Assembly (NCBI GenBank): GCA_016200485.1
Contig: JACQEP010000016.1
Span: 62,001-126,000, forward strand
DNA from: Gammaproteobacteria bacterium
Lineage (GTDB): Bacteria > Pseudomonadota > Gammaproteobacteria > Tenderiales > Tenderiaceae
Reading direction: 5' to 3'
DNA: 64,000 nucleotides
The translations under genes were made by a program, and so were the position numbers. Below, piece by piece: positions 1 to 64,000 of this stretch. How positions within the stretch are numbered: the stretch's first letter is position 1; each line of letters opens with the position of its first letter. The notes under the pieces are model-generated. The model did no database searches and was not told the origin of the DNA. It saw nothing but the letters and a program-made list of their open reading frames with translations.

Positions 1-1486
1 ACCAGAGGCCTATCAGGCGGCGGTCACGGATGCGCTGGATCAAGGCAACCGCTTTGGCCGTTCGAGCGTGGGTGCGGGTAAGTCTATTCAAGTTGAATTC
101 GTTTCCGCCAACCCGACCGGCCCGCTGCATGTCGGCCACGGCCGTGGCGCAGCTTATGGCGCTACCGTCGCCAACCTGCTCGCCGCTGTGGGCTTTAACG
201 TCCATCGCGAGTATTACGTCAACGACGCCGGACGGCAGATGGATATCCTCGGCACCAGCATCTGGCTGCGGTATCTGGAACAATGCGGCGAGAAGTTCAC
301 CTTCCCCAGCAACGGCTACAAGGGTGAATACGTGCGCGAGATTTCCGGCGCGCTCTACAAAATGCGTGGCATCACATTGCGCCACTTCGCCGACGAAGTG
401 TTTGCCGATATCCCCGCCGATGAACCGCAGGGCGGCGATAAAGAAATCCATATCGATGCCCTGGTGGCGCGGGCGAAAAATCTGCTTGGTGCCAGCGCCT
501 ATCGCGAAGTGTTTGATCTCGGTCTCGACACCGTGCTGGCCGACATCCGCCAGGATCTGGAAGAATTTGGTGTCACCTATGATCAGTGGTATTCCGAACA
601 TTCGCTGACCGAATCCAATGCTGTCGAACGTACCCTGCAACGCTTGCGGGATAATGGTTTTGTTTATGAAAAAGACGGCGCGCAGTGGTTCCGCTCCACC
701 GAATTCGGTGATGAGAAAGACCGCGTCGTGGTGCGCGAGAACGGCCAGATCACCTATTTCGCCTCTGATATTGCCTATCACATGGACAAGATGGAGCGCG
801 GTTTTGAGCGTGTGATCGACATCTGGGGCGCCGATCATCACGGTTACGTACCGCGCGTCAAAGGCGCGCTCAAGGCACTGGGCGATAATCCGGACAAACT
901 CGACGTGCTGCTGGTGCAATTCGCCATTTTGTATCGCGGCGGCGAACGGGTGCAGATGTCGACGCGCTCAGGCCAGTTCGTAACACTGCGCGAATTACGC
1001 GCTGAAGTCGGCAATGATGCCGCGCGTTTCTTCTATGTGATGCGCAAGTGTGAGCAGCATATGGACTTCGATCTTGATCTGGCTAAGTCGCAATCTTCCG
1101 ACAATCCTGTTTATTACATTCAGTATGCTCATGCCCGTGTCTGTAGCGTGCTGCGGCAATTGACGGAAAAGGGCTTTAGTTACGATGCGGCCCAAGGCCG
1201 TGCCAGCCTGCATTTGCTGCATGAAGCCCACGAACAGACGCTGATGATGAATCTGTCGCGTTATTCTGAAATCCTTGAGATGGCGGCGCTCAATCACGAA
1301 CCGCACCAGCTGGCGCATTATCTGCGTGATCTGGCCAATGATTTTCATGTCTATTACAACTCGCATCAGTTCCTGGTCGACGAGGCGGCGCTGCGCAATG
1401 CACGTCTTACCTTGATTCAAGCCGTGCGCCAGACTATTAAGAATGGCCTTGAGCTGCTCGGCGTCAGCGCGCCGGAAAGCATGTAA
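1..1486 (+). CDS. argS: Arginyl-tRNA synthetase, 5' truncated by window edge
   Basis: Charges tRNA-Arg with arginine in the cytoplasm (class Ia synthetase). The frame is open from base 2 with no stop, so the gene starts outside the window; the visible part covers about 495 codons of a family usually near 560-590. The HIGH-type motif is seen as PLHVGHGR shortly after [10 protein letters not shown]. The KMSKS-equivalent is the degenerate VQMSTRSGQ typical of ArgRS. The C-terminal helical anticodon-binding domain follows, ending at TAA 1484-1486. An internal methionine at 68 is not the start because conserved ArgRS sequence continues upstream ([13 protein letters not shown]). A SPOR-domain gene follows after 6 bases, probably in the same transcript. 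Confidence 0.97.
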
Positions 1487-1492
1487 GCCGCT

Positions 1493-2101
1493 GTGAAAGA
1501 TTACAAAGGCAGCTCCAGCAAAGGCAAGTCCAAGAGCAAACCGCGCGGCAAAGGCCGAGGCGGCAGTAGCACACCTGGCTGGGTGATGCTGGTCACTGGC
1601 TTGGTGATTGGCGGACTGGTCGGTGTTGGCGCTTACCTATTTATTAAAAAAGACGGCACTCCGCAATCAGACACTAAAACGGCTGCCGAAACCAAACCTG
1701 TCTCCAAAGCACAGCCTGCTGAAAGCTCCAAATCAAAAGCTGAAGCCAGAAAATCTATACCAGAGAAACCGCGCTTTGAATTTTATACTTTGCTACCGGA
1801 ACAAGAAGTTGTAATTCCGGACAACGAAATACGCGAACAACAACAGCGCATCGCTGAAAAACAAAGCGGCAAGTACGTTATCCAGGTCGGCTCATTCCGC
1901 CACAAGGAAGACGCTGACAGCCTCAAGGCTAAACTTGCCTTCCTTGGCGTCGAGTCCAGTATCGATAGCGTTTCCAGCAATGAGGAAACCTGGCATCGTG
2001 TTCGTGTCGGCCCCTTTACTGATACCCGCGAAATGAACCGCATTCGTAATCGGATTCACGCTAACAAAATGAACACGCTGGTAGTAAAGATACAAGGTTG
2101 A
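1493..2101 (+). CDS. SPOR-domain membrane protein (FtsN-like)
   Basis: A 202-residue protein with a short, very basic lysine/serine/glycine-rich cytoplasmic tail, one membrane segment at about residues 30-51 (WVMLVTGLVIGGLVGVGAYL), a periplasmic lysine/serine-rich linker, and a C-terminal SPOR domain from about residue 126 (YVIQVGSFRHKEDADSLKAK, then VRVGPF). SPOR domains bind denuded peptidoglycan glycans at the division septum, so a role in cell division or wall remodelling like FtsN is inferred from architecture. The start is GTG, 6 bases after argS, without a strong Shine-Dalgarno, which suggests translational coupling. FtsN itself is short and divergent, so assignment to ftsN rather than a generic SPOR protein is not certain. 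Confidence 0.85.
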   Translation: MKDYKGSSSKGKSKSKPRGKGRGGSSTPGWVMLVTGLVIGGLVGVGAYLFIKKDGTPQSDTKTAAETKPVSKAQPAESSKSKAEARKSIPEKPRFEFYTLLPEQEVVIPDNEIREQQQRIAEKQSGKYVIQVGSFRHKEDADSLKAKLAFLGVESSIDSVSSNEETWHRVRVGPFTDTREMNRIRNRIHANKMNTLVVKIQG

Positions 2102-2214
2102 TCCCGACATCAAAACCGTCTATGTCTGCCGAGAAGCCTGAAGGGAGTACGCCGCGAAGATTCGGTGCATTAAGCGGCCGCAGCAGGAGCAATTGCCGAG
2201 ATTTGTGGTGAGAA

Positions 2215-3888
2215 ATGCGGGTTAATATCAAAAAACAGCTTAAACTGGCCGAGAAATTACTCAGCGAGGGTAAACTGCTGGCGGCCAGAGATGCTTATTT
2301 CACGGCATGCCAACAGGCTCCGAATGACGATAAGATTTGGGCAAAATTAGGATCGATCGCCAAACAGCTTAATCACCCAAGAGATGCCGTATTTGCCTTC
2401 GGTAAGGCAATCGCGGTCAACTCCAATATTGCAGCCTATTATCTCGAACTGGCCCAGGCACAGGCTAGCTTGCAAAATTACACTGATGCCGAACGCAATT
2501 TTCAAACCCACATCTTGATGCAACCGGATTCAACGGCAGGTTGCCATGCCATTGCCTTTTTTTATCGTCGGCTTGGCCGGCTCAATGACGCCGAAAAATA
2601 TTATCGTCAGGCCATCTCCCTCAACAATGCCGACCCGCAACTACACATTGAACTCGGCGGGTTGTTACAACAACTTGGCCGTTTTCAAGAGGCGTTGACC
2701 GCCTATGAAACGGCACGCCAACTGGACCCCGACAACCCGTTGATTTATGACTGCATCGGATCCATCCACCGCGACCAGTGTCTGTACGAGCAGGCATTCA
2801 TCGCATTCAAGCGTGCCCTGGCACTTAGTCCTGCGCATGAAGCGAGCTATCATTTCAACATGGGTATCACCTATCAGGAGAGGGGCCAGCCACAACAAGC
2901 ACTGAACCACCTGGAAAAAGCACTCAGCATCGACCCAAACCATGCCCACGCTAAATTAAGCCGCGCGCATCTACTGCTGGCGCTGGGCCGTTACAAAGAA
3001 GGCTGGGTGGAATTCGAATCCCGCCTGCAACATCCGGAGTGGTTGCAACAATATGGCAACCTACAATTATCTGCGCCACGTTGGGATGGAAAACCGCTAC
3101 CTGATGGCACGCTGCTCGTCATTGCGGAGCAGGGATTCGGCGACACCCTGCAATTTTGCCGGTATCTGCCGCTACTGGCACAGCGTTGCCACAAACTGAT
3201 TGTTTACTGCAAACCTGAATTAGTCCGCCTGCTGCGAAATGTCGATGGCATTAGCGAGATCATCAGCACGCGCGATGTGCTCGATGATCGCCGTATCGAT
3301 GCATGCGTTTACATGATGAGTCTGCCACATTACCTGGCCCCTGAGCCTGTTCACTGGAATGGCACCTACCTCACTTCTGATACAGTCCTGCGTGAACAGT
3401 GGCAGCAGCGTATCAGCGACGCCGGTTTCAAGATTGGTCTTGTCTGGGCAGGTAGTCCGTCTCATCAGAAAAATGCCGTTCGCTCCTTGTCGTTACCCGC
3501 TTTTAATCCATTGGCGACTGTTGCAGGCGTTAGTTTCTACAGCTTGCAGAAAGGGCCGAGGGCAGAACAACTTGCAACGCCGCCGAAGGGCTTGTCCATT
3601 ACCGACTTAGGTGCTCAGATCACTGACTTCGCCGATGCGGCTGCCGCCATCTCATGCCTTGATCTGGTGATTTGTGCAGATACCGCAACCGCCCATCTCG
3701 CCGGTGGACTGGGTAAAGCGGTGTGGGTGCTGCTCTATTTTCCACCTGACTGGCGCTGGCAACTTGAGGGCGAATCTAGCGTATGGTATCCCTCGATGCG
3801 GCTGTTCAGACAAGACACCACACGCGACTGGTCTCCTGTAATCGAAAATGTCACTGCTGAATTGCGTAAACTGTCTGCCAAACAATGA
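2215..3888 (+). CDS. TPR protein with glycosyltransferase-like C-terminal domain (copy 1)
   Basis: 557 residues. Tandem tetratricopeptide repeats fill roughly residues 1-270 (for example PDDPxxHIELGGLLQQLGRF-type helices). A C-terminal domain of about 260 residues resembles the GT9/GT41-like part of bacterial TPR-glycosyltransferases: AEQGFGDTLQFCRYLPLLA, then GLVWAGSP, then CADTATAHLAGGLGKAVWVL and WYPSMRLFRQ. Such proteins are thought to glycosylate surface or flagellar proteins or glycans, but donor and acceptor are unknown. No signal peptide is seen, so it is probably cytoplasmic. Its TGA overlaps the ATG of the paralogue by 4 bases, so the two are translationally coupled. A GGTGAG lies just upstream of the ATG. 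Confidence 0.85.
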   Translation: MRVNIKKQLKLAEKLLSEGKLLAARDAYFTACQQAPNDDKIWAKLGSIAKQLNHPRDAVFAFGKAIAVNSNIAAYYLELAQAQASLQNYTDAERNFQTHILMQPDSTAGCHAIAFFYRRLGRLNDAEKYYRQAISLNNADPQLHIELGGLLQQLGRFQEALTAYETARQLDPDNPLIYDCIGSIHRDQCLYEQAFIAFKRALALSPAHEASYHFNMGITYQERGQPQQALNHLEKALSIDPNHAHAKLSRAHLLLALGRYKEGWVEFESRLQHPEWLQQYGNLQLSAPRWDGKPLPDGTLLVIAEQGFGDTLQFCRYLPLLAQRCHKLIVYCKPELVRLLRNVDGISEIISTRDVLDDRRIDACVYMMSLPHYLAPEPVHWNGTYLTSDTVLREQWQQRISDAGFKIGLVWAGSPSHQKNAVRSLSLPAFNPLATVAGVSFYSLQKGPRAEQLATPPKGLSITDLGAQITDFADAAAAISCLDLVICADTATAHLAGGLGKAVWVLLYFPPDWRWQLEGESSVWYPSMRLFRQDTTRDWSPVIENVTAELRKLSAKQ

Positions 3889-5579
3889 AGAAGCAAACGC
3901 TCAATCTCAACACTGCCAAGCGCAAAGCTGAAGCTTTGCTCCAGCAAAATCACCTGCCTGAAGCCAAGCTTGCATTTGAGGAGATCTGCCAAGTCTTTCC
4001 CGGCAATGCGGAAATCTGGCTGAATTATGGCGCCGTAAATGGCATGCTCGGCGATCTGGTTGCCGCCGAAAATGCTTTTCGCCAAGCAATCACCATCAAT
4101 CCCAGTCTAACCCAGGCACAATTCAATCTTGGCCAATTACTGATTCGCCAGGGACGACTTCATGAAGCCGAACCCTGCTGGCGCACTTATACGCGACTCA
4201 AACCTGAAGATGGCGAAGGCCCCTATCAACTGGCTAACATTCTCAAGCGCATAGGCAAACCGGATGAATCACTTTCTTTTTACCGCAGTGCATTGCAACT
4301 GCAGCCCAAGAACGCCGATTTGATAGTTAACTACGGAGAAGCTTTGCGTTTATGCGGCCAGCCCGATGCGGCGGCCACTCAATACCAAGCCGCGCTGGCA
4401 TTGGCGCCAAATTCGGCACAAATCTACCTCTTCCTCAACGAACTACACATTGATCGCTACGAACTTGTTCAAGCCGAGACCGCCTTGAACAAGGCATTAA
4501 CACTTGACCCCAGCCTCCATTCAACTGTGCTTCAGGGTAAAGCGTCATTACGTTCCGCCAAGGGAGACTTTCTTGGTGCCCTGCAATATCTCGATGAAGC
4601 CGTACAACGATTCCCTGACGATGTTACTGCACATTGGGGACGTAGCTTACAATTGCTCTTGCTTGGACGTTATGCCGAAGGCTGGCAAGAACACGAATGG
4701 CGCACCCGCTTTTGGCGCTGGCAATTGCAAATGGGGAAATGTGATTTCAACATGCCGCGCTGGAATGGCGAGCCACTGCAGGGTCGCACCATTCTCGTTT
4801 ATGCTGAACAGGGTTTTGGCGACACTATCCAGTTTGTTCGTTACGTCCCGTTACTGGCCGAGAAAGGCGCCAAGGTGATTTTCTATTGCCAGGCAGAACT
4901 GATAAAACTGCTACAGAACATCCCCGGCATCACGAAAATAGCCGTCAAAAATTACGAGCAGGCGCGCAGTGAGTCATGTGATTTTCATATTCCACTGATG
5001 AGTCTGCCCCACTTTTTTGGCACCACCATCGACACCATTCCGTCACCCGGAGCTTACTTAAAGACCGACCCTGCACTCAGCGCTCAATGGCGCCAAAAAA
5101 TCAATCCTGAATATTTCAATGTTGGGCTGGTATGGGCCGGCAGTGGATTTCACGTCTCCAATCAGCGGCGCACCGCCGGGCTCAAGGATTTTTCCTGCTT
5201 GAGCACAGCACCTAACACCCGGTTTTATAGCCTGCAAAAAGGCTCCGCTACGACCCAAATCAAGTCCTCAGAAGTTAAACTCGATCTTGTTGACCTTTCA
5301 ACAGAATTGAATGACTTTGCCGACACCGCCGCCGTCATCGACAATCTTGATCTGATCATCACCGTGGATACTGCCGCCGCGCATTTAGCAGGCGCACTCG
5401 GGAAATGTACCTGGACCTTGCTTTATTTCCCACCTGAATGGCGCTGGCTGCTTGATCGCGAGGATAGCCCCTGGTATCGCTCGATGCGTCTGTTCCGCCG
5501 CGCAGCAGACGGGGACTGGAGCAACGTAACCCAACGCATTTGCGCTGAGCTTGCCAAACTCAGCGCGGACAAAAAATAA
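3885..5579 (+). CDS. TPR protein with glycosyltransferase-like C-terminal domain (copy 2)
   Basis: 564 residues, the same architecture as the preceding gene: TPR helices over about residues 1-280, then the glycosyltransferase-like module with AEQGFGDTIQFVRYVPLLAE, GLVWAGSGFH, TVDTAAAHLAGALGKCTWTL and WYRSMRLFRR. The two neighbours clearly arose by tandem duplication and have since diverged, most strongly in the TPR part. It starts in a 4-base ATGA overlap with copy 1 and ends 3 bases from the convergent FkbM methyltransferase gene. The methyltransferase nearby supports a role in building or decorating a glycan, but the substrate cannot be read from the sequence. Confidence 0.85.
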   Translation: MKKQTLNLNTAKRKAEALLQQNHLPEAKLAFEEICQVFPGNAEIWLNYGAVNGMLGDLVAAENAFRQAITINPSLTQAQFNLGQLLIRQGRLHEAEPCWRTYTRLKPEDGEGPYQLANILKRIGKPDESLSFYRSALQLQPKNADLIVNYGEALRLCGQPDAAATQYQAALALAPNSAQIYLFLNELHIDRYELVQAETALNKALTLDPSLHSTVLQGKASLRSAKGDFLGALQYLDEAVQRFPDDVTAHWGRSLQLLLLGRYAEGWQEHEWRTRFWRWQLQMGKCDFNMPRWNGEPLQGRTILVYAEQGFGDTIQFVRYVPLLAEKGAKVIFYCQAELIKLLQNIPGITKIAVKNYEQARSESCDFHIPLMSLPHFFGTTIDTIPSPGAYLKTDPALSAQWRQKINPEYFNVGLVWAGSGFHVSNQRRTAGLKDFSCLSTAPNTRFYSLQKGSATTQIKSSEVKLDLVDLSTELNDFADTAAVIDNLDLIITVDTAAAHLAGALGKCTWTLLYFPPEWRWLLDREDSPWYRSMRLFRRAADGDWSNVTQRICAELAKLSADKK

Positions 5580-5582
5580 TCA

Positions 5583-6401
5583 TCAGCGCTTCATTGGATG
5601 AAAATCAGAATTCAGGACCTCCTGAAATCCATCCACCTTTATATCAAAGCTTTTGTGAAAACAGAGCATGTTCACGGACACTATCCCAGGGTAAAGATTC
5701 TCGTTATCGCGAGCGAAGTTATTCGGGTTAAATAATGGTGGCATATGCCAGTAGAGCCGGTAATCCAGCGACTGAATCAACTCAATTAGAGCCTTTGATT
5801 TATCCAGCCGGTCATTCTCGACATATAGCGCTGGTTTGTAGCGCGAGATTAATGCCTTGGCACCGCTGATCACGTCATGCTCCATGCCTTCAACATCAAT
5901 CTTGAGCAGCTTTAGTTTTGGTGGCTCAAGGAAATCATCCAGCTTAACCACGCGCACTTTATCGCCATAATCGAATTTATTGACTTCGACACCACCAAAG
6001 TTGCCCTCCTGATCATAACGAATCCCTGGCAAAAGAATGGTCCCCTCCTCCAAACCAGCGGCCATTTGAAAACAATATGCGTTCTCGATGCTATTGAGCG
6101 CCATATTGGCACACAGTGTGTAATAGACGATGCGTTGTGGCTCAAACGCATAGACGCGCCCCTGATTGCCGACCATCGCTGCGAGCACCATGGTATGGGT
6201 ACCAATATTGGCACCCACCTCGACGACCACATCCCCTGGCTGGCATAACTGCCGGAACAACTCGACCTCGGCCTCGGAAAATTCACCGTATTTTTCAACT
6301 GCTCTACCGATATAAATATCATTCTTATTGTAGACAATATGGCCGTACTTCCCTTTCACTACTGCGTTATAACCGGCAGTATCAATAATCTTTTGCACCA
6401 T
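5583..6401 (-). CDS. FkbM-family SAM-dependent methyltransferase
   Basis: About 272 residues. The SAM-binding motif is VVVEVGANIGTHTMVLA and the FkbM signature LKLLKIDVEGMEHDVISGA follows, as in the family that O-methylates sugars, polyketides and other small substrates. The frame is open further upstream to 6479, but that would overlap the preceding cupin gene. ATG 6401 (MVQKIIDTAG) has an AAGG-type ribosome site 10-12 bases upstream and is preferred. The cupin gene lies 26 bases upstream on the same strand, so they are likely co-transcribed. The convergent neighbours are TPR-glycosyltransferases, which suggests methylation of a sugar residue. Confidence 0.82.
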   Translation of the reverse strand: MVQKIIDTAGYNAVVKGKYGHIVYNKNDIYIGRAVEKYGEFSEAEVELFRQLCQPGDVVVEVGANIGTHTMVLAAMVGNQGRVYAFEPQRIVYYTLCANMALNSIENAYCFQMAAGLEEGTILLPGIRYDQEGNFGGVEVNKFDYGDKVRVVKLDDFLEPPKLKLLKIDVEGMEHDVISGAKALISRYKPALYVENDRLDKSKALIELIQSLDYRLYWHMPPLFNPNNFARDNENLYPGIVSVNMLCFHKSFDIKVDGFQEVLNSDFHPMKR

Positions 6402-6427
6402 AACGCCCCGCCTTCCGCAAAAATCGT

Positions 6428-6703
6428 TTAATCGAAATTGTAGTGCTTTTTTACAGCCTGTTTGATATCCCAAGTACAAGCCATACCTGCCGGAAACACC
6501 ACCAGATTACCCTTACCCACTCGCACTGGCGCGCCGTCTTTAGGCGTGACAATTACATCACCTTCAAGAAAATAGCAGGTTTCGGCAGAATCGTAGGTCC
6601 ACGGGAATTTTGAAACCTCTTTGGTCCAGATTGGCCATTCGAGCACGCCCGCCTGTTTCAACTTTTCTGGTGATGGTTGTTTTTCGACTTTGATCTCGTT
6701 CAT
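6428..6703 (-). CDS. Small cupin-domain protein (DUF861/EutQ-like type)
   Basis: About 91 residues forming a single cupin barrel: ETCYFLEGDVIVTPKDG is the first cupin-like motif and GKGNLVVFPAGMACTWDI the second. Small cupins of this type bind metal or sugar/uronate ligands, and many have unknown roles. ATG 6703 (MNEIKVEK) is preferred over ATG 6712 because AAAGGA lies at a normal distance only from the inner one. It is followed by the FkbM methyltransferase gene. Upstream of it lies a large inverted repeat (6733-6888), so its promoter must sit in or just inside that element. Confidence 0.72.
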   Translation of the reverse strand: MNEIKVEKQPSPEKLKQAGVLEWPIWTKEVSKFPWTYDSAETCYFLEGDVIVTPKDGAPVRVGKGNLVVFPAGMACTWDIKQAVKKHYNFD

Positions 6704-6732
6704 GGCATTCATCCTTTTAGCATACGGCTACC

Positions 6733-6888
6733 CACCACAGAGACACAGAGGGCACAGAGGGCACAGAGGGCACAGAGAAATTTGTTTTCCAGCAGGTCGA
6801 GCCCCAGAATCCCATTTTCAACAGCCCACCAGAGAATGACGGATTGCTTTCAAGATTAAATCTCCGTGTCCTCTGTGTCTCTGTGGTG
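6733..6888. repeat. Inverted-repeat element with internal 9-bp tandem repeats
   Basis: An 18-base sequence at 6733-6750 (CACCACAGAGACACAGAG) is matched exactly in reverse complement at 6871-6888. Inside the left arm a 9-mer GGCACAGAG is repeated three times at 6751-6777, preceded by the variant GACACAGAG. The interior codes for nothing recognisable. Similar CACAGAG/CTCTGTG units occur between genes in many environmental proteobacteria; that is general knowledge, not a search result. It separates speA from the cupin gene. Confidence 0.85.
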
Positions 6889-6893
6889 AATAA

Positions 6894-8777
6894 TTACTCT
6901 TTGAAATAAGTGTAGCCGCGCAGCCCGAGCGTCAGCTCTTCCAGATAGCTCTGGCGACGATCCGCGGTCAGCTTGCTTGTCTCCAGTTTGCTGCGGAAGG
7001 CATTCAACAAATCTTCCGGCTCGTAGTGCACATACCGCAGCAACTCATCCGCCGTATCGCCGCGCTCCGGATGCACCAAACGATATTTACCATCGGCGGT
7101 TAGCTCAACATCGACAGCATCAGTGTCACCAAACAGGTTATGCATATCGCCGAGAATTTCCTGATAGGCTCCGATCAACATCATACCCAGCAAATAGGAT
7201 TGCCCCGGCGTGTAGTCATGCAATGGCAACGTGGTTTCCACGCCTTCGCTGTCGACATATTGATCGATGCGACCATCGGAGTCACAGGTCAAATCCTGAA
7301 TCACCACCCGTCGCGAGGGCGGCTCGTCGAGCCGATGTAGCGGCATGATCGGAAAAATCTGCTTGATCGCCCACACATCCGGCAGCGATTGGAACAACGA
7401 AAAATTGCAGAAATATTTATCGGCCAGCTTCTCATTCAGTTCGTCATGCAGTTCGCGTTGCGAACGGCTGCTGATCTTGAGCAGTTCACGTACCCGCCAG
7501 CAAATCGCAAAATAAAGTTGCTCTGAACGCGCACGCTGTTCAAGCGTCAGAATGCCGTGGGTATACATGTCCTGCGCCTCGCCCAGCCAATGCACTGCGT
7601 CATGGTAAGCCTCCATCACCGAGCGCGAACTCAGGCCGTCATAGAGATACCACAGGTTCTGGATCACCATCGGCTCGTCTTCGTTCACCGGTGCAATCTT
7701 TTCCGCGCGCGGCGCACCGTCGCGGTCAATGACATTGGTGATCAGCATCGCATGATGCGCTGTCATCGCACGCCCCGATTCGGAAATGATTATCGGGTGG
7801 GGCAGATCAAGCTCGTTGCAAATTTCCCACAGTGCATGCACGACGTTGTTGGCATATTCCTGCACGCTGTAGTTCATCGAGCAATAACTGCGCGAGCGCG
7901 TGCCTTCGTAATCGATACCTAGGCCACCACCGACATCCACGCAGCGGATATTCGCGCCCAGGCGCCGCATCTCGGCATAATAACGCGCCGCTTCGCGCAT
8001 GCCTTTTTGAATGTCGCGGATATTGGGAAGTTGCGAACCGAGATGGAAATGCAGCAATTGCAGCGCATCGAGCTTGCCCGCCGCGCGCAAGCGCTCGATC
8101 ACGTCCAACACCTGATTCACCGCCAACCCGAATTTGGATTTCTCGCCACCGGTGTTCTGCCATTTACCAACACCAATCGACGCTAGCCGCATGCGCACGC
8201 CAATTAAAGGCTCAATTCCCAGCTTGGCCGATTCGTCCAGCACCAGATCCAGCTCGGAGAGTTTCTCAATGACGATATGCACACGATGGCCAAGCTGAAT
8301 ACCGATCAGCGCCAGCCGGATATATTCGCGGTCCTTATAACCATTGCACACCACCACGCCGCCGAGATTCGACAAGGCCAGCACCGCCATCAACTCTGGT
8401 TTACTACCGGCCTCGAGCCCGACGCGATCCCCGCCGTGATTGCGAATATGCTCGACCACCGTCCGCTGCTGATTGACCTTGATCGGATACACCGCCGTAT
8501 AGCCGCCGCGATAGCCGTCGACTGCCATCGCCTGAGTAAAGGCGCCGCAAAGGGTATCCACCCGATCCTTGAGGATATCGGTGAAACGCACCAGCACCGG
8601 CCACGACAGCCCCATATCACGCGCCTCATGGGCCAGCTGATAAAGATCGATGCCGGGACGGCTACGGTCGCGGTTCGGGTACACCAGCAAGCGCCCGCCG
8701 GGACCGACATCAAAATAACCGCCACCCCAGTGTGAAACGTTATACGTCTCGCGTGCGGCCTCAATATCCCACTGCAT
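6894..8777 (-). CDS. speA: Biosynthetic arginine decarboxylase
   Basis: Decarboxylates arginine to agmatine, first step of the agmatine route to putrescine, using PLP and Mg2+. The 627 residues match the usual ~630 of SpeA. Visible signatures: ETYNVSHWGGGYFDVG near the N-terminus, the PLP-lysine context VYPIKVNQQ, LLHFHLGSQLPNIRDI, DVGGGLGIDYEGTRS, and the C-terminal LGDMHNLFGDTDAV region. ATG 8777 (MQWDIEAARE) is chosen because GAGGAG lies 7 bases upstream; the frame extends to a TTG at 8789 that would overlap this ribosome site. It diverges from speE, which uses decarboxylated SAM with putrescine, so the pair forms a polyamine locus. No agmatinase or agmatine deiminase is adjacent. Confidence 0.97.
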   Translation of the reverse strand: MQWDIEAARETYNVSHWGGGYFDVGPGGRLLVYPNRDRSRPGIDLYQLAHEARDMGLSWPVLVRFTDILKDRVDTLCGAFTQAMAVDGYRGGYTAVYPIKVNQQRTVVEHIRNHGGDRVGLEAGSKPELMAVLALSNLGGVVVCNGYKDREYIRLALIGIQLGHRVHIVIEKLSELDLVLDESAKLGIEPLIGVRMRLASIGVGKWQNTGGEKSKFGLAVNQVLDVIERLRAAGKLDALQLLHFHLGSQLPNIRDIQKGMREAARYYAEMRRLGANIRCVDVGGGLGIDYEGTRSRSYCSMNYSVQEYANNVVHALWEICNELDLPHPIIISESGRAMTAHHAMLITNVIDRDGAPRAEKIAPVNEDEPMVIQNLWYLYDGLSSRSVMEAYHDAVHWLGEAQDMYTHGILTLEQRARSEQLYFAICWRVRELLKISSRSQRELHDELNEKLADKYFCNFSLFQSLPDVWAIKQIFPIMPLHRLDEPPSRRVVIQDLTCDSDGRIDQYVDSEGVETTLPLHDYTPGQSYLLGMMLIGAYQEILGDMHNLFGDTDAVDVELTADGKYRLVHPERGDTADELLRYVHYEPEDLLNAFRSKLETSKLTADRRQSYLEELTLGLRGYTYFKE

Positions 8778-8798
8778 AGCGCTCCTCAACCGGGCATA

Positions 8799-8852
8799 AA
8801 CCCCGGGGTTGATATAAAATGTCGGATCGTTATTATACCCACCCGGCCGGGT
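8799..8852. promoter_or_regulatory. speA-speE divergent control region with two palindromes
   Basis: Between the divergent genes are two perfect 12-base GC-rich palindromes: AACCCCGGGGTT at 8799-8810 and ACCCGGCCGGGT at 8841-8852, separated by an AT-rich stretch containing TATAAAATG and TTATTATACC. They could be operators or leader hairpins. No specific regulator can be named. Confidence 0.45.
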
Positions 8853-8884
8853 TTCGGCCTGCTTTACCGCACGAGGACTCTTTC

Positions 8885-9739
8885 ATGGCGCTGGATAACA
8901 CCTGGTTCACCGAAATCCACCAAGCCGACGGCTCAGCCTTCTCGCTCAAGGTCAAGGCCAAGCTGCACGAGGAGCAAACCCCCTTCCAGCGTATCGAGAT
9001 CTACGACACCGTGAACTGGGGCAAGCTGATGACCATCGACGGCTTTTATATGGTCTCCACCCGCGATAACTTTCTCTATCACGAGATGATGAGCCACCCG
9101 GCGCTGTTCACCCATCCCGATCCGAAAAAGATTCTGATCATCGGCGGCGGCGATTGCGGCACGCTGCGCGAAGTGCTCAAGCACAATGAAGTCGAGCGTG
9201 TGTGGCAAGTCGACATCGACGAGGCCGTCACCCGCCTCGCCGAGATTCATTTCCCCGAGCTGTGCGAATCCAATGGCGACCCGCGCGCCAAAGTATTGTT
9301 CGATGACGGTATCAAGTGGGTGAAAGATGCCGAAACCGCCAGCGTCGACATCATCATCGTCGACAGCACCGACCCCATCGGCCCGGCTGAAGGTTTATTC
9401 AACAAAGCCTTCTACGAGCAATGCCACCGCATCCTGCGCGGCGGCGGCCTGCTGGTACAGCAAAGCGAATCGCCGCTGTATCACTTGAAGCTGCTCAAGG
9501 AAATGCGTCACGCCATGCTCGGCGCCGGCTTCACCGCCACCAAGACGCATTACTTCCCACAACCGGTGTATCCATCCGGCTGGTGGAGCGGCACCATGGC
9601 TTGCAAAGATAATCAAATCCAGGGCTTTCGCGAACAGGATTCGCGCAACAAGCAATTCAAAACCCTTTATTACAACGTCGACATCCACCGCGCTGCGCTG
9701 GCGCAGCCGGAGTTTTGTAAAGAGGCGGGGTTGGGTTAA
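8885..9739 (+). CDS. speE: Spermidine synthase (polyamine aminopropyltransferase)
   Basis: Transfers an aminopropyl group from decarboxylated SAM to putrescine. Visible motifs: the cofactor loop ILIIGGGDCGTLREVLKH, VDIDEAVTRLA, FDDGIKWV, and VDSTDPIGPAEGLFNKAFY containing the catalytic aspartate. ATG 8885 (MALDNTWFTEIHQ) has GAGGA 9 bases upstream and fits the family N-terminus, giving 284 residues. An in-frame ATG at 8819 would add a 22-residue extension lying in the control region and is not favoured. It is divergent from speA; no speD is visible in the window. Confidence 0.95.
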   Translation: MALDNTWFTEIHQADGSAFSLKVKAKLHEEQTPFQRIEIYDTVNWGKLMTIDGFYMVSTRDNFLYHEMMSHPALFTHPDPKKILIIGGGDCGTLREVLKHNEVERVWQVDIDEAVTRLAEIHFPELCESNGDPRAKVLFDDGIKWVKDAETASVDIIIVDSTDPIGPAEGLFNKAFYEQCHRILRGGGLLVQQSESPLYHLKLLKEMRHAMLGAGFTATKTHYFPQPVYPSGWWSGTMACKDNQIQGFREQDSRNKQFKTLYYNVDIHRAALAQPEFCKEAGLG

Positions 9740-9762
9740 ACATTATCGGCAAATATAATTTG

Positions 9763-10768
9763 TTAGTAGCTTGTCACTTTAGGGCCAGATTCGTTGTTGC
9801 ACGAAGAGGGAAGAGACCTACTCCCTTCCAGCCGCCTTGAGTGGATTAGGCTCAGACTTACTGTTACTAGCAGGATTAATCCCACTACCCCAAGTGACAC
9901 CAACACTGGTATCTTGACCACATCTAGCAACAACATCTTGCCACCGATGAAAACCAGCATCGCCGCCAGGCCATACTTAAGAAAGACAAAACGGTCAGCG
10001 AAATCCACCAAGAGAAAATACATCGCCCGCAGCCCAAGAATAGCAAATACATTCGAGGTCAAAACGATGAACGGATCAGTGGTCACCGCGAAGATCGCCG
10101 GGATGCTATCAACTGCAAATATCAAGTCGCTAATCTCCACCAATATCAACACCAGCATCAAGGGTGTGGCATAACGTACGCCATCATGTAAGATGAAAAA
10201 TCGCTCCCCATGCAATTGGGTAGTGACAGGATAATGTTGTCTCAGCCAGTGCACTACAGGGGTCGTCTCAAGGTCCGGCCGTTCATTCGCAAACCACAAC
10301 ATCTTGATACCGGTAACGATCAGGAACACTCCGAAGAGGTAAAGCACCCAGTGAAACTGGACGATCAACCAGCCACCCAACAAAACCATCACAGTGCGCA
10401 TAATAATGGCACCAATCACGCCATGACAGCACACGCCTTTGCAACTCGATAGGCACTGCAAAAAAACTGAATATCGTCAGCCAGACAAAAACATTGTCAA
10501 TCGCTAGAGACTTTTCTATCAAATAGCCGGCAAGAAACTCTAATGCCTTTTCATTGGCAAGCTCACGCCCACTTGTGACCTCCAAGTACCACCAAAGGCC
10601 TGCGCAAAATAGCAAGGCCACTGTTACCCACACACCGGACCATACAGCCGCCTCCTTGAATGACACGCGATGCTGCCTTCCACCGCGCAGCAGCAAATCT
10701 AGCAACAACATAATAATGACAAGGGCAAAAAACCCAATCCACATCCACCACGTGCCAATGCTATCCAT
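9763..10768 (-). pseudogene. TerC/Alx-family membrane protein gene, frameshifted
   Basis: Two adjacent frames together encode one TerC-type integral membrane protein of about 330 residues. The 5' part (from ATG 10768, [14 protein letters not shown]) carries [20 protein letters not shown] and runs to [11 protein letters not shown]. The 3' part resumes in another frame at [17 protein letters not shown] and continues through EISDLIFAVDSIPAIFAVT and the final membrane helices. The break lies at about 10419-10426, where one G appears to be missing in the coding strand (ATGGCGTG where ATGGGCGTG would restore the frame). Family members are linked to tellurite resistance, Mn2+ export or alkaline-inducible response (Alx). 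It may be a true recent mutation or a sequencing/assembly error. Conserved motifs on both sides suggest a young lesion. Confidence 0.82.
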
Positions 10769-10871
10769 AATCGATCTCTCCGAGAGAGTGCTTTACCCGT
10801 GATTACTCATCTGAGGGAAAACAGCCCGGGCCGACACCCCAGGCTTCAGATTTACCTCCTCACTCAATGAA

Positions 10872-11456
10872 TTAAGCAGCACGCTTACCAGCACTGTCTG
10901 ACTGCACTTCATCGAAGAACGTAAAGATCTGCACCGGCTGGTTATAACCAGCAGCAGAGCCTGGCTTCGGTGACTGAGGCAAAAAGGCGCTACGAATCCC
11001 AACCATTTGATAAATCGGATCAAAACCTAACATTCCTGTCATGATGATCGGGATCGACACTAGGGCAGTGAAAACACCCCATTCAACTGGACCACTTCCT
11101 AACAACGTGACACTGAGCAGCGCAGCTCCAAAACCGAGTCTCCCAAACCGATCAGGCCAGCCCATATTGATACCCGCATTGGCATCGCGGTAATGATAAG
11201 TGCGTAGATCCATTGGCTGAGCCCTTAACGTTGCCGTCCGTTTACCTAACAGGGCATAAATCGGATCCCATGCGATCAGGGCTGTGATAATCAGAGGTAT
11301 CGCCACCAAGGTCATAACCACATTGACTCCACGTGGCTCACCCGCCGATAATTCGATACCGATCAACAGCGCCCCTAAACCCAATCGCGCGATACGATCG
11401 AGAGATCCCACGTTAATACTGCTAGTGGTGTCATAAGTTGTGCCAGTTGCGTTCAT
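10872..11456 (-). CDS. Membrane protein with two tandem DUF2892 units
   Basis: 194 residues. The first DUF2892-like unit (INVGSLDRIARLGLGALLIG, ending WDPIYALLGKRT) is followed by a second (INMGWPDRFGRLGFGAALL, ending FDPIYQMVGIRS) and a hydrophilic tail of about 45 residues. Each unit has two predicted membrane helices. DUF2892 is usually a single ~60-residue inner-membrane unit, as in YgaP, with a conserved Cys-Pro. Here the cysteine is Asp in both units. Function is unknown. GAGGAGG lies 6 bases before the ATG. The gene is upstream of the TerC gene on the same strand and divergent from a LysR regulator that may control both. Confidence 0.8.
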   Translation of the reverse strand: MNATGTTYDTTSSINVGSLDRIARLGLGALLIGIELSAGEPRGVNVVMTLVAIPLIITALIAWDPIYALLGKRTATLRAQPMDLRTYHYRDANAGINMGWPDRFGRLGFGAALLSVTLLGSGPVEWGVFTALVSIPIIMTGMLGFDPIYQMVGIRSAFLPQSPKPGSAAGYNQPVQIFTFFDEVQSDSAGKRAA

Positions 11457-11557
11457 AGCTTACCTCCTCAGTGATAAGTGGCGTTGAAATCACTTCCGTT
11501 CAATTACAGTATTGGCGAAGGCATTGATTTAGTGAAATTGATATTGTTACGATAATT

Positions 11558-11575
11558 CATAGATTTTTGTCTATG
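11558..11575. promoter_or_regulatory. LysR-type dyad in divergent promoter region
   Basis: CATAGA-N6-TCTATG forms a perfect 6-base dyad and contains the T-N11-A spacing typical of LysR regulator boxes. It sits 13 bases before the lysR ATG and about 100 bases upstream of the divergent DUF2892 gene, in AT-rich DNA. It is the likely autoregulatory and divergent-control site, inferred from position and symmetry. Confidence 0.55.
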
Positions 11576-11588
11576 GATAAACCCGACC

Positions 11589-12575
11589 ATGCTTAGATTG
11601 GCCCGTCATGTCACCCTGCGGCAACTCCAGGTGTTCGCCACTATTGCACGCCTCAACAACTTTACTCGTGCAGCAGAGGAGCTGCATCTGACCCAACCAA
11701 CGGTGTCGGCCCAGATCAAATCGTTAACGGACAGCATCGGTCTACCTCTATTCGAGCAGATCGGCAAGAAAATCTACCTTACCGCCGCGGGGAAGGAACT
11801 TTACAAAACGGTTCAGGAAATCTTTCGTAACCTAGATCATGTCGAGATGAAATTGGCCGCGCTGCGTGGACTCAAGCAGGGCACCCTTAGCATTTCAGCC
11901 ATTAGTACCGCCAAATATTTTGTGCCTGAAGTAATGGGCAAATTCGTCAAGCGATTCCCCGGCATCGATGTCTCTATCAGCCTCGGCAACCGGGACCATG
12001 TACTGCATCGTCTGCTAGCCAACGAAGACGACCTCTACATCCTTGGCCACAATCCACCAATCGACGATGGGATCGAAGCAATGTCCTTCACGCGAAATCC
12101 ATTGTTCGTGATGGCCCACCGCAATCACCCGCTAGCCAAGCAACACAACATTCACTTGCGCGATATCGCTGCACAACCGTTTATCGCTCGTGAGCCTGGC
12201 TCCGGCATCCGTGATGCCACCGAAAAATTGTTCGCTCGACACGGATTACGTCTCAACGTACGCATGGAACTGAGCAGCAACGAGGCCATTAAGCACTCCT
12301 TGGCAGGAGAGCTTGGTCTAAGCGTTCTGTCCTTGCACAGTATTATTTGGGAAGGCAGCCGCGGGCCGCTTACAATCCTAGATGTGGAGGAGTTCCCCAT
12401 CGAACGTCAATGGCATGTCGCCTTTCCACGGGGCAAGATGCTATCTGTAGTAGCCGAGGAGTTTCTGCGTTTTCTACAACAGGAGGGCAAGATACTTGAG
12501 ACTATGATCGAGGCATTTCTCTCCAAGCATCAACACCACGATAAAGCCCGCTCACGTCGACCGAAAGTACGTTAG
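11589..12575 (+). CDS. LysR-family transcriptional regulator
   Basis: 328 residues. The winged helix-turn-helix occupies residues ~6-65 (LRQLQVFATIARLNNFTRAA, LHLTQPTVSAQIKSL), followed by the periplasmic-binding-protein-like effector domain (~95-300; LSISAISTAKYFVPEVMGKF). The N-terminus resembles CbbR-type LysR proteins, but the effector cannot be assigned. It is divergent from the double-DUF2892/TerC genes, with a dyad just upstream of its own start, suggesting control of that unit. The C-terminus has a basic tail. A strong hairpin terminator lies about 100 bases downstream. Confidence 0.9.
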   Translation: MLRLARHVTLRQLQVFATIARLNNFTRAAEELHLTQPTVSAQIKSLTDSIGLPLFEQIGKKIYLTAAGKELYKTVQEIFRNLDHVEMKLAALRGLKQGTLSISAISTAKYFVPEVMGKFVKRFPGIDVSISLGNRDHVLHRLLANEDDLYILGHNPPIDDGIEAMSFTRNPLFVMAHRNHPLAKQHNIHLRDIAAQPFIAREPGSGIRDATEKLFARHGLRLNVRMELSSNEAIKHSLAGELGLSVLSLHSIIWEGSRGPLTILDVEEFPIERQWHVAFPRGKMLSVVAEEFLRFLQQEGKILETMIEAFLSKHQHHDKARSRRPKVR

Positions 12576-12674
12576 ACCAATTTCGCATTTTATTGAGCGA
12601 GTCTACATCAATCACATTGCATTAAAGAAGTGACGGCTACGGTAAGACCACAAAACATAAGCAAGGCGTAACAA

Positions 12675-12707
12675 AACCAAAAAGTCTGCGTTGCAGACTT
12701 TTTGGTT
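12675..12707. terminator. Bidirectional hairpin terminator
   Basis: A perfect 15-base stem (AACCAAAAAGTCTGC at 12675-12689, complement at 12693-12707) has a GTT loop and A- and T-rich arms on either side. It lies between the converging lysR and DUF2892 genes and can act in both directions. Confidence 0.8.
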
Positions 12708-12824
12708 AGCATGAAGCTACCACACCTGAGCCCCGAAGTTAATCACAAATCCCGAATTTCGCCGAAACCTCACAGGTTTGCACAACGAAAAGACAGCATG
12801 GTTTTTGTTACTAAATACCTGATT

Positions 12825-13013
12825 TTAGTTCTTCTGGGCTGGACAAGTGTTAATGCCCGCTAGTGCGTATGCAGGACACCAGCCGATAACTCCCGTCACC
12901 AGCGGCACAACCCCGATCCAAGCCCACACCCCCAAGGTACCGGTTGCCGCCAAACCGACCAGCACCAAACCGGCCACCACGCGCACCACTCGATCAATTG
13001 TTCCGACGTTCAT
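12825..13013 (-). CDS. Single-unit DUF2892 inner-membrane protein
   Basis: 62 residues: MNVGTIDRVVRVVAGLVLVG, a second hydrophobic helix, then GWCPAYALAGINTCP. This is a canonical DUF2892 unit with the conserved Cys-Pro and a C-terminal NTC cysteine that the tandem protein at 10872 lacks. In other proteins this unit is fused to rhodanese domains (YgaP), which suggests sulfur or thiol chemistry at the membrane, but no rhodanese is adjacent. GAGAG precedes the ATG. A nested dyad lies 23-75 bases upstream. Confidence 0.8.
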   Translation of the reverse strand: MNVGTIDRVVRVVAGLVLVGLAATGTLGVWAWIGVVPLVTGVIGWCPAYALAGINTCPAQKN

Positions 13014-13035
13014 TTGAGTCTCTCCTGTTCAGATA

Positions 13036-13087
13036 CCACTATTATTATAGCCCGGGTTATTAACCACCCTTGATTTAATAATAGTGG
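13036..13087. promoter_or_regulatory. Nested dyad upstream of DUF2892 gene
   Basis: Perfect 12-base arms CCACTATTATTA (13036-13047) and its complement (13076-13087) flank a 28-base spacer that contains a smaller dyad GGTTA-T-TAACC (13055-13065) with nearly the same centre. It lies 23 bases upstream of the DUF2892 ATG. An operator or cruciform is possible; the regulator is unknown. Confidence 0.55.
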
Positions 13088-13237
13088 GTACCTGCAGCAG
13101 ATGTATGTAACCTAGTCGCATAAGGTTATACAAATGCAACAAGATTGATCATTGATATCAAACACGAACGGCTTCGGCAACAACGAAAATCGCCCCTACA
13201 TTTAAGAGACGGCGCATATCATGAACAGATTTGGTTC

Positions 13238-13266
13238 AAAAAAATCGGGCGCCACCGGGGCGCCCG
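13238..13266 (-). terminator. Rho-independent terminator after amtB
   Basis: On the minus strand, CGGGCGCC, a 5-base loop and GGCGCCCG form an 8-base GC stem followed by ATTTTTTT. It lies about 30 bases beyond the amtB stop and ends the glnK-amtB transcript. Confidence 0.9.
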
Positions 13267-13297
13267 TAGGGAGGGAGGAGGGGGATTTTTATTATGG

Positions 13298-14740
13298 TTA
13301 TAAGTTGTAACCACGCTCGTTGTGCGAGGACACGTCGAGACCTTCGCGTTCCGCTTCTTCTGGCACGCGCAGTCCCATGACCATGTCCACCAGTTTAAAC
13401 AGCACGAAGCTGACGATGCCAGACCACAACACGGTAATGCCTACGCCCCACAACTGGCTGATGATCTGGCCAGAAGCGGAGAACTCGGCCACTTTCATAG
13501 TGCTGTAATCAAACACGCCAAGGCCGCCCAATGCTGGATTGACGAAGATGCCGGTGCCGATCGCGCCGAGAATACCGCCAACGCCGTGGACACCGAAGAC
13601 ATCCAGAGAGTCGTCATAGCCCAGCATTTTCTTCAAGCCGGTGACACCCCACAGACACACGACGCCAGCGGTTAAACCGAGCACGAGCGCGCCCATGGGT
13701 CCGACAAATCCGCACGCTGGCGTGATGACCACCAATCCCGCTACCGCGCCGGAAGCAGCGCCGAGCAGTGACGGCTTACCTTTTATCATCCACTCTGCCA
13801 ACAGCCAGGACATGGTTGCGCAAGCGGTTGCCAGCAGCGTGTTCACCATGGCCAGTGCGGCCACGCCGTTGGCTTCAAGGTTGGAACCGACGTTGAAGCC
13901 GAACCAGCCCACCCACAGCAACGCCGCGCCGATCATGGTCATGGTCAGGTTGTGCGGCGCCATGGATTCACGACCGTAGCCGACGCGTTTGCCGATCACC
14001 AGCGCACCCACCAGCGCAGCGATACCAGCATTGATGTGCACCACGGTGCCACCGGCAAAGTCCAGCGCACCCTTGCCGAAGATAAAGCCCGCCGGGTCAC
14101 CAAACGCTGAAGGACCACCCCAGAACCACACCATATGCGCAATCGGCAGATAGGAGAAGGTGAACCACAACGCGGAGAACACCAGCAGTGCAGAAAACTT
14201 GATACGTTCGGCGAAACCGCCCACGATCAATGCAACGGTAATCGCGGCAAAGGTAAGCTGGAACATGGCGAAGATGTATTCCGGAATCACCACGCCCTTG
14301 CTGAAGGTTTCCACCACCGACTCCGGCGTGACGCCACTCAGGAACATCTTGCTCAGACTGCCAACAAAATTATTCATATCACCGCCCGCTGTGAATGCCA
14401 GGCTGTAACCGTAGATCACCCATAACACTGCAATCATGGCGAAGATCACAAAGACTTGTGTCAGCACCGACAACACATTTTTCGTCCGCACCAAACCGCC
14501 GTAGAACAGCGCAAGACCGGGGATGGTCATCAGAATTACCAACACCGTGGCCACGATCATCCAGGCGGTATCGCCCTTGTCAGGAACGGGAGCAGCGGGC
14601 GCTGCTTCAGCCGGAACCGCAGAAGTCTCCACCACTGCTTGTGCAGGCTCTTGCTTCATTGTTGATGTTTCATCTGCCAGGCTCAGTGGTGAGACAAACA
14701 ACATCACACTGAGCATCATCCACTTCAATATCAGTTTCAT
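13298..14740 (-). CDS. amtB: Ammonium transporter
   Basis: 480 residues. An N-terminal signal peptide (to about residue 22, SPLSLADE) is followed by an Ala/Pro/Glu-rich linker and eleven predicted membrane helices of the Amt/Rh fold. Visible family motifs include TAWMIVATVLVILMTIPGLA, FYGGLVRTKNVLS, FAGGTVVHINAGIAALVGAL and DDSLDVFGVHGVGGILGAIG, which carries the second pore histidine. It conducts NH4+/NH3 across the inner membrane and is blocked by GlnK. It lies 14 bases downstream of glnK in the same operon under a sigma-54/NtrC-type promoter, and a strong terminator follows. Confidence 0.97.
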   Translation of the reverse strand: MKLILKWMMLSVMLFVSPLSLADETSTMKQEPAQAVVETSAVPAEAAPAAPVPDKGDTAWMIVATVLVILMTIPGLALFYGGLVRTKNVLSVLTQVFVIFAMIAVLWVIYGYSLAFTAGGDMNNFVGSLSKMFLSGVTPESVVETFSKGVVIPEYIFAMFQLTFAAITVALIVGGFAERIKFSALLVFSALWFTFSYLPIAHMVWFWGGPSAFGDPAGFIFGKGALDFAGGTVVHINAGIAALVGALVIGKRVGYGRESMAPHNLTMTMIGAALLWVGWFGFNVGSNLEANGVAALAMVNTLLATACATMSWLLAEWMIKGKPSLLGAASGAVAGLVVITPACGFVGPMGALVLGLTAGVVCLWGVTGLKKMLGYDDSLDVFGVHGVGGILGAIGTGIFVNPALGGLGVFDYSTMKVAEFSASGQIISQLWGVGITVLWSGIVSFVLFKLVDMVMGLRVPEEAEREGLDVSSHNERGYNL

Positions 14741-14754
14741 TGTTGTCCCCCTTC

Positions 14755-15180
<426 letters not shown>

Positions 15181-15270
15181 TTAATTTTTATTAATTTACA
15201 ATGAGTTATGATTTTCGCCCGACATGGAACGTGACCTAATGCACCAGGAAACACCCCCCTCAAGCACAAA

Positions 15271-15287
15271 TGCACCACGCTGGTGCG
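15271..15287. promoter_or_regulatory. NtrC-type enhancer site
   Basis: TGCACCA-CGC-TGGTGCG is an almost perfect dyad matching the known NtrC site form GCACCA-N3-TGGTGC. It lies roughly 100 bases upstream of the sigma-54 promoter, a normal enhancer distance. A further half-site ATGCACCA is at 15239-15246. Confidence 0.8.
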
Positions 15288-15342
15288 CACACTTCGTCTA
15301 AAATTGACGTACACTAAACACCACATAAGGGAGGAAACAGCG

Positions 15343-15624
15343 ATGATGGATCCGAAGATTCTCGATGAACTGGCGCGGAAACTCGCCGACAGCGTACCGG
15401 TCAACGTTAAAGACTTGCAGCAAGATCTGGAAAAGAATTTCCATGCTGTTTTGCAAGGCACCTTCAATCGCCTCAATCTGGTGACACGCGAGGAATTCGA
15501 CGCCCAAATGGCACTGCTGGCCCGCACCCGTGCCAAAATTGACCAACTGCAAAAACAAGTCACAGAATTGGAAGATGCCAGCGGTCTGCGCACCAAGACC
15601 AACAACTCGAGTTATCTTCCGTAG
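15343..15624 (+). CDS. ubiK: UbiK-family ubiquinone biosynthesis accessory factor
   Basis: 93 residues, formerly YqiC/BMFP family. An N-terminal amphipathic region ([16 protein letters not shown]) is followed by a C-terminal coiled coil ([20 protein letters not shown]) that forms a trimer. In E. coli UbiK interacts with UbiJ and supports aerobic ubiquinone synthesis. ATG 15343 (MMDPKIL) is chosen because GGAGGAA is 7-13 bases upstream; the open frame extends back to 15283 into the NtrC site. comM follows after 5 bases, a common arrangement. Confidence 0.88.
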
Positions 15625-15629
15625 TATTT

Positions 15630-17144
15630 ATGTCACTCGCTGTCGTTTACAGCCGCGCCGGCTGCGGTATCGATGCGCCACTGGTCACGGTTGAAGTTCA
15701 CCTTGCCAATGGCTTGCCAAGCCTGTCGATTGTTGGTTTACCCGAAACTGCCGTCAAAGAAAGCAAAGATCGCGTCCGCGGCGCACTGCTCAACACCCGC
15801 TTTGAATTTCCTATGCGCCGCATCACCATCAATCTGGCACCCGCAGATTTACCGAAAGACGGCGGCCGTTTCGATTTACCGATTGCGCTCGGCATCCTCG
15901 CGGCATCGGGCCAAATCCCCGCCGATAAATTGAGCAATTACGAATTCATTGGCGAACTTGCCCTCTCCGGCGAACTACGCCCCGTGCGCGGCGTGCTGCC
16001 TGTCGCCCGGCAAAGCCGCGATGCGAAACGCGCCCTGGTGTTGCCGCGCAGCAACGCCGCCGAAGCGACATTGGCAGGCGATTGCATCGCGCTCGGTGCC
16101 GATCATTTGTTGCAAGTCTGCGCCCACTTCACTGGCAATGGCGCATTAAACCCGGAGCCTGCGATGAGTTTGCCAGAACTACCGGAATTCATCGCCGATC
16201 TCAGCGATGTGCGCGGCCAGCCGCATGCCAAGCGCGCATTGGAGATTGCGGCGGCGGGCGGCCATAGTCTGCTGATGATCGGCCCGCCCGGTACCGGCAA
16301 GACCATGCTCGCCAGCCGTCTGCCCGGCGTATTGCCGACGATGACCGAAGAAGAAGCGTTGGAAACCGCAGCGCTGCAATCGATTAGTCTGCACGGATTT
16401 AGCACTGAAAATTGGCGATTACGCCCATTTCGTGCGCCGCACCATACCGCTTCGGCCGTTGCCCTGGTCGGCGGTGGCAGCAATCCACGCCCCGGTGAAA
16501 TTTCTCTGGCGCACAATGGCGTGATGTTTCTCGATGAACTGCCGGAATTTGACCGCAGGGTGCTGGAAGTGCTGCGCGAACCGCTGGAATCCGGCAAGGT
16601 CACTATTTCGCGCGCTGCGCGCCAGGCTGAATTTCCCGCCCGCTTTCAGATGATCGCGGCGATGAATCCTTGTCCTTGCGGTTATCTTGGCGACAAGGGC
16701 GGCCGTTGCCGCTGCACTACCGAACAGGTACAACGCTATCGCGCCAAGATTTCAGGACCGATCCTCGATCGCATCGACATGCACATCGAAGTGCCGCAAC
16801 TGCCGAAAGAACAACTCTACGCTGAACGCGACACCACGACCGAAACCAGCGCCCTCGTGCGCCAACGCGTCGAGGCCACCCGCCAACGCCAACTTACACG
16901 GAGTGGCAAAGCCAATCACCAACTCAGTAGCCGCGAAGTGGAAAAATACTGTCGCGTCGACGCCGCCGGGCAAAAACTACTGCAACAAGCCGTGGACCGG
17001 CTCGGCCTCTCCGCACGCGCCTATCACCGTATCCTGCGCGTCGCGCGCACCATTGCCGACATCGCCGCCAGCGACAACATCGGCATCGGCCATCTCAGCG
17101 AAGCCATCAGCTACCGGCGGCTGGACCGTAACAGCGCCCACTAG
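15630..17144 (+). CDS. comM: YifB/ComM-family Mg-chelatase-like AAA+ ATPase
   Basis: 504 residues, full length. An N-terminal ChlI-like domain ([20 protein letters not shown]) precedes an AAA+ core with Walker [11 protein letters not shown], Walker [10 protein letters not shown] and sensor region [10 protein letters not shown]; a C-terminal domain ends with ISYRRLDR. ComM is a branch-migration helicase that promotes integration of transformed DNA, so the organism may be naturally competent. It starts 5 bases after ubiK. Its last 38 bases overlap the 3' end of a convergent membrane-protein gene. Confidence 0.95.
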
Positions 17145-17517
17145 TACACACCAAAGAAGGCAGCGGATGCGTCCCCGCCAACGCCAGTATGCCTCGCACC
17201 AGCCGATAAACCCACCACACCGCCACCAACACCATGACCCCCAAACCGAAGATGTAATACGCGGTACCGATCCCCACCATCGCCAAAATCAGGGTCGCGG
17301 CGATGCTGCGCAATATCCACTCGTGATGGGTCGCCAACAGCTCCAGCTCGGAACGATCGACGGCGCTGGCCGCCGGCAGTAACCGCTTGTATCGTCTCAG
17401 CTTCCAGCCGCTGATCAGCGCCGCAACCGGCACCGTAATGATGGCCAGACAACACAAATAGCTGTACCAAATCCAGCGCCGCTCGTAACTAAGTTCTTGA
17501 TCAGATAATAGGTTCAC
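17107..17517 (-). CDS. Small membrane protein, unknown function
   Basis: About 136 residues with two clear hydrophobic regions ([20 protein letters not shown] and [20 protein letters not shown] with [14 protein letters not shown] beyond) separated by a basic loop (KLRRYKRLL). No domain is recognised. The start is GTG 17517 ([15 protein letters not shown]) with AGGAGG at ideal distance; a longer frame to 17583 lacks such a site. The 3' end overlaps comM on the opposite strand by 38 bases. Confidence 0.7.
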
Positions 17518-17727
17518 AGGATTACCTCCTTTGCGCGGCCCGATGAAAGTGCGCTGCGAGGTGCATGAACTCGGATGCGTCATCGGACGCTACAGATACA
17601 CTCCAATCCATACTACTGTAATCAAGTATAGACCATGTCAGCCGCCTGTTAACCCGAACACTGTCATCACCTCCTAATTATGATAAGGTTCCGGCCAGAC
17701 CCCTGAGCTATAGGAGAAATACTCACC

Positions 17728-18108
17728 ATGAACCCAAACTCACACGAATTCCCCGGTATGGATCCCGCGGGTTTATTCCACGAAGAAACTTATACCGATC
17801 GCAAAATCGGCAGCATCCGGATGCTGACCCCAGTCACTGTCGAAGGCACTACCGATACTGCGCGTCAGCCCTTATTCCTCGGCCAAACCCAGGTCATGAC
17901 CCCGGCCGGCGCCCTGCCGCTCAGTTTTGAAATCCCCGCCAAAACACTAAAAGAAGCGATGGATGAATTTGCCAAAGCGGCCGATCAGGCCCTGGAACGC
18001 ACTGTAAGGGAGTTACAGGAAATGCAACGCGAAGCCGCTTCGCAAATCGTTGTGCCGGAAATGGGTGGCAGCGGATTGCTGGGGCCAGGCGGCGGCAAGT
18101 TTCGTTAG
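17728..18108 (+). CDS. Hypothetical protein with C-terminal coiled coil
   Basis: 126 residues, no signal peptide. A polar N-terminal half (FHEETYTDRKIGSIRMLTPV) is followed by a helical, coiled-coil-like stretch at ~75-110 (KTLKEAMDEFAKAADQALER) and a Gly-rich end (GGSGLLGPGGGKFR). AGGAG lies upstream of the ATG. I do not recognise the family and assign no function. An inverted repeat element follows 17 bases downstream. Confidence 0.7.
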   Translation: MNPNSHEFPGMDPAGLFHEETYTDRKIGSIRMLTPVTVEGTTDTARQPLFLGQTQVMTPAGALPLSFEIPAKTLKEAMDEFAKAADQALERTVRELQEMQREAASQIVVPEMGGSGLLGPGGGKFR

Positions 18109-18124
18109 TTTACAAAACGAATAT

Positions 18125-18253
18125 AACCGCAAAGGTCGCAAAGGCACGCGAAGTGACAAAAGTAGTTTAATCTGCTGACGATCGGTTTTTTGCCGACGTA
18201 AGGCTTCCCTCTCTCACGGATTTTTCTTTGCTAACTTTGCGACCTTCGCGGTT
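18125..18253. repeat. Inverted-repeat element (GCAAAGGTCGCAAAG type)
   Basis: The left arm AACCGCAAAGGTCGCAAAG (18125-18143) pairs with the right arm at 18235-18253 over 19 bases with one mismatch. The ~90-base interior has no coding signal. The element lies between the hypothetical gene and the DUF2288 gene and is distinct from the 6733 element. Confidence 0.8.
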
Positions 18254-18280
18254 TATTCCTTGATTAGAGATCGTATTTTC

Positions 18281-18610
18281 ATGCAACTCGACGATAAAAA
18301 TTTCTCCGCCGAAGAAATTCGGCAAAAAACCAATCTCGAAACCGGCCGCCTGAGCTGGCCCGAATTGCAACGCCATTTCGCACGCGGCGTAGTCATTGTG
18401 GTTACGGGTAATCTGGATTTGGTGGAGGTTGCAAGATGCTTTATTCAAGACAATAAAGCATCCGTTGAGCAATGGTTGAATACCGGCGGTATCGCCCATG
18501 CTACGGATACCGACGCCCAACGCTGGCACGAAACACAAGCCGAGTTTTGGGCCGTAGTTATTGCACCGTGGGTGTTGGTGCAGGAACGGAATGCGTTGAC
18601 GATACGCTAA
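18281..18610 (+). CDS. DUF2288-family protein
   Basis: 109 residues. Family features: KTNLETGRLSWPELQRHFAR, VVTGNLDLVEVA, QDNKASVEQWL and the C-terminal WAVVIAPWVLVQERN. Function is unknown. ATG 18281 (MQLDDKNFS) is chosen over TTG 18260; no strong ribosome site is visible. A diverged copy of the first 15 codons occurs at 20874. Confidence 0.8.
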   Translation: MQLDDKNFSAEEIRQKTNLETGRLSWPELQRHFARGVVIVVTGNLDLVEVARCFIQDNKASVEQWLNTGGIAHATDTDAQRWHETQAEFWAVVIAPWVLVQERNALTIR

Positions 18611-18694
18611 GTAATGCTTTCTGCAGGATGCGCATGGCGCACTCTGCCTGGCGAGGACCCTCAATCTCCAATTAAAGCGATTTTGAGATAGGCG

Positions 18695-20722
18695 CTAGTT
18701 ATGACCCTTAATTTTTTTCGCATCAAATTGCAGATCGGTCACATCTTTAGCGATCACGATCCAGTTCAACGCATCCTTAAGCACATCAGCCTTACCCAAC
18801 ACCACCTTGGGCTGGTTGTAACAGCGTTTGGGTAACATCCAGGTCTGGTCTTTCAGCGATGCAGGATGGTTGGCGCTAAAGCGATGTCGGCCAAGCGCGT
18901 CCTCTGTCACCTGCCATGACACCTGTGCCCGATTGTTCATAAAGTTGGCCAGGTCGGTCATGGTATACCACTTGAAGATGCCATTGTCTTGATAGGCGTC
19001 CGCGCGATCCAACAAGGCCTGAATGACCTCGGGATACCCAACTGCGCCCGGTGGATGCGCGTAGATCAGACGACTGGTATGGTTGTATACGGCGAAATCC
19101 ATCAGCGCCGCATACCAACGCGTGATCTCCGCATTACCGACCCCATACTTGGAAAACTCTTCGAACGTTGCATACTGACCCAAAGGACTGACCGGAAACG
19201 CCCACATGCCCCGCTTCGTAGGTTTGCCTTCTCGATAAGCGCGGGTTGGTCCCATACCCGTATCGCCGGCAAAGTAATAACCACGGATGCCATAATCCTG
19301 TAACCAGTCCATGGCCCAGAGTGGATTATTGCCGAGCGGTGCAGAATACTCGGTGGTCTTGCGCCCGAGAACAGCATCCACCGCTTCATGATTCAACACC
19401 AGGTATTGTTTAAAGTCCGCACCGTTGTCTTCAGTGGCTTGTGATCCATAATAGTTATGAATCCAACCACCATGGCTGGCCACCTGATGACCCTTCTGAT
19501 CAAGGTAGCGCACCCATGTCTGCGCCTTTAAATTATTGGGCAGATCCATGCCCAGGCCATCGCCCGCATAGTTAACATCAGGGCCCGCGGTAAAATGAAT
19601 CGAGTATGGTCCACGATCCCACACGCCTTGTTTATCGAGCTGCCCAATATTCACCTCGACCGGCTTGCGGTAATCAACATGCCAGTTGAACACCAAGCCA
19701 CCGATGCCTTTAGGATGATTGGCCAACCGTGGCAGGCCTAACATGGTGTTAGCAAAATAGTGCATAAAACCATGCATCAGCATGCCGTCGGTTTGCCCTT
19801 TGAGATAGCTCAGCGACAGATTGACGAACAGCACCTTGCCCGCGCCAACGCTATTCAAACCAGCCACCAAGCCATAACGAGGCGAGGACAACAGCACGTC
19901 GCCGGCATAGTGATCGCCCCGATTTCGGGTCACAAAACTCTTATAGTTGATAACTTCATTGGCATAACCACTGATTTGATGCACCTCTGTCGAGGCCGCA
20001 ACCGGTATGGGTAAGGGTCGTTGTTTATCAACAACCTTGTTCGCGTCGTCATCATGGTCAAGGGTAACGATTTTCAGACCACCAGGATCGTATTCATTGG
20101 CAGGCACGTAGGTCGGCATATCTCGTACCGGCAGGCCGGCGAATGGCATGGACTTGCCCGGTGGCACTTGGAGCTGCCAGAGCATTTTTTCGACGCCCAG
20201 CACCGGCCCAAGCCCTACCAACTTGTTGATCGTGCCGGCCTCATGAAACTCTTCATAAAACAGATAATCAACCCCGGCCAGATCACCAAAGCGCGATGAA
20301 TATGTGAGCGGCGATGTGATGACAGGATTACTTGGGTAGACACCCTTGGACGTCAGGGCACCGGCATCGTAAACAAGCATGAGCTTGCCTCCCTGGGAAA
20401 CGTAGCTTTTCAGCGCCGCAATCAGTTCATCGCTGGCTTTCTGGTGAATCTGGTCGGGCATGACAAAGCCACTATACTTAAGCGCCCTCGTCCCCAAAGC
20501 CATAAAGTCAGAGTCATGCATGAACTCCAGCCTAACCCCTTCTTCGCTGGCGGCATCGACCCAGGTATCCGCCCGAGGATCATCCTGAGACTCAAACCCA
20601 TCCGGAATCAAAACAATCAAGCTATCCACGCTGGCTGCCTCAGCATTCAGTGTGAATAGCAGCGTCGATATGAACAATACCCCGATGACAACACACAGAG
20701 CTTGCAATAACTTTTTAAACAT
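18695..20722 (-). CDS. Secreted polysaccharide-deacetylase-like protein with N-terminal GATase-like domain
   Basis: 675 residues. A signal peptide (MFKKLLQALCVVIGVLFIST, cleavage near NAEAAS) is followed by a class I glutamine-amidotransferase/ThuA-like alpha-beta region (LIVLIPDGF, GFVMPDQIH, GGKLMLVYDAGAL). The C-terminal half resembles carbohydrate-esterase-4-type deacetylase folds (GLVFNWHVDYR, GPYSIHFTAGPD, QVASHGGWIHNYYGS). The role is inferred to be periplasmic or extracellular glycan modification, but the full catalytic His/Asp set is not convincingly assigned. ATG 20722 with AAGGAAG is preferred over an upstream frame to 20905, which would place 61 unrelated residues before the signal peptide. 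It appears to be transcribed alone. Confidence 0.72.
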   Translation of the reverse strand: MFKKLLQALCVVIGVLFISTLLFTLNAEAASVDSLIVLIPDGFESQDDPRADTWVDAASEEGVRLEFMHDSDFMALGTRALKYSGFVMPDQIHQKASDELIAALKSYVSQGGKLMLVYDAGALTSKGVYPSNPVITSPLTYSSRFGDLAGVDYLFYEEFHEAGTINKLVGLGPVLGVEKMLWQLQVPPGKSMPFAGLPVRDMPTYVPANEYDPGGLKIVTLDHDDDANKVVDKQRPLPIPVAASTEVHQISGYANEVINYKSFVTRNRGDHYAGDVLLSSPRYGLVAGLNSVGAGKVLFVNLSLSYLKGQTDGMLMHGFMHYFANTMLGLPRLANHPKGIGGLVFNWHVDYRKPVEVNIGQLDKQGVWDRGPYSIHFTAGPDVNYAGDGLGMDLPNNLKAQTWVRYLDQKGHQVASHGGWIHNYYGSQATEDNGADFKQYLVLNHEAVDAVLGRKTTEYSAPLGNNPLWAMDWLQDYGIRGYYFAGDTGMGPTRAYREGKPTKRGMWAFPVSPLGQYATFEEFSKYGVGNAEITRWYAALMDFAVYNHTSRLIYAHPPGAVGYPEVIQALLDRADAYQDNGIFKWYTMTDLANFMNNRAQVSWQVTEDALGRHRFSANHPASLKDQTWMLPKRCYNQPKVVLGKADVLKDALNWIVIAKDVTDLQFDAKKIKGHN

Positions 20723-21111
20723 CTCGCTTCCTTGCTTTATTAGCATTACTCGAACCAGTGCTGACGCTGTGTTCGTTAAAGGATTGGTCGTCAATGACTC
20801 AATTCCATTGCATGCACCGATAGCATCCATGCCTCGGCCATCCTCCTCTTTCAAATCATAGGATAACCCTTCAATGCAGCTTGGCGACAAAAATTTCTCC
20901 ACCAACGAAATTCGGCAGGCTCAGGATACGAATTTTGTAGACCTTATCTGAAGGGGTGAGATTGATATGATTTCAACTGATAGACAACGTCTGACGTTTT
21001 GGAGCGAGCGGTTTTTCAAACGCAAAACGAGAGCTTGGCTCACCCGGTGCAATAGACAGCACATTACACCGCGCACTTCCCAGCAGCTTGTTGAAAAAAC
21101 GCTGAGGGGCG
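20723..21111. other. 389-bp gene-free stretch holding a DUF2288 gene fragment
   Basis: This stretch holds the upstream region of the deacetylase-like gene and the DUF2288 fragment at 20874-20951. Beyond that is sequence with short open frames but no ribosome site or recognisable protein. A phrase near 21080 (CAGCTTGTTGAAAAAACGC) hints at an old repeat, but this is unproven. Confidence 0.5.
20874..20951 (+). pseudogene. 5' fragment of a DUF2288 gene (diverged duplicate)
   Basis: The sequence starts ATG and encodes MQLGDKNFSTNEIRQ, then unrelated residues and TGA after 25 codons. The first 45 bases match the start of the DUF2288 gene at 18281 in 37 of 45 positions, with the same codon phase. 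The rest of the gene is absent. It looks like the remnant of a duplication or a recombination scar. Confidence 0.7.
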
Positions 21112-21534
21112 CTAAACGTAAAAATCAAATTCAGAACCCAGTAGCATTTTCAGCTTGGCGATAATTTGTTCCTGCTCACCGGGCGCATATTCCTTTGGGG
21201 GCGCTTTGCCCCACACCGGCGCCGGCCAGGCGGTGTCGTTGCGATAACGGACGATGTGATGGACATGCAGTTGCGGGACGACATTGCCCAAAGCGGCGAT
21301 GTTGATCTTGTCGGCCTCGAAGGCGTTGGAGATAACTTCGGCGAGATAAGAAGATTCGTGCAGCAACTGCATTTGGTCTGCCTGACTTAATTGGTAGATC
21401 TCACTGATACCTTCCCGATCCGGGACCAGGATAAACCAAGGGTAGTTGGCATCCAGCATCAGCAGCAATCGGCATAACTCAAAACGGCCGATACAAATAC
21501 TATCCTTTTGAAGCTGGGGATGAAGCTCAGCCAC
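21112..21534 (-). CDS. HIT-family (histidine triad) protein
   Basis: 140 residues. The HIT-type signature is VVPQLHVHHIVRYRND, preceded by NYPWFILVPDREGISEIYQL and followed by WPAPVWGKAPPKEY. HIT proteins hydrolyse or transfer nucleotidyl groups. The motif here reads H-V-H-H-I, with the third His one place early compared with the classical H-x-H-x-H form, as in a related proteobacterial subgroup. The substrate is unknown. It is a cytoplasmic protein transcribed alone. Confidence 0.85.
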   Translation of the reverse strand: MAELHPQLQKDSICIGRFELCRLLLMLDANYPWFILVPDREGISEIYQLSQADQMQLLHESSYLAEVISNAFEADKINIAALGNVVPQLHVHHIVRYRNDTAWPAPVWGKAPPKEYAPGEQEQIIAKLKMLLGSEFDFYV

Positions 21535-21721
21535 GATTTAGTTCTTTCATTAATAATGTGGATTCTTAATCTACCGGAATTCAGGTTGGGCAGCAATTGA
21601 TTTACATAAAACTAATTCACCATCGCCCCTTCCGTTTGTTGATCCTTAGATCTATCTTTAGTAAGCACTCGCTGGATTGTGCGGGCGATGCTACAAACCT
21701 TAATCAACCCGGAGGGTACCC

Positions 21722-22390
21722 ATGAACGAACATAAGGACAGACTGTGTCGTGCTGCAGTTGGAACGTTAGCGCTGATATTCAGCTTGAGCGCGGGTGCGG
21801 TGGAGTTTGTTTACGATACCACCTTCAAACAAAGCAACGGGATCATCACCGCGGAATTTCCATTGGCGTTTTCCAATGTCAGTGTTAATAACATTACGAG
21901 TTATCAAATCTATAGGTTAAACGGCACTACCCAAACCGATGTCACTACGCTGGGCTGTGCGACCACCTCAACGTCAACCCCTACCTTCAGCTTTATTGCC
22001 TCGGCTCCCGGCACCAACACTACCTTCACTGCGACCTGCGGCAATAATATTCCGGTAGGTGCCCAAGCGCGGCTTTCGGTCTCAGTGAATCAAACCCAAC
22101 CCCTGGTACTGGTGGCGGGACCACGCATCGTTGGCGTCAACGCGGTTACCAAACTGAGCTGGTCACACAGCGGTGATTTCTTCCAATGTCAGCCGTTCAC
22201 GTTCAACGGCCAAAATTCGGCCTGGTCACCGGCGAACTTCGCGCTGACAAGCCAACTTTCGTCACCACAGGGCAGCACCAACTTGATTGCCTCGAGCTTT
22301 CCACGCACGGTGTCGTTTGCCTTGCAATGCATTCCGTCCACCTTTTTCGGCATGCCGCCATTGGCGTCGGTCAATGTAACTGTACAATAA
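21722..22390 (+). CDS. Secreted protein of unknown function
   Basis: 222 residues. It has a signal peptide (AAVGTLALIFSLSAGAVEF, cleavage near Ala-Val-Glu) and a mature part rich in Thr, Ser, Asn and Pro with beta-strand character. There are several cysteines (LGCATTS, TATCGNNIP, FFQCQPF, FALQCIPS) that could form two disulfides. The composition suggests an Ig-like or beta-sandwich surface/periplasmic protein. GGAGG precedes the ATG. No family is recognised. Confidence 0.7.
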   Translation: MNEHKDRLCRAAVGTLALIFSLSAGAVEFVYDTTFKQSNGIITAEFPLAFSNVSVNNITSYQIYRLNGTTQTDVTTLGCATTSTSTPTFSFIASAPGTNTTFTATCGNNIPVGAQARLSVSVNQTQPLVLVAGPRIVGVNAVTKLSWSHSGDFFQCQPFTFNGQNSAWSPANFALTSQLSSPQGSTNLIASSFPRTVSFALQCIPSTFFGMPPLASVNVTVQ

Positions 22391-22398
22391 ATAGCTAT

Positions 22399-22419
22399 GG
22401 GCGAGTTTGAAACTCGCCC
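22399..22419. terminator. Palindromic hairpin, probable terminator
   Basis: GGGCGAGTTT and AAACTCGCCC form a perfect stem around one base. CTCCGCTCC and a TTTTTT run follow on the plus strand. It lies between two converging genes. The unit resembles other GGGCGA-type palindromes in this window. Confidence 0.65.
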
Positions 22420-22432
22420 CTCCGCTCCTTTT

Positions 22433-23245
22433 TTATTCTGTGGCGGCTTGGAAATGCTCTACCCACCAATCGGTGGCCTGCGATTCAGCCTCGATGATTT
22501 GTACTGGCGTCATCTTCTCCGCCAATGCCCGGCGCGGGTCACCTGCGGCCAAGTCACCATCACCGACCATTTCCCAAACACCGGCGATGCTGTACCACAT
22601 GTAAGCCTTCACATAATCTTTATTCACGCCGAGGCCATTCTCATAGAGATAACCCAAGCGCCATTGTGAGGGGCCATGTTTCTGCGCCGCAGCCGCACTG
22701 TACCAGGTAGCGGCCAGCGAATAATTTTGCGCGATGCCTTGGCCGGTTTCATACATCTCTGCCACACTAGCCTGGGCATTGGCATCGCCCCAGGAGGCGG
22801 CCTTGGCTAGCCATTTGGCGGCCAAGGTATAGTCTTTTTTGCCACCCACGCCTAAACGGTAAATCCGTCCCAGTCGCGCTTGTGCCACGGGATGATCATG
22901 CTCGGCAGCCTGGGTATACCATTGAATCGCCTTAGCCATATCGCTCTTGCCGAGCAATTTGCCATCTTCATAAAGGAAACCGAGCGCCACTTGTGCGGCG
23001 GCATCATTTTGCTTGGCGGCTTCCTGCAACCACCGCTCGGCCTGCTCGCCAGCGGCCGGCCCATGCTTGCCAAAGAGGTAATCAAGCCCCAGATCACGCT
23101 TGGCTTCCAGATTACTGCCAGCGGCCCGGGCTTGAAGATCTTGGCGCGCCTTTGACACTGCGGGACCTTGTTGCGCAATGGCCACGCCCCCGCTAACGCC
23201 TAACCACAACGAAACTGCAACCACCATCGGCCTGCATAACATCAT
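22433..23245 (-). CDS. Sel1-repeat protein, exported
   Basis: 270 residues. It has a signal peptide (VVAVSLWLGVSGGVAIAQ) followed by about five Sel1-like repeats of ~36 residues (AERWLQEAAKQNDAAAQVAL, AIQWYTQAAEHDHPVAQARL, AATWYSAAAAQKHGPSQWRL, AYMWYSIAG). Sel1 repeats are TPR-like scaffolds for protein contacts, often in the periplasm. The partner is unknown. It is convergent with the secreted-protein gene, with a hairpin between. Confidence 0.88.
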   Translation of the reverse strand: MMLCRPMVVAVSLWLGVSGGVAIAQQGPAVSKARQDLQARAAGSNLEAKRDLGLDYLFGKHGPAAGEQAERWLQEAAKQNDAAAQVALGFLYEDGKLLGKSDMAKAIQWYTQAAEHDHPVAQARLGRIYRLGVGGKKDYTLAAKWLAKAASWGDANAQASVAEMYETGQGIAQNYSLAATWYSAAAAQKHGPSQWRLGYLYENGLGVNKDYVKAYMWYSIAGVWEMVGDGDLAAGDPRRALAEKMTPVQIIEAESQATDWWVEHFQAATE

Positions 23246-23323
23246 TGGTTTACTCTCATTGTAGGGATTAAAGTGACTAGATTCGCCGAGCCCGCCGCCG
23301 CCGTCAAGGTCCAGCCGCCACCG

Positions 23324-24016
23324 TTACCAATACGTGCCCGCCAATGGACTCACACCAAACAGATGCTCATGTCCATGCAGGACTCCGACGTACACCAGGA
23401 GGGCAGCCAGCAGCCGCCAGAAGCCTATTTCAGCCAGCGTCAGATGATTACGTCCGCGCAAGATCGCAAGCAGGGGCAAGACGGAGGTCTGTGCCGAGAA
23501 GCGACCCCAGGCTTCACCATGAATCTCGCGTTGGCGGCGTTCAATACCGCGCACTTCGCCGATCGCCAATGCTACAAACCCGCCGAAGAATATCAGGGAC
23601 GCTAAATCGCCATTAAACAGCAGATGCACCGTGGCCCAAATCGCAACTCCCGTCAGCAATGGATAACGTGTGATGCGATAAATCCCGCGCGCACCATCCA
23701 ACTCCGCGGATGACGGCCGCCGCCGCATGGCCACTGGCGATGTTGAAATCAATCCCAATACCGCAAAAAAGATCGCCAGCAGCACCCCGACTAAGGCAAG
23801 ACCTCGAAAACGATATACCTGTCCCCAGAGCTCTTGATACGGCGCATGACGATACGCCCATACCATCCACACCAGGCCCAGCAATGCGCTGACACCAAAC
23901 AATCCAAAATAAGCCTTTTCACCAATGCCTTTTATTATTTGCTGCCGCATCGGGCTTGCCGCGATAAAGACATGAATCCCCACAAAAAACAGCACTGCCA
24001 ACATCAATTGCGTCAT
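23324..24016 (-). CDS. NnrU-family integral membrane protein
   Basis: 230 residues with about six hydrophobic segments. Family features: LFFVGIHVFIAASPMRQ, RGIYRITRYPLLTGVAIWA (the methyltransferase-like RxxRYP region shared with isoprenylcysteine methyltransferase-type proteins), and REIHGEAWGRFSAQTSVLP. NnrU was first linked to nitrite/NO reductase expression in denitrifiers, but its biochemical role is unclear. AGGAATCGCT precedes the ATG. It lies 15 bases after truC on the same strand, so it may end that operon. Confidence 0.85.
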   Translation of the reverse strand: MTQLMLAVLFFVGIHVFIAASPMRQQIIKGIGEKAYFGLFGVSALLGLVWMVWAYRHAPYQELWGQVYRFRGLALVGVLLAIFFAVLGLISTSPVAMRRRPSSAELDGARGIYRITRYPLLTGVAIWATVHLLFNGDLASLIFFGGFVALAIGEVRGIERRQREIHGEAWGRFSAQTSVLPLLAILRGRNHLTLAEIGFWRLLAALLVYVGVLHGHEHLFGVSPLAGTYW

Positions 24017-24031
24017 AGCGATTCCTATTAT

Positions 24032-24769
24032 TTAGGGCGCTTCTATATCGCTCCACCCGAGTTTATCAATTATGTCACGAAAATCACGCGCCAGCGGGGC
24101 GGTGATTACCAGCGCTTCGCCATGCACTGGATGCTGAAATAGTATCTGCATCGCCGCCAGCAACAAGCGCTGGCAATTAAATTGCTGGCGAAAAAAATCG
24201 TTCTGACGGCCATCGCCGTGCGTAGTATCGCCGACGATGGGATGAAAGATATGCCTCATATGGCGACGGATTTGATGCTTGCGCCCGGTTTTTGGTTCAA
24301 TACTAAGCAAAGAATAACGCGCCGTTGTGTAGCGGCCCACGGGCAAGGGTAACTCTACGGTTGCCAGCCGCCGATACGCGGTGATGGCAGGTTGCGGCGC
24401 TTTATCCTGGCGCGCCCTGCGATCAGCGATGGCATCCAGCTCTTCCAGCAACGGATAATCAATCACATCCTGTTCATCGGCGTAGCCGCGCACCACTGCC
24501 AAATAGTGCTTCTGCACACCGCCAGTGACGAGAATCTCGCCCATGCGTCGCGCCACATCGGCATTCAATGCAAACAACAACACGCCTGATGTCGGTTTGT
24601 CCAGGCGATGTACTGGATATACACGCTGGCCAATCAAGTCACGCACCAACTGCACGGCAAACTGGGTTTCATGACGATCTATCATCGAACGATGCACCAG
24701 CAATCCGGCTGGCTTATGAACCGCGATCAAATCCGGATCTTGATACAGAATGCTGTCGTGATCGATCAT
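24032..24769 (-). CDS. truC: tRNA pseudouridine synthase, TruC/RluA family
   Basis: About 245 residues. Visible RluA-family features: DLIAVHKPAGLLVHRS, the catalytic-Asp motif YPVHRLDKPTSGVLLFA, and SIEPKTGRKHQIRRHMRHI. The compact size, lack of an S4 domain, and the PIVGDTTHGDGRQNDFFR segment fit TruC (pseudouridine 65 in tRNA). The start ATG 24769 (MIDHDSILYQ) overlaps the stop of the upstream methyltransferase gene, indicating coupling; a longer frame to 24895 lies inside that gene. Confidence 0.88.
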   Translation of the reverse strand: MIDHDSILYQDPDLIAVHKPAGLLVHRSMIDRHETQFAVQLVRDLIGQRVYPVHRLDKPTSGVLLFALNADVARRMGEILVTGGVQKHYLAVVRGYADEQDVIDYPLLEELDAIADRRARQDKAPQPAITAYRRLATVELPLPVGRYTTARYSLLSIEPKTGRKHQIRRHMRHIFHPIVGDTTHGDGRQNDFFRQQFNCQRLLLAAMQILFQHPVHGEALVITAPLARDFRDIIDKLGWSDIEAP

Positions 24770-24771
24770 GG

Positions 24772-25962
24772 CTATGCTGCCAGCCGTGCCGAGAGCAGAA
24801 TATTTCGGGGCGTGGTTGTGCGCTGACAAAACTGACCAATACGCACCCTGTAGCCGTGCGATTCCATAAAACTGGCCATATCCAGCACCAACCACAACTC
24901 CAGCACACGGCGAAAACTTTGGCGCACCAAACTTAAGCGCATGACGTCATGCTGCCGCTGCCAGCCTATCGCTTCATAATGTGCAGCATCTGCATCCGTA
25001 TATACTTGTTCGCGCTGCGCCAGCAGGCGACAGAATTCATTAAACTCAAGCCTTAACCAGGATTTATCGATTGGCGCGATGGGATGATAATGATCATCAC
25101 CCGTCACATCGCGCCGCCAGCGATCAAACCCCAGCTTCCAGGCCATTTCCTGGTCCCGCCATTGCACCTCGCGCACGCTGGAGGTTGCTGTCTCAGTGAC
25201 GGCCAGGCGCAAATCGTCACGCCGCAACTGTAACTGCAAGCCCTCGGTAAAGGGCTGATAGTGGTTGGTGGCCGCAAAATAATAACAGCACGGCGCCAAA
25301 TCCAGGGCTGGCACCTGCGCCGCAACCGCTTGCCGCACCAAGGTACGGTGCAGCTCACCACAGGCGTGCAATGCGACGACATGTTTTTTATTTAATACGT
25401 GAGATTGCGACTCTGCCAGCACATCCGCGACGACAAACTGCTGTGCAATATGCGCACGCTGCGCCAGACATTCACCTTCAGCACACAATTCTTTATTCTT
25501 CTCCAGTGTCATCACCGGCACTTGCCACTGTTGCGCCAGCAAACGCCCAAGATGGCCTTTGCCGCCGCACCACTCCAGCAACGGCTGCTTCACCATCCCT
25601 ACCGTCGCGGCGAATGCCGTGATTTGCGCCCATTTTCGCCCCGGAATTTGCCAGATAAAATGCGGCCCACTGTCGGCAAGCGGATGCTGTTCCAGATCAG
25701 ACAATGCGCGCCATTCCAACAGCGCACGCAACTCAGGCACATGCTGCCCCAGCAGTGCTAATAGCGGTGCATCATCGTGGGAATAATGTGCCAGATCGTT
25801 ATCTGTGAGGCTGAGTAATGCAGTGCTGAGTGCGGGCAATTGCAAACCCCAAGCGGGTTGCTGCTCTTTAAAGGGTTGCGGGCGCCACAACCATTCGTGC
25901 GCCCGCAAAAAAATATCTAGCTGGAAAAGGGAAGTTTCGAACTGTGGTTCATTCCTGATCAC
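24772..25962 (-). CDS. METTL25/RRNAD1-like methyltransferase (Methyltransf_32 type)
   Basis: 396 residues. A variable N-terminal part is followed by a SAM-binding motif LLEWCGGKGHLGRLLAQQW, VMTLEKNKELC, VALHACGELHRTLVR and LAPCCYYF, characteristic of the family related to eukaryotic METTL25. The substrate is unknown; RNA or protein is possible given the truC neighbour. The start is GTG 25962 in a GTGA overlap with the uppP stop, and its own stop overlaps truC, so uppP, this gene and truC form one coupled unit. The C-terminal quarter has no recognised domain. Confidence 0.78.
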   Translation of the reverse strand: MIRNEPQFETSLFQLDIFLRAHEWLWRPQPFKEQQPAWGLQLPALSTALLSLTDNDLAHYSHDDAPLLALLGQHVPELRALLEWRALSDLEQHPLADSGPHFIWQIPGRKWAQITAFAATVGMVKQPLLEWCGGKGHLGRLLAQQWQVPVMTLEKNKELCAEGECLAQRAHIAQQFVVADVLAESQSHVLNKKHVVALHACGELHRTLVRQAVAAQVPALDLAPCCYYFAATNHYQPFTEGLQLQLRRDDLRLAVTETATSSVREVQWRDQEMAWKLGFDRWRRDVTGDDHYHPIAPIDKSWLRLEFNEFCRLLAQREQVYTDADAAHYEAIGWQRQHDVMRLSLVRQSFRRVLELWLVLDMASFMESHGYRVRIGQFCQRTTTPRNILLSARLAA

Positions 25963-26783
25963 ACGGGACTAAATACTACCCAACCGCTGTAACCCAGCAA
26001 TAGCACCAATATTCCAAACACGATGCGGTAATAGGCAAAGGGTGCGAAGCTATGCCGCCCCACATAGGAAAGGAAACGTTTGACCACGAACAAAGCACTG
26101 ATAAAGGCTGCAATAAAGCCCAGTGCCAACAGACCGAAATCGTTGATGTCGAACAGATCACGGCTCTTATACAAATCATAACTGGTCGCTGTCAGCATGG
26201 TGGGAATGGCCAGAAAGAATGAAAACTCGGTCGCCGCCGAACGCGACAATCCACTCAACAAACCACCCATGATGGTAGCGCCCGCACGTGACACCCCGGG
26301 GAACAAGGCAAAACTCTGGAAGAGACCTACCTTGAGGGCATCCTGCCAACTCATTTGATCAACGGCTTCAATTTTGGTGACGTGCTTACGCCGCTCAACC
26401 CAGAGAATAATAAATCCACCCACCACCAGTGCCGCTGCGACGGTATAGGGATTAAACAAATAGGCCTTGATCGTTTTATGAAACAACAAGCCGAGTACTG
26501 CGGCTGGCATGAATGCGATACCCAGATTTATCACAAATCGGTTGGCGCCGGGATCACGACCAATCCCTGCAACAGTACTCATGACACGCTGGCGGTAATG
26601 CCAGATGATCGCCAGGATGGCGCCCAGCTGGATAAAAATCTCGAAGGTCTTGGATTTTTCACCGGTGAAGCCCAGCAAGTCACCCGCGATAATAAGGTGT
26701 CCAGTGCTTGAGACGGGCAAAAATTCAGTCGCGCCCTCCAGTAAACCCAGCAATAGGGCCTTAAAATAAAGAATCATATCCAT
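25959..26783 (-). CDS. uppP: Undecaprenyl-diphosphatase
   Basis: 274 residues with eight hydrophobic segments. It recycles undecaprenyl pyrophosphate for peptidoglycan and other envelope polymers and confers bacitracin tolerance (BacA). Both family motifs are visible: LGLLEGATEFLPVSSTGHLI with the catalytic Glu region, and FPGVSRAGATIMGGLLSGLS with the PGxSRSxxT-like region (here SRAGAT). It lies 4 bases from the upstream antiporter gene and overlaps the downstream methyltransferase start. Confidence 0.95.
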   Translation of the reverse strand: MDMILYFKALLLGLLEGATEFLPVSSTGHLIIAGDLLGFTGEKSKTFEIFIQLGAILAIIWHYRQRVMSTVAGIGRDPGANRFVINLGIAFMPAAVLGLLFHKTIKAYLFNPYTVAAALVVGGFIILWVERRKHVTKIEAVDQMSWQDALKVGLFQSFALFPGVSRAGATIMGGLLSGLSRSAATEFSFFLAIPTMLTATSYDLYKSRDLFDINDFGLLALGFIAAFISALFVVKRFLSYVGRHSFAPFAYYRIVFGILVLLLGYSGWVVFSPV

Positions 26784-26787
26784 CGTT

Positions 26788-27792
26788 TCAGCCTAACGCC
26801 AAATAGAGATAGGTCAAATACAGTGCGCCATTGACCAACAAATGCCAGACGCGCAGCGCCCCTCTATAAATCATGAGCCTGATCCACAAGGCAGCCACCA
26901 AGGTAATGATGATGCCAAATAAAACTTCGGGGCGCGGTTCCCACGGCGTGAGTGAAATCCCGATCGCGGGCAACAACGTACCCTGAAACACCATTGCCCC
27001 TGTGATATTGCCGAAGGCCAGCGTATCTTTGCCTTGGCGTATCCAGAGAATACTGTTCACTTTCTCCGGCAACTCGGTGGCGATGGGGACGATCAACAAC
27101 GACAACACCAACGCCGAGATACCAATGATTTTTGAAAGATCGTCAACGCCGGAAATGAATCCCTTGGCACCCGCCACCAGCAGACCCAACCCCAGCCCCA
27201 GCTGAAACAGGATGACAAACATATTTTCTGGCAGCCCCACTCGCGACAGAAACATCGGCTTGTCCGCCTCGGTACCGTGACCATCTTCCACCAACTTGGC
27301 GGAGGCGCGCAGGGTCAGCATGACGTAAATGAAATACAGCAGCACCAGCGAGAAACCGATCATGGCCCGGATATTGGCCATGTCATGCGGCACAAAAAGC
27401 GCAATTGCCGCGATCGTAAATGCGATCAGGAAAAAATTCATGTCCCGTGTGAAGCCACTACGCTCCGCCTTAAACTCACCCTGTGGACCGCGCGACTTCC
27501 AGCATACAAAAGCGAGCAGGGACAAAGACAGCGTCGACAACATCAACGGCGCACCCAGAATCGCACCGACACCAATTTCTTCATTGACATGGGTATCTGC
27601 AGTCCCGGCAAAAATTGCCAGCAAGGGGACCAGGGTTTCCGGTAGTGCCGTGCCGACGGCGGCAAAGATGGAACCGGTCACCCCCTCGGAGATTTTGAGC
27701 CGTTCGCCGAGATGCTCGAGGGCATTGGTAAACACTTCGGCCGCTATCAGGATGACAAGGAGGGAAACAATAAGAATGATGACACTGGTCAT
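26788..27792 (-). CDS. Sodium/calcium-exchanger-family membrane protein
   Basis: 334 residues, about ten membrane helices in two inverted halves. The alpha repeats are seen as GSIFAAVGTALPETLVPLLA and VLSLLIVPIATELPEKVNSI, both with the acidic residue after the P that coordinates cations in the CaCA superfamily (YrbG-like). It probably exchanges Ca2+ or another cation for Na+ or H+ at the inner membrane. It is the first gene of the unit leading into uppP. A 55-base gap separates it from the upstream IclR gene, which is on the same strand. Confidence 0.88.
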   Translation of the reverse strand: MTSVIILIVSLLVILIAAEVFTNALEHLGERLKISEGVTGSIFAAVGTALPETLVPLLAIFAGTADTHVNEEIGVGAILGAPLMLSTLSLSLLAFVCWKSRGPQGEFKAERSGFTRDMNFFLIAFTIAAIALFVPHDMANIRAMIGFSLVLLYFIYVMLTLRASAKLVEDGHGTEADKPMFLSRVGLPENMFVILFQLGLGLGLLVAGAKGFISGVDDLSKIIGISALVLSLLIVPIATELPEKVNSILWIRQGKDTLAFGNITGAMVFQGTLLPAIGISLTPWEPRPEVLFGIIITLVAALWIRLMIYRGALRVWHLLVNGALYLTYLYLALG

Positions 27793-27847
27793 TTAGGGAT
27801 GTCTCAATAAATTCAATGCCGAATTGTATGTCAGTTGCCGCCTCGCG

Positions 27848-28603
27848 TCACCCGGCGTAGCCCAGCGCGGCCGAAACGCGTAGCCCGGCCTGTTTCACCC
27901 AGTCCACCCATTCCTGGCGCCAGCGCTCGATTGGCGCCGAGATCGAGAGTCCGGCCACCACTACACCGCTGCTATCGCGAATCACCACCCCGATGCAGCC
28001 GACGCCCAGCTCGGCCTCCTCGTTATCGAAGGCATAGCCGTCGCCGATGGCGCGCCGGGCCTCCTGCGCCAGGCTGTCGGCATCGGTGACGGTATTGGCG
28101 GTATAGCGCGGCAAACCGGTGCGTTGTGCATAATCGCGCACCGCCGCCTCACCCTGATCGCCCAGCATCAACTTGCCGACCGCGGTGACGTGCAGCGGGG
28201 CGCGGCTGCCGATGACCTGCTCGGCCCGCACCGCCCGCTTCGCCGTCATGCGCTCGACATAGACGACCTCGTCACCCTCGCGCACAGTCAGATTCACCGT
28301 CTCACCCACCTGGTCGCGCAGCCATTCCATCACCGGCCGCGCCTCGCCGCGCAGGTCAAGCCGCGAACGGACGCGATCCCCCCAACGCAACAGCCGGGCG
28401 CCGAGCCGGTAGTGGCCGGCCGGATCGCGATCGACCAGACCATGCCCGCCGAGCGAGGCCAGGATCCGGAAGGCGGTCGAGGGGTGGAGCCCGGTATCGG
28501 CCGCAATCAATTTCAGACTGAGGGGCTGATCGTGGCCCGCCAGTGTGTCGAGGATGGCAGCTGCCCGATCAATGACTTGGATTGGGGTAGTGATTTTGTC
28601 CAT
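27848..28603 (-). CDS. IclR-family transcriptional regulator
   Basis: 251 residues. The N-terminal winged helix (IQVIDRAAAILDTLAGHDQP, LHPSTAFRILASLGGHGLVD) is followed by an effector-binding GAF-like domain with GVGCIGVVIRDSSGVVVAGL. IclR proteins commonly control catabolism of aromatic or small organic acids. It diverges from the XFP/transketolase-like, DUF1537 kinase and glc genes and is their likely local regulator. The region before its ATG is an AT-rich dyad with no Shine-Dalgarno, so it may be leaderless or have a weak start. Confidence 0.92.
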   Translation of the reverse strand: MDKITTPIQVIDRAAAILDTLAGHDQPLSLKLIAADTGLHPSTAFRILASLGGHGLVDRDPAGHYRLGARLLRWGDRVRSRLDLRGEARPVMEWLRDQVGETVNLTVREGDEVVYVERMTAKRAVRAEQVIGSRAPLHVTAVGKLMLGDQGEAAVRDYAQRTGLPRYTANTVTDADSLAQEARRAIGDGYAFDNEEAELGVGCIGVVIRDSSGVVVAGLSISAPIERWRQEWVDWVKQAGLRVSAALGYAG

Positions 28604-28605
28604 AT

Positions 28606-28656
28606 TTCACATTATGAAAACGATTGTGTATTGTGAAATATTAGTCGATCGACTAA
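28606..28656. promoter_or_regulatory. Candidate IclR operator region with two palindromes
   Basis: TTTCACATTATGAAA (28606-28620) is a near-perfect dyad, and TATTGTGAAATA nearby repeats the half-site. TTAGTCGATCGACTAA (28641-28656) is a perfect 16-base palindrome. Both lie between the divergent iclR and TPP-enzyme genes. Confidence 0.6.
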
Positions 28657-28722
28657 TTTAATACAAGCCATCGATTATTCCGGGCGCTGGGTTTAGCGCC
28701 CCCTATTTGCCAGGAGACCCCC

Positions 28723-30927
28723 ATGTCCGCGATCCCGAAAGCCAAGACCGACGCCATCCCCGCCTTTTGCGCAGGCATCCAGCACTTCGGCGACACCTGG
28801 CCCGGCTTTGATCGTTACGCCAGCCAGGCGGCGATCGGCGCGGGTCAGGCCGCGATCACCAAGACGGACGACCAAGCCGTCTACCAGACGCTACTGGCTG
28901 CCGACGCTCTGCGCTACCTCACGCTGCAAGTGACCGGCGCCAAAGGCTCCGGTCATCCCGGCGGTTTTGCCTCCAGCGCCGAGGCCCATGCGGCGTTGAT
29001 CATGCTCGGCCACACCAACATTGTTACCGAGGTTGGCCACCATGCGCCCGGCTTTTATTCTTCGATGTTTCTCGACGGTTCGCTGGAGGAGATGGGCATC
29101 AAGACCATGACCGACATGATGGCCCGTTTCCGCGAGAAGCACGGGCTGCTCGGCCATCTTTCGGGGGCGATCCCGGGGCTGTTGGCGCCGGCGGGTCCAC
29201 TGGGGCAGGGCCAGCATTTCGCCATGGCGGGCGCGTTGTTGCATCCGGACAAATTGTTCCCGGTGACCATCGGCGACGGCGGCATGGGCGAGCCCTATGT
29301 CCTCAACAGCATGATGCACTTCCACACCGCTTATCCCAAAGTCACCAACTTCCTGCCGGTGCTGATCTGGAACGGTTATTCGCAGGAACACCACTCGATG
29401 GTATCGCGCATGACCAATGACGACATGGTCGCTTACTGGAAGGGGCATGGCTTTGACAACGTGATGCTGGTCAACGCCAAAGATTATGACGACAGCAATC
29501 AAAGCAGCGCCTATGCCGACAGCACCTATTTCGCTTTTGAAAAACGTCTGGCCTTTACCAAAGCGGTGCTGCAAGGCGTCGAGCTGGCGGCCAAATCGGC
29601 GCTCGGCGGCAAATTGACGGTGTTCATCATCAAACAGATGAAGGGCGCGGGCGTGCATGCCGTTGGCGCCAAGTCGCACAACTTGTATCCAAAGGATACG
29701 CTCGACCAGCCGCATATTATCGATGGACTGAAGCGCCGCGCCTTGACGCCTGCGGCGTGGCAAATCGTGCGCGACAATTTCAGCCGCGCCGGTGGCGGCC
29801 CGGCCGTGAAAACCGTGGTCACCGAATTCGAATTGGACATTGCGCCGCTGCCGAAGCTGGAAATGCAGGAGTTCAACAAGGGTGAACAGGCTGTTCCTGC
29901 CACGGCCATGGGCGCGCTGGTGGCGCAGATTGGCAAGGCCGATTCGCGTTTCGTCGTCACCAATGCCGACGGCAACGAAGCCTCGGCCATGAAGAACATT
30001 AATGATGCGCTGAAGATTCGTCATCCGACGGCCGATCCGCTCTACAATCAGGAACCGAATGGCCAGGTCTATGAACCGTTAAACGAAGACGCCTGTGCCG
30101 GTCTGGCCGCTGGTTTGGCATTATTCGGTTCGCGTGCGCTGTGGTTGTCTTATGAATCGTTCGCCATCAATGGCTGGCCGGTCATTCAGACCGTCACTCA
30201 GGCGATGGCAGAACTGCGCCGTAAAACGCCGTCAATCGTCACTATGTTTACCGCGGGCGCACTGGAACAGGGCCGCAACGGTTGGACGCATCAACGGCCG
30301 GAGATCGAAAATTATTTCGCCGCCATGATGCGCAACGGCAACGTCTATCCTTTGTTCCCCTGCGACGCCAACGCCATGCAAGTGGCTTATGAATACGCCA
30401 CCAACAGCGTCAACAAGGGCATGGTGCTGATCGCCTCCAAGAGCCCGCTGCCGGTGTACATGAGCTTGAGTGAAGCACGTCACGCCGTCGCGGAAGGCGC
30501 GGCCACGATCCATGAAAGCAAGTCCGGCACCAAGGGTACAGTGGTGTTCGCTGTCACCGGCGACATGGTTATGCTGCCGGTGTTTGCAGCCAAGGACCAA
30601 CTGGAAGCAGACGGTTATCGTGTGCGCATCGTGGCGGTGATCAATCCGCGCCGCCTCTATCGGCCGACGGATGTTGCCTGGGACACGGTTTCGGAACCGG
30701 ATAATAAATTCATGGCTGACGATCGCTTCAACGCGCTGTTCGATGGCGACACTCTGCTGGCGGTCAGCGGCGGCCCCAGTGCATCGCTGGAACCGGTACT
30801 GCTGCGCACTCGCGCGCCGAGGCGTGACGTGTTTTGCTGGAAACGTGGCGAAACCACGGCCTCGCCGGCGGAGATCATGGCATTCAACGGCATCACTGCC
30901 GAAGCGATGATTAAACGAGTACAGTAA
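28723..30927 (+). CDS. TPP-dependent transketolase/phosphoketolase-like enzyme
   Basis: 734 residues. The N-terminal TPP domain has GAKGSGHPGGFASSAEAHAA and the TPP/Mg motif TIGDGGMGEPYVLN followed by VLIWNGYSQEHHSM. The middle and C-terminal parts look more like phosphoketolase (XFP) than ordinary transketolase: NEDACAGLAAGLALFGSRAL, WLSYESFAINGWPVIQ, GRNGWTHQRPEIENYFAA, PCDANAMQVAYEY and SPLPVYMSLSEA. The expected activity is thiamine-dependent cleavage or transfer of a two-carbon ketol from a ketose (phosphate). Acetyl-phosphate formation is possible but unproven, and no ackA/pta is nearby. AGGAGA precedes the ATG. It is first in the unit with the DUF1537 kinase and glcDEF, and divergent from iclR. 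Confidence 0.8.
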   Translation: MSAIPKAKTDAIPAFCAGIQHFGDTWPGFDRYASQAAIGAGQAAITKTDDQAVYQTLLAADALRYLTLQVTGAKGSGHPGGFASSAEAHAALIMLGHTNIVTEVGHHAPGFYSSMFLDGSLEEMGIKTMTDMMARFREKHGLLGHLSGAIPGLLAPAGPLGQGQHFAMAGALLHPDKLFPVTIGDGGMGEPYVLNSMMHFHTAYPKVTNFLPVLIWNGYSQEHHSMVSRMTNDDMVAYWKGHGFDNVMLVNAKDYDDSNQSSAYADSTYFAFEKRLAFTKAVLQGVELAAKSALGGKLTVFIIKQMKGAGVHAVGAKSHNLYPKDTLDQPHIIDGLKRRALTPAAWQIVRDNFSRAGGGPAVKTVVTEFELDIAPLPKLEMQEFNKGEQAVPATAMGALVAQIGKADSRFVVTNADGNEASAMKNINDALKIRHPTADPLYNQEPNGQVYEPLNEDACAGLAAGLALFGSRALWLSYESFAINGWPVIQTVTQAMAELRRKTPSIVTMFTAGALEQGRNGWTHQRPEIENYFAAMMRNGNVYPLFPCDANAMQVAYEYATNSVNKGMVLIASKSPLPVYMSLSEARHAVAEGAATIHESKSGTKGTVVFAVTGDMVMLPVFAAKDQLEADGYRVRIVAVINPRRLYRPTDVAWDTVSEPDNKFMADDRFNALFDGDTLLAVSGGPSASLEPVLLRTRAPRRDVFCWKRGETTASPAEIMAFNGITAEAMIKRVQ

Positions 30928-30941
30928 TTGAGCTGATCACT

Positions 30942-30967
30942 GGCGGGTTATCGTGCGATAACCCGCC
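30942..30967. repeat. Perfect intergenic hairpin
   Basis: GGCGGGTTATCG (30942-30953) and CGATAACCCGCC (30956-30967) form a perfect 12-base stem with a TG loop and no T run. It lies between the TPP-enzyme and DUF1537 kinase genes and may modulate or stabilise the message. Confidence 0.75.
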
Positions 30968-30984
30968 GCTATTGGAGCGCGAAG

Positions 30985-32361
30985 ATGGCTACTACCAAAA
31001 TCGTTGTCTTGGACGACGACCCGACTGGCTCCCAGACGGTACACAGCTGCCTCCTGCTGACCCGCTGGGATACCGGCACGCTGACAGCGGCGCTGCAGGA
31101 CGCGGCGCCACTGTTCTTCGTGTTGACCAACACCCGCGGCATGGCGGCGAATCGCGCTGCTGCGGTTACGCGCGAGATATGCATTAATCTGCGCCTTGCG
31201 TTGGCGGCGCTGAAACAAGCGGGCACAGAAATCAATCCGATTCTGGTGAGCCGTTCCGACTCCACCCTGCGCGGCCACTATCCGGTGGAAACCGATGTCA
31301 TTGCCGAGGAACTGGGTCCGTTCGATGCGCATTTCCTGGTGCCCGCATTTTTTGAAGGTGGCCGCATTACCCGTGGCGGCGTTCACTATCTGCTTGTTGA
31401 TGGAAAACCGATACCGGTCCATGAAACGGAATTTGCCAAGGACTCGGTGTTTGGCTACAGCACTAGTTACCTGCCGGATTACGTTGCCGAAAAAACCGGT
31501 GGCCGGATTCAGGCCGATCAAGTCGAGCGCTTTCTGCTGAACGACATCCAAGGCAACATTCCTTCGCGCCTCCGCCGACTTGAAGGCAATACCTGCTGCG
31601 TCGTGGACGGTGAAAAACAAAGCGACCTCGACCGATTCGCGACGCATATCCAGACTGCCGCCACCGACGGTCAGCGTTTTTTATTTCGCAGCGCCGCCAG
31701 CCTGCTGACCTCGCTCGCCAAGCTGCCGCCACCATCGATCACTGCCGAACAAATGGCATCCTGTGTCCGTGATGGACAGGCCGGGGCAATTATCGTCGGC
31801 TCGCATGTCAAAAAAACCACCGCACAATTAAATATGCTGTTGCAGCAGCCGGGAACCGTCGCTATCGAAGTGGATGTCGACCGGATTGCCCGAGACCGTG
31901 ACAAATTGCTCCAAGAAACACTCGTCGCAGTTTCAACCGCGCACAATGAGGCACGAACGCCTGTGGTTTTCACTAGTCGCACCGAAAAGGCTTTTGCCGA
32001 TCAGCAGGCGCGACTCGCCTTCGGCGAACAGGTGTCGGCATTGCTCATGGACATAGTACGTAACTTGCCCCCAACGATTGGTTTTTTGATCAGCAAGGGC
32101 GGCATAACTTCTAACGACGTGTTAACTAACGGCCTGGCGTTGTCCACTTCACGCGTACTGGGGCAGATTCTGGCGGGCTGCTCGGTCATCCGTTGCCCAC
32201 AGGGTCATCCTCGCTTTCCGAATTTGCCGGTGGTCATCTTTCCCGGCAATGTTGGTGACGACAATGCATTGGCCACGGTCTATCAGCGCCTGACCATCCC
32301 CGCTGAAACAATCACGCCACGCGTCAGCCCCTGGCTCTATAAAAATGCAAAGCGCCATTGA
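30985..32361 (+). CDS. DUF1537 / four-carbon acid sugar kinase family protein
   Basis: 458 residues. The N-terminal domain has VLDDDPTGSQTVHSCLLL, NTRGMAANRAAAV and SRSDSTLRGHYPVE; the C-terminal nucleotide-binding domain has GFLISKGGITSNDVLTNG and PVVIFPGNVGDDNALATVY. The family is known to phosphorylate D-erythronate, D-threonate and related acid sugars at O4. Here the usual partners (PdxA2-type dehydrogenase, OtnC, OtnI, LtnD) are missing, and the gene sits between a TPP enzyme and glcDEF, so the substrate may differ. GGAGCG precedes the ATG. Confidence 0.85.
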   Translation: MATTKIVVLDDDPTGSQTVHSCLLLTRWDTGTLTAALQDAAPLFFVLTNTRGMAANRAAAVTREICINLRLALAALKQAGTEINPILVSRSDSTLRGHYPVETDVIAEELGPFDAHFLVPAFFEGGRITRGGVHYLLVDGKPIPVHETEFAKDSVFGYSTSYLPDYVAEKTGGRIQADQVERFLLNDIQGNIPSRLRRLEGNTCCVVDGEKQSDLDRFATHIQTAATDGQRFLFRSAASLLTSLAKLPPPSITAEQMASCVRDGQAGAIIVGSHVKKTTAQLNMLLQQPGTVAIEVDVDRIARDRDKLLQETLVAVSTAHNEARTPVVFTSRTEKAFADQQARLAFGEQVSALLMDIVRNLPPTIGFLISKGGITSNDVLTNGLALSTSRVLGQILAGCSVIRCPQGHPRFPNLPVVIFPGNVGDDNALATVYQRLTIPAETITPRVSPWLYKNAKRH

Positions 32362-32386
32362 TGGTTAACAGGCTGTGAATTAGCAT

Positions 32387-32414
32387 GCAGGGGCGATTCA
32401 TGAATCGCCCCTGC
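32387..32414. repeat. Perfect 28-bp palindrome after DUF1537 gene
   Basis: GCAGGGGCGATTCA (32387-32400) is followed immediately by its exact complement to 32414, giving a 14-base self-complementary arm. There is no T run directly after; a short run follows at 32431. It is the same kind of unit as at 53666. Confidence 0.8.
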
Positions 32415-32469
32415 TCTCTAACGGAGAGCGCGTTTTTCAGCGGCCAGTTAAAAAATTGAGTATTGAATT

Positions 32470-33954
32470 ATGGACAAGGAAAGGCCCGTCACACTGCGCC
32501 TCAACAAGGCTGAACTCGTCGCCGCGCTGCGCGGCATTTTGCCCGCGGACAGCATCTTGTATCAGGAAGAAGACCTGCGGCCATATGAATGCGATGGCCT
32601 CTCCGCCTATCGCCGTTTGCCATTGATTGTCGTCTTGCCAGACACCGTAGAGCAAGTTCAAAAGATAGTGCAGTTGTGTTATGAAAATGATGTGCCGGTC
32701 GTCGCGCGCGGCGCCGGCACCGGGCTTTCCGGCGGCGCGTTACCCCACAGCGAGGGTGTTCTGCTCAGTCTGGCGAAACTGAAATCGATTCTTAATCTTG
32801 ATCCGCTGGCACGCACGGCACGGGTACAGCCCGGCGTGCGCAACCTGACCATTTCGCAAGCGGCGGCAGCGCATGGTTTGTACTATGCGCCTGATCCTTC
32901 ATCACAGATTGCCTGCACCATCGGCGGCAATGTCGCCGAAAATTCGGGCGGTGTTCATTGTCTGAAGTATGGATTAACCGTTCACAACATCTTGCAGGTT
33001 AACCTCGTCACCATTGAAGGCGAACTGCTAACCATCGGCAGCGAGGCGCTCGATGCCCCCGGCTACGACCTGCTGGCCTTGATTACTGGTTCCGAAGGCA
33101 TGCTGGGCGTGATTGTCGAAGTAACCGTTCGATTGCTTCCGCAACCGGAACGGGCGCAAGTCGTGCTCGCCGCCTTTGACGACATCGAAAAGGCGGGCAC
33201 CGCTGTCGGCGCCGTCATCGCCGCGGGCATTATCCCTGCCGGTCTGGAAATGATGGACAAGCTCGCAATCAATGCCGCCGAGGATTTCGTTCATGCCGGT
33301 TATCCGCGCGGCGCCGAAGCCATTTTGTTGTGCGAACTGGACGGTACCAACGAGGAAGTCTCCGAACAGGTCATGCGGGTGCGTGAGCTCATGAACGAAT
33401 GCGGCGCCAGTGAAGTGCGCACCGCCAGGGACGAGGCCGAACGGACCATATTCTGGAAAGGCCGCAAGGCGGCTTTCCCCGCCGTCGGCCGCATTTCTCC
33501 GGATTATTACTGCATGGATGGCACCATCCCGCGCCAGCGGCTGCCTGAAGTGCTGCGCCGCATCCGCGAACTTTCTGATCACTACGGCCTTCCGGTGGCG
33601 AATGTCTTTCATGCAGGCGACGGCAATCTTCATCCACTGATTCTTTATGATGCCAATAATCCCGGCGAGTTTGAGCGCGCTGAGGTTTTCGGTGGCAAGA
33701 TTCTGGAAGCCTGTGTCGAGGTTGGCGGCACGATCACCGGCGAGCACGGTGTCGGCATGGAAAAAATCGATCAGATGTGCGTGCAATTCAACAGCGCCGA
33801 ACTGACGCAGTTTCACGCCATCAAGCACGCCTTTGACGGCAAGGCATTGCTCAACCCGGGCAAGGCGATACCGACATTGCACCGCTGCGCCGAATTTGGC
33901 GCCATGCATGTGCACCGTGGCCAACTGGCGTTTCCGGAACTGGACCGGTTTTAG
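32470..33954 (+). CDS. glcD: Glycolate oxidase FAD subunit GlcD
   Basis: 494 residues, FAD-linked oxidase. The FAD-binding domain shows VPVVARGAGTGLSGGALPHS, the Gly-rich DPSSQIACTIGGNVAENSGG, and LITGSEGMLGVIVEVTVRLL. The C-terminal substrate domain has VFHAGDGNLHPLILYD and the TGEHGVGMEK motif. With GlcE and GlcF it oxidises glycolate (or a similar D-2-hydroxy acid) to the keto acid at the membrane, passing electrons to quinone. It is followed by glcE after 6 bases. It lies 108 bases downstream of the DUF1537 gene, behind a palindrome, so it may have its own promoter or be part of a long operon. Confidence 0.95.
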   Translation: MDKERPVTLRLNKAELVAALRGILPADSILYQEEDLRPYECDGLSAYRRLPLIVVLPDTVEQVQKIVQLCYENDVPVVARGAGTGLSGGALPHSEGVLLSLAKLKSILNLDPLARTARVQPGVRNLTISQAAAAHGLYYAPDPSSQIACTIGGNVAENSGGVHCLKYGLTVHNILQVNLVTIEGELLTIGSEALDAPGYDLLALITGSEGMLGVIVEVTVRLLPQPERAQVVLAAFDDIEKAGTAVGAVIAAGIIPAGLEMMDKLAINAAEDFVHAGYPRGAEAILLCELDGTNEEVSEQVMRVRELMNECGASEVRTARDEAERTIFWKGRKAAFPAVGRISPDYYCMDGTIPRQRLPEVLRRIRELSDHYGLPVANVFHAGDGNLHPLILYDANNPGEFERAEVFGGKILEACVEVGGTITGEHGVGMEKIDQMCVQFNSAELTQFHAIKHAFDGKALLNPGKAIPTLHRCAEFGAMHVHRGQLAFPELDRF

Positions 33955-33960
33955 CGCGGC

Positions 33961-35019
33961 ATGACAGACATCGCTGACAGACTGCAACAACACGTCGCCG
34001 CCGCTATTGGCGACAGAACTCCGCTGCATATTATCGGAGGTGGCAGCAAACAATTCCTCGGCCGCCACGTTGACGGCCAGGCACTGCCGGTCAGCGGCCA
34101 TCGCGGCATCGTCAGCCATGAACCCACCGAACTGGTGATCACCGCGCGTGCCGGCACACCCTTGCATGAAATTAATGACGCGCTGACCGAACAGCGGCAA
34201 ATGCTGCCTTTCGAGCCACCGCGATTTGGCGATAGCGCGACGCTTGGCGGCACCATCGCCTGCGGCCTCTCCGGCCCGCGCCGCCCGTATGCCGGCGCCG
34301 CCCGCGACTTTGTACTCGGCTGCCGCATGATTAATGGCAAAGGCGAGATACTGCATTTCGGCGGCGAAGTGATGAAAAATGTCGCCGGCTACGATGCGGC
34401 TCGTCTGATGGCAGGCGCATTCGGCACACTTGGCGTGCTGCTCGACATCAGCTTGAAAGTACTGCCACGCCCCGAAGCCGAGATCACACTGATACAAGAA
34501 TGCACCGCCACCGAAGCCATCGTATTGATGAACACCTATGCCGGAAGGCCGCTGCCGTTGTCTGCCACTTGTTTTAATGAGGGACGGCTTTATGTGCGTC
34601 TTTCAGGGACTCATAGCGCCGTCAATCCCAGCATCGACAAGCTCGGCGGAGAAACGCTGGCCGACAGCGCAACGTTTTGGCGCGATCTCCGTGAACAAAC
34701 ACTACCGTTCTTCGCTGGCAGTGCGCGACTGTGGCGCGTGTCTGTGCCATCTTCTTCACCACCATTGGCACTTCCGGGCCACTGGTTGCTGGAATGGGGC
34801 GGAGCGCAACGCTGGCTGATCAGTGACGCCGATCCGGAAAATGTGCGCCAATACGCCACCAACGTCGGCGGCCACGCGACACTATTTCGCAACGGCAATC
34901 GTCGTTCCGAGATATTTCAGCCGCTGGCGCCCGGCCTGCTTCGTTTGCACCACAAGTTGAAGCAGGCCTTCGATCCGCTCGGGCTGTTCAATCCCGGCCG
35001 CATGTACCCAGGGCTGTAA
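33961..35019 (+). CDS. glcE: Glycolate oxidase subunit GlcE
   Basis: 352 residues, second FAD-binding (PCMH-type) subunit of the glycolate oxidase complex. Features: HIIGGGSKQFLGRHVDGQAL, PPRFGDSATLGGTIACGLSG, GEVMKNVAGYDAARLMAGAF and the C-terminal FDPLGLFNPGRMYPGL. It lacks the longer C-terminal domain of GlcD. It is 6 bases from both glcD and glcF, so all three are cotranscribed. Confidence 0.93.
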   Translation: MTDIADRLQQHVAAAIGDRTPLHIIGGGSKQFLGRHVDGQALPVSGHRGIVSHEPTELVITARAGTPLHEINDALTEQRQMLPFEPPRFGDSATLGGTIACGLSGPRRPYAGAARDFVLGCRMINGKGEILHFGGEVMKNVAGYDAARLMAGAFGTLGVLLDISLKVLPRPEAEITLIQECTATEAIVLMNTYAGRPLPLSATCFNEGRLYVRLSGTHSAVNPSIDKLGGETLADSATFWRDLREQTLPFFAGSARLWRVSVPSSSPPLALPGHWLLEWGGAQRWLISDADPENVRQYATNVGGHATLFRNGNRRSEIFQPLAPGLLRLHHKLKQAFDPLGLFNPGRMYPGL

Positions 35020-35025
35020 CACATC

Positions 35026-36240
35026 ATGCAAACGTCACTGACCGAACAATTCAAAGCCACCGCCGAAGGACAGGAAGCGGAATCAATCTTACGTGCATGC
35101 GTGCATTGCGGATTTTGTACTGCGACATGCCCGACTTACCAATTGCTCGGCGATGAACTCGATGGGCCAAGAGGCCGTATTTATTTGATCAAGCAAGTGC
35201 TGGAGGGCAAGGAAATTAGCGCCAAGACGCAAACTCATCTTGATCGCTGCCTGACCTGTCGCTCCTGTGAAACGACCTGCCCATCGGGGGTGCGTTACGG
35301 ACGTCTGATCGACATTGGCCGTCACGTTGTCGAACAGCAAGTACCGCGGCCACTGGCGGAGCGAGTCCTGCGCCGCACCTTGCGCACATTGATACCTTTC
35401 CGCCAACGCTTTGGGACATTGGTAAAACTGGGTCAAACCTTTTCCCCACTGCTGCCGCAGCGCCTGCGCCAGAAAATTCCGGCAATGCCGACTGCCACCG
35501 CATGGCCGATGACGACGCATGCCCGCAAGATGCTGGTGCTCGACGGTTGTGTGCAACCCATCACCGCGCCCAACACCAATGCCGCGGCCGCGCGCGTGCT
35601 CGACCGGCTTGGCATTCAGTTGATTCGCGCCGCCGGGGCGGGCTGCTGCGGTGCGCTCAGCCAGCATTTGTCGGCACCCGAAGAGGCGAGCGGCTTCATG
35701 CGCCGCAACATCGATGCCTGGTGGCCACATGTCGAGACAGGCGTTGAAGCACTGGTGATGACCGCCAGCGGTTGCGGCACCCTGGTCAAGGATTACGGCG
35801 AAATACTCAAATACGATGTAAACTACGCCGCCAAGGCGGCGCGAATCTCCAGCCTGACCAAAGACATCAGCGAAGTACTCGCCGTGGAAGATTTATCACG
35901 GCTGCAAAAGAACCTGGACGCAACCAGGATCGCCTACCATGCGCCCTGCACCCTGCAACATGGACAAAAGATCAATGGCATCGTTGAAAAGATACTGAGC
36001 ATAGCGGGTTATGAACTAACGCCGGCGGCCGATAGCCATCTCTGTTGTGGTTCCGCCGGAACCTATTCGATTTTGCAACCTCAGCTATCACAACGACTGC
36101 TCGACAACAAACTTCAGTCGCTGGACGCAGGCAAACCTGACTGTATCGCCACCGCCAATATCGGCTGCCAGATGCACCTGGCCAGCAAATCCACCGTGCC
36201 CGTCAAACACTGGATTGAGTTGCTTGATGCACCACGTTAG
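35026..36240 (+). CDS. glcF: Glycolate oxidase iron-sulfur subunit GlcF
   Basis: 404 residues. Two 4Fe-4S ferredoxin motifs are visible near the N-terminus (CVHCGFCTATCPTYQLLGDE and CLTCRSCETTCPSGVRYGRL), followed by two cysteine-rich CCG domains (AAGAGCCGALSQHL and DSHLCCGSAGTYSIL). It relays electrons from the FAD subunits to the quinone pool. The last bases overlap the convergent NMT1/THI5-like gene by 4 bases. Confidence 0.95.
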   Translation: MQTSLTEQFKATAEGQEAESILRACVHCGFCTATCPTYQLLGDELDGPRGRIYLIKQVLEGKEISAKTQTHLDRCLTCRSCETTCPSGVRYGRLIDIGRHVVEQQVPRPLAERVLRRTLRTLIPFRQRFGTLVKLGQTFSPLLPQRLRQKIPAMPTATAWPMTTHARKMLVLDGCVQPITAPNTNAAAARVLDRLGIQLIRAAGAGCCGALSQHLSAPEEASGFMRRNIDAWWPHVETGVEALVMTASGCGTLVKDYGEILKYDVNYAAKAARISSLTKDISEVLAVEDLSRLQKNLDATRIAYHAPCTLQHGQKINGIVEKILSIAGYELTPAADSHLCCGSAGTYSILQPQLSQRLLDNKLQSLDAGKPDCIATANIGCQMHLASKSTVPVKHWIELLDAPR

Positions 36241-37127
36241 TCTGGTGGCGACACGATTGCGGCGTCATAGTCAAAACGGCGGCTGATCGCACCGCTGAAC
36301 TGAAATACATCCAGCAATCGCTCATACGCTGCCCTATTGATTACCGGATCGGCCATCCAACAGCCCAATTGCTGATAAGCAGCAATGGTCGCTGTTAACA
36401 CCGCGTGATCGATGTCCGGGAAAAATCCGGCTTCGGCCTCGCACGCGGCGATTTCTACCGCTGGCGCGCTAATCACATAGGCCTGTGCACGACGATAAGC
36501 ACGCATGAAGGCATGGGCCTTGTCGGTCTGCAACCAATCGCGTCTGGCGCAGAGACTACTGAACGCCACCGGCCCCACGACATCACCGACCGCAGCGACT
36601 ACATGGCCGATACCTTCATGTTGCAACTGCTGCGGCACCGGCCCCTGCATGTGGACATAGTCGGCCTTGCCGTCGCGGAAGGCGCGTTCAATCGCTGTTA
36701 CATCACCGGCATCAATGGCCTCGATGCTGGAGAATTCAACACCCCGCTGCTGCAGCGCATACTTGAACATCGCCAATGGCTGGAAAAAATGATCCACCAA
36801 TACCCGTTTGCCTCGCAACTTATCCCAGGTGAACTTCGTATTCGGCTGACGCCCCGCAATAAAAAAGCCGTCTCGTTCATTGATCTGGGCGAAGTGTACG
36901 ATCTCAAGCAGCACGCCGCGCTCAAGATCGGCAAAGCTGGTCGCCACCGCCGATTGCGCTAAATCGCAACTCCCGTCCATCAAGCTCGCCGGCACCGTAC
37001 GCGAGGGGGTCGCGACGGTGTATCTCGGTTCCAGTCCTTCGGCGGCGAGAAATCCGCCGGCAATGGTCAGCAGTAGCGGACTATAAAACGCCGAGTGACG
37101 TAAGGCCATGATATTTATCTGCGACAT
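36237..37127 (-). CDS. NMT1/THI5-like substrate-binding protein without signal peptide
   Basis: 296 residues. Family features: ALRHSAFYSPLLLTIAGGFL at the N-terminus, DLAQSAVATSFADLERG, and a C-terminal lobe with FMRAYRRAQAYVISA. Such proteins normally bind a small molecule for an ABC importer or form an HMP precursor (Thi5). This one starts directly with the binding-fold strand and has no secretion signal or lipobox, and no permease or ATPase gene is adjacent, so a cytoplasmic sensor or enzyme is possible. It converges on glcF. Upstream it is preceded by the 37249-37352 repeat. Confidence 0.78.
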   Translation of the reverse strand: MSQINIMALRHSAFYSPLLLTIAGGFLAAEGLEPRYTVATPSRTVPASLMDGSCDLAQSAVATSFADLERGVLLEIVHFAQINERDGFFIAGRQPNTKFTWDKLRGKRVLVDHFFQPLAMFKYALQQRGVEFSSIEAIDAGDVTAIERAFRDGKADYVHMQGPVPQQLQHEGIGHVVAAVGDVVGPVAFSSLCARRDWLQTDKAHAFMRAYRRAQAYVISAPAVEIAACEAEAGFFPDIDHAVLTATIAAYQQLGCWMADPVINRAAYERLLDVFQFSGAISRRFDYDAAIVSPPD

Positions 37128-37248
37128 AAGGATATCCTAATCAGGGAATTTACACTGAATACCACCCCCCCCTTTACTAAAGCAATAAAGTGTAAGATAA
37201 ATAGTATCGATAACTTATTAACCCGGTATCTAAATACATTCAAATTCA

Positions 37249-37352
37249 ATCCCCTCCCCCTTGCAAGGGGGAGGGCAAGGGAGGGGGTAGAAGGTTGGAC
37301 ATTTTCAAGCACGTCACCCCCATCCCAACCTTCCCCCTGCAAGGGGGAAGGA
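37249..37352. repeat. Compound palindromic repeat (CCCTCCCCC-TTGCAAG type)
   Basis: The first palindrome at 37252-37275 has arms CCCTCCCCC/GGGGGAGGG around TTGCAA. A second at 37329-37351 has arms CCTTCCCCC/GGGGGAAGG. Between them AAGGTTGG (37291-37298) pairs with CCAACCTT (37325-37332). It is non-coding, lying between the NMT1-like gene and the cNMP-binding gene. Confidence 0.8.
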
Positions 37353-37404
37353 GTGTCAATGCGCTACTATTTACGTGCCGGATCAATAGCTATGGAGGTC
37401 GCCC

Positions 37405-37887
37405 ATGACGAAAACTGCTAATCCTCAGGAAGTCCGCTCTTCCACCCTGGGAGACGAACTCGATAAAAACGAGGCCGTCGAACTGGCCAAGATCATGGGC
37501 GTGCGCCAGATCAAGGACGGCGAACTGCTGATCGCCGAAGGCGGTGCCGCCAATACTTTATTCTTGCTTGCCGAAGGCAAATTAGGTGTCTTTAGCATCA
37601 TCGATGGCGAGGAAGTTGCGGTCTATACCATGAGCAAAGGCGAATGCGCCGGCACTCGCGCCTTCGTCGACCGCACCCCGCGCAAAGCAACCCTGCGCGC
37701 GATTGGCAATGCGACGGTTTACACCCTGGACCCGGCCACATTTGAAACATTGCTGGATTCACAGCCACGCGTGGTCTACAAAGTCATGCGCGCACTGTTC
37801 CGCATCACCCACGCCAATTTGATGCGCATGAACCAGGAAAGCCAGCAGCTCGCCAATTACATCAACAAGACACACGGCCGTTATTGA
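37405..37887 (+). CDS. Cyclic-nucleotide-binding-domain protein without output domain
   Basis: 160 residues. A single Crp/PKA-type cNMP-binding domain covers most of the protein: VRQIKDGELLIAEGGAANTL, LLAEGKLGVFSIIDGEEVAV and the phosphate-binding cassette GECAGTRAFVDRTPRKATLR. No helix-turn-helix follows; the C-terminus is helical (HANLMRMNQESQQLANYINK). It may act as a stand-alone sensor or regulatory subunit. GGAGGT precedes the ATG. There is no evident operon partner. Confidence 0.82.
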   Translation: MTKTANPQEVRSSTLGDELDKNEAVELAKIMGVRQIKDGELLIAEGGAANTLFLLAEGKLGVFSIIDGEEVAVYTMSKGECAGTRAFVDRTPRKATLRAIGNATVYTLDPATFETLLDSQPRVVYKVMRALFRITHANLMRMNQESQQLANYINKTHGRY

Positions 37888-37935
37888 AAGAAGCCTATCA
37901 CGCGGATGGGCTACTGCTACTCTAACAAGCGACTA

Positions 37936-38850
37936 CTAGGCTAACGGCTCCACGCTATATTTCACGTATAACCGATGCTCCGCTCCCGGCGCCAGGGTAA
38001 TCACATCATCTGCGGCATTGGTACTTTCGACACAGAGCATATTCAGATATCCGCTTGCACCAAGATCACCCATTTGATTCGCTTTTTCGAGCCACGGATT
38101 CCAGACCACCGTCGAATGACTGCCACGTTTTGCAATCCGGATCACGCGCCGATATTCCTGATCTTCGATCAAGCAATCCGCCGTTGAATCCAGATAAATG
38201 CGATCCACTTCAGAACCGATGGTGACCGCCCCACTTTGTTGCTTGCGCTGAAAATTTTCGACCTTATCCAGATACGGGCAGTCATCGAGCCCCTGCACCT
38301 TTACTTTGCGTACATCACCCACTTCAAAATAGGTATGTAATGCCTCGCCAATCACTACTGGCATCTTGTCTTCATTACGCGTCAGCAGCACCATTTCCAA
38401 TGCCGCGCCGATCGTAATATGACACTCAACCGGCGTTTCATGTGGCCACAAGGCACGCGTTGCATCACTGGTCATCAGCCGGAAAATCAAACGTGTGCTG
38501 CTCTCCGAAAGCGCCTTGGTTTCAATCACCTCCCACGGCACCGTGCGGGCATAACCATGCGCCGGATAACTGCTCTCACGCGGATGCGCCCCAAACCAGG
38601 GCCAGCAGATAGGCACCCCGCCACGCACCGACTTCCCCGGCGCAAACTTCGCGGCCTTTGACAGCCAAATCACCGGCGGCTGGCCGTGCAATACCCAGGT
38701 CAGTAAATGAGCACCCTGCAGCGCAATCGTCGCTGACGATTTGGCGTTGGTCACCTCCGCCACGACCAGACCACCCGCCCCCTCCTTAAAAATCACTTGT
38801 TCTGCAATCCCATAACGTGCATTCAGCTGCGCTACCGAGGGCATATTCAT
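37936..38850 (-). CDS. D-hexose-6-phosphate mutarotase (YeaD-like)
   Basis: About 304 residues of the galactose mutarotase-like superfamily. Features: GAHLLTWVLHGQPPVIWLSK, VRGGVPICWPWFGAHP, HGYARTVPWEV with the catalytic histidine, and EALHTYFEVGDVRKVKVQGL. It interconverts anomers of glucose-6-phosphate and related hexose phosphates in the cytoplasm. ATG 38850 (MNMPSVAQ) has GAGGAGAAGG upstream; the frame extends to a TTG at 38865 overlapping that site. Confidence 0.9.
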   Translation of the reverse strand: MNMPSVAQLNARYGIAEQVIFKEGAGGLVVAEVTNAKSSATIALQGAHLLTWVLHGQPPVIWLSKAAKFAPGKSVRGGVPICWPWFGAHPRESSYPAHGYARTVPWEVIETKALSESSTRLIFRLMTSDATRALWPHETPVECHITIGAALEMVLLTRNEDKMPVVIGEALHTYFEVGDVRKVKVQGLDDCPYLDKVENFQRKQQSGAVTIGSEVDRIYLDSTADCLIEDQEYRRVIRIAKRGSHSTVVWNPWLEKANQMGDLGASGYLNMLCVESTNAADDVITLAPGAEHRLYVKYSVEPLA

Positions 38851-39021
38851 ATACCTTCTCCTCAAATCAAACCCTGATTATTATGCCAATGAATCATCAA
38901 CCGATGGCGCCAGCATAATATGAACGGTCATGGCACACCAGTCCACGCATAGATCAACCCCTTTCCAGAACACATATGCTGTTTTATCCTTGAGTCCCCC
39001 GACACGGATGCCGCTGCCCGT

Positions 39022-40062
39022 ATGAAACAGGATCACACCATCGCCTTTTCACAAGCCATGAATCATCAGAGCGATGGCCGGCTGAATGAAGCTGTTGATA
39101 TCTATCGCTCTATTCTCTCCCAAACTCCAGATCACATCCCGAGTCTGGAGCAACTCGGTTTGCTGCATATGCAGCGAAAACAATATTTCGAGGCGGAATC
39201 GCTGCTTGGCCGTGCGTCAAGCCTGGATCCCCGCAACCAAAACCTCTGTCTGAATTACGCCCTTTGCAAATTGAATCTCGGCAACCCGACGGAAGCCATC
39301 GCCATTATCGAGCGAGTAATTGTCATCAATCCCGACAATAACGCGGCCAACCTCCTATTATCCAGCATATTACTTCCCGGACCACACTATCTTGAATGCC
39401 TGGATATCTTCCATCGCTGGCTAAAACCAGCGGTATATCTTGAAATCGGGGTGGAAACTGGCCGCTCCATGTCATTGGCCAAACCTCCATCGCAATGCAT
39501 TGGCATTGATCCCGCTCCGCAAATCATCCACCCCTTCGCCGCACTGACACGAATATTTACCCAAACCAGTGACGATTTTTTTGCCCGTGATGATGTCCTG
39601 CAGATTTTTGATCACAACAAGATCGCAATGGCCTTTATCGATGGCCTGCATGTCTTCGAGGCTGTACTCCGTGATTTCATAAACGTGGAGAACCTAGCCA
39701 CAAGAAATTCGGTGATACTGATTCATGACTGCATACCATTGAACGAGATCACCTCCGAACGGGAACGGAAGACCCAGTTCTGGAGCGGGGACACCTGGAA
39801 AATCGTTCCTTGCCTGAAGAAATATCGGCCCGACCTTGCCATCTTCACCTTTCCTGCCCCGCCTACCGGCTTGTGCATCGTCACCAACCTCAACCCAGAC
39901 TCACAGGTTCTAGCCGGCCATTATGCAGCGATAATAAATGAGTATGTTGGCATGAAATACGAACAAATTCGCTCTGACAAAACTACCCTACTGAATATTG
40001 TTGACGTCAACCTGCCGACCATCATACAAACGGTCCGGAATTGCTGGCAGGAAACCCATTGA
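39022..40062 (+). CDS. TPR protein fused to a SAM methyltransferase-like domain
   Basis: 346 residues. Three or so TPR units over ~1-115 (NEAVDIYRSILSQTPDHIPS, EAESLLGRASSLDPRNQNLC, EAIAIIERVIVINPDNNAAN) are followed by a class I methyltransferase-like fold (Methyltransf_24 type): LKPAVYLEIGVETGRSMSLA, CIGIDPAP, AFIDGLHVFEAVLRDF and ILIHDCIPLNE. It probably modifies a glycan or small molecule. It is followed by a glycosyltransferase-like gene after 67 bases and begins a second envelope-type cluster running to 44096. Confidence 0.78.
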   Translation: MKQDHTIAFSQAMNHQSDGRLNEAVDIYRSILSQTPDHIPSLEQLGLLHMQRKQYFEAESLLGRASSLDPRNQNLCLNYALCKLNLGNPTEAIAIIERVIVINPDNNAANLLLSSILLPGPHYLECLDIFHRWLKPAVYLEIGVETGRSMSLAKPPSQCIGIDPAPQIIHPFAALTRIFTQTSDDFFARDDVLQIFDHNKIAMAFIDGLHVFEAVLRDFINVENLATRNSVILIHDCIPLNEITSERERKTQFWSGDTWKIVPCLKKYRPDLAIFTFPAPPTGLCIVTNLNPDSQVLAGHYAAIINEYVGMKYEQIRSDKTTLLNIVDVNLPTIIQTVRNCWQETH

Positions 40063-40129
40063 TTGCACCCATTCCGGGAATCGGGCTATTCTTCACTGTA
40101 ATCACATTCGCTGACCGGACCTGTCACAC

Positions 40130-40975
40130 ATGGCCAGATTTCACATCGCACACATGATTCCTCACCCGCGAGCACACGGTCTTTACGGTTACAAGGAAAT
40201 CATCGAGACCATTTCCTGGGGACTGGAGCAATTGGGACACGAGGTCACTTACGCCGTGAACAATTTCGCCAGCGATGTCACCAACATCGTATTTGGCGCT
40301 CAGGTAACTTCCATCGACGTACTCAAGACTCTGCCGGAACACACCATCATTTACAACTTCGAGCAAATGCGCGGCTTGAGCCCGAACGAAATTAAACCCG
40401 AGGTCAAATATTGCGCCTCGCATTTCAATATCTGGGACTACAGCGCCTCTAACACAGACACCTGGCGCGCCCTTGGCGGCCAGCGTGTCCGCGTCGTTCC
40501 CGTAGGTTATGCGCCAATTCTCAGCAGAATCCCAAAACATAAAACCCAGGACATCGATGTACTGATTTACGGTCTGACCGGCCAGAAACGACTTGGCGCC
40601 TTTCATGCCCTCGCGCAATCCGGGCTAATCGCGTTATTCGTCTGCGGTCTCTACGGCCCAGCCAGAGACGGCCTGATATCCCGTTCGAAAATCGTCTTGA
40701 ACATCAACCTCTACCAACATTCAAAGATTTTTGAAATCGTGCGCGTTTCCTACCTGCTCGCCAATCGAAAGGCCGTTCTGTCGGACCTTGACCCTGATAC
40801 CTACATTGAGAATGACATCAAGAATGGCATCAAATTTTTCACGCCGCAGACCCTGGTGGATGACTGCTACTCACTGCTCGAAAACGAAAGCGATCGCGCC
40901 CGTCTTGAAGAAGCCGGCTTTCAGGCGATATCAAAACGTGATATCAGAGATATATTGCACCAGGCGCTGGAATAA
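40130..40975 (+). CDS. Glycosyltransferase-like protein
   Basis: 281 residues. The N-terminal part starts with a Rossmann-like strand (RFHIAHMIPHPRAHGLYGYK) and the C-terminal part has the GT-B-like region DVLIYGLTGQKRLGAFHALA, SKIVLNINLYQHSKIFEIVR, LSDLDPDTYIENDIKNGIKF and FFTPQTLVDDCYSLLEN. It resembles the C-terminal donor domain of glycosyltransferase family 1/4-like proteins. Substrates are unknown. Confidence 0.72.
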   Translation: MARFHIAHMIPHPRAHGLYGYKEIIETISWGLEQLGHEVTYAVNNFASDVTNIVFGAQVTSIDVLKTLPEHTIIYNFEQMRGLSPNEIKPEVKYCASHFNIWDYSASNTDTWRALGGQRVRVVPVGYAPILSRIPKHKTQDIDVLIYGLTGQKRLGAFHALAQSGLIALFVCGLYGPARDGLISRSKIVLNINLYQHSKIFEIVRVSYLLANRKAVLSDLDPDTYIENDIKNGIKFFTPQTLVDDCYSLLENESDRARLEEAGFQAISKRDIRDILHQALE

Positions 40976-40996
40976 CAAGAATGGTCCCATAAATAC

Positions 40997-41680
40997 CTAT
41001 TTGACGGTAATGGACCCATTCAGTATCCCCGATATGGCGAACAACTTCATGGTCTCCTGCGTCGCCCCTTGAGGGTTGATCAACTCCTCACGACCAAACA
41101 AACGGCCGTTATAAAAGCCGCCCACCTTGCTCAACATCCTGTCCTGAAATTCATGAACATGCCCGGCGTCTTTGATAAACACCGCCACATAATCGTTCCA
41201 GACGTCCTGATTTTGCATTGACGTGTACGCTTCCAGAAGCGCGGGATTGAACCCGGAACGTTTCCCCCACGTCACCAACGCATTGCCACTGTCGGGATAA
41301 AACCGCCAGCAATCGACCGGGTATCGATGGTAATGGCCATTTGACGGGACATTCAGATAAAAGAGGCCATTGGGCTTGAGGATGCGCAAGATCTCGTTAA
41401 ACAACAGCCAGAACATTTCCGAATGTTCGAAGCACGATGAACTGACGACAACATCAACCGAGTCAGCATAAAAAGGAAGGCTATAAGGGTCAGTGAGAAC
41501 CACATCGACTCCATTGCCCACAACAAAATCAACCCCGATATATTTTACATTTTTAGGGCAGACATCGCGCAATGAACCATTCACATTCTGCGAGCCAATC
41601 TCGACAACGTCATAACTGTCGGCACAATTGCCATATGTGTCAAAGAACAATTTTCCATTCACCATTGCCGATGGATGCAT
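40997..41680 (-). CDS. SAM-dependent methyltransferase (Methyltransf_11 type)
   Basis: 227 residues. SAM-binding region YDVVEIGSQNVNGSLRDVCP, acidic loop YIGVDFVVGNGVDVVLTDPY, and the post-motif SVDVVVSSSCFEHSEMFWLL plus ILRILKPNGLFYLNVPSNG are seen. No signal peptide. The position between a glycosyltransferase and a lipoprotein suggests modification of a sugar or lipid head group. It converges on the glycosyltransferase gene. Confidence 0.85.
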   Translation of the reverse strand: MHPSAMVNGKLFFDTYGNCADSYDVVEIGSQNVNGSLRDVCPKNVKYIGVDFVVGNGVDVVLTDPYSLPFYADSVDVVVSSSCFEHSEMFWLLFNEILRILKPNGLFYLNVPSNGHYHRYPVDCWRFYPDSGNALVTWGKRSGFNPALLEAYTSMQNQDVWNDYVAVFIKDAGHVHEFQDRMLSKVGGFYNGRLFGREELINPQGATQETMKLFAISGILNGSITVK

Positions 41681-41771
41681 TTGTCATTCCCCAAGATATT
41701 GTTATCCGCAGATAAGCATAGAAAGCACAACGAGAGGACGCAAAAGGAATCGTGACAAACGCTTTGCCATC

Positions 41772-42239
41772 CTAAAAATTCAATGCCACTCTTTCACTGC
41801 TGATATTATGCCCGACGATCGAAGTTTCCTCTGATCCCACCTCATTGAAGATCGTGAGCGTTTCTTGCACCACACCGGCCTGATCATATTCGGCCTGAAT
41901 ATCAAAAATATAGTAACGCCCGCGCAAAACAGTATTAACTTCATTTCGCTTGATGTGATAGCTCTTGAGCTGGCCAAGCGTTTTATGCTGCTGCTCGACA
42001 TAGGATTTTCGCTCGTCCAACGCGCGCTTGGAAGAATATAACCCCAATACCTTGTTATCATCTTTGCTGAGTTGCGCCTGATAAAACTCCTCAACGACTT
42101 TCTGCGCAACATTGGCATCGGGATTACCTGACCCACAGGCCGCTAGCAACGCTGCAAGAGTGCCCGCCAAGCTGATACGCCAGAACGCATTCCATTTTGG
42201 GGTAATCTCGATATTTATTAAGTTAAAACGCATATCCAT
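41772..42239 (-). CDS. Putative lipoprotein, unknown function
   Basis: 155 residues. An N-terminal extension precedes a hydrophobic stretch and lipobox ISLAGTLAALLAACGSG, so the mature protein starts at the Cys. The mature part (AQKVVEEFYQAQLSKDDNKV, LYSSKRALDERKSYVEQQHK, LRGRYYIFDIQAEYDQAGVV) looks like a small NTF2/DUF4019-like alpha-beta fold. The start codon may be further in than 42239 because the region before the hydrophobic core is long for a lipoprotein signal. The function is unknown. Confidence 0.7.
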   Translation of the reverse strand: MDMRFNLINIEITPKWNAFWRISLAGTLAALLAACGSGNPDANVAQKVVEEFYQAQLSKDDNKVLGLYSSKRALDERKSYVEQQHKTLGQLKSYHIKRNEVNTVLRGRYYIFDIQAEYDQAGVVQETLTIFNEVGSEETSIVGHNISSERVALNF

Positions 42240-42320
42240 TCCCTATTAAAAAGACCTTGCGCTGCTACGCAACGATTAGTTTACAGACCACATGCACAAG
42301 AAATCATACAACAATATGCC

Positions 42321-44096
42321 CTATTTCTCTGCCAATAATTGACGTAAAGGGCCAATATAGGCTTCATAATGCCGCCACCGCTCTTTAGAACGATCGTAGA
42401 CAGGCCGGGAGGCTTGGCCATAGCTGGCGGTAGCAATGGCGCGCTTGGATTCATAAAAGTTCAAGCAGGCATCATCCCAGGGTAAACCGATAAATTCGAC
42501 CATCTTTCGGCTTACGCCTTCGGGATCATCCACCAGCGACTCATATTCAACGTCTAATATTTTTATATTGACTACTTCGCGCCAATGCCGCATCAGCCGT
42601 TGATATTGCCGATAATAATCGGCAAGTGCGGTCAAGTCATAGCTATAGGCATGACCATAATTAAAACGTTGAAAGAAATTGGACAGGCAGGTATCGACCG
42701 GATTCCTCTGACAATGAATAACTCTAGCCTTAGGAAATATTAACGATATCGCGCCCAGATACAAAAAATTTTCGGGCATCTTATCAATCACTCGAATAGC
42801 ATCTTGGCTAATACTCTGGAGGCGACTCAAATATTCGCTCGCTGCAAAATCCAAAACATCAACACCCAAGTCCAGCGGGCTGGAAACAATCGAGGCGCCG
42901 CCATAAAGCCGGCATCGGATATTGGATTTTATATTATCGATGTCATACAGTTCCCCGCCACCCACGACATCAGGGTGCCCCGCGAGAATTTGCTCAACCA
43001 GCGTCGTGCCCGATCTCGGCATACCTACAACAAAAACGGGCCGCTCGCTATTACTATGCGATCGCTTCGCTTGCCGCATGGCGACATGATTGTAACGTTG
43101 AATGATATTGTTCGTGATTTTTTCTACAGGCTCTACCTTAACATGTGGCGCCATGAGTTCATTCGCCAACCGGAAGCAGTCAAATGCTCGATCATAGTTA
43201 TCACGCGAGTCATAAAGGTGTCCCAATTCAAAGAGTATTGTTGCTCGCTCATAGAACACACGCCCCGCATCTGCGGCAAGCGCCTCTAGCCGTTCTATTG
43301 CCTCAGCAATACGGTCATCGCCCTTCCCGGTTCTTGCATATGCAACCGCAACCCCAATATGCCATTTTGTATTTTTAAATATTGGCTCTATGGACTCAAA
43401 GGCATCTTTTTCACGCCGCAAATGCAGTAATGCCTCTGACTTGCCAACCGCGGCATCGACATTGTCTGGCTCATGCTCCATGACATACGAAAAATGTTCG
43501 AGCGCCTTGTCTGGCATGGCACTGTCGATACACGCAAACCCAAGCTTAAGCCGAACATCGTGATCACCCGGATTATGCTGCAGGTAAAAAGCATAAGCCT
43601 TGGCCGCCTCTGCCGGGACGCCTAGCGAGCGCATAAAATCGCCCAGATACCTTGCCAACTCGATATTACGGCTACCCGCCAGCAATGCATCATTATAAAA
43701 CGTGGCGGCCTCGCGAATTAGCTTGAGGGCGTGCGCTACACGGCCAGCAGACTCCAGAGCCTCGACTTTTTTTGGCTGCAAGACACATGCTTGACGATAG
43801 GCATCTAAAGCAGCTTCGTTTTTTTGCTGATGCTCTAGCACTTGGCCTAGCGCCAACCAGGCATCAAACATATTGCCGTCAATTTCAACTGCGTGATGCA
43901 GAGATTTCTCGGCCTCCACTACCGCACCCAAACGCCCTTCAACAACGCCCAGCATGAACCAGCCTTCGGCGTCGCGCGGTGAATAAGCGGTAATTTGTCG
44001 ATAGAGAGCTACCGCTTCCTCTAAACGATTTTCAGATAGTGCCGCCAGCGCTTTCTTCTTTTTCGCTTTGGCGAATGCGTCTGGCTTGCCTTTCAT
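42321..44096 (-). CDS. TPR-sulfotransferase fusion protein
   Basis: 591 residues. TPR repeats over ~1-270 (LEEAVALYRQITAYSPRDAE, EAEKSLHHAVEIDGNMFDAW, KALEHFSYVMEHEPDNVDAA) are followed by a sulfotransferase domain. The PAPS 5' phosphosulfate loop is VVGMPRSGTTLVEQILAGHP and the 3' phosphate-binding region RVIHCQRNPVDTCLSNFFQR. It would transfer sulfate from PAPS to a glycan, peptide or lipid acceptor. It follows the yciA gene by 14 bases on the same strand, so it may be cotranscribed. Sulfation plus TPR-methyltransferase nearby suggests a decorated surface polymer. Confidence 0.85.
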   Translation of the reverse strand: MKGKPDAFAKAKKKKALAALSENRLEEAVALYRQITAYSPRDAEGWFMLGVVEGRLGAVVEAEKSLHHAVEIDGNMFDAWLALGQVLEHQQKNEAALDAYRQACVLQPKKVEALESAGRVAHALKLIREAATFYNDALLAGSRNIELARYLGDFMRSLGVPAEAAKAYAFYLQHNPGDHDVRLKLGFACIDSAMPDKALEHFSYVMEHEPDNVDAAVGKSEALLHLRREKDAFESIEPIFKNTKWHIGVAVAYARTGKGDDRIAEAIERLEALAADAGRVFYERATILFELGHLYDSRDNYDRAFDCFRLANELMAPHVKVEPVEKITNNIIQRYNHVAMRQAKRSHSNSERPVFVVGMPRSGTTLVEQILAGHPDVVGGGELYDIDNIKSNIRCRLYGGASIVSSPLDLGVDVLDFAASEYLSRLQSISQDAIRVIDKMPENFLYLGAISLIFPKARVIHCQRNPVDTCLSNFFQRFNYGHAYSYDLTALADYYRQYQRLMRHWREVVNIKILDVEYESLVDDPEGVSRKMVEFIGLPWDDACLNFYESKRAIATASYGQASRPVYDRSKERWRHYEAYIGPLRQLLAEK

Positions 44097-44110
44097 CTTA
44101 ACGAGCTTTT

Positions 44111-44491
44111 TTAGCTTGGACGGACCGGACGGGGCTGGCGATTTTCATCGACCGCCACGAAGGTCAATGTGGCCTGTGTCACTTTGATGGGAGCTTCAAT
44201 ACGATTACGTTCGGCAAATACTTCTACTTCTATTGTCAACGAAGTATTGCCGATGCGCACTACCTCGGCATAACAGGAAACAAGATCGCCCACAAACACC
44301 GGATGATGAAACTCAAAGGAATTCACGGCTACCGTCACCACGCGCCCCCCCGCGCACCGATAGGCCACCACACTGGCTGCAATATCGACCTGGGACATAA
44401 TCCAGCCGCCAAAAATATCGCCCGTGGCATTGGCGTCCTTGGGCATGGCAACCACGCGTATCGACGGTGACTTTTGGCCGGGGTCCGTCAT
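44111..44491 (-). CDS. yciA: Acyl-CoA thioesterase, YciA-type hotdog
   Basis: 126 residues, hotdog fold. Features: PSIRVVAMPKDANATGDIFG, GWIMSQVDIAASVVAYRCAG and FEFHHPVFVGDLVSCYAEVV. Hydrolyses acyl-CoA thioesters; YciA prefers short to medium chains. The start overlaps the stop of the acyl-CoA synthetase by one base (TAATG), indicating coupling. Confidence 0.9.
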   Translation of the reverse strand: MTDPGQKSPSIRVVAMPKDANATGDIFGGWIMSQVDIAASVVAYRCAGGRVVTVAVNSFEFHHPVFVGDLVSCYAEVVRIGNTSLTIEVEVFAERNRIEAPIKVTQATLTFVAVDENRQPRPVRPS

Positions 44492-46254
44492 TAACGATGA
44501 CCTTCGTACAGTTTATCAATCTCGGCCTGATAGCGGCCAATGATTTGGCTGCGACGCGCCTTGAGCGTTGGCGTCAATAACTCATTCTCCACAGTCCACG
44601 GCTCGGAGAGCACCGCAATACGACGAATTTGCGCATAGCCGGGGAATGCGGCCAGACGTTGCATTATTCGTGGCATGATCTTGGCATCGATATCGGCAGT
44701 GGAAAGCGGGTAGCTTAGTTCGGCCCTCACCATCTCATCCGCATTCAGCACCAGCAATGCGCTCAGATACGGTCGATCATCCCCCAACACCAACACCTGC
44801 TCAAAAAGCGAATCTTCGACAACAGCTGCCTCCATATCCGCTGGCGAGACTTTTTCACCATTGGCCAACACGATAATGTCTTTTAGACGACCGGTAATAA
44901 CGATGTGATTCCGATCATCAATACGGGCCTTATCACCGGTATGTAGCCAGCCATCCTTTTCAATGACCTCTGCGGTCGCTTCAGGCGCATTCCAATAGCC
45001 CTTCATCACACCTGGACTTCTTACCAGAAGCTCATCATCGGCGCCAATCTTGACTTCAACATCCGGCAGCGGCGGGCCAATACTGACAGGATCATTATCA
45101 TTGACCCGGTTTGCCGCCACCACAGGACTCAGCTCAGTCATGCCATAACCCTGTAGCAGATCCAACCCAAGCCCAATAAATGTCTTGCCTACATTGAAAG
45201 GCATGGGCGCGCCGCCACAAACTGCAACCCGCAAATGACCACCCAACTTCGCCATCACCTTGCGGCCAACGATAGCCTTGAGCAATGGCCAAAGCAGCAA
45301 CTGCAAATTCCAACTACCAACGCCTTGTTTGTAACAGAACCGTTTCCAACCTGTATCGACTGCCAATTCAAATAAATTACGCTTGACCGGGCTTGTTAAT
45401 TGTTCGCGAATGCGGTTATAGCTACGCTCGTAAATGCGCGGCACGGAGATCAGAATTGTTGGCTTAATAGTGAGCAAATCTTCAGCCAATTGTGGAATCG
45501 AGCGCGCATAGGCCACTACCGATCCCGCCATCATTGGCAAATAGTAGCCAATGGTACGCTCAAAGGTATGCGATAACGGCAGGAATGAGAGAAACACATC
45601 CTCAGGGAAGGCCGTAACCACTGCTAACGATGCTTTCGCATTCCATAGAATATTATGATGCGACAACATCACGCCCTTTGGCTTTCCTGTCGTGCCAGAG
45701 GTATAAATAATAGTCGCCAGGGCATGAGGATCTTCAACCGTGATTTTGAAACGCTCAGACGCCGCCCTCACTATCTCGCTCATATTAATCACTGCCGGAT
45801 CGGCGACACGCTCCAGGCTCCAGACATACATGCCCTCACGCGCCTTGCAATGTGCGCGCATGGTTTGCCACTGCGCATTATTTTCGATGAGGAGTAACTT
45901 AACGTCGGCATCATTCAGTATGTAGGCCACGCTCTCAGGCCGATCGTTGACATAGAGCGGCACCACCACCAATCCCAACGCTAATGCCGCCTGCTCAAAC
46001 ACGACCCACTCGCGGCAATTACGCAGCATCACTGCCACACGCGAGCCCGGCGGCAGTCGCAAGCGACGCATTGCCGTTTGCCAGCGGCCGGCCAGATCAA
46101 TCATCTGCGCCCAGGTACTATCCTGCCAACGCTTGTCGATAGTGGAATAATAACGATAAGCGACCATGTGCCGGGAACGCTGCACCCGCGCCAGAAATAA
46201 TCCTGGCAATGTGCATGCCTCTTCCGGCTCAATGATGTCGGCTTTGCCTTGCAT
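44491..46254 (-). CDS. Long-chain acyl-CoA synthetase (AMP-forming)
   Basis: 587 residues, ANL superfamily. The P-loop motif TIIYTSGTTGKPKGVMLSHH, then LQGYGMTELSPVV, and the hinge/A8 region GWLHTGDKARIDDRNHIVIT with GRLKDIIVLANGEKVSP are visible. It activates a fatty acid to its CoA ester via acyl-AMP. It is just downstream of the beta-oxidation operon (separated by a terminator) and coupled to yciA. The exact chain-length preference is not readable. Confidence 0.93.
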   Translation of the reverse strand: MQGKADIIEPEEACTLPGLFLARVQRSRHMVAYRYYSTIDKRWQDSTWAQMIDLAGRWQTAMRRLRLPPGSRVAVMLRNCREWVVFEQAALALGLVVVPLYVNDRPESVAYILNDADVKLLLIENNAQWQTMRAHCKAREGMYVWSLERVADPAVINMSEIVRAASERFKITVEDPHALATIIYTSGTTGKPKGVMLSHHNILWNAKASLAVVTAFPEDVFLSFLPLSHTFERTIGYYLPMMAGSVVAYARSIPQLAEDLLTIKPTILISVPRIYERSYNRIREQLTSPVKRNLFELAVDTGWKRFCYKQGVGSWNLQLLLWPLLKAIVGRKVMAKLGGHLRVAVCGGAPMPFNVGKTFIGLGLDLLQGYGMTELSPVVAANRVNDNDPVSIGPPLPDVEVKIGADDELLVRSPGVMKGYWNAPEATAEVIEKDGWLHTGDKARIDDRNHIVITGRLKDIIVLANGEKVSPADMEAAVVEDSLFEQVLVLGDDRPYLSALLVLNADEMVRAELSYPLSTADIDAKIMPRIMQRLAAFPGYAQIRRIAVLSEPWTVENELLTPTLKARRSQIIGRYQAEIDKLYEGHR

Positions 46255-46291
46255 CGCTATACCTTATCACACAGTAAAATGAGTATATAAC

Positions 46292-46316
46292 AAAAAAGAA
46301 GGCTCACTAGAGCCCA
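46292..46316 (-). terminator. Rho-independent terminator after fadB-like gene
   Basis: On the minus strand GGCTC-TAGT-GAGCC forms a short stem followed by TTCTTTTTT. It lies just beyond the stop of the fadB-like gene, before the acyl-CoA synthetase gene. Confidence 0.75.
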
Positions 46317-46345
46317 CTTTTCTTCGATCTTAACAATTGACATAC

Positions 46346-48370
46346 CTAACCCCAGCCAGGATCGGGACGAAACCGCCGCCCATGACGTTGCTCGAGTCCG
46401 CGCAAGCATCCCTTCAATTCGCCTACGCCCTTGTGCTCGACATAATTCATAGGTCCACCCCGGAATGGCGCGAAGCCGGTGCCAAAAATAACCCCGGCAT
46501 CGAGCAGATCCTTATCTTCGACGATGCCTTCGCGCAGACAAGCCATTGCCTCATTGATAAAGCGCATCATCATCCGATCAGTCACATCGGCCGGTAGATG
46601 CGCGCCTTTATCCACGGCTTGCGCCTGTTTTTTGCCATTGATATAGCGGTAAAAACCTTCACCGCTCTTACGGCCAAGACGACCGACATCGACCATCTGC
46701 TGCAAACGGCCCGGCACTGGCAATTGCAACTGTTCACCGAGAATTTTTGCCACAGAGAGGCAAATATCCAGCCCCACGGTATCGGCGAGTTCGATCGGCC
46801 CCATCGGCATACCAAAATCCAGGGCGGCCTGATCGATCAGCGGCGCCGAAATCCCTTCCTCCACCAGCGTCACGGCCTCAAGCAAATACGGCATCAGCAC
46901 CCGATTCACCAAAAAGCCGGGCGCACTCTTCACCGGCAATGGCAGACGATCGATATGGCGGCAGAACGCTGTTGCCTGCCGCACTACCTGTGGATCGGTG
47001 TGCTCACTCTTCACGATCTCCACCAGCTGCATCTTGGCCACCGGGTTAAAGAAATGCAGGCCGACCAGACGCTCCGGCCTGGCCAGCACCAGACTCAAAA
47101 CTTCCAGCGGGATACTCGAGGTATTGGTCGCCAGCAGTGCGCCGGACTTGAGTTGCGGCTCGACCATGCGATATAACGACTGCTTCGCCTCGACGTTTTC
47201 AAAAATCGCCTCAATCACCACATCGGCCTTAGGAATACCAACACCCTTAATGTCAGGGATAAGACGATCCAGTGCTGCCTGTATCGCACGCGGTTGCTTC
47301 AATCGCTTTTTATACAGATCATATGCACGCTTGACGACACGGCCTATCGTTTCCGGATTGCGATCCTGAATCGTGACTTTGAAGCCACGCATTGCACACC
47401 ACGCCGCGATATCACCGCCCATCACGCCGCCGCCAATGACATGCACATGCTTCGGTGCGATATCGCTCTTTCTACCGAGCGATTTCAGTCGCTCTTGCAA
47501 GAAAAAGACACGGATCAGATTCTGCGCCGTATCGCCCATTACCAGCCGCGCCACCGATGCCGCTTCTTCCTTCATCATGCGCCGTGGATTGCCCATGTAC
47601 TGCGCCCAGAGATCGATCACGGCATAGGGCGCGGGATAATGATCCTTGCGTGCGCGTTGCGCCACCTGCTTGCGCAAATAGCGCGCCAGCAATGGCCGCA
47701 CCAAATCATGATTGGTCAGCGCCTTCCAACCGGTGGCTTTTTTCTGTTGCGGCGATTTCAGCACCAAATGTTTCGCCGCATCCCGCAACCGGCGTTGCGG
47801 CACGGCATAATCCACCAACCCCATCCGCTGCGCCGCCTTGGCATTTACGCTGCGGCCGCTGAGCATCATATCCATCGCCGCCGGCGCACCGACTAATGGC
47901 GGCAGACGCACCGTGCCGCCAAATCCTGGATGAATCCCGAGATTGACTTCCGGCAATCCAAGCTTGGTGCCCGGATCATCATCGGCAACACGATAACGGC
48001 ACGCCAATGCCAACTCCATACCACCGCCCAGACAAAATCCATGAATCAGTGCCACGGTAGGCATATCCAATGCTTCCAGGCGATCCAGCACCGCCTGACC
48101 GCGCCCAATCAAGGCTTCGGCATCCTGCTGCCCATTCAGGGTCGTGAATTCATTAATGTCTGCACCCGCGATAAAGCCACTGGCTTTTGCCGACAAAATC
48201 ACCAGTCCTTGTGGACGCTCTTGTTCGATGGCGCTAATAATTGCATCCAATTCCATCAATACGTCAGCTGAGAGCACGTTGGTCGTGGCATTCGCTTTAT
48301 CGGCATACAGCCATATCGTGTCGTGATCGTCACGTTCCAGACGCCAGTTTTTGTACGTTTGCTCAGTCAT
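46346..48370 (-). CDS. Bifunctional enoyl-CoA hydratase/3-hydroxyacyl-CoA dehydrogenase
   Basis: About 674 residues, FadB/FadJ type. The N-terminal crotonase domain has SGFIAGADINEF and LIHGFCLGGGMELALACRYR; the C-terminal dehydrogenase has the NAD motif VHVIGGGVMGGDIAAWCAMR and LFFNPVAKMQL-like LVGLHFFNPVAKMQLVEIV. It performs two steps of fatty acid beta-oxidation. ATG 48370 (MTEQTYKNW) has GGGGTGA upstream; GTG 48379 overlapping the thiolase stop is the alternative. It is the last gene of the fadE-thiolase-fadB operon, closed by a terminator. Confidence 0.93.
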   Translation of the reverse strand: MTEQTYKNWRLERDDHDTIWLYADKANATTNVLSADVLMELDAIISAIEQERPQGLVILSAKASGFIAGADINEFTTLNGQQDAEALIGRGQAVLDRLEALDMPTVALIHGFCLGGGMELALACRYRVADDDPGTKLGLPEVNLGIHPGFGGTVRLPPLVGAPAAMDMMLSGRSVNAKAAQRMGLVDYAVPQRRLRDAAKHLVLKSPQQKKATGWKALTNHDLVRPLLARYLRKQVAQRARKDHYPAPYAVIDLWAQYMGNPRRMMKEEAASVARLVMGDTAQNLIRVFFLQERLKSLGRKSDIAPKHVHVIGGGVMGGDIAAWCAMRGFKVTIQDRNPETIGRVVKRAYDLYKKRLKQPRAIQAALDRLIPDIKGVGIPKADVVIEAIFENVEAKQSLYRMVEPQLKSGALLATNTSSIPLEVLSLVLARPERLVGLHFFNPVAKMQLVEIVKSEHTDPQVVRQATAFCRHIDRLPLPVKSAPGFLVNRVLMPYLLEAVTLVEEGISAPLIDQAALDFGMPMGPIELADTVGLDICLSVAKILGEQLQLPVPGRLQQMVDVGRLGRKSGEGFYRYINGKKQAQAVDKGAHLPADVTDRMMMRFINEAMACLREGIVEDKDLLDAGVIFGTGFAPFRGGPMNYVEHKGVGELKGCLRGLEQRHGRRFRPDPGWG

Positions 48371-48375
48371 GGCTA

Positions 48376-49686
48376 TCACCCCGCATCCCTTTCAACCACC
48401 ATCGCGCCACCCTGGCCGCCGCCAATACAAAGACTCGCCATCCCGCGTTTTGTATTCGTTCGTTTCAACACATGCAACAAGTGCAGCACAATACGTGCAC
48501 CGCTGGCACCGACCGGATGACCGATACTGACGCCACCGCCATCGACATTCAGCCGCTCATTACTGACTTCACCCAGCGGCCCACTGAGCCCTAATTCATT
48601 GCGGCAATAATCAGCATCTTTCCAGGCCTCGACACACGCCAACACCTGCGCCGCAAAGGCTTCATTGATTTCCCAATAATCGATATCGCTGATTTGCCAG
48701 CCATGACGTTGCATGATCGGCGTCATCGCATGCACTGGCCCCAATCCCATTTGACTGGGTTCTAATCCGGCCCACTCGCTATCGACAATCCTCCCCATCA
48801 CCGGCAATTGATGTTGGCGCACTGCATCTTCGCTGGCCAGAATCAACATCGCCGCACCATCGGTGACCTGCGCCGAATTTCCCGCCGTGACGCGACCAAA
48901 GTGCCGATCGAACACGGGCTTTAATGCCCCCAGTTTGGCCACATCCGAATCGCGGCGCAAACCATCATCATGCTGATAACACTTCCCTTTGCTATCGTAA
49001 ATGGCTTCAATCTCATCAATGAGCAGATTTTCATCTTGTGCCCGCGCCAGACGCTTCTGACTTTGACAGGCGAACTCATCCATGCGCTTGCGGCTGATAT
49101 TAAAGCGATGAGCGAGAATCTCTGCGGTCTGCCCCATCGACAAGCCAACGATCGGATCCGTCAGCCCACGCAACAAACCGATCACTGGCTTGAGATATTT
49201 TGGCTTCAATTTTTTCAAGGTTTGCAGTTTTTGCCCAAAACTCTTGGCGCCATTCCAGGCCGACAGCCAATGCACCATCTCCAGACTCAACAGGATCGGC
49301 GCATGACTCATGGATTCAACGCCACCCGCCAGCACCAGATCGGAACGACCACAGGCAATATTGGTGTAGGCACAATCCAGCGCCTGCATGCCGGAGGCGC
49401 AATTACGTTGCACCGTCCACGCGGGTATGCGCTTGTCGCACCCCAAGCGCAAGGCCATGACGCGCGCGATATTCGCCTCATCCGGCCCGGGCATCACGCA
49501 GCCCAGAATCACTTCGTCCAACGCTTCCACTGAAAATGATTGGCGCACCAACAAGGCACGGCCCGCGGCCACCGCCAGATCGCCCGCCGCAAACGATCCC
49601 GGCTTACCCGCCGCCCTGAGAAAAGGCGTGCGCGCGCCATCGACCACATACACTGTCCGATTCATTCCGCTGCGTGAATGCGCCAT
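48376..49686 (-). CDS. Acetyl-CoA acyltransferase (3-ketoacyl-CoA thiolase)
   Basis: About 436 residues. The nucleophile Cys is in VQRNCASGMQALDCAYTNI; SIGHPVGASGARIVLHLL and the C-terminal catalytic Cys motif CIGGGQGGAMVVERD are present. It cleaves 3-ketoacyl-CoA with CoA, the last step of beta-oxidation; FadI-like. ATG 49686 (MAHSRSGMNRTVYVVDG) begins one base after the fadE stop with GGGAG upstream; the longer frame to 49737 lies within fadE. Confidence 0.93.
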   Translation of the reverse strand: MAHSRSGMNRTVYVVDGARTPFLRAAGKPGSFAAGDLAVAAGRALLVRQSFSVEALDEVILGCVMPGPDEANIARVMALRLGCDKRIPAWTVQRNCASGMQALDCAYTNIACGRSDLVLAGGVESMSHAPILLSLEMVHWLSAWNGAKSFGQKLQTLKKLKPKYLKPVIGLLRGLTDPIVGLSMGQTAEILAHRFNISRKRMDEFACQSQKRLARAQDENLLIDEIEAIYDSKGKCYQHDDGLRRDSDVAKLGALKPVFDRHFGRVTAGNSAQVTDGAAMLILASEDAVRQHQLPVMGRIVDSEWAGLEPSQMGLGPVHAMTPIMQRHGWQISDIDYWEINEAFAAQVLACVEAWKDADYCRNELGLSGPLGEVSNERLNVDGGGVSIGHPVGASGARIVLHLLHVLKRTNTKRGMASLCIGGGQGGAMVVERDAG

Positions 49687-49687
49687 A

Positions 49688-52132
49688 TCAAGACTCCCTG
49701 CTCTGCTTCGAACTCCAATAATCCGGACGGAAATCATCGACCGTAATCACATCGCGACGCGCTGCAATTGCCGCCCTGAGAGTATCGGCTTCCTGCCGAT
49801 TGATGATCCCCGCCTCCAGACCGCGCGCCAGCGTTTCACCATCGCCGATTTTGGGCAGACGCTTGCTTTGCACCGCCTCGCGCAATTTGCGTTCCACGAC
49901 CTCGGCCGCCACCACCTTGTCCAGCGCCGACTCGATGCGACCCAATGCATCCTGTTCGCTACCGGGGACAAAAATACCTGCGGTCAGCCGGTCACGAACG
50001 GGCGACGGCGACAAAATCAGACCTGCAACTGTATGGCCCAGCCCATCACTCGGCAGCCGACAACTGCGCCCAAACGGCATCATAATTTTCTTCAATAACC
50101 AGCCCACCGACCGCAGTGGCAAATTGCTCGCCAAGCCGATCAGATGTTCTTCCGCCTGATACAACGCGTCATCACAGGCCCAACGCAACAATGACAAATC
50201 TTCTGCGGGCCGCTGGTTATCGTGATAAAACTTCAATGTCGCCGAGACCAGATACAACTGACTTAACACGTCCGCCAGACGGCCTGATAATTTCTCACGT
50301 CTCTTGAGCGAACCACCCAACGTCAGCATCGCCACATCCGCAGCCAATGCAAAACAGGCGCTCATGCGTGTCACTTGCCGGTAATAACGGCGCTCAGGGC
50401 CGTCGACTGGCACCGATACAAATCGCGCACCGGTCAAACCCATCCATAATGCCCGGGCGGCATTACTCATCACAAAACCAACGTGAGCCCATATCGCACG
50501 ATCGAATTCCCGCAGAGCACTCCCATGATCGGGATTCATCACCGCCTGCATTTCACGCAACACATAGGGATGGCAACGAATCGCACCCTGACCAAAGATG
50601 ATCATGGTCCGAGTCAATATATTCGCCCCCTCGACCGTAATACTGATCGGAATCGATTGATAAATACGACCGATAAAATTGCGTGGCCCCATGCAGATTG
50701 CACTGCCCCCCTGCACATCCATGCCATCGTTCACCACCTTGCGCATTCGTTCGGTCATCGTGTATTTGACGATGGCAGAGATCACCGATGGCTTTTGACC
50801 TTGATCCACCGCACCCGCCGTCATGGTCCGCGCCGCATCCATCATGTAGGTATACGCCGCAATCCGCGCCAGCGGCTCCTCGACGCCTTCGAAGCGGCCA
50901 ATCGGTGTTTTAAATTGCTTGCGGATGCGCGCGTAACCACCCGTTGCCCGACTCACCAATTTGCCCGCGCCCGCAGACAACGCTGGCAGAGAAATCGAAC
51001 GCCCAGCCGCCAAACACTCCATCAACATGCGCCAGCCCTGACCGACGCGCGCCGCACCACCGATCACCCATTCCATCGGGATAAAGACATCCTTGCCCCA
51101 ATTCGGCCCATTCATGAATGCCTGATTCAACGGCGCATGGCGATTTCCAATATTAACGCCCGGCGTGTTGGTAGGAATCAGCGCGCAGGTAATGCCAATA
51201 TCTTCCACCTTACCCAACAAACGATCAGGATCGTAAAGCCGGAATGCCAAACCCAATACCGTCGCCACCGGGCCTAGCGTGATGTAACGCTTTTCCCAGG
51301 TCACGCGAATACCCAGCACCTCACGCCCCTCAAATATTCCTTTGCAAACGATGCCGCGATCTGGAATCGAAGCCGCATCGCTGCCTGCTTCCGGTCCCGT
51401 TAGCGCAAAACATGGCACTTCTTCACCGCGTGCCAGCCGTGGCAGATAGTGGTTTTTTTGTTCCTCGGTACCATAATGCAACAACAATTCCGCCGGCCCG
51501 AGCGAATTCGGCACCATCACTGTCACCGCCGCCGATACCGAACGGCTGGCGACTTTCATCACCACGCCTGAATGCGCGAGCGCTGAGAATTCCTTACCGC
51601 CGTAGCGCTTGGGAATGATCATCCCAAAGAAACCTTGCTCGCGGATGAATTTCCAAACATGCGGCGGCAAGTCACGCCGCTCTTCAGTGATGTGCCAGTC
51701 ATCGAGCATCTTGCATAGCTCTTCCACCGGCCCGTTGATAAAGTCGAGCTCTTCCTGACTCAGACGTGGCTCAGGCGTTGCGTGCAATTTTTTCCAATTG
51801 GGATTGCCGCTGAATAAATCACCATCCCACCATACTGTCCCCGCCTCCAGCGCCTCGCGCTCGGTTTGCGACGTCGGCGGCAATGCCTTGCGCATCATCG
51901 GCAACAACCAGGAAGAAAACAGCGGCCGCCGCAAAGCAGGCCATCCGAAAGGCAATGCCGCAATAAATACCAACCACAGCAATACCTTGATACCACCTGC
52001 AACCTGATCAATGCTCGTAATGCCAACCAGCACCAGTGCGACGGCGATTATCCACTGCCATGCCGCACACCGGAGATAGGCCACACACCAAACGACCATT
52101 ATCAGGATAAGACATGCAAAGATCGTGATCAT
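49688..52132 (-). CDS. fadE: Acyl-CoA dehydrogenase, FadE type
   Basis: 814 residues, the long gammaproteobacterial FadE form. Two N-terminal hydrophobic stretches (ITIFACLILIMVVWCVAYLR and WIIAVALVLVGITSIDQVAG) anchor it to the membrane. Core acyl-CoA dehydrogenase motifs follow: IPKRYGGKEFSALAHSGVVM, CFALTGPEAGSDAASIPDRG and GVEEPLARIAAYTYMMDAAR. A C-terminal DUF1974-like domain ends the protein. It does the first oxidation of acyl-CoA. It heads the operon with thiolase and the bifunctional enzyme. Confidence 0.95.
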   Translation of the reverse strand: MITIFACLILIMVVWCVAYLRCAAWQWIIAVALVLVGITSIDQVAGGIKVLLWLVFIAALPFGWPALRRPLFSSWLLPMMRKALPPTSQTEREALEAGTVWWDGDLFSGNPNWKKLHATPEPRLSQEELDFINGPVEELCKMLDDWHITEERRDLPPHVWKFIREQGFFGMIIPKRYGGKEFSALAHSGVVMKVASRSVSAAVTVMVPNSLGPAELLLHYGTEEQKNHYLPRLARGEEVPCFALTGPEAGSDAASIPDRGIVCKGIFEGREVLGIRVTWEKRYITLGPVATVLGLAFRLYDPDRLLGKVEDIGITCALIPTNTPGVNIGNRHAPLNQAFMNGPNWGKDVFIPMEWVIGGAARVGQGWRMLMECLAAGRSISLPALSAGAGKLVSRATGGYARIRKQFKTPIGRFEGVEEPLARIAAYTYMMDAARTMTAGAVDQGQKPSVISAIVKYTMTERMRKVVNDGMDVQGGSAICMGPRNFIGRIYQSIPISITVEGANILTRTMIIFGQGAIRCHPYVLREMQAVMNPDHGSALREFDRAIWAHVGFVMSNAARALWMGLTGARFVSVPVDGPERRYYRQVTRMSACFALAADVAMLTLGGSLKRREKLSGRLADVLSQLYLVSATLKFYHDNQRPAEDLSLLRWACDDALYQAEEHLIGLASNLPLRSVGWLLKKIMMPFGRSCRLPSDGLGHTVAGLILSPSPVRDRLTAGIFVPGSEQDALGRIESALDKVVAAEVVERKLREAVQSKRLPKIGDGETLARGLEAGIINRQEADTLRAAIAARRDVITVDDFRPDYWSSKQSRES

Positions 52133-52196
52133 ATTTTGCTTCCCTAGCTTGTTAGCCCAATCGATTCCTTACACATTATTCACATCAATCGTAACT

Positions 52197-53060
52197 CTAT
52201 TTTCCAGTCACATTGATCTGATTCTCTATGCCCGTCAATTTTGACTCCGGCAAATAACACTCACCCTCACCGTTACACACTACACCATCCTGATCCCAGG
52301 GCAAGCGCCGGTAAAAAGATAAATCGTCTGCACCGAGCAACGGATATTTGATGATTTCGAAATAGGGAGAATAATCAAAATCGCGCGCCACATAGAGCCG
52401 AGTATTGCGCTTAAATAATCTCAGTTGTCCATCAGGCATGCGGTGTATCACCGGCAGAATAGGAAATTGCACCGCATTAAACGCTTCGGCAATCATGGTT
52501 GAGCACACAATCTTGGTATGTTTCCCTGCTGCGTACTCAAAAAGTGTTGAGCGCCAGCGCCGTGGCACAACGGCAAATGGAATCATCAAGCGTGCCAGAT
52601 CGATCAATTGCCGAATGTCATACTCAACACCAAGATGCCCGATCGCCTCCGCAATCACTCGCTTTGCATCCGGGGCATTCAGCCCGCGCGGGCGGCAGAT
52701 GCGCAAGTGATCCGTCGTATATTTGCTCAACGGCTTGATCACCGTTCCTTCACCCAGCAGCGCCTCAATCACCAACTGTTCATTGGGATCACCCCGATAA
52801 TGACGCTGCACCAATCCCTGTAATTCTGCATCCTCGATATCACGCATCCGGCCTATATATAAAGCCACATGCGTCCACGGGCTGCTGGTAATGGTCTTGA
52901 TAATGCCGCCAACCCGGGTTCGTCCCTCTACCAGCAACACATCGCACGACCGAATCTCAAAACTCAAGCGCTCAAAATCGCAGGGCGGTATCGTGCTGGG
53001 CTCGGCCTCGTGGTTCAACCAGGCAACAAATCGTTTGGCCATCCAGCCACCAATACTCAT
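52197..53060 (-). CDS. YiiX-like permuted NlpC/P60 papain-fold hydrolase
   Basis: 287 residues. The permuted papain-like (YiiX/YebB, DUF830) features are the catalytic His in SSPWTHVALYIG and the Cys in KIVCSTMIAEAFNAV. Near the N-terminus, RSCDVLLVEGRTRVGGIIKT is the usual lead-in. Enzymes of this group are amidases or lipid/peptide hydrolases. No clear signal peptide is seen. AAGGAGTGG precedes the ATG. The target is unknown; the patatin gene nearby may hint at lipid metabolism. Confidence 0.8.
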   Translation of the reverse strand: MSIGGWMAKRFVAWLNHEAEPSTIPPCDFERLSFEIRSCDVLLVEGRTRVGGIIKTITSSPWTHVALYIGRMRDIEDAELQGLVQRHYRGDPNEQLVIEALLGEGTVIKPLSKYTTDHLRICRPRGLNAPDAKRVIAEAIGHLGVEYDIRQLIDLARLMIPFAVVPRRWRSTLFEYAAGKHTKIVCSTMIAEAFNAVQFPILPVIHRMPDGQLRLFKRNTRLYVARDFDYSPYFEIIKYPLLGADDLSFYRRLPWDQDGVVCNGEGECYLPESKLTGIENQINVTGK

Positions 53061-53482
53061 CTAACCACTCCTTGAAATACTGTCATACGGCACTTTATGC
53101 CACCCCGCCCTGATACTTTTATCGGAAGTTATTGGTTTTTCTAGAGTTCCCATGAAGAAACCAGGCTCTTCGAACAATATTAGATCAACGCTGAATTGCT
53201 AAACATCAAACATTCCGGTGCATCCGCCACCGCCTATCAGCACAAGCATAACCTTCTGATTAATTTAAATAAACGACCCCGCGGCAAGCTACGGGGAATG
53301 GCAGCCACAGAGATTCACCAAAACCCATAAATCCAGCCCCGCAGCAGCCGATACCCGTTCACCTTGGAGTGCTTTGCCAGGCAATCACAGCCTTCAGCAT
53401 TTAATGTGACTGGAGCTGAGGGGACCGCCGTTTCGACGTAGGAAATTAAGCAGTTTAATCTTGTTTTAGAGCGGCGAGCACA
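53061..53482. other. Gene-free stretch (about 420 bp) with one hairpin
   Basis: No convincing gene. A GC-rich hairpin CCCCG...CGGGG lies at 53277-53296 around GCGGCAAGCTA. Upstream parts probably hold the promoter of the YiiX-like gene. Short frames on both strands lack ribosome sites or recognisable proteins. Confidence 0.5.
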
Positions 53483-53665
53483 ATGAATTTTAATCATCGG
53501 CAACAGCAACGTTCCTCATTAAAAAAACACAGCCCCCGCGCCAGATTTCATGTCAAGATCTACAATTGGCAATATATTCTTCTGGGCGAGGTTCACGATG
53601 TCTCTGTCACTGGCGCCGGCATTAAAATTCCTTCGGCCATCTGGAATAAATCGCAGTTCACTACC
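53483..53665 (+). pseudogene. Truncated PilZ-domain gene remnant
   Basis: The frame starts MNFNHRQQQRSSLKKHSPRA and shows the first half of a PilZ domain: RxxxR-like basic start, FHVKIYN, LLGEVHDVSVTGAGIKIPS. PilZ domains bind c-di-GMP. After about 60 codons the reading runs into a palindrome at 53666-53693 and then into the antisense of the patatin gene, so the second half of the domain is missing. It is likely a gene truncated by insertion of the palindrome or by a deletion. The open frame continues to 53797, but that part is antisense. Confidence 0.65.
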
Positions 53666-53693
53666 TATGGGGCGATTCGTGAATCGCGCCTAC
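53666..53693. repeat. Palindromic unit at the PilZ/patatin junction
   Basis: GGGGCGATTC-GT-GAATCGCGCC is a near-perfect dyad, like the 32387 unit apart from two positions. It contains the complement of the patatin stop codon (TAG, 53690-53692). Confidence 0.75.
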
Positions 53694-54874
53694 GCATCAT
53701 CATTACCGTCAAGAAACGCCATGATTTCATCGCGGCGCTTGATCGTATCGTTAAATCCCAACGCGATCAAATCGCGGCAATAGGCCTTATCGAATAACAA
53801 ATAGCTCAGCAAGCTATTACCGTCACGATCCATCGCCCCCACGCCGCCCAGGAAAAAACGCAATGTCCGCGGCAAGCGATAGGCATGGTCGCGGGCAATT
53901 TTTGAAATGTCGCGGCTGGGCGACACCACCAACGCCTTAACCGGCCGCAACTCTACGGTTCCGTTATCAAAATAATGCTTGGGTATCAGTGACAATGTAC
54001 GATTAATGCGCTGCAACCGTTCAAGATCCATTTCCATTGAATCCAGAAAAATACTATTCAGCACATGTCCCGCAATCCGCGCCACGGAAGGATAAGTAGT
54101 CGTCTTTCGGCGCATAAATTCGTTATCGTTCTCGCTGCGCACCCCGACCACCAGCACCCGCTCGGCCCCCAAATGCAATGCCGGACTGATCGGCGCCAGT
54201 TGCCGCATTGAACCATCGCCAAAGTATTCCCGATTCAGCCTGACGGCCTCGAATATGAAAGGGATGGCCGAAGAGGCCATTAGATGATCAATCGTGATTT
54301 CCGTCGGACACCCCACGCGGACAACACGGCTCCAGGGTTTGATTTCATGCTTGCTTTGATAAAACGTGACCGACTGTCCCGAGGTATAACCGGAGGCGGT
54401 TATCGACAACGCATCGATGGTGCCTGCTTCAATTGCGTTTTTGATCAAATCACATGGCATATAGCGTTGCAGCAAATGCCGTAACGGCTGGCGATTGAAT
54501 AAAGCCGCTGGATTGTTCTGCCCCAAACCACCCAACATCAACGCTAATAACCAATGGGCACCACTTTTGGCCAAACCCAGCGCATCGCTGCGTATCACCT
54601 GTTCAATGGTAAAGTTGCTCCAGACCCATACCAGTCGCGTCACCGCATCCTGAAAGTCCTGGGAATAAATCGATAATGCCGTGGCATTAATCGCCCCCGC
54701 CGAACTTCCACACAAAATAGGAAAAGGATTTCTGGTTTCCGGGGCGCGCATCCGAGCAATTGCCTTGAGCACACCCACTTGATATGCGGCACGTGCTCCA
54801 CCACCGGCCAGAATCAGGCCAGTCTTTGGCAGTTGTTGTTGATTACCCTTGAACTCCGTCATTGCCCTGCTCAT
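53690..54874 (-). CDS. Patatin-like phospholipase
   Basis: 394 residues. The oxyanion motif LILAGGGARAAYQVGVLKAI, the nucleophile elbow LCGSSAGAINATALS (GxSxG) and the DGG/DGS catalytic Asp region YFGDGSMRQLAPISPALHLG form the Ser-Asp dyad. It is a cytoplasmic or membrane-associated lipid acyl hydrolase of RssA/YlbK type. Starts at 54874 (MSRAM) or ATG 54862 are both possible. The stop lies inside a palindromic unit, so the C-terminus may have been reset. Confidence 0.88.
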   Translation of the reverse strand: MSRAMTEFKGNQQQLPKTGLILAGGGARAAYQVGVLKAIARMRAPETRNPFPILCGSSAGAINATALSIYSQDFQDAVTRLVWVWSNFTIEQVIRSDALGLAKSGAHWLLALMLGGLGQNNPAALFNRQPLRHLLQRYMPCDLIKNAIEAGTIDALSITASGYTSGQSVTFYQSKHEIKPWSRVVRVGCPTEITIDHLMASSAIPFIFEAVRLNREYFGDGSMRQLAPISPALHLGAERVLVVGVRSENDNEFMRRKTTTYPSVARIAGHVLNSIFLDSMEMDLERLQRINRTLSLIPKHYFDNGTVELRPVKALVVSPSRDISKIARDHAYRLPRTLRFFLGGVGAMDRDGNSLLSYLLFDKAYCRDLIALGFNDTIKRRDEIMAFLDGNDDA

Positions 54875-54966
54875 CCATCTGCGGCAAACCGGCCATGACC
54901 GGCCCCTAAAGGGTTAACGGCACTCGGAACACTTTAATAAGTATTTGTTATCAGAGAAATAACCAC

Positions 54967-55323
54967 TTAATCGCAGGAAATGTGTGTGCGCTGTGAACGT
55001 CGTTCTTCGAGATCAATAACCTTGGCCGCAGCACGATCATCTCGTTCAACGCGGCCATTGAGGGCATCCACCAGGCCATCCTTGCCATACACGGCATTCA
55101 TCATCATTCCGGAAATCCGCATGCAGGCCGACAAGGGATTGGAGGAGCGCTGACGTTCGGCATCGATGCGCCACTGCAAACGCTGTAACCGGCGACGATA
55201 ATGATCCGGCGCAGCAGCGATAATCATGCCGAGCAGATGTTGGCGCTTGGCCTCAAACGCCTCCGGGTCACTTTCCGCCAAACTCTTCCAGTCTTCGAAC
55301 TCAAATTCCTCGGGCTTAGCCAT
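54967..55323 (-). CDS. DUF3135-family protein
   Basis: 118 residues, hydrophilic and mostly helical: FEFEDWKSLAESDPEAFEAK, then a basic helix RRRLQRLQWRIDAERQR, then SACMRISGMMMNAVYGKDGL. It matches the DUF3135 pattern of small gammaproteobacterial proteins of unknown function. CAGGAGG precedes the ATG. It is transcribed alone, followed at ~90 bases by the patatin gene on the same strand. Confidence 0.8.
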   Translation of the reverse strand: MAKPEEFEFEDWKSLAESDPEAFEAKRQHLLGMIIAAAPDHYRRRLQRLQWRIDAERQRSSNPLSACMRISGMMMNAVYGKDGLVDALNGRVERDDRAAAKVIDLEERRSQRTHISCD

Positions 55324-55443
55324 GGGGCTGCCTCCTGGTATTACCGATAGCCATCGCTATGTTCTACTTATGGCTTAATTATACCAGAAAAACCCCTTAT
55401 AAACACCCTACAATTATTTTATTTATCTATATAACTTATTGAT

Positions 55444-56652
55444 TTAACTATAATTAATGGCCTTAAGGGTGGTCTTGGCCAAGGCCGCCACCACAAAATC
55501 AATCTGTTCCCGGGTGATCACCAACGGCGGGGCAAAGCGAACCACAGTTTCATGCGTCTCCTTGCTCAGGACCCCCTGCCCCATCAAACGTTCACAAATG
55601 GTTCGCGCTGCGATCTTCGCGGGATCGAATTCAACCCCGATCAACAACCCACGCCCACGCACTGCGCGTATCAACGGTGTCTTTAATGCTCGCAAGGCTT
55701 GTTGAAAATAATCACCCAGTTCCGCTGCCCGCGCAATCAATCCTTCTTCAACCAACACATTCAGCGCTTCCAGCCCCACACTGGCCGCGAGCGGATTACC
55801 GCCAAAGGTACTGCCGTGATCGCCCGGATGAAATACCGCCATCACGTCTTCGCGCGCGAGGAACATCGACACCGGCAACAGGCCGCCGCCTAACGCCTTG
55901 CCCAGAATCAAGCCATCGGGTTTCACACCATCGTGTTCACACGCCAACAGTTTTCCGGTACGGCCCAGGCCAGTTTGAATCTCGTCACAAATCAGCAATA
56001 CATTATTGCGTTTGCAGATCTCGGCACACCGCGCGAGATAGCCTTGTGGTGGCACAATAATCCCGCCTTCACCTTGAATCGGCTCCACCAAAAAGGCGGC
56101 GGTATTCGGCGTGATCGCTTGTTCCAATGTCGCCGCATCGCCAAACGGAATTTCTTTGAATCCCGGCGCGAACGGGCCAAAACCATCGCGATATTGTGCC
56201 TCGGAAGAAAATCCCACAATCGCAATTGTGCGGCCATGAAAATTGCCATGACAAACGATGATCTCTGCGCGATCGGCCGCCACGCCCTTAACCTGATACG
56301 CCCACTTGCGCGCCGCCTTGAGTGCGGTCTCGACTGCTTCCGCGCCACTATTCATCGGCAAGGCGCGATCCTGAGCTGTGAGCTCGCACGCCCGCTGTAA
56401 AAAAGGCGCCAGTCGATCGCTATAAAATGCACGCGATGCCACTGCCAGGGTTTGCGCTTGCTTGATCAGCGTCTGCACCAGTCGCGGGTGGCAATGACCA
56501 TGACTCACTGCGGAATAGGCGCTCATCATGTCTAAATAGCGCTTTCCGGCATCATCCCAGACATAAGCACCTTCACCCCGCGTCAGCACCACCGGTAATG
56601 GATGATAATTATGAGCGCAATATCGCTGCTCTTGATCAATGATCTTGTTCAT
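55444..56652 (-). CDS. rocD: Ornithine--oxo-acid aminotransferase
   Basis: 402 residues, class III PLP aminotransferase. Features: MMSAYSAVSHGHCHPRLVQT, ALPMNSGAEAVETALKAARK, LICDEIQTGLGRTGKLLACE, and the PLP lysine in LILGKALGGGLLPVSMFLA. It converts ornithine and 2-oxoglutarate to glutamate semialdehyde and glutamate. The ATG lies inside the 3' end of the arginase gene (17-base overlap), so the two are coupled: arginine to ornithine to glutamate semialdehyde. Confidence 0.95.
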   Translation of the reverse strand: MNKIIDQEQRYCAHNYHPLPVVLTRGEGAYVWDDAGKRYLDMMSAYSAVSHGHCHPRLVQTLIKQAQTLAVASRAFYSDRLAPFLQRACELTAQDRALPMNSGAEAVETALKAARKWAYQVKGVAADRAEIIVCHGNFHGRTIAIVGFSSEAQYRDGFGPFAPGFKEIPFGDAATLEQAITPNTAAFLVEPIQGEGGIIVPPQGYLARCAEICKRNNVLLICDEIQTGLGRTGKLLACEHDGVKPDGLILGKALGGGLLPVSMFLAREDVMAVFHPGDHGSTFGGNPLAASVGLEALNVLVEEGLIARAAELGDYFQQALRALKTPLIRAVRGRGLLIGVEFDPAKIAARTICERLMGQGVLSKETHETVVRFAPPLVITREQIDFVVAALAKTTLKAINYS

Positions 56653-57544
56653 GTTCCGTCTCTTCAGACAATCCTGTCACTACTCCCAACAAGTCCAGCG
56701 CCAACATCGCCGTGCGCTGTTCCAGATCCATGACTGGATTCAATTCCGCGATTTCCATCGCCACCAATTTTTGATCGTTGCGTAATGGCCGCAAGGCATC
56801 AATCAGTTCCTCGGCATGCAAGCCGCCGACGACGGGCGAACCCACGCCTGGCGCATCCAGCGGATCAAGACTATCCAGGTCAATAGAAACTCCATACGCC
56901 GCCGTCCCCTGCGACACATGTTCACGCGCCTGAAACATCACATTCGCCATCCCCATGCGATGCACATCGTCCATGGTATACACCTTCACCCCCATTTGTT
57001 GCAGCAATTGTGCTTCTTCACCTTCATAGCTGCGCACACCGATCAGGCACAAATGTTGCGGCAATAACCTGGGAACTACTTTTCCGATCCGACACAACTC
57101 AGTTGCACCTTTGCCCAACAAGCATGCGACGGGCATGCCGTGCAATTCGCCGCTGGGACTCGTCTGCGGTGTATGACTATCCATGTGCGCATCGATCCAG
57201 ATCAACCCAATACGGCCGCGCGCCGCAATGGCTTCGGCAACACCGCCCCAGGTTCCGATTGCACAAGAATGGTCTCCGCCATAGACACCCACAAAACGTT
57301 GGCGATGAATTGCCGCGCTGACTTCAGCGGCTACCTTGCTAAAAAAATCGGCCGCCTCTTTGACATCGCCGTGTCCTGGCGGGACCACAAGCGTGGCGCG
57401 CCACTGCCAGTGGGAATTTACCGATAACCAATTACGCGCATGCGCCAGGCGCTGAATAGTTTCCGGCCCACTGGCACAACGAATATCAGGCGCGCCCAAT
57501 CCTGAAGCCACGCCAATAATTTCGGTAATACGGCTAATTTTCAT
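56636..57544 (-). CDS. rocF: Arginase
   Basis: 302 residues, ureohydrolase family. The Mn-binding motifs are visible: GVYGGDHSCAIGTW, LIWIDAHMDSHTP and VSIDLDSLDPLDAPGVGSPV. It hydrolyses arginine to ornithine and urea. It is first in the operon with ornithine aminotransferase, giving a route for arginine to glutamate. No urease genes are in the window. The divergent DUF2934 gene starts 133 bases away. Confidence 0.94.
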   Translation of the reverse strand: MKISRITEIIGVASGLGAPDIRCASGPETIQRLAHARNWLSVNSHWQWRATLVVPPGHGDVKEAADFFSKVAAEVSAAIHRQRFVGVYGGDHSCAIGTWGGVAEAIAARGRIGLIWIDAHMDSHTPQTSPSGELHGMPVACLLGKGATELCRIGKVVPRLLPQHLCLIGVRSYEGEEAQLLQQMGVKVYTMDDVHRMGMANVMFQAREHVSQGTAAYGVSIDLDSLDPLDAPGVGSPVVGGLHAEELIDALRPLRNDQKLVAMEIAELNPVMDLEQRTAMLALDLLGVVTGLSEETEHEQDH

Positions 57545-57676
57545 GTTTTCTCGTCCGCGATACCGTCTATACTTTTATCGGCAGCATTTTAATTTGATGT
57601 AATGGATATATTGCTATCTGGAATAATTCTAGATGCGCACAGGATGTGCCTACTTTGTATATCAGGAGATCATAAT

Positions 57677-57922
57677 ATGACAAACGCCTCCATCACCAAA
57701 CCCAGAACCAAGAAATCATCTGCCACCACCAAGACTGAATCTCCGCGAATTCTGGCCACAACCAGTACGAAAATTGGCATTAACCCAACGGATCGCTATC
57801 AGTTAATTGCGACAGCCGCCTATCTTCGGGCCGAAGCGCGTGGTTTTCAGGGTGAGGACAGCCTGAACGATTGGTTGGCCGCCGAGGCGGAAATCGATAG
57901 CCGATATTCCGTTAAACCTTGA
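57677..57922 (+). CDS. DUF2934-family small protein
   Basis: 81 residues. A lysine/serine/threonine-rich N-terminal half (KPRTKKSSATTKTESPRILA) is followed by the DUF2934 pattern IATAAYLRAEARGFQGE, then DSLNDWLAAEAEID. Members are small and of unknown function. ATG 57677 has AGGAG at ideal distance; a longer open frame to 57602 lacks one. An alpha/beta hydrolase gene follows 13 bases downstream. Confidence 0.8.
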   Translation: MTNASITKPRTKKSSATTKTESPRILATTSTKIGINPTDRYQLIATAAYLRAEARGFQGEDSLNDWLAAEAEIDSRYSVKP

Positions 57923-57935
57923 GCGAGGCGAACTA

Positions 57936-58631
57936 TTGATTTCGCGCGTGACAACGCCCGGCTACCATACCAGCATAAATATTGATGTTATCCCGGAGAC
58001 GTTAACCGGTCCTTCAGGTACTCTCGAAATCCTTGCCGAAGGTTTTGATCAGCCTGACCGTAAAGGCGTTGCCATCGTCTGCCATCCTCATCCGCTGCAT
58101 GGCGGCACGATGCATAACAAAGTGGTGCATTATCTGGCGCGCACGCTGGGCGAACTGGGCTTTGCCACGATACGTTTTAATTTTCGCGGCGTGGGCAAAA
58201 GCGAAGGCGGTTTCGATCATGGCAACGGCGAAACGGAAGATGCTTTGGCCATTGTGCAATGGGTAAGACAACAGTTCCCTGATGCCCCATTGTGGCTGGC
58301 GGGCTTTTCCTTTGGCGCTTATGTTGCCTTGCGCGTCAGCCAGACCGAGAACTTGAGCCAACTGATCACTGTAGCGCCCGCCGTCAATCGCTTCGATCCC
58401 TCCACACTTCAGCCACCCCACTGCCCGTGGCTGTTAGTGCAAGGCGAAAATGACGACATCGTGCCGTTATCGGCGATCACTCAATGGCTGGATACGCTTG
58501 CAGTACGCCCACAAGCGATCTTTCTAAAAGAGGTGGGGCACTTCTTTCACGGACAACTGCCACTCTTGCGCCAGACGTTGCTTGATACGCTGGGGTCTGC
58601 GGCGGGGAAATTATCCGTATATCAACAGTGA
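57936..58631 (+). CDS. Alpha/beta hydrolase (short-chain dienelactone-like / KANL3-Tex30 type)
   Basis: 231 residues. Features: VAIVCHPHPLHGGTMHNKVV, FATIRFNFRGVGKSEGGFD, the nucleophile elbow WLAGFSFGAYVAL (GxSxG), WLLVQGENDDIVPLS with the acid residue, and a C-terminal His in EVGHFFHG. It is a cytosolic serine hydrolase with unknown substrate. The start is probably TTG 57936 with GCGAGGCG upstream; the absence of a nearby ATG supports this. Confidence 0.85.
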   Translation: MISRVTTPGYHTSINIDVIPETLTGPSGTLEILAEGFDQPDRKGVAIVCHPHPLHGGTMHNKVVHYLARTLGELGFATIRFNFRGVGKSEGGFDHGNGETEDALAIVQWVRQQFPDAPLWLAGFSFGAYVALRVSQTENLSQLITVAPAVNRFDPSTLQPPHCPWLLVQGENDDIVPLSAITQWLDTLAVRPQAIFLKEVGHFFHGQLPLLRQTLLDTLGSAAGKLSVYQQ

Positions 58632-58647
58632 TCTTGTAGAAGATCTC

Positions 58648-60042
58648 TTACGCCGCCAGACGCGCAGCGATATCTTTGAACATATCTCCCTGATCCATCA
58701 CCTGATTGACGATCTTTTCCAGCTTTTCCTCGCTCAACCCCAGCGTTGCCAAAAATTCGGGGGTGACCTCAACTGAAGGCTTATGACCAAGATGGCGCTG
58801 ATAAAGCAGATGATCTACTACTTGCCCGAGGCGGGCATAATCAGCATGCATCCCCATGTATTCAGGATTATGATGCTCTCTTACCATCGTCACCAACTCT
58901 TCCGGCAGATTCCAGGCCTTGAGCAACCAGGCGCCTAATTCGGTATGATCGATTCCAAGATACTGCTGTTCCAATTCTCGAATCGGCTGATCCGGATTTG
59001 CCAACACTTTTTCGTTGAGGCCGAGAAACTCTTCACGAAAGAGATGACCCAGCGCCAGATAACCAAAATCATGCAACATACCACCGAGGTAACTCAGCCC
59101 CGGGCGCATACGCCGTTCTGGCGGCATTACCTTGGCAATCGCTTGCATCAAGGTGGCGCCATAGATTGAATGGCACCAGATGGACTCCAATCCCAGGGGG
59201 CCATGTTTTGGAATCTTGAATGGCCGCGCCAGCGAAACCCCCAACACCAGATTCATCACCATATCAAAGCCCAGCACCCGCGCAATGGCGACATTTAACG
59301 AATCCACTTGACCACGGTAACCAAACAGCGGCGAATTGGCATAGCGCATCACCTGCGCCACCAAGCTGGGATCAAGCTCTAACACACGCACCAGATCATC
59401 CATACCGGCTGCAGGATCGGCGCGCAGCTTCAGCACCCGCGCCGCCATTTCCGGCATGGGTGGCAATTCGGTGATTTGTTCAATCCGCTCGCGAATGTAA
59501 TAACTGGCATCGCCATATTTTGTTGCAGCTTGTTGCCCGTCCGGATCAAAATTGATCGTCGATGGCATTTCCATGGGGTGGGTGAAATCAGCGCCCAACC
59601 AGGCGTTGGCTTGCAACATCAGGAAATCCTTACGCGCCATTTTGATAAGCCGGCTGCGGTCGCCCGTCACGATGTAAATCGTTTCCGGCGTCGCCAGATT
59701 GGCATCGATAATGGTACGAATACCGTAGGGTTCGCCAATCGGCGGAATCAATCCCGGTTGGCAATCGGCAAACACGGTAGAAAGTTGTGTCTCAAATGCG
59801 GGTTGTACACGACGATGCAACATGGCGGCCAAGCGATCATAATCAAGCCGGTGCGATGCGGGCAGCACCGCCATCATCAAGCCAAAGGAATCGCGCAGGA
59901 TGACAGGATAATATAAGGCACGCGGCGTGATCCCGGCCTGAGCTGCCGCTTGCAGCGGTGATTCGAAATGCTGCAATTCCAGCACCGAATAGATGATGTG
60001 TTTGTTATCAAGATACTGCTTGACCGTTTTTGCGATCGACAT
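58648..60042 (-). CDS. YbaK/prolyl-tRNA editing-like domain fused to HDOD signalling domain
   Basis: 464 residues. The N-terminal ~150 residues resemble the YbaK/ProX aminoacyl-tRNA deacylase fold (HIIYSVLELQHFESPLQAAA, LIKMARKDFLMLQANAWLG). The C-terminal HDOD domain starts near residue 190 (ITELPPMPEMAARVLKLRAD, VAQVMRYANSPLFGYRG, YLGGMLHDFGYLALGHLF). HDOD domains are found in regulatory and signalling proteins. GGGGGG precedes the ATG. It converges on the hydrolase gene. The function is unknown. Confidence 0.82.
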   Translation of the reverse strand: MSIAKTVKQYLDNKHIIYSVLELQHFESPLQAAAQAGITPRALYYPVILRDSFGLMMAVLPASHRLDYDRLAAMLHRRVQPAFETQLSTVFADCQPGLIPPIGEPYGIRTIIDANLATPETIYIVTGDRSRLIKMARKDFLMLQANAWLGADFTHPMEMPSTINFDPDGQQAATKYGDASYYIRERIEQITELPPMPEMAARVLKLRADPAAGMDDLVRVLELDPSLVAQVMRYANSPLFGYRGQVDSLNVAIARVLGFDMVMNLVLGVSLARPFKIPKHGPLGLESIWCHSIYGATLMQAIAKVMPPERRMRPGLSYLGGMLHDFGYLALGHLFREEFLGLNEKVLANPDQPIRELEQQYLGIDHTELGAWLLKAWNLPEELVTMVREHHNPEYMGMHADYARLGQVVDHLLYQRHLGHKPSVEVTPEFLATLGLSEEKLEKIVNQVMDQGDMFKDIAARLAA

Positions 60043-60368
60043 GAGCCCCCCGGTAAGTTCCGTTTAACCGTCACTACAACCACATGACGCCAACCTAGCA
60101 CCGCGCCTAACGTCCCTGGACGCTTGTTCCCAGGTGATCCTCACCGGTCCTGCTTTATTAGATTACCTTATTCCTATACAAGGATAGTCTAAAAATAGCA
60201 CTTCGGACGGCAAGTTGGCACAACTGTTTATTAGTGTCGTCCCGATTACCGGATTCTAAAGTGTATTCATGATAATTTTGTTGCCAAGTACTTGGCCGGG
60301 ATGGAAAAACCGAGAGGAGAGCTAAGACATGCGACCGACAAACACTGCCGGCCGCACACAAACAGACA
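60043..60368. other. Gene-free stretch (326 bp)
   Basis: No convincing gene. It lies upstream of the YbaK-HDOD gene and downstream of the ThiF-rhodanese gene and so should carry the first gene's promoter. A small hairpin (GGTGA-TCC-TCACC) lies at 60132-60144. Nothing else is seen. Confidence 0.5.
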
Positions 60369-61541
60369 TTACTTTTCAGGCGCCGCACAAACCTCAGCGT
60401 AATCTTCATAAGCAGGGTATGGTCCCTTGCCGCTGCACCACGGACAATCCGGGTTCTTACGCACTTTGAACTCGTGAAAACTAACCTTGAGCGCATCGTA
60501 ATACAGCATCTTGCCGAGCAGTGGGTCGCCGATCTTGAGCAGGAGCTTGAGCACTTCCACCGCCTGCAACAAGCCCATCACCCCGGGCAATACGCCCAGC
60601 ACGCCGATCTCGGAACAGGAAGGTGCCGCACCCGCGCCCGGCTGCTTGGGGAACATACAACGGTAACAGCCGCTCGGATGGGTAGGATGCTGTGGCCAGA
60701 ATACAGTTAACTGGCCTTCGAAGCGATAGACGGCACCATGGACATTGGGAATCCCCAGCTTCACACAGGCGTCATTGATCAAATAGCGCGTCGCCAGATT
60801 ATCGGTGCCATCGACCACCACATCATAACCGGCAAAAATTTCTTCCACGTTGCTGGCATCAAGATGGGTGCGGTAAGCAACCACTTTGACATCCGGATTC
60901 AACGCTTCCAGCGTTTCACGCGCCGAGTCGGCCTTGAAGGCGCCGACGCGGTCATTGCGGTGCAGAATCTGACGTTGCAGATTGCTCATATCGACCACAT
61001 CGTGATCGACAATACCCAGCGTGCCGACACCCGCTGCCGCCAGATAATACGCTGCAGGCGAACCGAGACCCCCGGCGCCGATCAACAACACCTTGCTATC
61101 GAGCAGCTTGAGCTGACCGGTTTCCCGCACTTCCGGCAACAGAATGTGGCGCGAATAACGCTTCTTGGCGACATCGTTCAAGGTGCGCGGGATTTCGAAG
61201 GCATGGCCTTCGTTCTTCCAGCGATTGAAACCGCCGCGCAACGAACGCACATCCTGATAACCCAGTTGCTTGAGCGATTCAGCGGCAAACAAAGAGCGCA
61301 CACCACCGGCGCACATCATGATCACGGTCTTAAGCTTATCCGGTACCGCGTCTTCAACGCGCAATTCCAGATAACCGCGCCCCAGACGCACCGCACCTTT
61401 CGGGCTGCCGTTGGCAATCTCATCCACTTCACGGACATCGATCATCACCGCACCAGAAGCCAATAATGTCTCGGCCTCTTTCGGTGTGACCTCACTGATT
61501 TCTGCTTTCAATTCCGCCAGACGGCGGTCCATACCCTTCAT
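60369..61541 (-). CDS. moeB: ThiF/MoeB-family adenylyltransferase with N-terminal rhodanese domain
   Basis: 390 residues. A rhodanese domain covers ~1-115, with the persulfide Cys in VIMMCAGGVRSLFAAESLKQ. The E1-like domain follows (VLLIGAGGLGSPAAYYLAAA, SNLQRQILHRNDRVG) with the zinc cysteines CYRCMFP and CPWCSG. MoeB/ThiF enzymes adenylate the C-terminus of a ubiquitin-like sulfur carrier; rhodanese-linked versions deliver sulfur. No moaD/thiS is adjacent, so the partner is elsewhere. In the common moeB arrangement rhodanese is C-terminal; here it is N-terminal. Confidence 0.88.
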   Translation of the reverse strand: MKGMDRRLAELKAEISEVTPKEAETLLASGAVMIDVREVDEIANGSPKGAVRLGRGYLELRVEDAVPDKLKTVIMMCAGGVRSLFAAESLKQLGYQDVRSLRGGFNRWKNEGHAFEIPRTLNDVAKKRYSRHILLPEVRETGQLKLLDSKVLLIGAGGLGSPAAYYLAAAGVGTLGIVDHDVVDMSNLQRQILHRNDRVGAFKADSARETLEALNPDVKVVAYRTHLDASNVEEIFAGYDVVVDGTDNLATRYLINDACVKLGIPNVHGAVYRFEGQLTVFWPQHPTHPSGCYRCMFPKQPGAGAAPSCSEIGVLGVLPGVMGLLQAVEVLKLLLKIGDPLLGKMLYYDALKVSFHEFKVRKNPDCPWCSGKGPYPAYEDYAEVCAAPEK

Positions 61542-61662
61542 CGTTAACCCCCCGGTTACGTCACGGACCTGGCTTCAGCGATTAGCGCCGCGCGGTCCTT
61601 TTTATAGAACCGCCTATTCTGCCAAGTTTGGCCCTGGGACACCACCTAATATGCTGTTGAAA

Positions 61663-61700
61663 ACTCCCTCTCCCTCTGGGAAGGGGGTGGGGTGAGGGGC
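61663..61700. repeat. G/C-rich palindromic repeat unit
   Basis: CTCCCTCTCCCTCTGGGAAG followed by GGGGTGGGGTGAGGGG forms imperfect inverted arms. This is a known style of intergenic unit (CCCTCTCCC / GGGGTGAGGG). It lies in the gap between the SUMF1 and ThiF-rhodanese genes. Confidence 0.6.
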
Positions 61701-61724
61701 ACAAACATCCCGGTCTGCTTAAGA

Positions 61725-62681
61725 TTATCGGCCCTTGCCCGACTTAGGCTTAGCCCCGGAACTGGCGCAGCGGAACCCTAAATCAACGAAGGTTGACCCC
61801 GGCGCCAGCGGGAATCGATACGCGCCGCGATAGAAATGGCTGATCGTGTAATGCCCGACCCCGCCCCAGCCGCCGCCACGGGCGACGCGGTATTTCTTGC
61901 CATATAACTCGCTAACCTCCTGATTTCCTTGATAAGGTTGATATTCGTCGGCCACCCATTCCATCACATTACCCGCCAGATCGTACACCCCCTCCGGGCT
62001 GCGGCCCTTGGGATACGAACCCACCGGCGCCACCCCCTGCTCACCATCGCGCAACGCAGACCCCGCATTAAGCCGCGCTGGGTCCCAGTCATTGCCCCAG
62101 GGATATTCACGCCCCTCGGTTCCACGCGCCGCCTTTTCCCACTCCGCCTCGGTCGGCAGGCGCTTGCCCTTCCAGGCGCAATAATCGCGCGCTGCCGTCC
62201 ACGTCACACCCGACACCGGCAACTTATCCAACCGCTTTTGTTGTGCTGTGATCGCATCGATCAGCTTCGCGCGCGACATTTTTCGGGTATCCATATCCAG
62301 ATGATAGGTGTCAGTCGCCAGGCGGCTTAACGTCGGCTGATCACCCATCTCCAGTAAATCACGATTCAACAAATAACCGTTTTTATCCCAGCCCTGCGGC
62401 AACCAGTAATTATTCTTCATCACAAAGTCGCGGTAATCACGATGCGTCACTTCATAACGATCTATGTAGAATGCAGGCAAAGTTTCCTGCCGCTGCGGCC
62501 GCTCATCGAGATACCAGGGCTTGATCGAACCGAATTCCTGCGCCTTATTATCAGCATCCACCTGATTCGAGCCCATGATGAACGGCCCGGCCGGGATCAA
62601 CACCATCTCCGACTCCGCTGCCGCTGCACTACTCAACCACGCAGCGACAAACACGCCGCCAACACTGCGCCCTATTTTCAT
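61725..62681 (-). CDS. Exported SUMF1/formylglycine-generating-enzyme-like protein
   Basis: 318 residues. A signal peptide (GGVFVAAWLSSAAAAESEM) is followed by an FGE-sulfatase/SUMF1 domain: MVLIPAGPFIMGSNQ, PVSGVTWTAARDYCAWKG, KRLPTEAEWEKAARGTEGRE, NVMEWVADEY and RVARGGGWGGVGHYT. The two Cu-binding catalytic cysteines of true FGE appear absent in the aligned region (GHYTISHFYRGAYR), so it is probably not a formylglycine enzyme and may act as a binding or other redox protein. It diverges from yjbQ. Confidence 0.85.
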   Translation of the reverse strand: MKIGRSVGGVFVAAWLSSAAAAESEMVLIPAGPFIMGSNQVDADNKAQEFGSIKPWYLDERPQRQETLPAFYIDRYEVTHRDYRDFVMKNNYWLPQGWDKNGYLLNRDLLEMGDQPTLSRLATDTYHLDMDTRKMSRAKLIDAITAQQKRLDKLPVSGVTWTAARDYCAWKGKRLPTEAEWEKAARGTEGREYPWGNDWDPARLNAGSALRDGEQGVAPVGSYPKGRSPEGVYDLAGNVMEWVADEYQPYQGNQEVSELYGKKYRVARGGGWGGVGHYTISHFYRGAYRFPLAPGSTFVDLGFRCASSGAKPKSGKGR

Positions 62682-62752
62682 TACACCCTTCCCATCCCCA
62701 CCGCTAAGGGCCTATGGTATAAAAAAATCGACACCGCCATCGAGAAATCACC

Positions 62753-63160
62753 ATGATCAAACAACTGCAGATCACCACCTCCCAGCAGGGCCTGCAAAAT
62801 ATCACCCGCAGCATTGAACAAGTGGTCCACGACAGCGGCATCAAGGACGGACTGTGCACCCTCTTCATCCAGCACACCTCCGCCAGCCTCGTCATCCAGG
62901 AAAATGCCGACCCTTCCGCCAAACACGATCTCGAACAACGGCTTAATCGGTTAGTGCCGGAACGTGACCCGCACTACACCCACACCCTCGAAGGTGGCGA
63001 CGACATGCCCGCCCATATCAAATCCATACTCACCGCCACCAGCCTCGGCATACCTATCATTGGCAACCGCCTCGCCCTCGGCACCTGGCAGGGAATCTAT
63101 TTATGGGAACATCGCCATCATGGCGGCACGCGCAGTTTGGTGGTACATATTGGGAATTGA
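62753..63160 (+). CDS. yjbQ: YjbQ-family (UPF0047) protein
   Basis: 135 residues. Features: SIEQVVHDSGIKDGLCTLFI, QHTSASLVIQENADPSAKHD, and the C-terminal WQGIYLWEHRHHGGTRSLVV. The family shows secondary thiamine-phosphate synthase activity in vitro, but the physiological role is unclear. A TATAAAA-like -10 region is seen upstream at ~62717. It is followed by the HNH gene after 20 bases. Confidence 0.88.
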   Translation: MIKQLQITTSQQGLQNITRSIEQVVHDSGIKDGLCTLFIQHTSASLVIQENADPSAKHDLEQRLNRLVPERDPHYTHTLEGGDDMPAHIKSILTATSLGIPIIGNRLALGTWQGIYLWEHRHHGGTRSLVVHIGN

Positions 63161-63180
63161 AAGAATTCAGGAGTCCGCGC

Positions 63181-63531
63181 ATGAGCAAAAAACTGGATGA
63201 AGTCGTCGCCGAAGCGCGCCGCGCCCGCGAGCAGCGCGAACAGGGCTATCGCGAAAAAGCGCTCAAGATGTACCCCTGGATCTGCGGCCGCTGCTCACGC
63301 GAATTCACCCGCACCAACGTGCACGAACTCACCGTCCACCACCGCGACCACAACCACGACTACAACCCCGAAGACGGCAGCAACTGGGAATTGCTCTGCG
63401 TCTACTGCCATGACAACGAACACTCACGCCTGCTCGACGGCGAAGGCACCCGCTACAACACCGCCAAACCCGCTGGCGCCAGCCATAATCCTTTTGCAAA
63501 TTTGGCGGAGATGCTTAAGAACAAAAAGTGA
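63181..63531 (+). CDS. YajD-type HNH nuclease family protein
   Basis: 116 residues. The HNH/zinc motif is seen as CGRCSREFTRTNVHELTVHH, RDHNHDYNPEDGSNWELLCV and CHDNEHSRL, giving a Cys-X2-Cys...Cys-X2-His zinc ribbon. Members are called YajD; their biological role is not established. ATG 63181 (MSKKLDEVV) has AGGAG 8 bases before it; an upstream open frame from 63103 runs inside yjbQ. Confidence 0.88.
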   Translation: MSKKLDEVVAEARRAREQREQGYREKALKMYPWICGRCSREFTRTNVHELTVHHRDHNHDYNPEDGSNWELLCVYCHDNEHSRLLDGEGTRYNTAKPAGASHNPFANLAEMLKNKK

Positions 63532-63869
63532 TTTTCGGCTGGGGATAACGGGCTCGCGGCGTTTTCCGTATAGTATCCAAAGCGGTTGAGGGGTCCACGA
63601 TAGTCCTTACCCAACCTTCCTGAGTGCTTGACGCGATTGTGTAGCCACTTGCATCGCTCATTCACCAGTGCCCCTGTTTCTCCAAAACTCATGTGAATCC
63701 ACCCAGAGGTCGATAAAAATAGGGTATAGGTCGCTTAAGATTCTAGGTCAGAAAACGCGTCAATTTGGGTAATTGGTTGTTTAAATAGAGATTTGTATTT
63801 GTGAGCGCATTTTTTCTTTTTTTCTTTGATAACTTTTGTTGGTCCGAAGAAATTTCGGCGAGGAAATCC
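63532..63869. other. Gene-free stretch (338 bp)
   Basis: No convincing gene. Short frames on the minus strand (63453-63692, 63743-63985) lack ribosome sites and family resemblance. The last ~100 bases are AT-rich and probably hold the promoter for the gene starting at 63870. Confidence 0.5.
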
Positions 63870-64000
63870 ATGAAAAACTTAATGCAATGGGGAATCCTTG
63901 GTGTTTGTTTGATTGCGGGGTTGGACTCCGCGCTTGCACAGCAATTTGATACTTCGGTACCGATGAAAGATAAAGGTGTAGCCACTTATTACGTCGCCGG
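63870..64000 (+). CDS. Secreted protein, possible retropepsin-like aspartic protease, 3' truncated by window edge
   Basis: The first 43 codons: a signal peptide (MKNLMQWGILGVCLIAGLDS, cleavage near ALAQQ) followed by QFDTSVPMKDKGVATYYVA. The SVPMKDKG-type start resembles exported clan AA retropepsin-like proteins, in which a DTGS motif would come later outside the window. GAGGAAA lies 7 bases before the ATG. Only the N-terminus is visible, so the identification is tentative. Confidence 0.5.
   Translation, partial: MKNLMQWGILGVCLIAGLDSALAQQFDTSVPMKDKGVATYYVA

Follow-up and report, generated by a model that had tools for sequence, protein, structure and literature searches.

The locus described here raises the question of what reaction is catalysed by a TPP-dependent enzyme that recalls both transketolase and phosphoketolase (XFP), and of why its gene heads an operon for glycolate oxidation. 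The gene (28723..30927, + strand) lies in a 64 kb stretch of gammaproteobacterial DNA, referred to below as the window. It runs from ATG to stop through 734 codons with no internal stops. A preliminary description, made from the sequence, had reported a 734-residue product and five motifs, and all of these were recovered: GHPGG at residues 77–81, SYESF at 476–480, RNGWTHQ at 518–524, PCDANAMQ at 546–553 and SPLPVYMSL at 574–582. From the ORF, Pfam, NCBIfam, alignment, residue, fold and tree data presented below, the product is regarded as a ketolase-like enzyme of its own family, tentatively sister to XFP and of the type represented by Synechocystis sll0529.

Sequence, fold and phylogeny of the TPP enzyme

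Pfam matches to the enzyme were weak but above the gathering scores (XFP 4e-13, XFP_N 6e-13, Transket_pyr 8e-9 and XFP_C 3e-6), and all three domains of the XFP architecture (PF09364, PF03894 and PF09363) were recognised at this weak level. The more specific NCBIfam models gave scores well below their cut-offs. The best phosphoketolase model reached 122.5 bits, against cut-offs of 777 to 1518, and no transketolase model exceeded 53 bits, against cut-offs of at least 488. The genome from which the window derives encodes a true XFP elsewhere (1502 bits; cut-off 962), adjoining a gene of the acetate kinase family, and a separate transketolase as well. The low scores and the presence of these two other genes indicate that the TPP gene is neither the phosphoketolase nor the transketolase of its genome.

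Relatives were sought in genomes representing one species each, which yielded 140 related places. The best 80 of these were mostly from gammaproteobacteria (approximately 74–86% identity) and cyanobacteria (62–67%), and included two Thiobacillus MAGs with approximately 65% identity. Forty-one homologues from gammaproteobacteria and cyanobacteria could be aligned over their full length, at 62–86% identity and with more than 200 invariant columns. The intact ORF and these full-length homologues rule out a pseudogene or frame artefact. A search of plasmids revealed no close relatives of the gene, but only distant proteins of the phosphoketolase family. One distant XFP-like TPP protein, a 785-aa ORF (locus L121, contig G007:C38) with 26% identity to the query over 248 residues, seems to be without several XFP active-site residues and possibly represents another unassigned ketolase family.

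A quick maximum-likelihood tree was constructed from the TPP family, XFP and transketolase, with DXS and AceE added. Two sequences that are not genuine XFPs (XFP_G352cy and XFP_G007) were excluded from the tree; they are present among the XFP rows of the residue alignment. Separate groups were obtained for the TPP family (SH-aLRT 96), XFP (99) and transketolase (99), and the TPP family and XFP together were split from the remaining sequences (99). These values argue firmly that the TPP family is separate from both XFP and transketolase. The sister relation to XFP is tentative, since the branches are long and identity is below 20%. The preliminary description had suggested a clade of its own with no assigned reaction, and had named such a tree as the check: the family falls outside the XFP and transketolase groups with its catalytic residues kept. 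Its own group in the tree, its failure to reach the NCBIfam cut-offs and the separate XFP and transketolase of the genome all bear out that suggestion. The term ‘intermediate’, also used there, is better replaced by ‘sister to XFP’, within the limits of a tree built at less than 20% identity.

An AlphaFold2 model of the enzyme had a mean pLDDT of 84 and a pTM of 0.86, with the active-site loop at residues 512–526 poorly predicted. In structure comparisons, including Foldseek, the best fold match was to XFP (Z 36.8, 653 residues aligned, spanning residues 46–734), followed by transketolase (Z 30.0) and then pyruvate dehydrogenase E1. The enzyme had been described as having a transketolase N-terminus and a phosphoketolase C-terminus. 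It is apparent that the GHPGG motif is indeed transketolase-like, but the strongest sequence matches and the predicted fold as a whole are nearer to XFP.

Membership of the transketolase family is ruled out by the scores, residues and tree, and membership of the phosphoketolase family by the NCBIfam scores, tree and gene context. It is therefore very probable that the identity of an ordinary phosphoketolase does not apply to this enzyme. Release of acetyl phosphate from ketose phosphates, if assayed, would be expected to be negative or a secondary activity.

Active-site residues

Alignment with XFP and transketolase showed that H78, H106, H145, E455 (the TPP glutamate) and H523 are kept in the TPP family. 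The equivalents of XFP H64, H97, H142, E479, Y501, N549 and H553 (H78, H106, H145, E455, Y477, N519 and H523, respectively) are invariant. Four residues, Y477, Q516, N519 and K573, are of the XFP type (Y501, Q546, N549 and K605) rather than the transketolase type. Three transketolase residues, R359, H469 and R528 in the yeast numbering, hold the substrate phosphate. Neither this clamp nor D477 is kept, the corresponding positions in the TPP family being T394/A395, A511/G512, F545 and N519.

In XFP, the main basic residues close to the phosphate of the substrate are R442 and K605 (PMC10547157), and H64, Y501 and N549 have been assigned to the attacking phosphate (PMC6435721). Of the R442/K605 pair, the TPP family retains the lysine (K573), and the R442 site is occupied by A/G or I/M, whichever alignment register is used. 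Two arginines invariant across the family, R518 (His548 in XFP, Glu in transketolase) and R525, lie beside the catalytic N519 and H523. Judged from these substitutions, the enzyme may be a TPP ketolase whose preference has shifted from sugar phosphate to a carboxylate. It may still dehydrate and phosphorolyse, since Y477, Q516, N519 and K573 correspond to residues of the XFP phosphate-nucleophile site.

The operon, its regulator and its variants

The gene order in the window is a divergent IclR-family regulator, the TPP enzyme, a DUF1537 kinase, GlcD, GlcE and GlcF, and this order recurs in most gammaproteobacterial loci for which enough sequence was available. The three subunits of glycolate oxidase are encoded on the + strand. 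GlcE (33961..35019; NF008439, 525 bits, cut-off 284) and GlcF, the iron–sulfur subunit (35026..36240; NF008434, 670 bits, cut-off 333), exceed their cut-offs; the GlcD-type FAD subunit (32470..33954), a neighbour in most gammaproteobacterial loci, falls just under its own (NF008408, 870 bits, cut-off 897). Convergent at the end of the operon (36237–37127) is a gene for an NMT1/THI5-like protein of the thiamine-precursor or substrate-binding type. It could relate to thiamine supply; its conservation beside the operon was not seen.

The operon varies among species. At some gammaproteobacterial loci, TRAP transporter genes lie between the kinase gene and glcDEF, or replace the latter. A class II aldolase resembling fructose-bisphosphate aldolase (FBA) follows the kinase in L014, L031 and G263; its gene is missing from most loci. 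In G132, a remnant of this aldolase gene with internal stops lies directly after the kinase (L172, 8662–8922), and it was therefore an accessory gene lost there. In the operon of G241 (L162, 410–8608), malate synthase A directly follows the kinase, and GlcDEF was not found. Where GlcDEF would be expected, the operon instead encodes malate synthase A, a TRAP transporter and a protein similar to the C-terminal portion of LdhH (lactate dehydrogenase).

The regulator (27848..28603, − strand) is BhcR/AllR-like. Its best NCBIfam match was BhcR (178 bits), under the equivalog cut-off of 350, and it matched an AllR structure, aligning with AllR of Escherichia coli. The ligand Asp and Ser-x-Ser positions of IclR are retained, and the gene is the divergent neighbour in nearly all of the gammaproteobacterial loci. 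BhcR, AllR and IclR all respond to glyoxylate (PMC11323563).

Comparison of the divergent regions revealed a putative conserved operator, TTTCACATTATGAAA (28605..28619), upstream of the TPP gene and the sole copy of this type of site in the window. Its consensus, TTTCAYANTRTGAAA, when allowed no more than one mismatch, was found in 38 of the 45 divergent regions, often twice and approximately 115 bp apart, and once in 708,511 flanking bases; the pattern was derived from the same divergent regions in which it was counted, so that the contrast with the flanking bases, rather than the count, constitutes the evidence. The same divergent region contains a perfect 18 bp palindrome, ATTAGTCGATCGACTAAT (28640..28657), which was not seen as a feature common to the other loci.

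The DUF1537 kinase as partner of the TPP enzyme

The gene following that of the TPP enzyme (30985..32361, + strand) encodes a sugar-acid kinase of the DUF1537 family, with SBD_N (2e-57, 195 bits) and NBD_C (2e-38, 133 bits) domains above the Pfam cut-offs. The D-threonate kinase model, the only kinase model listed for this family, gave 69 bits against a cut-off of 450, and because this score is so far below the cut-off, the sequence does not fix the substrate of the kinase. A phmmer search of solved structures gave no match at 1e-5. Of the outside relatives examined, the nearest one with annotated neighbours, from Deinococcus (40% identity), lies in a run of genes that also includes a class II (FBA-like) aldolase and an NAD(P)-dependent oxidoreductase. 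DUF1537 kinases are reported to phosphorylate 3-oxo- and 2-oxo-tetronates, and OtnC proteins of the Aldolase_II or F_bP_aldolase type to decarboxylate the resulting oxo-tetronate phosphates to DHAP (PMC12540250). Among the papers searched, none links DUF1537, phosphoketolase and glycolate, and none connects sll0529 with either a DUF1537 kinase or glycolate.

The TPP family was present in 21 of 274 gammaproteobacterial genomes, and an adjacent kinase orthologue (at least 60% identity) was found in the same 21. Two further matches at this threshold were a copy at the start of a contig (G233) and a fragment (G170). Among 35 cyanobacterial TPP carriers chosen for analysis, 34 have the kinase too, usually at a separate locus. 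In a sample of 194 cyanobacterial genomes, 69 contained both genes, one the TPP gene only, three the kinase only and 121 neither. Fisher tests of co-occurrence gave 1e-47 and 2e-29, and since such tests ignore shared ancestry, the joint yet unlinked presence of the two genes in cyanobacteria is the stronger argument for a partnership. No shared neighbour was found for the unlinked cyanobacterial copies of the TPP gene.

Two inverted repeats were also observed in this part of the operon. A perfect one, GGCGGGTTATCG-TG-CGATAACCCGCC, lies between the TPP and kinase genes (30942–30967), and a perfect palindrome, GCAGGGGCGATTCATGAATCGCCCCTGC, lies between the kinase gene and glcD (32387–32414). Either may be a REP-like element or a processing hairpin.

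Relationship to Synechocystis sll0529

The TPP gene of Synechocystis salina (L069) is preceded by one for a site-2 protease with a CBS domain. In Synechocystis PCC 6803, sll0529 adjoins sll0528 (PMC4632739), to which that paper refers as a site-2 protease. Because a site-2 protease is the neighbour in both cases, it is very likely by synteny that sll0529 (pket2/xfp2) is a member of the TPP family. In the literature, sll0529 has been assigned as a phosphoketolase by homology (PMC7744508, PMC11257934, PMC9034593). It was proposed as a second phosphoketolase whose activity needs verification (PMC7744508), and has been deleted together with slr0453 (PMC9034593). Its transcript hardly changed with CO2 (1.10-fold) in data cited by PMC7744508.

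S. salina also has two full-length phosphoketolases that exceed NCBIfam cut-offs (L126, 366–2783; L127, 93–2609), besides the sll0529-type gene. Incomplete duplicates of the 3′ portion of the TPP gene were also noticed in cyanobacteria (L176, 3738–3884 and 8736–8870; L177, 2042–2188; L178, 4101–4355). These are approximately 45–86 codons long and lie 1–10 kb downstream of the intact gene; between them are genes resembling those for PIN-domain toxins, Abi-like proteins, a DNA methylase, transposases and a replication-like protein. Defence or plasmid-like islands thus seem to integrate preferentially at the 3′ end of this gene.

Carriers of the TPP gene

The carriers of the TPP gene are Calvin-cycle autotrophs. 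The Rubisco large subunit was found in 20 of the 21 gammaproteobacterial carriers, the exception being an 86%-complete genome, as compared with 122 of the 253 other genomes; two Rubisco genes are present in the genome of the window. That genome has no glyoxylate carboligase (Gcl) above the cut-off (best score 344 bits; cut-off 711), and malate synthase, absent from 17 of the 21 carriers, was not found in it. Of the possible glyoxylate sinks, the search covered Gcl and malate synthase; with neither enzyme, another one would be useful. The identity of the TPP family and its link to glycolate are well supported, and the TPP/kinase module probably has a role in the handling of glycolate or glyoxylate.

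A proposed route for glyoxylate and its alternatives

We infer the substrates and products that follow glycolate oxidation, and the ligand of the regulator, as follows. The 2-phosphoglycolate formed by Rubisco would be converted to glycolate, which GlcDEF would oxidize to glyoxylate. The TPP enzyme would transfer a two-carbon ketol from a ketose phosphate of the Calvin cycle, such as xylulose 5-phosphate, to glyoxylate, giving 3-oxotetronate (2,4-dihydroxy-3-oxobutanoate). The DUF1537 kinase would phosphorylate this at C4, and the product, 3-oxotetronate 4-phosphate, a β-keto acid, would lose CO2 to yield DHAP, either spontaneously or by the action of an FBA-like decarboxylase, for which some genomes have a gene next to that of the kinase. 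The net reaction would be glyoxylate + xylulose 5-phosphate + ATP → GAP + DHAP + CO2 + ADP, with the BhcR-like regulator acting as a glyoxylate sensor.

Ketol transfer to glyoxylate links all of the genes of the operon, including the aldolase of some genomes. Several observations fit it less well: the retained residues for phosphate attack are those of XFP; the loss of phosphate-binding residues suits a ketose-phosphate donor poorly, unless K573 or others substitute; only half of the glyoxylate carbon would be saved; most loci are without the FBA-like gene; and neither the kinase score nor the near-constant sll0529 transcript speaks for such a route. A probability of about 0.5 is therefore assigned to a two-enzyme module that returns glyoxylate to triose phosphate by these steps, in view of the XFP-like attack residues, the absence of the phosphate clamp and the limited recovery of carbon. 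The near-constant joint occurrence of the two genes in CO2-fixing bacteria suggests an undescribed recycling of a waste product of Rubisco. We put forward more tentatively that this is a natural, previously undescribed phosphoglycolate-salvage (photorespiratory) route of cyanobacteria and chemolithoautotrophic gammaproteobacteria, with a new TPP specificity, that of a glyoxylate ketoltransferase.

The enzyme might instead cleave a carboxylated ketose (for example 3-oxotetronate, or an acid derived from threonate or from a product of Rubisco misfiring) in the manner of a phosphoketolase, to acetyl phosphate and glyoxylate or similar products, with the kinase as a parallel branch acting on the same acid. 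The XFP-type Y477, Q516, N519 and K573 are in accord with this, as are the proximity of fold and tree to XFP and the gained arginines, which suit a carboxylate. A kinase that competes for the same substrate, however, leaves the near-perfect pairing unexplained; the gammaproteobacterial loci showed no recognisable neighbour of acetate kinase or Pta type, in contrast to the true XFP with its neighbour of the acetate kinase family; and such acids have no known source across these autotrophs. This reaction is considered unlikely.

Less likely still is an additional, divergent phosphoketolase acting on xylulose 5-phosphate or fructose 6-phosphate, the identity implied by the annotation of sll0529. 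The XFP Pfam domains, the kept catalytic residues and the published assignment by homology would all be accommodated. The family nevertheless scores far under every NCBIfam phosphoketolase cut-off, several of which are passed by true XFPs in the same genomes, lies outside the XFP clade and has lost R442 and other sugar-phosphate contacts. Its partners are glycolate oxidase and a sugar-acid kinase instead of acetate kinase, and even the source of the proposal (PMC7744508) calls the activity unverified.

An analogue of glyoxylate carboligase, in which glyoxylate serves as both (decarboxylated) donor and acceptor to give tartronate semialdehyde, and DUF1537 phosphorylates that product or its isomer hydroxypyruvate, would account for a genome with glycolate oxidase and no Gcl above the cut-off, as well as for the arginines, which suit glyoxylate, and the type of regulator. 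Gcl belongs to a family of 2-keto acid decarboxylating enzymes whose domain order differs from that of the transketolase/XFP class. The fold of the TPP enzyme is of the latter class, in which donors are normally ketols, and the known substrates of DUF1537 kinases are larger sugar acids, so that we regard this analogue as improbable. Finally, degradation of four-carbon sugar acids (threonate, erythronate), whether taken up or made in the cell, with the neighbouring oxidase acting on a sugar acid rather than glycolate, would agree with the history of the DUF1537 family and with the transporter genes (TRAP or ABC) of some loci, but has only a slight chance of being correct, given that an LtnD-like dehydrogenase could not be recognised in the operons of the carriers, that GlcE and GlcF pass glycolate oxidase cut-offs, that one operon has malate synthase and that carriers are limited to Calvin-cycle organisms, photoautotrophs included.

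If ketol transfer to glyoxylate is the true reaction, model cyanobacteria possess a step for recycling glyoxylate which has been treated as phosphoketolase both in flux models and in xfp1 xfp2 double-knockout strains, and those flux assignments and phenotypes would then have to be re-examined. A short, reductant-free bypass of one TPP enzyme and one kinase would be added to the parts available for engineering photorespiration, and the orphan cyanobacterial DUF1537 kinase would be given a role. Should the reaction prove to be another, the strict pairing with the kinase would still open this long-neglected gene to direct tests.

Comparison with known systems

With XFP (EC 4.1.2.9/4.1.2.22; Bifidobacterium structures 3AHC and 3AI7, cyanobacterial structure 8IO8) the TPP enzyme shares its fold, the TPP glutamate, the active-site histidines and equivalents of Tyr501, Gln546, Asn549 and Lys605. 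It differs in having only 17–18% identity, in being approximately 55–110 residues shorter, in having R518 for His548, in its separate clade, in the loss of Arg442 and other sugar-phosphate contacts, and in a gene that is not beside acetate kinase. The SGHPGG motif, active-site histidines, GPLGQG loop and domain order are those of transketolase (EC 2.2.1.1), but the R359/H469/R528 clamp is absent, and N519 and Tyr477 replace Asp477 and Phe, respectively. Synechocystis sll0529, of the same family by synteny, carries a phosphoketolase annotation assigned by homology, and in most cyanobacteria the kinase is unlinked.

The DUF1537 kinase, the FBA-like aldolase of some carriers and the predicted DHAP end product are held in common with the LtnD/OtnK (DUF1537)/OtnC (F_bP_aldolase or Aldolase_II) pathway of L-threonate catabolism, in which a dehydrogenase stands where the TPP enzyme would be the source of the oxo-tetronate. 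Like the glycerate pathway (Gcl–TSR), the malate cycle and the β-hydroxyaspartate cycle, the module of the window is situated downstream of glycolate oxidase, would draw on Rubisco-derived glyoxylate and has a BhcR-like regulator. Its enzymes and proposed intermediates, however, differ from those of all three.
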